This document shows, piece by piece, positions 1 to 23,579 of a stretch of DNA of 23,579 bases (position 1 is its first letter; each line of letters starts with the position of its first letter). Location of the stretch: positions 1 through 23,579 of IMG/VR virus record IMGVR_UViG_3300008113_000385. One strand, given 5' to 3'. This DNA comes from a virus. The position numbers and the translations under genes were made by a program. The notes under the pieces were generated by a model, which worked only from the letters and a program-made list of their open reading frames with translations, made no database searches and was not told the origin of the DNA.

Positions 1-1
1 A

Positions 2-613
2 AAAGGTAACATATATATTGTAGCATTAGATCCTGCTGTAGGTACTGGTGGTGACAATGCGGCGATACAAATCTATGAAGCAAATACTACTACACAAGTA
101 GGTGAGTGGAAACATAATAGAACAGATATCCCTAGTCAAATTAAATTAATTTCACAGATAAACAAGTACATCGTTGAATGTACTAATGAACCCAATAATA
201 TATATTACTCTGTTGAAGTCAATGGCGTGGGCGAGGCAGCCCTAGTATCATTAAATGAATATGGATATCATAACATACCGGGAATCTTTACTAGCGAACC
301 CGGTAAGAAGAAACGTGGATTTAATACAACCAATAAGTCTAAATTAACAGCGTGTGCTAAATTCAAAACTCTAGTAGAGAGTAAAAAGATGACAATTAGT
401 AGTCGAAGTTTAGTATCAGAACTAAAGAATTTCGTAGCACTAGGTGGTAGCTATCAAGCTAAAATTGGAGAAACTGATGATTTGGTGACTAGTTCGTTAC
501 TAGTTGTACGTATAATACAGCAACTTAGTGACTTTAACTATGATTTAGACCAGCATATACGTGACCATGACGAGATTATAGAGCCACTGCCCTTTTACGC
601 TGTCTTTGGATAA
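2..613 (+). CDS. 17: Terminase large subunit, C-terminal nuclease part (5' truncated)
   Basis: This is the 3' part (203 codons) of the gp17-type packaging motor; the ATPase half lies before the window. The visible part is the RuvC/RNase H-like nuclease that cuts concatemeric DNA at headful completion. Its first strand, IVALDPAVGTGGDN (about residues 6-19 of the fragment), carries the first catalytic Asp. SVEVNGVGEA (about 70-79) carries the acidic residue of the second strand. GETDDLVTS (about 156-164) carries the C-terminal catalytic Asp pair. This spacing is that of T4-like large terminases. It is read in frame from the window edge, so no start is assigned. A late promoter for the next gene follows the stop at once. 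Confidence 0.9.
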   Translation, partial: KGNIYIVALDPAVGTGGDNAAIQIYEANTTTQVGEWKHNRTDIPSQIKLISQINKYIVECTNEPNNIYYSVEVNGVGEAALVSLNEYGYHNIPGIFTSEPGKKKRGFNTTNKSKLTACAKFKTLVESKKMTISSRSLVSELKNFVALGGSYQAKIGETDDLVTSSLLVVRIIQQLSDFNYDLDQHIRDHDEIIEPLPFYAVFG

Positions 614-615
614 TT

Positions 616-623
616 GATAAATA
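616..623 (+). promoter_or_regulatory. T4-type late promoter octamer GATAAATA
   Basis: GATAAATA differs at one base from the T4 late consensus TATAAATA recognised by the gp55/gp33/gp45 system. It lies about 21 nt before the ATG at 645, which suits a transcript starting near 629. The same octamer class precedes other late-looking genes in this window. Confidence 0.6.
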
Positions 624-644
624 ATTAATTAGAGATAAAAAAAT

Positions 645-1976
645 ATGCCAGTAAACCAAGAATCATTGAACCGCGGACTTTATGGACTATTGAAAAGTAG
701 GGGATACCGCCCTGATATGTTTGGTAGTTCTGGAAAAAAAGTAGCGATTTCAGACGAAGCAGATGCATTTCAATTTGAATTTATTAAAGATGGCAAAAGT
801 TACGGAAAAGCCACAGCAACAATTGATGGATTACATCGTCTAATTATATATTATACAGATGAAATCGCAGACAGTCCTAAGGCAAGCTCCGAGGATTCTG
901 AATCTTGGGACCACTTAACAAGACATTTAAAACGTTGGGCTAAGAATAAAGGCTTAGGATTCCAACTTAGTGACCAAGACGATTTGGAGCCCGATATGGC
1001 AAAGAGAGAACATAATAAACAAGAGGGACTTAACGAGGGATATTATCCTATGGGCAAAATGAAAAGCTATAGTGATAACGTACCTAGTACAAAAATTATA
1101 TTACAGCATAATCGTCAAATAGAAGAAGGTGAACAACGCTATCGTAATATTGCTAAGATTTTTGTAGAGAATGCACACGGCGAAAGATTCTTGTTACCAA
1201 CTAATAAACCCGGGCTAGCACGTGTATATGCAAGACATATCAGTGAAGGTGGAACACCCTATGATGAACGTGGTAAACATATTACAAATTTATGTGAAGA
1301 ATATAATAAGATGGCAGGATTTGTTCGTGCTACTAAGAATAAACAATTTAATGAATCAGCACAAAAACTAATTAATGAGGGTATAAATCACTATGCTAGT
1401 TTACGTGAAACATTACACAAGATGTCAGGTAAACGTGGGTATACTCAATATTTTGAAAGTTACACACCTGCATTAATGGAAGAAGAAGGTGCAGATTTAA
1501 GTGAAATGTTTATGCAATCTAGCCTAGATCCACGCATTGAAAGTGTGATGCCGATATTAGGTAAACTAAGTAAAAACATTAGCGAGACAACACTAGCAGA
1601 AGTTGATGAGTTGGCAGAATGGGCCGATAGTATCATCGAAGGTGATACAAATAATCAAATGGATCCTGAAGAAGAAGATGATGATGAAGATGATGGATTA
1701 ATTGCCGGTCGTTATACACAAGATGATTGGGATGCCATGGTACTACGTGTTAAACATCTTGCACACAAACAAGAAGCCGAGAAAAAAGCCAGAGAACAAA
1801 AAACAAATGAAGCTGGTCCTCCCGGAAAGCCAGGGGATTACTTGGATGCAGAAGATAATATATCAACTGGTAAAATTTTAGGTACATCACCGCAAACACA
1901 ACATGGCTTGCGTGGCAAGTTAGTTGGTGAGAGTGATGATCCTCTATTGAAAATTAAAAAGTTATCAGGTCTATAA
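645..1976 (+). CDS. Conserved phage protein of unknown function, acidic C-terminal third
   Basis: A 443-residue protein with no catalytic motif I recognise. The central part (about 160-260) is basic and helical, around GERFLLPTNKPGLARVYARH and DERGKHITNL. The block at about 318-333 ends in DELAEWADSIIEG. It is followed by an extreme acidic stretch (about 340-350, nearly all D/E) and a Lys/Glu-rich helix. No signal peptide or membrane segment is seen. It lies directly after the terminase and behind a late promoter, so a virion or assembly role is likely but inferred. The E-W-A-(D/N)-S-I-I module recurs at the N-terminus of the next gene. The ribosome binding site is weak (AGAGA). The function is unknown. 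Confidence 0.75.
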   Translation: MPVNQESLNRGLYGLLKSRGYRPDMFGSSGKKVAISDEADAFQFEFIKDGKSYGKATATIDGLHRLIIYYTDEIADSPKASSEDSESWDHLTRHLKRWAKNKGLGFQLSDQDDLEPDMAKREHNKQEGLNEGYYPMGKMKSYSDNVPSTKIILQHNRQIEEGEQRYRNIAKIFVENAHGERFLLPTNKPGLARVYARHISEGGTPYDERGKHITNLCEEYNKMAGFVRATKNKQFNESAQKLINEGINHYASLRETLHKMSGKRGYTQYFESYTPALMEEEGADLSEMFMQSSLDPRIESVMPILGKLSKNISETTLAEVDELAEWADSIIEGDTNNQMDPEEEDDDEDDGLIAGRYTQDDWDAMVLRVKHLAHKQEAEKKAREQKTNEAGPPGKPGDYLDAEDNISTGKILGTSPQTQHGLRGKLVGESDDPLLKIKKLSGL

Positions 1977-1978
1977 TA

Positions 1979-3592
1979 ATGAAAGAGATAAAGATATTCG
2001 AATCTTGGGCTAATAGTATCATTGCTGAACGCATTGAAGATAGGCCATTGGCAAGAAGCCAAGACATTCAATATCAGGCTACTCGTAAATATCCAGATAG
2101 AACTCCAGAACAAGCAATAGCAATATACATTGCAGACAAAATGGCAAGTTCTGAGAAAATGGACTTAGACCAAAATAAACTTATCAATGCACAAAAACGT
2201 GAAAATGAAAAATTAACACATAACATACAAGAGTTGGGTCAAGAATTAACTAACCACGAAAGACAAGCACAAGATACTGGTCAAGAAATAGAAAGACTAA
2301 AACAACTTAGTTCTCAATTAAAACCTGCAGGTGAAGTACAACAACAACTTGCAAAAGCAAGTGCTGATAAAGTTCAAGCTATGCTAGATGATTTGGCTAA
2401 AATAGAAAATAAGCCCGGCATAGATGATAACAAATTTAAAGAACTAAGTGATAGAGTTAATAAAATTAAATCACAACCAGTTGATAATAAAGAGATAGCA
2501 AAAGTACAAGCAACGCTGTCTCTACTAAACCAACGTCAATCAGTAGATGACCAATTGTTTGATAAAGTTATGGGTAGATTAGAAAATACCGAAAGAGAAT
2601 TGGAAGCTAAGGAAGAACGATTCAAAAAAAGTTTGGGTAAGAATGCACAGAAGATGGGTGATTGGGGTAATAAGTTTAAAGACTTGGATGAAAAGATTAG
2701 ACAAATCCAAGGTACAAGTGAAATAATTTTTAGTGATTTGGGCAATAAACAAGCAGAGTCAGAGGAAATGTATACTCAAAGTTGGGCTACCATGAAAAAG
2801 ACAAGAGAATTGTTAAAAGACATGGAAGAAACTAAAGATGAACAACAAGACATGATTGATAGATTGTTTGATTTAGTATCACGTTTAAATCCAGATGCAC
2901 AACAAGCAGTAAAAGGTAATGTACAGAGACTTGCCCAACTATCTACTAACATGAAAGATGTAGAAGATAAAGACGAAGCCGACCTAGCCAAAATTCCACC
3001 TGAACCAGTATCCGGTGAAGAATTAGAATTGAGTAATCCAGATGATGTTTCAAATACTCCTGATAAATCAGATGAAGAACTAGCACAGGATTTAGCATCT
3101 AAACTTAAATCCAATACAGTACAGTTCCCCAAATCACCAGAGGATAGAGTTAATATGCAAAAGAAAAGAATGGCAGAAGACCTGGGTAAGAAATATGAAG
3201 AACAGCCTCAACCTATATCTCAACCAGCTTCATCCGGTGATTGGACAACAGAAGAATTAGAAAGCGGAATTAAGGAAATGATGGAATTGTACAAACGTAG
3301 ATATCCAGCAGACTTCCGTGAATACCCAATTGAAGCTATCCGTAGAGTTATACGCAAAAGCATAGGTGGTAGCTTATTAATATACGGGGATGAAATCACT
3401 GCACAGCATATATACAAATATTTGGACAGAGTACAACGCATACTACATAAAATATCACAACCAACTCAACCTGAGTTGCCTGGGTTCCCTAGAACTAATC
3501 CTAGAATGGCTAGTAGTGGACAATTTAACATGCAAGAATCTCTAATGTCTACATATGAGAAACAACTATCCAAGTTATCTGGTGGTTGGTAA
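1979..3592 (+). CDS. Long coiled-coil protein of unknown function
   Basis: A 537-residue protein dominated by heptad-rich, Gln/Lys/Glu-rich helix from about residue 60 to 330, so probably an elongated oligomer. The N-terminus (FESWANSIIAERIEDRP, about 7-23) echoes the EWADSIIEG block of the preceding protein. An acidic, Pro/Ser-rich linker (about 340-420) leads to a small globular helical domain (about 425-495: TTEELESGIKEMMELYKRRY, then AIRRVIRKSIGGS). The start ATG lies 2 nt after the upstream stop (TAATAATG), so the pair is probably co-transcribed from the late promoter at 616. A structural, scaffold-like or internal virion role is plausible, but nothing here proves it. Confidence 0.75.
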   Translation: MKEIKIFESWANSIIAERIEDRPLARSQDIQYQATRKYPDRTPEQAIAIYIADKMASSEKMDLDQNKLINAQKRENEKLTHNIQELGQELTNHERQAQDTGQEIERLKQLSSQLKPAGEVQQQLAKASADKVQAMLDDLAKIENKPGIDDNKFKELSDRVNKIKSQPVDNKEIAKVQATLSLLNQRQSVDDQLFDKVMGRLENTERELEAKEERFKKSLGKNAQKMGDWGNKFKDLDEKIRQIQGTSEIIFSDLGNKQAESEEMYTQSWATMKKTRELLKDMEETKDEQQDMIDRLFDLVSRLNPDAQQAVKGNVQRLAQLSTNMKDVEDKDEADLAKIPPEPVSGEELELSNPDDVSNTPDKSDEELAQDLASKLKSNTVQFPKSPEDRVNMQKKRMAEDLGKKYEEQPQPISQPASSGDWTTEELESGIKEMMELYKRRYPADFREYPIEAIRRVIRKSIGGSLLIYGDEITAQHIYKYLDRVQRILHKISQPTQPELPGFPRTNPRMASSGQFNMQESLMSTYEKQLSKLSGGW

Positions 3593-3636
3593 TTTCACCA
3601 AAAACACTATAAAAAAATCTATTTGCCCTTAATAGG

Positions 3637-3644
3637 CATAAATA
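3637..3644 (+). promoter_or_regulatory. Late promoter octamer CATAAATA upstream of gp32
   Basis: CATAAATA within GGCATAAATA is one base from the T4 late consensus. The same ten bases, GGCATAAATA, recur at 23312-23321 before another late gene. It sits just upstream of a sigma-70 promoter, so gp32 would be transcribed both early and late, as happens in T4. Confidence 0.55.
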
Positions 3645-3647
3645 CTA

Positions 3648-3676
3648 TTGACAGGACGAGAAAGTACTGCTATACT
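3648..3676 (+). promoter_or_regulatory. Sigma-70 type promoter for gp32
   Basis: TTGACA (3648-3653) and TATACT (3671-3676) are separated by exactly 17 nt. The predicted transcript starts near 3683 and gives a leader of about 74 nt before the gp32 ATG. It matches the spacing of the other strong sigma-70 promoters in this window. Confidence 0.75.
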
Positions 3677-3692
3677 TGCTCATCGTGTTAGT

Positions 3693-3736
3693 TGTCTCAT
3701 AGGGAGACAGCGAATATTAAAAACGAGACCATCTCA
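3693..3736 (+). promoter_or_regulatory. Structured 5' leader of gp32 mRNA (two small hairpins)
   Basis: TGTCTC (3693-3698) pairs with GAGACA (3704-3709) over a 5-nt loop. A second mini-hairpin pairs GAGA (3726-3729) with TCTC (3733-3736) over CCA. The GAGA and TCTC arms could also exchange partners between the two hairpins. The Shine-Dalgarno AAGGA (3744-3748) follows. T4 gp32 represses its own translation through a structured leader; a comparable role here is inference. No convincing pseudoknot was found by eye. Confidence 0.4.
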
Positions 3737-3756
3737 ATTTATAAGGAAATATTATT

Positions 3757-4755
3757 ATGGCATCATTAGCAGAAATTCGTGCCCGTATCGCGGCACAAGA
3801 AAACAAGTCAAGTGGTTCAAGCAACCAGCAATCTGACAATTCAATCTACCCCCACTGGAATATGGATGAAGGTACAATCGCTACCATTCGCTTTCTACCA
3901 GATGCGAATTCATCTAACACATTCTTCTGGGTAGAACGTCAAATCATCAAACTACCATTCAATGGTGTTAAGGGTGATCCAAACGTAAAACAAATTCAAG
4001 TACAAGTACCTTGCGTAGAAATGTATGGTGATAACTGTCCAATTCTAGCAGAGGTTCGCCCTTGGTATAAAGACGAGAGTTTGAAAGAAATGGCAAACAA
4101 GTATTGGAAGAAACGTAGTTATCTATTCCAAGGCTTTGTTCGTCAAAATCCAATTGGTGATGACAAGCAACCTGCGAACCCGATTCGTAGATTTGTTATT
4201 AGCCCACAAATCTTTACAATCATCAAATCAAGTTTGATGGATCCTGAAATGGAAGAATTGCCAACTGACTATCTACGTGGTTTGGACTTCAATATTAAGA
4301 AGACCAGCAAAGGTGGTTATGCAGATTACTCAACCAGTAACTGGGCACGTAAAGAATCTGCACTTACAGAAGCAGAGCAGGCAGCTATTGATGGTCATGG
4401 TTTGTTTAATTTAGCAGACTTTTTACCTAAGAAGCCCAGCGAAGCAGAATTGCGTGTAATCAAAGAAATGTTTGAAGCAAGCGTAGATGGTCGCCCATAC
4501 GACAACGAACGTTGGGGTAATTACTATCGTCCATACGGACTTGAAGCACCTGCAGGAGCAACCGCGGCAGCAACACAAGCGACTACTGGAACTAGCGCAC
4601 CCGCAACAGCACCCGTAGCAGAGTCAGCTCCATGGTCGGATGACGAGCCTGCATCAACATCAGCGCCGGTCGAAATTCCTAAAGCTACTCCTAGTAGTGA
4701 CAAAGCACAAGATATTCTAGCAATGATTCGTGCTAGACAGTCTAAGGCAGCTTAA
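3757..4755 (+). CDS. 32: Single-stranded DNA-binding protein gp32
   Basis: A 332-residue gp32-type protein (T4 gp32 is about 301) that coats ssDNA and coordinates UvsX/UvsY recombination and the replisome. The N-terminal basic helix LAEIRARIAAQ (4-14) corresponds to the cooperativity domain. The core includes TIATIRFLPD, FFWVERQIIKLP, SYLFQGFVRQNP and the gp32-like segment RPYDNERWGNYYRPYG (246-261). Only two Cys are near the usual zinc site (C86 and C94), so the T4 His/Cys zinc set looks incomplete. The tail (about 262-310) is a low-complexity Ala/Thr/Pro linker with an acidic patch (WSDDEP). It ends in DILAMIRARQSKAA, which resembles the N-terminal helix. AAGGA precedes the ATG by about 8 nt. 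Confidence 0.9.
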   Translation: MASLAEIRARIAAQENKSSGSSNQQSDNSIYPHWNMDEGTIATIRFLPDANSSNTFFWVERQIIKLPFNGVKGDPNVKQIQVQVPCVEMYGDNCPILAEVRPWYKDESLKEMANKYWKKRSYLFQGFVRQNPIGDDKQPANPIRRFVISPQIFTIIKSSLMDPEMEELPTDYLRGLDFNIKKTSKGGYADYSTSNWARKESALTEAEQAAIDGHGLFNLADFLPKKPSEAELRVIKEMFEASVDGRPYDNERWGNYYRPYGLEAPAGATAAATQATTGTSAPATAPVAESAPWSDDEPASTSAPVEIPKATPSSDKAQDILAMIRARQSKAA

Positions 4756-4760
4756 TAAAA

Positions 4761-4783
4761 AATAGGGAACAATGTTCCCTATT
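4761..4783 (+). terminator. Perfect 10-bp hairpin after gp32
   Basis: AATAGGGAAC (4761-4770) pairs perfectly with GTTCCCTATT (4774-4783) over a 3-nt loop, 5 nt after the gp32 stop. It is preceded by an A-run but has no U-tract on the plus strand. It may be a weak terminator, a 3'-end stabiliser or a processing site separating gp32 from the downstream message. A strong Shine-Dalgarno (AGGAGG, 4790-4795) follows for the next gene. Confidence 0.6.
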
Positions 4784-4800
4784 CTACTTAGGAGGAAAAT

Positions 4801-5040
4801 ATGACATTACCGGACGAAAGATATCGTGCTTTAAAGCAAGGTAAAAAATTATTAGAAGAACTATGTGACCCTGGTAAAACTCCCAGAGTTCCTAGCATAG
4901 TTCGTGACCGAGCAAGAGGTGCATTGCGACATTATCCAAGTGATTATGAACTTGACAGAATGGCAGAACAATGCCCCGACTTACTTGACAAACAACCATT
5001 TAGTATGTATTCTGCTACTAATGGTCTATTAAATAGGTAA
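4801..5040 (+). CDS. Small protein resembling the proteobacterial BPSL0761 family
   Basis: A 79-residue protein opening with TLPDERYRALKQGKKLLEEL, followed by DPGKTPRVPSIVRDRARGAL and RHYPSDYELDRMA. From memory this resembles small proteins annotated as the BPSL0761 family in Burkholderia-type bacteria, which share a PDERxRA...FL..L.DP...PRVP..IR..A..LLRHYP pattern. The biochemical role is unknown. It has the clearest ribosome binding site of the region (AGGAGG, 5 nt before the ATG). It lies between gp32 and uvsX. The similarity hints at exchange with a proteobacterial host, but the family assignment was not checked against a database. Confidence 0.65.
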   Translation: MTLPDERYRALKQGKKLLEELCDPGKTPRVPSIVRDRARGALRHYPSDYELDRMAEQCPDLLDKQPFSMYSATNGLLNR

Positions 5041-5049
5041 ATATTATGA

Positions 5050-6132
5050 ATGGAGAAGAAATTGGGAAAACCATTTGACGTAAGTAAATTTAGAAAAGAA
5101 ATAACAAAAAGCATTGAAGGATTAAGCATTGGATTTAATGACCCTACTGACTGGATTAACACAGGAAATTACGCACTTAACTATCTTATTAGTGGTGATT
5201 TTAATAAAGGTGTACCATTGGGCAAAGTTACTGTATTTGCTGGAGAGTCAGGTTCTGGGAAAAGTTTTATTTGTTCTGGTAACTTGGTACGTCATGCTCA
5301 ACAACAGGGCATCTTTGTGGTGCTCATTGATTCGGAAAATGCGTTAGATGAGAAATGGTTGCACGCCTTGGGCGTTGATACCTCAGAAAGTAAATTATTG
5401 AAACTTAATATGGCTATGATTGATGATGTAGCCAAGACAATCAGTAAATTTGTGACTGATTATAAAACACTTCCAGTAGATGACAGACCTAAAGTATTGT
5501 TTGTCATTGATAGCTTGGGAATGTTATTGACTCCGACTGATGTGAATCAGTTTGAAGCAGGTGATATGAAGGGTGACATGGGTCGTAAGCCTAAAGCATT
5601 GGCTGCACTTGTTCGTAACTCTGTAAACATGTTCGGTAGTCTGAACATTGGTATGGTTGCAACTAATCATACATACGCAAGTCAGGATATGTTTGATCCA
5701 GATGATAAAGTATCAGGTGGTCAGGGCTTTGTGTATGCTAGTAGTATTCTTGTTGCTATGAAAAAACTCAAACTTAAAGAGGATGAGGATGGTAACAAAG
5801 TTTCAGAAGTAAGAGGTATCCGTGCCGCATGTAAGATTATGAAAACACGATATTCTAAACCTTTTGAGACACTACAGATTAAGATTCCATATGAAACAGG
5901 CATGAATCCATACAGTGGTTTGCTTGATTTGTTTGAGAAGAACGAACTTCTTACTAAAGAAGGTAATCGTTTATCATATACTACCGATGACGGAGAAATC
6001 TTGAAGATGTTTCGTAAAGGTTGGGAAAGCAACGAGAATGGTTGTTTAGATAAAGTTATGTCTGAGTATTCAAATAGATTAGTCAAAGGCATAAGTAGTG
6101 ATGAAACTTTGGAAGGAGACACTACAGAATGA
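5050..6132 (+). CDS. uvsX: UvsX, RecA-like recombinase
   Basis: A 360-residue strand-exchange recombinase (T4 UvsX is about 390) that forms filaments on gp32-coated ssDNA with UvsY. Walker A is GESGSGKS (65-72). Walker B is VLFVIDSLG (149-157), with the key Asp at 155. ATNHTYASQDMFDPDDKVSGGQG is the UvsX/RecA-type segment after the L1 region. The acidic C-terminus (SSDETLEGDTTE) is typical. The first in-frame ATG is 5050, because TGA at 5047-5049 closes the frame upstream. An out-of-frame ATG at 5046 opens an 11-codon ORF across the start. The stop overlaps the next ATG (ATGA), implying coupling. Confidence 0.93.
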   Translation: MEKKLGKPFDVSKFRKEITKSIEGLSIGFNDPTDWINTGNYALNYLISGDFNKGVPLGKVTVFAGESGSGKSFICSGNLVRHAQQQGIFVVLIDSENALDEKWLHALGVDTSESKLLKLNMAMIDDVAKTISKFVTDYKTLPVDDRPKVLFVIDSLGMLLTPTDVNQFEAGDMKGDMGRKPKALAALVRNSVNMFGSLNIGMVATNHTYASQDMFDPDDKVSGGQGFVYASSILVAMKKLKLKEDEDGNKVSEVRGIRAACKIMKTRYSKPFETLQIKIPYETGMNPYSGLLDLFEKNELLTKEGNRLSYTTDDGEILKMFRKGWESNENGCLDKVMSEYSNRLVKGISSDETLEGDTTE

Positions 6133-6380
6133 GTTTAATTATAGTATCAGAAGTATGGGATGTATTGCGTGACCATTTAGATTTTAGTTCACGTAGTGAT
6201 GCGGCAGATGCATTGGTCAATTTGTTGATTGATAATAATTTTGAGATTGACGAAATCAAAGATGCATTCAAAGACAAAGAAATAACAGCCGCTTTAAAAG
6301 GATACACAGATGAACATTTTCCAGATGAAGAATATGAGGAAGATGAAGAATATGATGATGACCAAGATAAAGATTGGTAA
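6129..6380 (+). CDS. Small acidic protein of unknown function
   Basis: An 83-residue protein, overlapping the uvsX stop by ATGA. The N-terminal two thirds is helical (SEVWDVLRDHL, ADALVNLLIDNN, EIDEIKDAFK). The last ~20 residues are almost entirely Asp/Glu (DEEYEEDEEYDDDQDKDW). It appears similar to small conserved hypotheticals of marine T4-like phages, but no function is known to me. Its location between uvsX and uvsY suggests a role linked to recombination. A DNA-mimic-like acidic tail or a modulator of gp32, UvsX or UvsY is speculation. Confidence 0.75.
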   Translation: MSLIIVSEVWDVLRDHLDFSSRSDAADALVNLLIDNNFEIDEIKDAFKDKEITAALKGYTDEHFPDEEYEEDEEYDDDQDKDW

Positions 6381-6383
6381 TAC

Positions 6384-6839
6384 ATGAATTGGTACACTAG
6401 GATCACAAGCGACCTTAGTGTATTACCGGATTTCATAAGTCATTATGATATAGAAATAATATCTGCAAAGCAAGACGTTAAAATTCATGGCAATGTTGAA
6501 AAGAACATTGCTGCCTTGCCCGGTACCACTGAACATCGTTTCAATCAACTACAGGAAATTGAGGCAGTACTTAACTTTCTCAACATTCAACTACGGAAAA
6601 TTCGCCGAAAACATTTTCAAAAATATTTAGAAGCGTATAATAGAGCATTGACCAGTCGTGATGCTGAAAAGTATGTTGATGGTGAAGAAGAGGTTATCGA
6701 CTTTGAAACACTTATTAATGAAGTTGCACTACTACGTAATCGTTGGTTGGGTATACTTAAAGGTCTTGAAGCAAAACAATGGCAAATGGGTCATATCGTC
6801 AGGTTAAGAACTGCTGGTATGGAAGATATTACACTATGA
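6384..6839 (+). CDS. uvsY: UvsY-like recombination mediator
   Basis: A 151-residue protein placed like UvsY (T4 UvsY is 137 aa), which loads UvsX onto gp32-covered ssDNA. The pattern matches the family: a basic N-terminal helical part (QLRKIRRKHFQKYLEAYNRAL, about 70-90), then the block SRDAEKYVDGEEEVIDFETLINEVALLRNRW. The C-terminal helix WLGILKGLEAKQWQMGHIVRLR parallels T4 YWGILLDFCSGALDAIKSRGFAIKHI. It starts 4 nt after the previous stop and ends in an ATGA overlap with the next gene. Confidence rests on the aligned C-terminal pattern and its position next to uvsX. Confidence 0.75.
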   Translation: MNWYTRITSDLSVLPDFISHYDIEIISAKQDVKIHGNVEKNIAALPGTTEHRFNQLQEIEAVLNFLNIQLRKIRRKHFQKYLEAYNRALTSRDAEKYVDGEEEVIDFETLINEVALLRNRWLGILKGLEAKQWQMGHIVRLRTAGMEDITL

Positions 6840-7714
6840 CCTATCAATACAAAGGTCGTGGATTTTTACAAACAACAGGAAGAAATAATATGGGAACGTC
6901 AGGCGTAGGATCATTGAAAGGCCAGCTATCAGGTTTGATTGGATTAAGTAATTCAGTATCTATATCAGCATCACCCAGTGGCCCTGCTATGTATGCTCTT
7001 AATCCATCTTTTGGATTGGTTGAGTCGGGAATTCATCCGTCTGTAAAAAAATATGAAGTATATGAAACACCTACTGATATTCTAGCACTAAGTGTTGCTT
7101 GGAAAAGATTGCGTGATATCGGCAGAACTGGTATAGGAAAATTGCTACAAGATGAATTATTTCAAGAGGTCACTAACAGTGATGAAGAAAAAGCCAAAGA
7201 AATACGTGATTACTATAGCAAAAAGATTATGGTTCATAAGTTGAAGAATGATATTGAATACTCATCTTTTAAAAAAGATTTAAATCATTTTGTTCATGCA
7301 CCGGGTACAATAGTCAAAGAACAAATGTTAGGACTGGCATACTATCTACCCATCTTCCATGAGTATGATACAAATCTAGACCAAGTACGTTCTTCTGTTG
7401 ATCCTCATCAAAACTTTAAAAAATTAGACAAACAACAAGTAGTTAGGGTAATGACACTTGAGGCATCACTGACTCCTTTGCAAACCATCGTTAAGAAAAC
7501 AAAACGAAACACAACAATTGAATATTGGTGTAAAGATGACAAGTTAAATGCAGGAGTTGTAATCAAAGTACAACCAGACAATCCTTTAAAACATATATGG
7601 GATGATATTTTTAATACATCAAAAGTATTACAAATTAAGGGAGCATATTGCAGAAGAAACTTAGACAATTTTGAATACTTTAGTGTTACAAAATGGCAAT
7701 TGTTAAAAGGTTGA
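6836..7714 (+). CDS. Phage protein of unknown function with a GH19-like peptide at its N-terminus
   Basis: 292 residues from ATG 6836 (ATGA overlap with uvsY); a second possible start is ATG 6890 (274 residues), which has a better Shine-Dalgarno (AGGAAG about 8 nt upstream). The segment between the two starts encodes YKGRGFLQTTGRNN. This closely resembles the Y(K/R)GRGxIQLTGRxNY signature of family 19 chitinase/lysozyme domains, yet the rest does not look like GH19 and has no obvious catalytic pair. The remainder is mixed alpha/beta: AWKRLRDIGRTGIGKLLQDELF (about 90-112), FVHAPGTIVKEQMLGLAYYLP (about 152-172), and a Lys-rich C-terminal domain. I do not recognise its function. Its stop overlaps the -35 box of the next promoter. 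Confidence 0.7.
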   Translation: MTYQYKGRGFLQTTGRNNMGTSGVGSLKGQLSGLIGLSNSVSISASPSGPAMYALNPSFGLVESGIHPSVKKYEVYETPTDILALSVAWKRLRDIGRTGIGKLLQDELFQEVTNSDEEKAKEIRDYYSKKIMVHKLKNDIEYSSFKKDLNHFVHAPGTIVKEQMLGLAYYLPIFHEYDTNLDQVRSSVDPHQNFKKLDKQQVVRVMTLEASLTPLQTIVKKTKRNTTIEYWCKDDKLNAGVVIKVQPDNPLKHIWDDIFNTSKVLQIKGAYCRRNLDNFEYFSVTKWQLLKG

Positions 7715-7739
7715 CAATAAATCACTTTGGCTATATAAT
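7711..7739 (+). promoter_or_regulatory. Sigma-70 promoter P1 (perfect consensus)
   Basis: TTGACA (7711-7716), 17-nt spacer, TATAAT (7734-7739). The -35 box overlaps the stop codon of the upstream gene. It is the upstream copy of a duplicated promoter unit serving the AAA+ ATPase. Confidence 0.85.
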
Positions 7740-7800
7740 ACTTGTATTGAGTTTGAGACAGCGAGTTTTTAACTGTTACTAAAAAACAACAGTTTAATAG

Positions 7801-7829
7801 TTGACAGTAAATCGCTTCTCTGCTATAAT
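7801..7829 (+). promoter_or_regulatory. Sigma-70 promoter P2 (perfect consensus)
   Basis: TTGACA (7801-7806), 17-nt spacer, TATAAT (7824-7829). The predicted start near 7836 gives a leader of about 24 nt before ATG 7860, with AAAGGGG as ribosome binding site. It is the downstream copy of the duplicated promoter. Confidence 0.85.
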
Positions 7830-7859
7830 ACTTGTATTGATTGATTGAAAGGGGTTTCT

Positions 7860-8909
7860 ATGTCATCAATGATTCGTGTTAAGTTTGGTGAGTATCGCAA
7901 CATTCCAGTTGTGAACAGTACATTCACACTTGTTAAGGGTTTCCAAACAGGTGCAAAAGGTGGTTATGTGACAGTGAAAAACGAGGGGCACTTTCCCGAC
8001 TTTGCTATTGAAAATGTCAAAGTTAAGGTTAGTGGTATTGAAGATATTGAATTTGTAAATGGAGATCCAACAGTGAATAACGCAATTGAATTTAAAACTA
8101 AGGAAGCTAAAGTAGTTGCACCTAAAGAATCTGACGAGGATGCAATGAATCGCATCGCTACCCGTTTTCAGGTACTTGATGAAATGTCAAAGGCAGCTAT
8201 CAATGGTGACATTCGTGCTATGATTGTGTCAGGTCCCCCTGGAGTTGGTAAATCATACGGTGTTGAAACACAATTGGAAAAAGCAAGTATGTTTGACAAA
8301 CTTGCAGGCAAACGTGTGCGTTTTGAAATTGTCAAAGGTGCTATGACTGCACTTGGCTTGTATGCACAATTGTACAAGTTTTCGGATCGTAAAAATGTGT
8401 TAGTGTTTGATGATTGTGATTCTGTATTCGCCGATGACTTGAGTTTGAACATTCTGAAGGCAGCATTGGATTCAGGTAAGCGTAGACGCATTTGCTGGAA
8501 CAGTGATTCTAGTTTGTTGCGCCGTGAAGGTATCCCTGATAGTTTTGACTTTAACGGTACTGCTATTTTCATTACAAACTTGAAGTTTGAAAATGTGAAA
8601 AGCAAAAAGTTGCAGGATCACTTGGAAGCACTGCAAAGTCGTTGTCACTTTCTTGACCTGACTATCAACAATGAACGTGACAAAATGTTGCGTATCAAGC
8701 AGGTACATCGTGATGCTGACGGTGGTTTGTTCAAAGACTATGACTTTGAAAACAATGAGGGTGAAATGATTATTGACTTTATGGTTGAGAATCAATCTAA
8801 ACTCCGTGAGTTGAGTATGCGTATGTGTCTGAAAATTGCAGACCTAGTAAAGATTAGTCCTAGCAATTGGCGTGCTTTGACTGTTAGTACTTGTATGAAA
8901 TCTGCTTAA
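7860..8909 (+). CDS. AAA+ ATPase of unknown role
   Basis: 349 residues from ATG 7860, chosen because AAAGGGG lies about 5 nt upstream; an in-frame TTG at 7845 overlaps this site and is unlikely. The N-terminal ~95 residues form a separate beta-rich region. The ATPase core has Walker A GPPGVGKS (125-132), Walker B VLVFDDCD (180-187), a sensor-1-like strand IFITN (236-240) and a candidate arginine finger near R261 (LQSRCHFLDL). The core resembles AAA+ proteins seen in other large phages and is not the gp44 clamp loader. It is a single-gene unit with a doubled strong promoter and its own terminator, which suggests high early expression. Substrate and partner are unknown. Confidence 0.85.
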   Translation: MSSMIRVKFGEYRNIPVVNSTFTLVKGFQTGAKGGYVTVKNEGHFPDFAIENVKVKVSGIEDIEFVNGDPTVNNAIEFKTKEAKVVAPKESDEDAMNRIATRFQVLDEMSKAAINGDIRAMIVSGPPGVGKSYGVETQLEKASMFDKLAGKRVRFEIVKGAMTALGLYAQLYKFSDRKNVLVFDDCDSVFADDLSLNILKAALDSGKRRRICWNSDSSLLRREGIPDSFDFNGTAIFITNLKFENVKSKKLQDHLEALQSRCHFLDLTINNERDKMLRIKQVHRDADGGLFKDYDFENNEGEMIIDFMVENQSKLRELSMRMCLKIADLVKISPSNWRALTVSTCMKSA

Positions 8910-8929
8910 TTTACCCTTTCGTTAAGCAG
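8902..8929 (+). promoter_or_regulatory. Hairpin overlapping the AAA+ stop codon
   Basis: CTGCTTAA (8902-8909) and TTAAGCAG (8922-8929) form a perfect 8-bp stem with a 12-nt loop. The left arm contains the stop codon. It sits immediately before the intrinsic terminator, so it may protect the 3' end or assist termination. Confidence 0.5.
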
Positions 8930-8930
8930 T

Positions 8931-8958
8931 AAAGAGGGACTTACATGTCCCTCTTTTT
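8931..8958 (+). terminator. Intrinsic terminator after the AAA+ ATPase gene
   Basis: AAAGAGGGAC (8931-8940) pairs with GTCCCTCTTT (8947-8956) over a 6-nt loop. It is followed directly by T residues (T-run 8954-8958). This is a standard Rho-independent terminator that closes the AAA+ transcription unit. Confidence 0.85.
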
Positions 8959-8968
8959 ACCACTATGC

Positions 8969-8998
8969 TTGCATTCGCATGGTAATAAGTAATATAAT
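8969..8998 (+). promoter_or_regulatory. Candidate sigma-70 promoter abutting the start of the HARP-like gene
   Basis: A perfect TATAAT (8993-8998) is preceded 18 nt upstream by a poor -35 (TTGCAT, 8969-8974). It lies in the gap after the terminator, where a new promoter is needed. The ATG at 9005 is only 6 nt after the -10, so the transcript would be nearly leaderless. No Shine-Dalgarno is visible. Confidence 0.5.
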
Positions 8999-9004
8999 AG
9001 CAAA

Positions 9005-10048
9005 ATGACAAAAGTGAAACCTAAGACTAAAGAGCAGGTAATCTATTTTTTGATATCTAATATCAGTTTAGGTACCTACGACAAACGCTTCCTAAGTAAC
9101 TTAGAATCAATGAACGTTGTTGCAAAAAAGCCGCTTACAACTAATCAGGCTACACTTTTTGAAAAAATCATTTTGCGTTATGCTAGACAACTACAAAAAT
9201 TAGAAATATCATCTGAATCATTAATCAATCTACCATGGACACTAGAGCCGATTCCTAGTCTACCTCAATTTACTGAGGCACATTTAATTTTAGACAACAG
9301 TACATTAGTATTGAGCAGTCCTTATAAGAAAGACTTTATCAATGATTTACGCAAGTCGGACGTAAACGGCAAATGGAATAGAGAAGAAAGGTTGTGGACT
9401 ATTCCGGCTAGCCCCTTTTCATTGAAACTTTTGAAGAAGGATTTAGAAAAACATTATGGTAAAGTTAACTATTGTGATGAAATTAAAAAGTTGTTAAGTG
9501 ACGTTGAAGTTTATAAAAATTATAAGTATTGGGACCCTACGTTCACTTATATTAATGGTAACTTTTATTTAATTGCTACATCAGAAAATTTGATTAGTCA
9601 AACATCTAACATACCATTTGAAACAGAACTACACACTATTGCACACTTGATTAGGTATGGAATTACTATTGATGATAGTGTGATAGAAAAATTTAAAGAA
9701 AAATTTACAGAAGAAGAAATACAATTTGCATTGTCAGCAGAGAATAGCATAGAATACAATGACACTTCTATTGTAGAAAAGTTAGTCAAACTGAAAACAG
9801 ATTGTGTCTTTATAAAATCTTTTACTACATTCAGTAAAGATTATACATCAAGTATTAGAGAATCATTAAGAACACACAACATCAAATACAAAGAGTTTTC
9901 ATTTTCAGAAGATTTAAATCCTAGTCTGCGTAAATGCAAATACCCTGTGATAATATTTGTAGGAGGCTCTATGCGAGGATCTAGTTTACCTTCAACTGTG
10001 GCCAAGATTATAAATTGCGTAAACAGTAACCCTGTAAATATAAAATGA
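9005..10048 (+). CDS. HARP-domain-like protein coupled to UvsW
   Basis: A 347-residue protein. The N-terminal part (about 10-65) has the pattern FLSNLESM...KPLTTNQATLFEKIILRY, a helical module I have seen near ssDNA or helicase proteins. Residues about 91-155 (AHLILDNSTLVLSSPYKKDF, then KWNREERLWTIPAS and LKKDLEKHYG) resemble the HARP domain of SMARCAL1, in which a strand-helix unit is followed by W...R.W.(F/I)P and a second helix. The C-terminal ~80 residues contain CVFIKSFTTFSK and YPVIIFVGGS, possibly a RecA-like remnant. The stop overlaps the uvsW ATG (10045), so translation is coupled. In SMARCAL1 the HARP domain enables annealing and fork reversal with an SF2 motor. A similar accessory role for UvsW is inference. 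Confidence 0.6.
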   Translation: MTKVKPKTKEQVIYFLISNISLGTYDKRFLSNLESMNVVAKKPLTTNQATLFEKIILRYARQLQKLEISSESLINLPWTLEPIPSLPQFTEAHLILDNSTLVLSSPYKKDFINDLRKSDVNGKWNREERLWTIPASPFSLKLLKKDLEKHYGKVNYCDEIKKLLSDVEVYKNYKYWDPTFTYINGNFYLIATSENLISQTSNIPFETELHTIAHLIRYGITIDDSVIEKFKEKFTEEEIQFALSAENSIEYNDTSIVEKLVKLKTDCVFIKSFTTFSKDYTSSIRESLRTHNIKYKEFSFSEDLNPSLRKCKYPVIIFVGGSMRGSSLPSTVAKIINCVNSNPVNIK

Positions 10049-11502
10049 AAACATGTAAAATAATTGTTAAGGATGAAGTCAATGTAAAGATTGAGGGTCT
10101 TGAATTAGCTGAACGTAAAGCATTGATGAAGAAATTTGAATACGAGAAGCCGGGTGCGAGATATCTACCAAGTGTCCGACTAGGTCGCTGGAACGGCAAA
10201 ATCAGTTTCTTTAGTCTAGGTGGTAGCAGTTATGTTAATCTATTGCCGGAAATATTGCCACTGATTGACATGGCAGGATATGACATTGAGTTGGAAGATT
10301 TACGTGAATACAGTACTACTTTTAACTTTAACCAGATTGCAGAGGATACATTTAGTCATTGTAGTTGGCCAAAAGGTCATCCTAAACAAGGAGAACCTGT
10401 AGTATTTAGGGACTATCAACTTACAGTAGTAAATGAATTCTTAGCTAATCCACAATCAATACAAGAAGTAGCAACGGGTGCAGGTAAAACGCTAATGACT
10501 GCGGCACTAAGTTATAGTATTGAAAACTATGGTCGTAGTATTGTTATTGTACCTAACAAGAGTTTAGTTGTGCAAACAGAAGCTGACTATATCAATTTAG
10601 GATTAGATGTTGGTGTATACTTTGGTGACAGGAAAGAGTTTGGTAAGACACATACAATTTGCACTTGGCAAAGTCTTGGTAACATGTTAAAGAATACCAA
10701 GTCAGGTGAAGCAGAAGTATCTATCGGAGAATTTATTGAGGGTGTAGTTTGTGTCATGGTTGATGAGGTACACATGGCTAAGGCTGATGTACTTAAAGAA
10801 TTATTGACAGGTGTAATGAGTCATATTCCGATTCGTTGGGGATTGACTGGAACGATACCAAAAGCAGTGTACGAAGCACAAGCATTGTATGTGAGCATAG
10901 GCAACTTAACTAACAAACTTAGTGCAAGTGAATTGCAAGAAAAGGGTGTGCTTGCACAATGTCATGTAAATATAGTACAACTAAAAGATGAAGTAGAATT
11001 TACAAATTATCAAAGCGAACTAAAACATTTGCTTGAGGATACAAATAGACTAGATGCTATTGCCGAATTGATTTTAAAAATTAAAGATAGTGGCAATACA
11101 TTGATACTAGTTGATAGAGTTAATGCAGGTAAAGAATTGATTAGTAGATTACCTGACAGCGTATTTGTATCCGGTGATACTAAGTTAACAGAAAGAAAAG
11201 AGGAATACGATGAAATTGCCACAAGCACAAACAAAATCATTGTCGCAACCTACGGGGTGGCGGCGGTTGGTATCAATATACCACGAATATTCAACCTTGT
11301 TCTTATTGAACCTGGCAAGAGTTTTGTTAGAGTCATCCAAAGCATTGGTAGAGGTATTAGAAAAGCGGAGGACAAAGATTTTGTCCAAATCTGGGATATC
11401 ACAAGCTCCTGTAAATTTGCCAAAAGACATTTGACCCAACGTAAGACTTTCTATAAGGAAGCAAACTACCCATTTGACATGGAAAAGTTGACATACAGAT
11501 GA
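10045..11502 (+). CDS. uvsW: UvsW, SF2 DNA/RNA helicase
   Basis: A 485-residue SF2 helicase (T4 UvsW is about 503) that regresses stalled forks, branch-migrates recombination intermediates and removes R-loops. The N-terminal substrate-recognition domain (1-115) includes RYLPSVRLGRWNGKISFFS. Q-like motif FRDYQ (121-125); motif I ATGAGKT (143-149); motif II DEVH (240-243); motif III LTGT (267-270); motif V region ATYGVAAVGINIP (401-413); motif VI QSIGRGIRK (432-440). The start overlaps the preceding stop (ATGA). The -35 of the next promoter lies in its last codons. Confidence 0.93.
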   Translation: MKTCKIIVKDEVNVKIEGLELAERKALMKKFEYEKPGARYLPSVRLGRWNGKISFFSLGGSSYVNLLPEILPLIDMAGYDIELEDLREYSTTFNFNQIAEDTFSHCSWPKGHPKQGEPVVFRDYQLTVVNEFLANPQSIQEVATGAGKTLMTAALSYSIENYGRSIVIVPNKSLVVQTEADYINLGLDVGVYFGDRKEFGKTHTICTWQSLGNMLKNTKSGEAEVSIGEFIEGVVCVMVDEVHMAKADVLKELLTGVMSHIPIRWGLTGTIPKAVYEAQALYVSIGNLTNKLSASELQEKGVLAQCHVNIVQLKDEVEFTNYQSELKHLLEDTNRLDAIAELILKIKDSGNTLILVDRVNAGKELISRLPDSVFVSGDTKLTERKEEYDEIATSTNKIIVATYGVAAVGINIPRIFNLVLIEPGKSFVRVIQSIGRGIRKAEDKDFVQIWDITSSCKFAKRHLTQRKTFYKEANYPFDMEKLTYR

Positions 11503-11516
11503 GAAAGTGATATAAT
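11488..11516 (+). promoter_or_regulatory. Perfect sigma-70 promoter directly abutting the next start codon
   Basis: TTGACA (11488-11493), 17-nt spacer, TATAAT (11511-11516). The ATG of the next gene is at 11523, 6 nt after the -10, so transcription would start at or within a base or two of the ATG. It heads the long overlapping operon up to about 17146. The message should be leaderless unless a downstream start is used. Confidence 0.8.
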
Positions 11517-11522
11517 AAACGC

Positions 11523-12023
11523 ATGAGAATTTTAACATTAGACAATACATATTACAACTTAGAAACTTTACCAGAGGAAGTTGATGATTTGCGTTTTGCA
11601 ATACTAGATAATAGTAACCCACAAAACGTTGACTATCATTATATTCCTTTGATATTCCTAGAAAGTTTTAATAGCCCGGCACTAGTACTACGTATAGGTG
11701 ATAAACAAATTAAGATGCCGGTTGATTGGCAGATATTGATTGGTGAGCCTGAGATGGGAGACTTAGAAACATTGCCGTTAACAAGTATCAATGATAGAGG
11801 CTTTAAAGCATTTGAGTTTAATCCATTGAGTGCATTTAGACCTAGCTTTCCTGACATTGAAATCATAGATATTTACCATGATGTAACTTGGTACGCACCT
11901 CGATTAAAGAATGGGCAGTTTCTATGTGTACCCATTGATGATGAACCCAAACCTAGATGTATATTTTTTGTAAAAGAAATCAGTCGTAATTGTGAGATAG
12001 TAGATTATCAACAGTCTTGGTAA
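11523..12023 (+). CDS. Conserved T4-like phage protein of unknown function
   Basis: A 166-residue protein. Its blocks DYHYIPLIFLESFNSPALVL, MPVDWQILIGEPEMGDLETL, PLTSINDRGFKAFEFNPLSA and RPSFPDIEI...VTWYAPRLKNGQFLCVP recall a conserved hypothetical of marine and freshwater T4-like myoviruses, from memory. It is mainly beta, with no membrane segment or catalytic signature that I recognise. It sits just after uvsW and is the first gene of the run driven by the promoter at 11488. No Shine-Dalgarno precedes the ATG, which agrees with a leaderless start. Confidence 0.8.
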   Translation: MRILTLDNTYYNLETLPEEVDDLRFAILDNSNPQNVDYHYIPLIFLESFNSPALVLRIGDKQIKMPVDWQILIGEPEMGDLETLPLTSINDRGFKAFEFNPLSAFRPSFPDIEIIDIYHDVTWYAPRLKNGQFLCVPIDDEPKPRCIFFVKEISRNCEIVDYQQSW

Positions 12024-12024
12024 A

Positions 12025-12615
12025 ATGGCAACAAAGAAAACACCTGTAGAAGAAAAATTTGAAAAACAAGAGTTGGACTTGTTTGAAGTTCTATCGGCTC
12101 TAGATAAAAAAGACTATGGTTATTATGATAGACTCTCGGATGAACAGCAAAAGAAATTTGTCCCCTTTATGATGACACACTGGATGAGCCAAATAAAAGC
12201 AAATGGTGGATTGCAAGCATATTATGTACGTAGCGTAGACTATCATGCAAATCAACATTTGTTTAATGAGTATGTACAAAAACATCCTAAACTACAATGG
12301 CAAATGTTATGTGCGTCTAGTCCGGGATTAGGTAAGCAGTTTCATCAATGGGTTCCTCAATTATCAAAAGGTACTAGAGAATTGAAAGAAGTACCTAATA
12401 AAAAGGATGTTAAGGAATATTATAAAAAGATTTATACTAAAACAGATGATTCAACACTTGATGAACTTAGCAAACACTTTGTAGAAGAACAAAAGAAAAA
12501 GGTATATTTGGCAAAGAAATTTCCCTATTTGAAAATAGAAGATGTTGAAACACTGGCTACTTTAGTAACAAACGAAGAAATAGAACAGTATGAAAAAGAT
12601 AACGGAAACGGTTGA
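12025..12615 (+). CDS. 62: gp62-like clamp-loader subunit
   Basis: A 196-residue protein close in size to T4 gp62 (187 aa), the small subunit that works with gp44 to load the gp45 sliding clamp. The block KFVPFMMTHWMSQIKANGG, then NQHLFNEYV and CASSPGLGKQFHQWVPQL, parallels T4 gp62 YSKFMVENALSQF..., AHFNYLM and AAVPRGKRYGKWAKL in order and spacing. The C-terminal helix EQKKKVYLAKKFPYL also fits the gp62 tail. Genes for gp44, gp45 and gp43 are not in this window, so they must lie elsewhere. The gene starts 1 nt after the previous stop and overlaps the next by 26 nt. The assignment rests on pattern similarity. Confidence 0.65.
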   Translation: MATKKTPVEEKFEKQELDLFEVLSALDKKDYGYYDRLSDEQQKKFVPFMMTHWMSQIKANGGLQAYYVRSVDYHANQHLFNEYVQKHPKLQWQMLCASSPGLGKQFHQWVPQLSKGTRELKEVPNKKDVKEYYKKIYTKTDDSTLDELSKHFVEEQKKKVYLAKKFPYLKIEDVETLATLVTNEEIEQYEKDNGNG

Positions 12616-13285
12616 CTATAGTTGTGAATTCTGTCACAGAAAATTCATACGAGAAAAAACTTTACTAACTCATATATGTGAGACAAAACATCGTTGGTTA
12701 GAAAAAGATAAACAAGGCAATCGTATAGGCTTTCAGAGTTTTTTACAATTTTATACAAAACATACCACATCAAAGAAAGTAAAAACTTATGAAGATTTTA
12801 TACGAAGTGCATACTATATTGCATTCATAAAGTTTGGAAGTTATTGTGTAAATGCTAATGTTATCAATGTAAGCAGATTTGTTGATTGGTTATTGCGTGA
12901 TGGAGTTAAACTTGACAGCTGGGCTAGTGATATATCCTATACAAAATTTTTAATAGAATACATTCGTGTGGAAAATGCATTTGATGCAATACATCGTAGT
13001 GTAGAATACTGTATTGAATTGAGCGGGAAAGAAAATATACTATCACATGATATATTACGTTATGGTAATAGTAATAGAATATGTCATGCTATAACAACAG
13101 GCAAAATAAGTCCATGGATGCTATACTGTAGTGAAAGTGGTACAAAATTTTTAGACAACTTAGCTAGTGACCAAGTCAAATTGGTTATTGATTATATAAA
13201 CCCAGAACAGTGGGCATTGAAGTTTCATCGTGAACCAGAACTTACTAAACAAATCAGAGACACCCTTAAACAAGCAGGGTACTAA
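12590..13285 (+). CDS. C2H2 zinc-finger phage protein of unknown function
   Basis: A 231-residue protein with an N-terminal zinc-finger pattern: C12-x2-C15...H28...H34 in YSCEFCHRKFIREKTLLTH, with an extra Cys at 30. After it come KHRWLEKDKQGNRIGFQSFL and a helical domain (YEDFIRSAYYIAFIKFGSYC, then SRFVDWLL and FDAIHRSVEYCIELS). Similar zinc-finger hypotheticals occur in T4-like cyanophages as I recall. A DNA- or RNA-binding role is likely from the finger, but the target is unknown. It overlaps the gp62-like gene by 26 nt and the next small ORF by 56 nt, so translational coupling is expected. Confidence 0.75.
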   Translation: MKKITETVDYSCEFCHRKFIREKTLLTHICETKHRWLEKDKQGNRIGFQSFLQFYTKHTTSKKVKTYEDFIRSAYYIAFIKFGSYCVNANVINVSRFVDWLLRDGVKLDSWASDISYTKFLIEYIRVENAFDAIHRSVEYCIELSGKENILSHDILRYGNSNRICHAITTGKISPWMLYCSESGTKFLDNLASDQVKLVIDYINPEQWALKFHREPELTKQIRDTLKQAGY

Positions 13286-13466
13286 AGTCCGTATACCCTG
13301 GAAAAAGGGTGATTCTATAAACCGATGGGATGAAACCTGTATATGGGCAGTGGAACAGTTTGGATTACCTGGAGATAGATATACTAGTCATCCTACTATA
13401 GACTACATGGATTTCTACTTCAATGATGAGCGTGACGCATTGCATTTTGAATTAAGATGGGGATAA
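13230..13466 (+). CDS. Small LRW-family protein 1
   Basis: 78 residues from GTG 13230, the only standard start in the frame; TGAAG lies 7 nt upstream. It overlaps the zinc-finger gene by 56 nt, so the first ~17 residues may not be natural. It is the first member of the paralogous set: RWDETCIWAVEQFG helix, GDRY loop, then DFYFNDERDALHFELRWG at the C-terminus. The set shares a W(C/A) helix, a variable loop, an F-x-F strand, an acidic turn and a terminal F-x-L-(R/K)-W helix. The function is unknown. Confidence 0.65.
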   Translation: MNQNLLNKSETPLNKQGTKVRIPWKKGDSINRWDETCIWAVEQFGLPGDRYTSHPTIDYMDFYFNDERDALHFELRWG

Positions 13467-13467
13467 T

Positions 13468-13590
13468 ATGATAATTGAAATTTTTTTATATGGCTTTATA
13501 TCAGCGTTTGGTTGGTGGACAGCACAACACTACGTGATTGAACCGCACTTCCCTCCTCCTATTGAAAAGAAAGAAGATAAAAAACAATGA
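13468..13590 (+). CDS. 40-residue single-pass membrane protein
   Basis: Begins MIIEIFLYGFISAFGWW; residues about 2-18 form one hydrophobic helix. It is followed by TAQHYVIEPHFPPPIEK and a Lys-rich end (KKEDKKQ). The positive C-terminal tail suggests a cytoplasmic C-terminus. It starts 2 nt after the previous stop and overlaps the next ATG (ATGA at 13587-13590). Comparable tiny proteins with FGWW...HYVIEP..PPP occur in other T4-like phages as I recall. Its role is unknown; size and topology would allow an inner-membrane anchor or lysis-timing accessory, which is speculation. Confidence 0.7.
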   Translation: MIIEIFLYGFISAFGWWTAQHYVIEPHFPPPIEKKEDKKQ

Positions 13591-14234
13591 AACCCACAAT
13601 AGCACTATTTGTTGCTGATCCCAAGTGTTCAGTGCAAAGTGCCAACGGGATGATTAGTTCATTGGACAAATATTATACTTTCAAATTATTTTCAAAAAAC
13701 AGACTGGAACATAATTTCTTTGACGATGTTGATATGATAGCAGTCCCTGGCGGATTGGGAGATGCGGCTTCATTTGAAACATTGTTTAAAAACAACGGAG
13801 ATAGAGTACGTGAATTTATTCACAATGATGGAAGATATCTTGGAATATGTATGGGTGCATATTGGGCAGGCAAGCATTATCTCAATGTGTTGCACGATGT
13901 TGATGCAGTTCAATACTTGAAAAGACCCGGAACTGATACACGTAGACCTCATGCAAAAAACATGCCTGTCAATTGGGACGGGATGTCAACTAAAATGTTT
14001 TGGTATGATGGTTGTGCATTAGTAGGTGATGATACTAAATTTGAAATAGTAGCTACTTACGAAGCGAATAATGATAGTATGGCCATCTATCAGAATCGCA
14101 TAGGGTTAATTGGCTGTCACCCAGAGAGTCAACAATTTTGGTATGATGGGTATTCATATCTAAAGGGAAAATATCATGGGGGTTGGCATCATAAGTTGTT
14201 GTTAGAATTTACTAATCAATTAATGAGAAGATAA
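13587..14234 (+). CDS. Class I glutamine-amidotransferase-like protein (BPL_N type)
   Basis: A 215-residue protein. It has the GATase1/DJ-1-like fold signature: an early strand IALFVAD, VDMIAVPGGLGDA (48-60), nucleophile elbow YLGICMGAYWAG (84-95, Cys88) and catalytic His-Glu in GCHPES (176-181: H178, E180). The pattern best resembles the biotin-protein-ligase N-terminal (BPL_N) group rather than CarA, GuaA or PurQ. It could release ammonia from glutamine for a nucleotide or DNA modification partner, or act as a hydrolase. No synthetase partner is seen in the window. It overlaps the membrane-protein stop (ATGA) and the next start by 1 nt (TAATG). It splits the small-protein array. Confidence 0.75.
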   Translation: MKPTIALFVADPKCSVQSANGMISSLDKYYTFKLFSKNRLEHNFFDDVDMIAVPGGLGDAASFETLFKNNGDRVREFIHNDGRYLGICMGAYWAGKHYLNVLHDVDAVQYLKRPGTDTRRPHAKNMPVNWDGMSTKMFWYDGCALVGDDTKFEIVATYEANNDSMAIYQNRIGLIGCHPESQQFWYDGYSYLKGKYHGGWHHKLLLEFTNQLMRR

Positions 14235-14491
14235 TGACACTAGAAGATGAAATAGCTGAGAAGGTAGCTAGAGAAATGTACAATGAGATTGACTTTGAGG
14301 TTATGAAAGAACTGTTAGTTGAATCCGGCTGGTATGTTATTGAGTTACTAACATTAGGAAGTAGAGAACGGTCAATTGATATACAAGATTGGGTAACAAA
14401 AAATTGTAAGAGGGGTTTTATAGCCAGAGGAAGAACATTTGTGTTTAAGTGTAAACAAGAAGCTGAATGGTTTAGTCTGAGGTGGGTATGA
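14234..14491 (+). CDS. Small LRW-family protein 2
   Basis: 85 residues, with a longer acidic N-terminal helix (TLEDEIAEKVAREMYNEIDF) than its relatives. The family core follows: SIDIQDWVTKNCKRG, then TFVFKCKQEAEWFSLRWV. The start overlaps the preceding stop by 1 nt (TAATG). The stop overlaps the next start (ATGA). Function unknown; family membership rests on the shared C-terminus. Confidence 0.7.
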   Translation: MTLEDEIAEKVAREMYNEIDFEVMKELLVESGWYVIELLTLGSRERSIDIQDWVTKNCKRGFIARGRTFVFKCKQEAEWFSLRWV

Positions 14492-14721
14492 ATAGCAAAC
14501 AAAGACGTAGTATTACCCGTAAATTAAAATATCAAATTACAATACTCATCCAAGGAGAGTCATATTATTTTGAGTTTGATGAAAAAATTGTTAATTGTCT
14601 TTTGTGGTGTAGGAAAAAAGCCAAAGGAGTTTATAGTATTGACAATCAGTATGCTCAAAAAGTTATTTTTAGTTTTGAAAAAGAAAGAGATGCAATAATC
14701 TTTGCATTGAAATATCAATGA
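14488..14721 (+). CDS. Small LRW-family protein 3
   Basis: 77 residues from ATG 14488, chosen over in-frame GTG 14482 because GAGG lies just upstream and the ATGA overlap matches the local style. It has a basic N-terminus (NSKQRRSITRKLKYQ), then EKIVNCLLWCRKKAKG. The family end is VIFSFEKERDAIIFALKYQ, where the terminal Trp is replaced by Tyr. Function unknown. Confidence 0.65.
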   Translation: MNSKQRRSITRKLKYQITILIQGESYYFEFDEKIVNCLLWCRKKAKGVYSIDNQYAQKVIFSFEKERDAIIFALKYQ

Positions 14722-15023
14722 TTAAGAAACAACAAATGACTAATAGATTGTATGGTAGTAACGGTGGATGGGCCGCAATACGTAGTGTCAATTATGCCGG
14801 CATAGGACAGGCGTATGACATGCCCTATCATCAGATTGATCCCATAATATCAGCTAAAGAATGGAACAAAATGATTGCTTGGTGTGTTAACACATTTGGA
14901 CCCAGCGGCACGCCGGGCGCACCCGGTGTATGGACGCCCGGCGATAGATGGTATGTTAACAATGCTAAGTTTTGGTTTAGAGACAAAAAAGATTGCGAAT
15001 GGTTTTTGTTGAGATGGCAATAA
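14718..15023 (+). CDS. Small LRW-family protein 4
   Basis: 101 residues, the longest member. Its N-terminal extension is Gly/Tyr-rich (LYGSNGGWAAIRSVNYAGIG). The core has EWNKMIAWCVNTFG, a long Gly/Pro loop (PSGTPGAPGVWTPGDRWY) and AKFWFRDKKDCEWFLLRWQ. It starts in an ATGA overlap. Its last ten bases, ATGGCAATAA, also contain the start codon of the next gene. An internal ATG at 14736 (MTNRLYG) is a possible alternative start. Function unknown. Confidence 0.7.
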   Translation: MIKKQQMTNRLYGSNGGWAAIRSVNYAGIGQAYDMPYHQIDPIISAKEWNKMIAWCVNTFGPSGTPGAPGVWTPGDRWYVNNAKFWFRDKKDCEWFLLRWQ

Positions 15024-15238
15024 CTATTAATCTTACAGGAAGTCTAACTGCAAGACAGGAGAAATGGCTAATAAAGAACGTAGGTCCTAGAATGTTCTAC
15101 ATACATAATAGTATTGGTGGGCAGGGATGGATTGCTAAACGTCAGAGTTATTCTAGGTATAGTGAACCAAGTACTTGGACTCTAACATTAGAAGATGACA
15201 AATTAGCTACTTTTTTTGTAATAAAGTTTTCATCGTGA
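15014..15238 (+). CDS. Small LRW-family protein 5 (divergent)
   Basis: 74 residues from ATG 15014, which is embedded in the Arg-Trp codons of the preceding gene; upstream in-frame TTG 14993 and ATG 14999 lie deeper in that gene. It contains LTARQEKWLIKNVG and ends TWTLTLEDDKLATFFVIKFSS, a divergent form of the family end with Phe for Trp. It begins MAIT, like protein 7. Function unknown. Confidence 0.6.
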   Translation: MAITINLTGSLTARQEKWLIKNVGPRMFYIHNSIGGQGWIAKRQSYSRYSEPSTWTLTLEDDKLATFFVIKFSS

Positions 15239-15447
15239 TTAATCTTAGATTAGAAATATCTGCGTCAAAAGCTATGGAATTAGTCAATCAATTACGTACT
15301 GCTGGTTGTGTGCAGGGAGTAGATTTTGATTTTAGATATTACCCTAGTATACAAGATAGATTTAATGGACCAGCAAAACCTAGCTTTGTACTTTTTCATT
15401 TTTACAAAGAATCATTAGCAACTTATTATGGATTAAAATGGCAATAA
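15235..15447 (+). CDS. Small LRW-family protein 6
   Basis: 70 residues from GTG 15235, overlapping the previous stop as GTGA. It has ASKAMELVNQLRTAG in the helix position, then DFDFRYYPSIQDRFNG and FVLFHFYKESLATYYGLKWQ. The terminal ten bases, ATGGCAATAA, again contain the next start. No strong Shine-Dalgarno is present, so expression probably depends on coupling. Function unknown. Confidence 0.6.
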   Translation: MINLRLEISASKAMELVNQLRTAGCVQGVDFDFRYYPSIQDRFNGPAKPSFVLFHFYKESLATYYGLKWQ

Positions 15448-15722
15448 CAAAACCTATAGGTACATTTGTACCATTACCAATCAGAGAAGATGAAATTCAA
15501 TATGAAATCATTGACCATAATTATATGAGTCGTGGTGATAAAATACAATATGTTTATGATTGTAAAAAGAAAAAAGAGAATCCAACAGATATTGTAAAGT
15601 GGTGTAGACGAAATTTCGGTGAAAGAGGTGTCGGTTGGGACTTTCTTTTTATCTCAGGAAATGTTACAATCATACTATGGGATGACAAATTCAAAACCAT
15701 GTACGAATTGTGGAAAACTTAA
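15438..15722 (+). CDS. Small LRW-family protein 7
   Basis: 94 residues, starting MAITKPIGTFVPLP inside the last codons of the previous gene. It contains NPTDIVKWCRRNFGERG and ends VTIILWDDKFKTMYELWKT, a shifted version of the family end. The N-terminal ~45 residues are beta-rich (IQYEIIDHNY, KIQYVYDCKKKK). Function unknown. Confidence 0.65.
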   Translation: MAITKPIGTFVPLPIREDEIQYEIIDHNYMSRGDKIQYVYDCKKKKENPTDIVKWCRRNFGERGVGWDFLFISGNVTIILWDDKFKTMYELWKT

Positions 15723-15724
15723 TT

Positions 15725-15988
15725 ATGATAGACAATACAGAAACAAGATCCTTTACTCATAGAACAGAACATTACTATGGAAGTAAAAGAAACATCCATA
15801 CTATATCTTGGAAGGGAAGAGGCGAAGTTGACTCGGAAGAAATTCGTAACTGGTGCTTAACTATTCTAGGTAAATCGGGATATCAAGAAGAAATTGAAAG
15901 AACTCGTTGGGTAGATAATATTGAACAAAGCGAAATAATGTTATGTAATGATGAAGATTTAACATTGTTTTTATTAAGATGGGATTGA
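15725..15988 (+). CDS. Small LRW-family protein 8
   Basis: 87 residues from ATG 15725, 2 nt after the previous stop; an in-frame TTG at 15710 would add five residues. It contains DSEEIRNWCLTILGKSG and ends SEIMLCNDEDLTLFLLRWD. It is the last member of the array; the exonuclease gene begins 1 nt after its stop. Function unknown. Confidence 0.65.
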   Translation: MIDNTETRSFTHRTEHYYGSKRNIHTISWKGRGEVDSEEIRNWCLTILGKSGYQEEIERTRWVDNIEQSEIMLCNDEDLTLFLLRWD

Positions 15989-15989
15989 A

Positions 15990-16553
15990 ATGGCAAACGA
16001 TGTAATGATAGATATTGAAAGTTTGAACACAACACCTGATTGTGTTATACTTACTATTGGTGCCGTACGATTTGATCCTAAAGGTTCAGGCGTTGTTGAA
16101 AAGTTAGAACTACGTCCTACAATAGAGGATCAAACAGAAATATATAATAGGAGTATTAATGAAGATACGTTACGATGGTGGAGTACACAAAGCCCTGAGG
16201 CACTTGAAGAAGCAATGGGGGAACATGGTCGTACATCTTTTAGTGAATGTATGGAGATTCTCTATAAGTTTTGTTGGAACCGTCGCTGTGTTTGGAGTAA
16301 CGGTGCTTCCTTTGATTGTGTTGTTATGGAACATGCCTGGAGACAAACAAGTGACAAACCAAATCCTATACCCTGGCCATTTTGGTCAGTCAGGGATACC
16401 AGAACTCTATATGACATTGCAGGAGTCAAACTCAAAGACGGTGGACACGTTACCAGTCACAAAGCAGTAGAAGATGCTGAACGTCAGGCTATTGTTGTAC
16501 AACAAGCATATATGAAATTAATGAAAGCAGGATTGGTAGAACCTAGAAAATGA
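15990..16553 (+). CDS. dexA: DexA/DnaQ-like 3'-5' exonuclease (DEDD family)
   Basis: A 187-residue 3'-5' exonuclease (T4 DexA is 227). ExoI MIDIESL supplies D8 and E10. WWSTQSPEA (63-71) is the DexA-family WW..QSPEA block. ExoII VWSNGASFD supplies D109. RDTRTLYDIAG (135-145) matches DexA RDIRT. ExoIII HKAVEDAERQA supplies H157 and D162, so it is of the DEDDh type. It should degrade DNA or RNA 3' ends. Its stop overlaps the ATG of the mini-DnaE gene (ATGA at 16550-16553), which suggests that the two products are made together. The closest relatives could also be annotated as Rv2179c-like exoribonucleases. Confidence 0.85.
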   Translation: MANDVMIDIESLNTTPDCVILTIGAVRFDPKGSGVVEKLELRPTIEDQTEIYNRSINEDTLRWWSTQSPEALEEAMGEHGRTSFSECMEILYKFCWNRRCVWSNGASFDCVVMEHAWRQTSDKPNPIPWPFWSVRDTRTLYDIAGVKLKDGGHVTSHKAVEDAERQAIVVQQAYMKLMKAGLVEPRK

Positions 16554-17146
16554 AATTTAATTCAGACATTGATATTGACTTTGGTAACAGAGATAAGATA
16601 TTAGAACATATCAAACATATCCCTGCGGCAATGCGTAAGGTTAATCCTATTCGTAAACATGCTACTGGAATATATGTTACTGATATACCATACGATGCTA
16701 TTAACGATTTTGCTAACTTAGACTATAATGAGGCTGAAACACGAGGATACATAAAACTAGATTTCTTAAATGTTCATGTATATGATAAGGTTGCTGATGA
16801 AAATCATTTGATTGAGTTAATGAGTAATCCAAATTGGGATAAACTGAGAGACAAAGAGTTTGTGGAAAAATTAATTCACTTGAGTAATCATTATAATAGT
16901 ATGCAACGCATGCCTGAATCTATTGATAGTATTACTAGACTTGCTATGTTTCTCGCTATCATTCGCCCTGCAAAGAAACATTTGATTGGTCTACCTTGGG
17001 TAGAAGTGAATAAGACTGTATGGGATAAAAATGATGATGGGTATAGTTTTAAGAAAAGTCACGCAATTGCATATGCTCATTTAGTTGTTGTGCATATGAA
17101 TTTGTTAGACAGTACGTTAGGACATCCGTTTTACGAGAGTAATTGA
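16550..17146 (+). CDS. Miniature DNA polymerase III alpha (DnaE)-like protein
   Basis: A 198-residue protein that lines up with separated blocks of the bacterial C-family polymerase. SDIDIDFGNRDKILEHI (5-21) parallels DnaE PDFDVDF..KRDQVIEHV, which carries two catalytic Asp. RKHATGIYVTDIP (35-47) parallels the HAAGVVI block. GYIKLDFLNVHVYDKV (66-81) parallels the KFDFLGL block with the third catalytic Asp (D71 here). IRPAKK (138-143) recalls the RPGP block. GYSFKKSHAIAYAHLVV (164-180) parallels YGFNKSHAAAYALVSY. The PHP domain, thumb, most of the fingers and the beta-clamp domain are absent (DnaE is over 1,100 aa). Whether it polymerises is unknown. It is coupled to the exonuclease gene and overlaps the convergent gene by 30 nt. 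Confidence 0.65.
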   Translation: MKFNSDIDIDFGNRDKILEHIKHIPAAMRKVNPIRKHATGIYVTDIPYDAINDFANLDYNEAETRGYIKLDFLNVHVYDKVADENHLIELMSNPNWDKLRDKEFVEKLIHLSNHYNSMQRMPESIDSITRLAMFLAIIRPAKKHLIGLPWVEVNKTVWDKNDDGYSFKKSHAIAYAHLVVVHMNLLDSTLGHPFYESN

Positions 17147-17497
17147 TTTACGTTTGCTTTTGCGTTTGCTGAGTTCTAACATGCTACATATTGGACCGTG
17201 AAGTATTGTTAGACTCTTATTGTTGAACGTTCTTATATAGGGTCTGAACATATCCCAATCGTCTTTTAAGAACATATTGATGGGTACTAGTCTATTAGAT
17301 TCCCACCACCAAGTATCCCCTAGTTCTAAGAATCTCTCCCTAAGTTCTTGGTGAATTATGGATCCATAGTCATATATAGTGGTGACAATATCATCACGAT
17401 TTTGTACTATTCCTACATAATCTTGGCCAGCATATGAGCAAACAGTAATGAAAGGGTGATTTTCAGTTAGTTTTTTGAAGAAGTCGTTTTGTATCAT
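17117..17497 (-). CDS. Conserved T4-like phage protein on the minus strand
   Basis: A 126-residue protein and the only supported minus-strand gene in the window. Its blocks DYVGIVQNRDDIVTTIYDYG, FLELGDTWWWESNRLVPINM, WDMFRPYIRTFNNK and SKRKSKRKSITLVKR recall a conserved hypothetical of T4-like cyanophages. The C-terminus is strongly basic. A late octamer GATAAATA lies 17 nt before its ATG on the minus strand. Its 3' end overlaps the mini-DnaE gene tail-to-tail by 30 nt. No function is known to me. Confidence 0.85.
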   Translation of the reverse strand: MIQNDFFKKLTENHPFITVCSYAGQDYVGIVQNRDDIVTTIYDYGSIIHQELRERFLELGDTWWWESNRLVPINMFLKDDWDMFRPYIRTFNNKSLTILHGPICSMLELSKRKSKRKSITLVKRMS

Positions 17498-17513
17498 TAT
17501 TATCGTTACGGAA

Positions 17514-17521
17514 TATTTATC
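17514..17521 (-). promoter_or_regulatory. Minus-strand late promoter octamer GATAAATA
   Basis: The plus strand reads TATTTATC, giving GATAAATA on the minus strand, 17 nt upstream of the ATG at 17497. It is back to back with the perfect TATAAATA at 17546 on the other strand, forming a divergent late-promoter pair 24 nt apart. Confidence 0.65.
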
Positions 17522-17545
17522 AAAAGTATGTACCCAATATATTTT

Positions 17546-17553
17546 TATAAATA
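17546..17553 (+). promoter_or_regulatory. Late promoter, exact T4 consensus TATAAATA
   Basis: An exact TATAAATA, followed by AAAGGAG (17558-17564) and GTG 17571. The spacing fits a very short leader, with the transcript starting near 17560. It is the best late promoter in the window and helps to fix the gene start at GTG 17571. Confidence 0.75.
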
Positions 17554-17570
17554 TAGTAAAGGAGCTTACT

Positions 17571-18317
17571 GTGTACTCAACTAGTGTTTATCTATTTACT
17601 CAAAGACAAATCGTTGTAACTTACAGTGGGAACTCAGCCAGGAGGTATCAAATAGTGTATGCAAAAACCCTAAAATTAAACAAGGGAGTTGATAATAGAA
17701 TTCAATTCCAGTTCTTGGATCAAGAACAGAAAAAGGTAAACATATCCAATAATGAGATTACGTTTAGACTAATAAGCTACGATGGTTCTGAGGTTCTACT
17801 GCAAAAGGCGTTGTCACCCACATTACCTGTTAACGGTCTAACAGAACTAATCACCACATCTTCGGAATTAGAAGATATTGACCCGCAATTTTGTAGTTAC
17901 AGTCTAGAAATAGATTCAGGTAACTATAATCTTCCGGTCTTTGTAAACAGCGAGGCAGGGGCTAGGGGAGCAATACAAGTTGTAAACAGCGTGTTACCTG
18001 GATTCGTACCGTCTACTAATGTTACAATACCCTCACATTCTATACCTAACAGTAGCACAGAGACATATTACACCAGTGTAATTAATACTAGCGATAATGC
18101 TATATTAACTATTCAACCATATATGGATGGTTTCAGTGGTACTGTTCAAGTGCAGGGTTCGACCGAACCTGACGCTGATTGGTATAACATAGGAAATTTA
18201 TATACATATTTGGATGAAACTGCCTCTGACGGATATATCATAGAAGGTTATCATCCCTATGTTAGAGTTAAATTTGTAAGCACACAGGGTGATGTTACCT
18301 CTATTTTAGCCAGATAA
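17571..18317 (+). CDS. Structural-type late phage protein
   Basis: 248 residues from GTG 17571. This start follows AAAGGAG and the late promoter; the in-frame ATG at 17475 would lie upstream of the promoter and inside the divergent gene. It is beta-rich throughout: YSTSVYLFTQRQIVV, RRYQIVYAKTLKLNKGVDNR, FQFLDQEQKKVNIS, EAGARGAIQVVNSV. The C-terminal domain (about 140-248) looks like a jelly-roll or carbohydrate-binding-like fold (GFSGTVQVQGSTEPDADWYN, PYVRVKFVS). It resembles virion proteins of T4-like cyanophages with MY..TVYLF...RRYQPVYAK..... A virion surface, fibre or neck role is likely by similarity and by late control. Confidence 0.75.
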   Translation: MYSTSVYLFTQRQIVVTYSGNSARRYQIVYAKTLKLNKGVDNRIQFQFLDQEQKKVNISNNEITFRLISYDGSEVLLQKALSPTLPVNGLTELITTSSELEDIDPQFCSYSLEIDSGNYNLPVFVNSEAGARGAIQVVNSVLPGFVPSTNVTIPSHSIPNSSTETYYTSVINTSDNAILTIQPYMDGFSGTVQVQGSTEPDADWYNIGNLYTYLDETASDGYIIEGYHPYVRVKFVSTQGDVTSILAR

Positions 18318-18332
18318 GATTGCTTTTTGACA

Positions 18333-18357
18333 CATACTATGTTAAACTATTAGTATG
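18333..18357 (+). promoter_or_regulatory. Inverted repeat covering the primase start codon
   Basis: CATACTA (18333-18339) and TAGTATG (18351-18357) are perfect complements over an 11-nt loop, and the right arm contains the primase ATG. A TTGACA (18327-18332) lies just upstream but has no good -10 at 17 nt (nearest: TAGTAT at 18 nt or TATTAG at 15 nt). It may be an operator, or a start-occluding hairpin if transcribed from further upstream. Confidence 0.4.
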
Positions 18358-19329
18358 TTTGATATCCTAAGTTTAATTCCAGGTAAAAAAAGACAAACAA
18401 GTAGTGGTTGGACAAGTTTCAACGCTATTTGTTGCGTCCATTCTGGACATAGGTCTGACACTAGATATAGAGGTGGAATTAAATTTGACGGGCAAACTAA
18501 TTGGGTAATGCATTGTTTTAACTGCGGGTATAAGTGCAGTTTCACACTAGGCAAATCTATATTCCCTAAAACACGACAATTCTTAATATGGTGCGGAGTA
18601 GATAGTGAACAAGTGCAACGCTGGAGCTTAGAAAGTTTACAGCACAGAGATTTATTAGATACACTTTTACAAAGAAAAAAGTTAGAGATAATAAAATTTA
18701 AAAGCAAGAAATTGCCTGAAGGCGAAGAACTAGACTCATCAGACCCTAGACACAAATTCTACGTAGATTATCTAACCAAGCGCAAGATAAATTATAGTAT
18801 CTATCCATTCTTAGTTAACCCTAACGCAAAGAGTAGAAATCAATTTGGGCTACTAATCCCTTACACATATAAAAACAAGATTGTAGGACATACAACACGT
18901 TTCATAGATAACAAAATTCCTAAATTTATAAATGACCAGCAGCCAGGATTTGTATTCAATATTGATATGCAAAAATCAGATTGGCAAGTTTGTATTGTAA
19001 CCGAAGGTATATTTGATGCATTAAGCATTGATGGTGTTGCACTAACACATAATGACATAAGCAGTGAACAGGCTATGGTCTTATCACAATTGAATAAAAA
19101 AATAATTATGGTTCCGGATAGAGATTTGCCCGGATTAAAAATAACAGATAGAGCGTTAGAATTAGGATATCATGTTAGCTTGCCTAATTGGGAAGCTGAC
19201 GTAAAGGATGTGAATGATGCGGTAGTAAAATATGGTAAACTACCGACGTTGTTAAGTATATTAGAAAATGCTACAATGAGTAAAATAAAAATAGAATTAA
19301 GGAAGAAACAAATTGCAAAAGGATTATAA
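18355..19329 (+). CDS. 61: DNA primase gp61
   Basis: A 324-residue DnaG-type primase (T4 gp61 is 342) that makes RNA primers with the gp41 helicase. The N-terminal zinc ribbon has CCVHSGH (26-32) and HCFNCG (53-58). The TOPRIM domain has VTEGIFDALS (215-224, with the metal-binding Glu217) and MVPDRDLPGLK (252-262, with D255 and D257). A further acidic site is DVKDVNDAV (282-290). The gene lies in an early-type unit directly before gp41 and overlaps it by 17 nt, mirroring the physical primosome. The start codon lies within an inverted repeat. No good Shine-Dalgarno is visible. Confidence 0.92.
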   Translation: MFDILSLIPGKKRQTSSGWTSFNAICCVHSGHRSDTRYRGGIKFDGQTNWVMHCFNCGYKCSFTLGKSIFPKTRQFLIWCGVDSEQVQRWSLESLQHRDLLDTLLQRKKLEIIKFKSKKLPEGEELDSSDPRHKFYVDYLTKRKINYSIYPFLVNPNAKSRNQFGLLIPYTYKNKIVGHTTRFIDNKIPKFINDQQPGFVFNIDMQKSDWQVCIVTEGIFDALSIDGVALTHNDISSEQAMVLSQLNKKIIMVPDRDLPGLKITDRALELGYHVSLPNWEADVKDVNDAVVKYGKLPTLLSILENATMSKIKIELRKKQIAKGL

Positions 19330-20743
19330 TATAGATGTTCAAAAACTCTTTTTACAGATGATGCTAACAAATGCAGAATTGTATACTAGAGTTATGAACA
19401 TTATGAATCCACAAAACTTTGATAAGTCAATCAGACCGGTTGCTGAGTTTATGGTGGAGTATAGTGAGAAGTATAGTTTATTGCCGGACAGTAAACAAAT
19501 CAAAGCAACAACAGGAATTCAATTAGATACAATTGATGAATTCGGAGACAAACATACTGAGTGGTTCTTAGAAGAATTTGAATCATTCACTAAGCGACAA
19601 GAATTAGAACGTGCGATATTAAAGTCAGCCGACTTACTTGAGAAAGGTGACTTTGGCCCTGTAGAAAAATTAATCAAAGAAGCGGTACAGATTAGTTTGC
19701 AACGAGACATGGGTACAGATTACTTTGCTGACCCTAAAGCACGTATTAACAAATACTTTAATGCAGGTGGACAACAAAGCACAGGCTGGCCACAGATGGA
19801 CAAACTATTATATGGTGGTTTCAGTCGCGGTGAATTGAACATCTTTGCAGGTGGCTCAGGCTCAGGTAAGAGTTTAGTAATGATGAATATTGCATTGAAC
19901 TGGTTGAACATGGGACTAAGCGGCGTTTATATCTCATTGGAACTTTCAGAAGAATTAACTTCATTGAGAACAGATGCAATGTTGACTATGATGAGTACTA
20001 GAGATATTCGTAAAGATATTGACGGCACTGAATTAAAAGTAAAAATGGCGAGTAAGAAAGCAGGCAAATATCGTGTTAAGGGCTTACCCGCACAAAGCAA
20101 CGTAAACGATATTCGTTCATACTTAAAAGAAGTGCAAATTCAGACCGGTATTAAAGTTGACTTTGTTATGATTGATTACTTAGACTTGGTTATGCCAGTG
20201 AGTGTTAAAGTCAATCCAAACGACCAGTTTATCAAAGACAAGTATGTAAGTGAAGAATTGCGTAATCTGTCAAAAGAACTAGGAATTCTCATGGTAACTG
20301 CAAGTCAGTTGAATCGTAGTGCAGTGGAAGAAATTGAGTTTGACCATAGTCATATTGCAGGTGGTATTAGTAAGATTAACACAGCAGATAACGTGTTTGG
20401 TATCTTTACAAGTCGTAGTATGCGTGAACGTGGTAAGTATCAGATTCAATGTATGAAAAGTCGTAGTTCTACTGGGGTAGGACAAAAGATTGACTTGGAA
20501 TACAATATTGAGACTATGCGTATCACAGATGAAGATCCGGATGGATATGCGGATCAGCAAGCTAAATACAGGCCAGCCCCAAGTCCCAACGATATAATGA
20601 ATAGACTAAAACCTCAGTCATCTGTAAGTTCTACGATGGACGCTATTAATAAAGAAGTGGAACCGGAAAATAAGCTAATTTCAGCTAATCCTCAGGGAAC
20701 AGCACTTAAAAAGCTATTAAACACTTTGACTAAACAAAACTAA
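19313..20743 (+). CDS. 41: Replicative DNA helicase gp41 (DnaB-like)
   Basis: A 476-residue hexameric 5'-3' helicase (T4 gp41 is 475). The helical N-terminal domain covers 1-130. Walker A is GGSGSGKS (180-187) and Walker B is VDFVMIDYLDL (282-292). MVTASQLNRS is the DnaB-family H3-like block. IAGGISKINTADNVFGI and SRSSTGVGQKIDLEYN close the core. The start is TTG 19313, preceded by AAGGAAG about 7-10 nt upstream; the first in-frame ATG would remove conserved N-terminal sequence. It overlaps the primase gene by 17 nt. The C-terminal ~75 residues are a low-complexity tail that probably contacts primase or loader. Confidence 0.93.
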   Translation: MQKDYNIDVQKLFLQMMLTNAELYTRVMNIMNPQNFDKSIRPVAEFMVEYSEKYSLLPDSKQIKATTGIQLDTIDEFGDKHTEWFLEEFESFTKRQELERAILKSADLLEKGDFGPVEKLIKEAVQISLQRDMGTDYFADPKARINKYFNAGGQQSTGWPQMDKLLYGGFSRGELNIFAGGSGSGKSLVMMNIALNWLNMGLSGVYISLELSEELTSLRTDAMLTMMSTRDIRKDIDGTELKVKMASKKAGKYRVKGLPAQSNVNDIRSYLKEVQIQTGIKVDFVMIDYLDLVMPVSVKVNPNDQFIKDKYVSEELRNLSKELGILMVTASQLNRSAVEEIEFDHSHIAGGISKINTADNVFGIFTSRSMRERGKYQIQCMKSRSSTGVGQKIDLEYNIETMRITDEDPDGYADQQAKYRPAPSPNDIMNRLKPQSSVSSTMDAINKEVEPENKLISANPQGTALKKLLNTLTKQN

Positions 20744-20748
20744 AATCA

Positions 20749-20756
20749 GATAAATA
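20749..20756 (+). promoter_or_regulatory. Late promoter octamer GATAAATA
   Basis: One base from the consensus. It lies 19 nt before ATG 20776, with TAGGAT (20761-20766) as a likely ribosome binding site. It separates the replication genes from the late block downstream. Confidence 0.6.
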
Positions 20757-20775
20757 CTAGTAGGATAATTATATC

Positions 20776-21021
20776 ATGCAAAGAAAAACACGTAGCCTAT
20801 TGGAAGAATTGGAAGCAGTCGGTCAAAACCGTGATACAAAACATATCATTGAAAGCCGTGCCCACAACATTATCACAAGTGCTATTAATCTATTAGAAAT
20901 GATTAATAAACACTATGATAGCGAAAAGGCTCAAATCCTAGAGAGAAAACTGTTAAGTGCTATAAAATCCAGAGACCAAGGTAGATTTAGTAAAAGTCTG
21001 AGGAAAAATAATGAAACTTAA
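20776..21021 (+). CDS. Small conserved T4-like phage protein
   Basis: An 81-residue all-helical protein: KTRSLLEELEAVGQNRDTKH, IIESRAHNIITSAINLLEMI and ERKLLSAIKSRDQGRFSKSL. Similar small proteins (RKTR.LLEEL...RD..H.IESRA.N.I.SA.NL) occur in T4-like cyanophages as I recall. The role is unknown. It follows gp41 but has its own late promoter. It overlaps the next gene by 11 nt. Confidence 0.8.
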   Translation: MQRKTRSLLEELEAVGQNRDTKHIIESRAHNIITSAINLLEMINKHYDSEKAQILERKLLSAIKSRDQGRFSKSLRKNNET

Positions 21022-22087
21022 AGAAGTTATAGTAGAATATGATGAGTCAAACATTCCCTTATATAGAAGAATAGGAATTGATACTCCGGCACGTAATGCC
21101 GCAGAGGCTAAAAAAACATTCATCAACAGATTTTTAGAATATATCAAGCAAAATAAGGCTTCAATTAAAGCGGCTGGTATGGGCGCACCAGACATTGAAA
21201 GAATGGCTCAAACATATTTGACAAAATATAACTGGCATGCAGATCCAGAACAACAAGCTATAATCAAAAAACTTAGTGACGAAGCACTAAAAAGTAATTC
21301 AGGTGCTGTAAAATTAGCCAACTATATGTATAGTGTGGGGAGCCAGCAATTTATCAATCCACGTACCGGAGTAGCCATGGGCGATCCGTCTGCTGGAGGA
21401 AGAGGTGGCGCCGGTGGTAGCGGAGGAAGAGGTGGCGCCGGTGGTGCTGGTGGTGCTGGTGGTCAAACTACACCTGATGTAAGATTAGAACCTAACTCAG
21501 TTCAAGCAATAAACTTAATTAACAAAATGTCATCGGCTGATTATGTTGATGATTTAGCACAAGTTACTAAAACTGCAATGGGTAAATTGTATAAATTAAA
21601 TCCACAGAAGTACAAAGAGTTATACCAAGAAGTGTTGACAGGCAAGACGCAAAAAACCCCAGACCAAATAAGACAAGAAAAATTAAAGAACTTGTCACAG
21701 CAAGACTGGGAACAAAATGAGCGCGGTAAAGAAATGACTACGCCTACTGATTCAGGTGCTATGACTAATATGGCAGGTAAATTAGGTGCACCAGCTGATA
21801 CTAGTCCAGGCGCAGGAGCATTTTCTTCAATGAACAAATCATTAGGTGGTCCAGAAACTATACCACCAGAAGTAACACCGGGAGATACACGTTCGCAAAA
21901 ATTTGACAAGGCTGCGATGAATGCACGTGCTGGAATGACAGATGTTCCCGCACCAACTGATTATGATGCTAAACGTGCTTTGGCAGCTAAAAATGCACAA
22001 GCAAGTATGAAGCCAAAATTTGATCCTGATGACAATCCAAACATAGTTCGCGGAGCAAACGAATCACGTAGATTTTATAGAAGATAA
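21011..22087 (+). CDS. Late protein of unknown function with a Gly-rich hinge
   Basis: A 358-residue protein, with GAGGAAA just before ATG 21011. The helical N-terminal domain (1-125) contains AAEAKKTFINRFLEYIKQNK and PDIERMAQTYLTKYNW. It is followed by a Gly/Ala/Arg hinge (about 127-152) encoded by short direct repeats. A helical middle (160-240) contains INKMSSADYVDDLAQ and KLYKLNPQKYKELYQEVLTG, and a long Gly/Pro/Ala-rich tail ends in SRRFYRR. The modular, disordered composition suggests a virion or scaffold-associated protein. No enzyme motif is recognised. It overlaps the next ATG by 1 nt (TAATG). Confidence 0.7.
   Translation: MKLKEVIVEYDESNIPLYRRIGIDTPARNAAEAKKTFINRFLEYIKQNKASIKAAGMGAPDIERMAQTYLTKYNWHADPEQQAIIKKLSDEALKSNSGAVKLANYMYSVGSQQFINPRTGVAMGDPSAGGRGGAGGSGGRGGAGGAGGAGGQTTPDVRLEPNSVQAINLINKMSSADYVDDLAQVTKTAMGKLYKLNPQKYKELYQEVLTGKTQKTPDQIRQEKLKNLSQQDWEQNERGKEMTTPTDSGAMTNMAGKLGAPADTSPGAGAFSSMNKSLGGPETIPPEVTPGDTRSQKFDKAAMNARAGMTDVPAPTDYDAKRALAAKNAQASMKPKFDPDDNPNIVRGANESRRFYRR
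21395..21445 (+). repeat. Two 24-bp direct repeats coding a Gly-rich hinge
   Basis: Copies at 21395-21418 and 21422-21445 have a period of 27 nt, so the reading frame is kept (nine codons). They are followed by further GGTGCTGGT units. They encode GGRGGAGGS-type sequence and look like expansion by slippage or unequal recombination. Confidence 0.8.
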
Positions 22088-23286
22088 TGAGTACCGAATC
22101 TATTAGAGGTCTAGTAACTAGACTTGAATCATTAAACGAGGAGCAAGAATTAACAAAGGCTCACGTTGAACATCCTGAGGATTTAGTATTTCAGTCAGGC
22201 GGACAAGGAGCACAACAAGGTTTACAAGCAATAGTTGACACTGTAAAGAACCCGGGTGCAATCACTATCAAATGGGACGGATATCCTGCATTGATATTTG
22301 GTACTGGTATAGACGGCAGATTCATTGTATGTGACAAACACATGTTTAATAAAAAAGATGGTTCAGGTCATGTAACTAGTCCAGAAGCATTTGCCGCATA
22401 CGACAGAGCCAGGGGTATTGAACGTGGTGATTTAGTTAACATCATTGCTAGAATATGGCCCGGATTAAAAAAATCTTATTCAGGTAAAGGATTCTATTGG
22501 GGCGACTTATTGTTTAGTCAACCATTGCAAGAAGAAAATGGATTATATACTTTTAAAGCAAATCCAAATGGTATAAAATATACAGTAGAAGCCGAAGGCA
22601 ATGAAATAGGACAGTTGATAGGGGGCAAAGTAGGCGGAATAGCAGTACATCAATATATTCCACCTGAGGCAGACAATGTGCAGTATGCACAGTTGTTAAA
22701 TGGAAGTATAGGGCAATTGAAGAACAATAGCAATGTTGCTATCATTCCTGCTAAGATGCCAATGGTTCCTAAACTAAAAATAAACAAAACTATGATTGCT
22801 AAAACTCAACGAGAAATAGACAAGAATAAAGCTGCCGCAGACGCATTCATTTTGCGTGTGCCACCTGGGGTTAAAACTGTATTTCCGTTAATGTGTACAG
22901 TATTCATCAACAAGAAAATCGTAGCCGGTAATCTAGACAATCTAGTAGAAGAATTTGTTGAATTTGCTAAAGCTAGAAAAATGACAGAACCAGTCTATAA
23001 GAAATTATTTGGGTATGATATTCAAGATCCAGAAGGAAACATAGAGCATGTACCGGGTCACTTTGATACTAACTCTGCTGGTATTACCGCGGCTTTTGCT
23101 ATATGGATTGCATTGTATAATCTTAAAATGCAAGTTGTTCCGCAATTGGACGCTGCCGCAGAAGCTAGCCCAGTCAAGGGTTATCTAGCAGACGGAACAC
23201 AAACTCAAGAGGGTTTTGTCAGTCACGGAATCAAACTTATCAACAGAATGGGCTTTAGCCGTCAAAATTTAGCCTCTAGAGGCTAA
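22087..23286 (+). CDS. Phage protein with a KWDG nucleotidyltransferase/ligase-like motif
   Basis: A 399-residue protein. HVEHPEDLVFQSGGQGAQQG (25-44) is followed by AITIKWDGYPALIFG (58-72), whose K-x-D-G resembles motif I of covalent nucleotidyltransferases (DNA/RNA ligases). GRFIVCDKHMF follows, then GFYWGDLLF (about 138-146), which could serve as motif III (x-G-E/D). KVGGIAVHQYI (about 184-194) and PKLKINK (about 232-238) sit roughly where motifs IV and V would be, but they are weak. It recalls the phage family DUF6267 in architecture, from memory. An end-sealing or nucleotidyl-transfer activity is inference. The stop codon lies inside an 18-bp palindrome. Confidence 0.65.
   Translation: MSTESIRGLVTRLESLNEEQELTKAHVEHPEDLVFQSGGQGAQQGLQAIVDTVKNPGAITIKWDGYPALIFGTGIDGRFIVCDKHMFNKKDGSGHVTSPEAFAAYDRARGIERGDLVNIIARIWPGLKKSYSGKGFYWGDLLFSQPLQEENGLYTFKANPNGIKYTVEAEGNEIGQLIGGKVGGIAVHQYIPPEADNVQYAQLLNGSIGQLKNNSNVAIIPAKMPMVPKLKINKTMIAKTQREIDKNKAAADAFILRVPPGVKTVFPLMCTVFINKKIVAGNLDNLVEEFVEFAKARKMTEPVYKKLFGYDIQDPEGNIEHVPGHFDTNSAGITAAFAIWIALYNLKMQVVPQLDAAAEASPVKGYLADGTQTQEGFVSHGIKLINRMGFSRQNLASRG
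23269..23286 (+). terminator. 18-bp perfect palindrome over the stop codon
   Basis: TTAGCCTCTAGAGGCTAA is fully self-complementary: a 7-bp RNA stem with a CTAG loop that includes the stop codon TAA. A T7 run (23299-23305) lies 12 nt downstream, too far for a standard terminator. It may act as a 3'-end stabiliser or weak terminator before the late promoter at 23314. Confidence 0.45.
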
Positions 23287-23313
23287 CCAAAACCAACATT
23301 TTTTTGTTCCAGG

Positions 23314-23321
23314 CATAAATA
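23314..23321 (+). promoter_or_regulatory. Late promoter octamer CATAAATA
   Basis: GGCATAAATA is the same ten-base string as before gp32 (3635-3644). It lies about 45 nt upstream of ATG 23367, with AAAGGAA as ribosome binding site. Confidence 0.6.
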
Positions 23322-23366
23322 AATGTATGAATCTATATGATTCAAAACATTTAAAGGAATAATATC

Positions 23367-23579
23367 ATGGCATTTACAACACGTACTCACGGTGACTTTC
23401 AACCAGTAATGAACTATGACGCAGCCAGCTATACAGTTGGTGCAGTTAACGCAGTTACATCAGCGGCTCCAGTTCAACCACAAGGTCCAAAGTTAGACTT
23501 CTTCACAATCGCTTTAGCTGATTTGGCTACAGACGGTACAGTATTATTGAATTGCATCAACGCAATCCAACAATTAGCT
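23367..23579 (+). CDS. Late phage protein, N-terminal part (runs off the window)
   Basis: 71 codons are visible, beginning MAFTTRTHGDFQPVMNYDAA and continuing SYTVGAVNAVTSAAPVQPQG, PKLDFFTIALADLA. The opening recalls small late or structural proteins of T4-like environmental phages with a VQPQGPKLDFF block. It has a good ribosome binding site and a late promoter, so high late expression is expected. Function not recognised; the 3' end is missing. Confidence 0.75.
   Translation, partial: MAFTTRTHGDFQPVMNYDAASYTVGAVNAVTSAAPVQPQGPKLDFFTIALADLATDGTVLLNCINAIQQLA

Follow-up and report, generated by a model that had tools for sequence, protein, structure and literature searches.

The DNA analysed here, referred to throughout as the window, comprises 23,579 nucleotides of the virus record IMGVR_UViG_3300008113_000385 in IMG/VR. 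It contains a recombination and replication cluster in the order gp32-UvsX-UvsY-AAA-HARP-like-UvsW, and all genes and features of this cluster lie on the plus strand. The genes encode a gp32-like single-strand DNA-binding protein (3757-4755; Pfam and PHROG), a UvsX-like recombinase (5050-6132; PHROG), a UvsY-like mediator (6384-6839; PHROG), an AAA ATPase (7845-8909; phrog_1250), a HARP-like protein of 347 aa (9005-10048; an ORF call backed by purifying selection) and a UvsW-family SF2 helicase of 485 aa (10045-11502; Pfam and PHROG). Outside the cluster, a series of small overlapping ORFs (70-100 aa, 13230-15988), most with a similar end motif (..F.LRW or ..Y.LKW), has the look of a tandem paralogue family, and the ORF at 13587-14234 resembles by eye a glutamine-amidotransferase-like or biotin-protein-ligase N-terminal protein (GICMGAYWAG motif).

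The helicase was matched by a PHROG DNA helicase family (E = 1.5e-71) and by Pfam ResIII (E = 5e-15). Its own N-terminal domain (residues 9-82, 10069-10290), a domain reported as HARP-like in T4 UvsW (PMC4666394), was matched by Pfam UvsW_N at E = 0.007, under the Pfam cut-off (17.3 vs. 25.3 bits). The protein therefore combines the SF2 motor and the UvsW-type N-terminal domain that define a UvsW. Its closest isolate relatives are encoded by jumbo phages: Sinorhizobium phage Phosso (56% identity), the PA5oct group (50%), Atu_ph07 (50%) and 121Q-like phages (49%). As described preliminarily, the 347-residue ORF overlaps the uvsW start, with 4 nt shared in an ATGA stop/start (10045-10048). Exact 4-nt overlaps were counted at 5 of the 25 neighbouring gene junctions; the overlap is ordinary for this window, and it was rejected as proof of a complex.

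Between the AAA and HARP-like genes, a hairpin (AAGAGGGAC-TTACAT-GTCCCTCTT, 8932-8958) followed by a T-run is likely the terminator of the AAA gene (folding energy −16.7 kcal/mol, z = −4.2), although a simple terminator scan did not pick it. It is followed by a promoter-like sequence, TTGCAT-18-TATAAT (8969-8998), the −10 box of which ends 6 nt before the ATG at a conserved offset. Among 54 non-identical homologous starts of the HARP-like gene, a −10-like box was present at offset 6 in 39 and at offset 5 in 3, and some starts with the box at offset 0 or 2 carry another ATG, in frame and correctly spaced. A hexamer at −12 to −7 would place the transcription start on the A of the ATG, and from this sequence conservation the mRNA of the HARP-like gene is predicted to be leaderless. 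Downstream of uvsW, the next gene (11523) shows TTGACA-17-TATAAT-N6-ATG, conserved in 36 of 48 cases, and leaderless mRNA is the predicted conserved mode for both genes (sites 8993-9007 and 11511-11525), whereas about 25 nt of ordinary leader precede the AAA gene. Deinococcus-Thermus provides examples of leaderless genes whose −10 box adjoins the ORF (PMC12340547). Judged from these signals, the putative terminator and promoter set the HARP-like gene and uvsW apart as a private two-gene unit. No Shine-Dalgarno match was found upstream of uvsW in the window, and translation of uvsW therefore probably depends on the HARP-like gene, but such matches were weak throughout the window. In lineages L174, L176 and L178, which lack the HARP-like gene, the −10 box lies 6 nt before the ATG of uvsW itself. 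With its fixed spacing of box and ATG, this phage replication operon is well suited to a clean test of leaderless expression.

Searched as a single sequence, the HARP-like protein of the window gave no usable match in Pfam, PHROGs, NCBIfam, PDB sequences or isolate phages. Relatives were collected from IMG/VR, at first two and then 80, and 50 non-redundant members were aligned. Pfam HARP (PF07443) and another weakly matching family were the joint most frequent matches; HARP was matched by 6 of these 50 members at E < 1 (best E = 0.011), and wherever positions were seen the matches lay in register at residues ~101-148. The gathering cut-off of 25 bits was not reached, with no match for the window protein and 15.7 bits for the best member seen. 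A HARP profile was made from three sequences only, one from mouse SMARCAL1 (4O66) and two from the repeats in the HARP protein of Bacillus phage vB_BcoS-136, a protein that matches Pfam HARP at E = 1e-11. In hhalign, the 50-member family profile aligned to it over residues 97-148 with a score of 30.8 (shuffled maximum 22.2, 0/400), and a broader 103-member family profile scored 32.8 (shuffled maximum 22.3, 0/400), the null being column-shuffled HARP profiles (2 x 400 trials). The HARP-like segment that had been placed at about residues 91-155 from the window alone is thus upheld at the level of the family profile, though below the Pfam cut-off, and the similarity is beyond chance. Because that cut-off is not reached, the name HARP-like is used rather than HARP. 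DUF5710 matched three family members (best E = 1.2e-4), inside the same segment as the HARP match where this was seen, and the segment could equally be named HARP/DUF5710-like. The HARP profile gave no match to UvsW despite the HARP-like N-terminus that the literature assigns to it, which indicates that sequence profiles are weak for this type of fold. A PDB profile search with the family returned chance matches only, no relatives were confirmed among 84,980 prokaryote genomes, and isolates held only distant relatives. A literature search found no paper naming both 'HARP domain' and bacteriophage.

The AlphaFold2 model of the protein (50-row alignment) had a mean pLDDT of 90.4 and a pTM of 0.60, so that domain placement is uncertain. 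The HARP-like domain was delimited by the model and the profile alignment at residues 91-156 (9275-9472), in the order beta-beta-alpha-beta-beta-alpha-beta. Strands were predicted at residues 92-97, 100-104, 123-125, 130-134 and 154-156 and helices at 109-117 and 137-150; these five strands and two helices within residues 92-156 equal in number, packing aside, the elements of published HARP, a five-stranded sheet against two helices (PMC4666394). The segment contains a conserved tryptophan, W131, and a second, family-specific one, W124. In a whole-protein structure search of viral models, the HepA-related (HARP) protein of vB_BcoS-136 was matched at E = 6e-4 and a 73-residue SMARCAL1-like model was matched over its full length (target TM 0.74); SF2/SNF2 helicases were also returned, and uncharacterised phage proteins and Atu_ph07 gp083 ranked above the HepA-related protein. 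Mouse SMARCAL1 HARP (4O66) was not among the matches listed for the whole model, which were taken up by the C-terminal domain.

Three further parts were delimited. Residues 1-79 (9005-9241) form an N-terminal helical domain with the signature LGTYDkrF...TTNQ, recognised from invariant alignment columns and model helices. A middle module with a conserved W176-x-P178 (residues 157-249, 9473-9751) was defined from the alignment and the model, and a small C-terminal alpha/beta, Rossmann-like domain (residues 250-347, 9752-10045) from these and the structure search. No Walker motif is conserved in residues 250-347 across the 50 sequences, and no motor motifs or motor matches were found within the 347 aa; a protein of its own, UvsW/XPB-like, carries the motor. 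The presence of an alpha/beta domain behind the HARP-like domain would fit a decayed SF2/SNF2 helicase that keeps the HARP-like domain and a partial RecA-like lobe and acts as a competitor or regulator. The domain order is that of Corynebacterium phage P1201 gp75, the N-terminus of which precedes an SNF2 motor, and residues 201-305 align weakly with Phosso gp419 (P = 0.03), by eye a degenerate RecA lobe. The C-terminal domain, however, had no profile match to UvsW or the P1201 helicase, and its structure matches were generic Rossmann-like folds with Z of about 6-8.5, the best being periplasmic binding proteins (8.5), with XPD at 6.5. Such a pseudo-helicase is considered unlikely. The C-terminal domain, in which the preliminary description saw a possible degenerate RecA-like lobe (about the last 80 residues), may or may not descend from one.

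Conservation of the pair was assessed from both of its genes. Starting from the HARP-like protein, uvsW lay directly downstream in all 78 IMG/VR relatives whose flank was long enough; most of these pairs share the 4-nt overlap of the window, and the others overlap by at most 14 nt or leave a gap of at most 3 nt. As this test is circular for distant cases, a reverse survey was added that started from UvsW (80 loci, 70-94% UvsW identity). The HARP-like gene was present in 53 of these loci, adjacent in 49 and separated by one gene in 4; it was absent from 19, and 8 had too short a flank. The pair is therefore conserved in related phages. Where the HARP-like gene is missing, the AAA gene adjoins uvsW on its upstream side. 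On a 99-row UvsW tree (a quick tree without bootstrap), presence or absence changed 3 times, and absence in L116, L118, L126 and L127, nested deep among carriers, looks like loss. No homologue was found elsewhere in four HARP-less records of 345, 344, 264 and 171 kb by a profile search that recovered the protein in seven positive records. The relatives are mostly metagenomic fragments, many of them near-identical, and absence was judged at the uvsW junction, plus one contig each for a few records.

In four loci (L149:1405-2988, L160:1381-2973, L164:1381-2973 and L165), the gene between the HARP-like gene and uvsW is a TonB-dependent-receptor-like gene of ~1.6 kb, encoding ~530 residues that seem to include a signal peptide (in L149, Pfam Plug matches at E = 5e-10), a striking content for a phage replication cluster. 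In another locus (L168:852-1709), the AAA and HARP-like genes are separated by one for a protein that by eye is of the SPFH/prohibitin membrane type. Among L033, L045 and L049, the HARP-like proteins are 88-89% identical throughout, but UvsW identity reaches 98% for one pair against 87-88% for the remaining ones. This suggests recombination between the two genes, so that uvsW may be exchanged independently of its partner.

The HARP-like protein is under purifying selection, with a median dN/dS of 0.10 over 43 pairs against 0.037 for UvsW, many of the comparisons being between near-duplicates. Family identity is 30-49%, and this fast divergence, together with dispensability, is what might be expected of a host-takeover or anti-defence protein placed in the operon by chance. 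Strong purifying selection, few changes of presence and absence and a fixed place by uvsW are atypical for host-interaction genes, and this explanation is held to be the least probable of those considered. A second possibility, that the protein is a DNA junction or single-strand DNA binder serving UvsX, UvsY, gp32 or the AAA ATPase and adjoins uvsW through clustering of recombination genes, agrees with the gene order of the cluster, with the inserted genes that can break adjacency and with the distant homologue Phosso gp418, two genes from uvsW. The putative terminator would nevertheless cut off the AAA gene and leave the HARP-like gene a transcription unit in common with uvsW. An accessory of UvsW is favoured over this possibility, which remains a serious if less likely candidate.

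The preliminary description proposed a split SMARCAL1-type annealing helicase, in which UvsW would depend on the HARP-like subunit for annealing or fork recognition. The HARP-like segment, the conserved pair and the common transcription unit all agree with it; the need of UvsW for an external HARP domain does not stand. T4 UvsW is reported to have an N-terminal HARP domain of its own (PMC4666394) and is by itself a robust rewinding enzyme that regresses forks (PMC3778716), and related UvsW proteins occur without the partner at the 19 loci above. It is accordingly unlikely that the HARP-like protein gives UvsW its annealing ability, and the split enzyme as a whole is improbable. Addition of a second HARP-like module to UvsW is possible. 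According to a review, SMARCAL1 has two HARP domains, and annealing requires only the second of them (PMC3409536); an additional module may therefore be non-essential, in line with its loss from some phages.

The reading favoured here, tentatively, is that of a motor-less, junction-binding accessory of UvsW in recombination-dependent replication. The HARP-like domain would bind branched or single/double-strand junction DNA, and the N-terminal helical and C-terminal alpha/beta domains would contact other proteins, UvsW being the likeliest. UvsW would then work with a HARP-like module of its own and a second in trans, comparable to the two that SMARCAL1 carries within a single chain, and the accessory may tune its substrate choice or processivity rather than create the annealing activity. 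This reading is drawn from the HARP profile score above all shuffles, the fold of the model, the conserved adjacency, the few changes of presence and absence, the isolated unit and purifying selection; the HARP-less lineages that keep the −10/ATG arrangement before uvsW and the distant Phosso homologue near uvsW are also consistent with it. Counted against it are the persistence of UvsW without the partner in several lineages, the slow evolution of UvsW beside a partner that diverges to 30% identity, the frequency of ATGA overlaps, the four receptor-like insertions and the apparent exchange of uvsW. A more elaborate version, a two-protein, two-HARP fork remodeller made from the module of UvsW and the one in trans and encoded by a bicistronic unit of their own, in which the leaderless first cistron would control translation of the helicase, is rather doubtful.

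The two-gene unit shared with uvsW in many large, water-borne, uncultured phages points to a helper of UvsW, one that is dispensable in some relatives. A protein family that is conserved in uncultured phages, and so far undescribed, thereby gains a testable role. Should the protein be a partner of UvsW, the lineages with and without the second module would serve as a natural experiment on the reason for multiple HARP domains in fork remodellers such as SMARCAL1.

Compared with known systems, the protein resembles SMARCAL1 HARP (PF07443) and the HepA-related protein of vB_BcoS-136 in the profile of residues 97-148, in W131 and in the five strands and two helices, and differs from them in scoring below the cut-off (15.7 of 25 bits), in a chain without a motor and in the extra W124. 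The N-terminal domain of T4 UvsW shares the HARP-like fold by literature and serves the same helicase, but is part of UvsW and has no sequence-profile match to the window protein. T4 UvsW.1 is a small protein whose gene lies beside uvsW, and a proposed DNA-binding partner (PMC7824862); it is trihelical, whereas the protein described here has 347 aa and a four-part alpha/beta architecture, and is not assigned to UvsW.1. Agrobacterium phage Atu_ph07 gp083 has a similar predicted fold (E = 3.9e-6) and a similar place near uvsW, but no significant sequence-profile match to the family. In Phosso (gp418 and gp419, L004:2747-4880) and Atu_ph07 (gp083 and gp082, L006:2927-4457), both of them cultured jumbo phages, the next gene after the HARP-like one has a product that, judged by eye, resembles a degenerate SF2 RecA lobe; this view of gp419 and gp082 as degenerate helicases found no Pfam or PHROG support and was set aside. 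Phosso gp418, the nearest known homologue among isolates, is shorter (212 aa), lacks the C-terminal domain and lies upstream of uvsW with gp419 in between, but over residues 22-196 it is distantly homologous (E = 1.3e-4, and 1.7e-9 with the broad profile), with the N-terminal and HARP-like domains in the same recombination-gene cluster.
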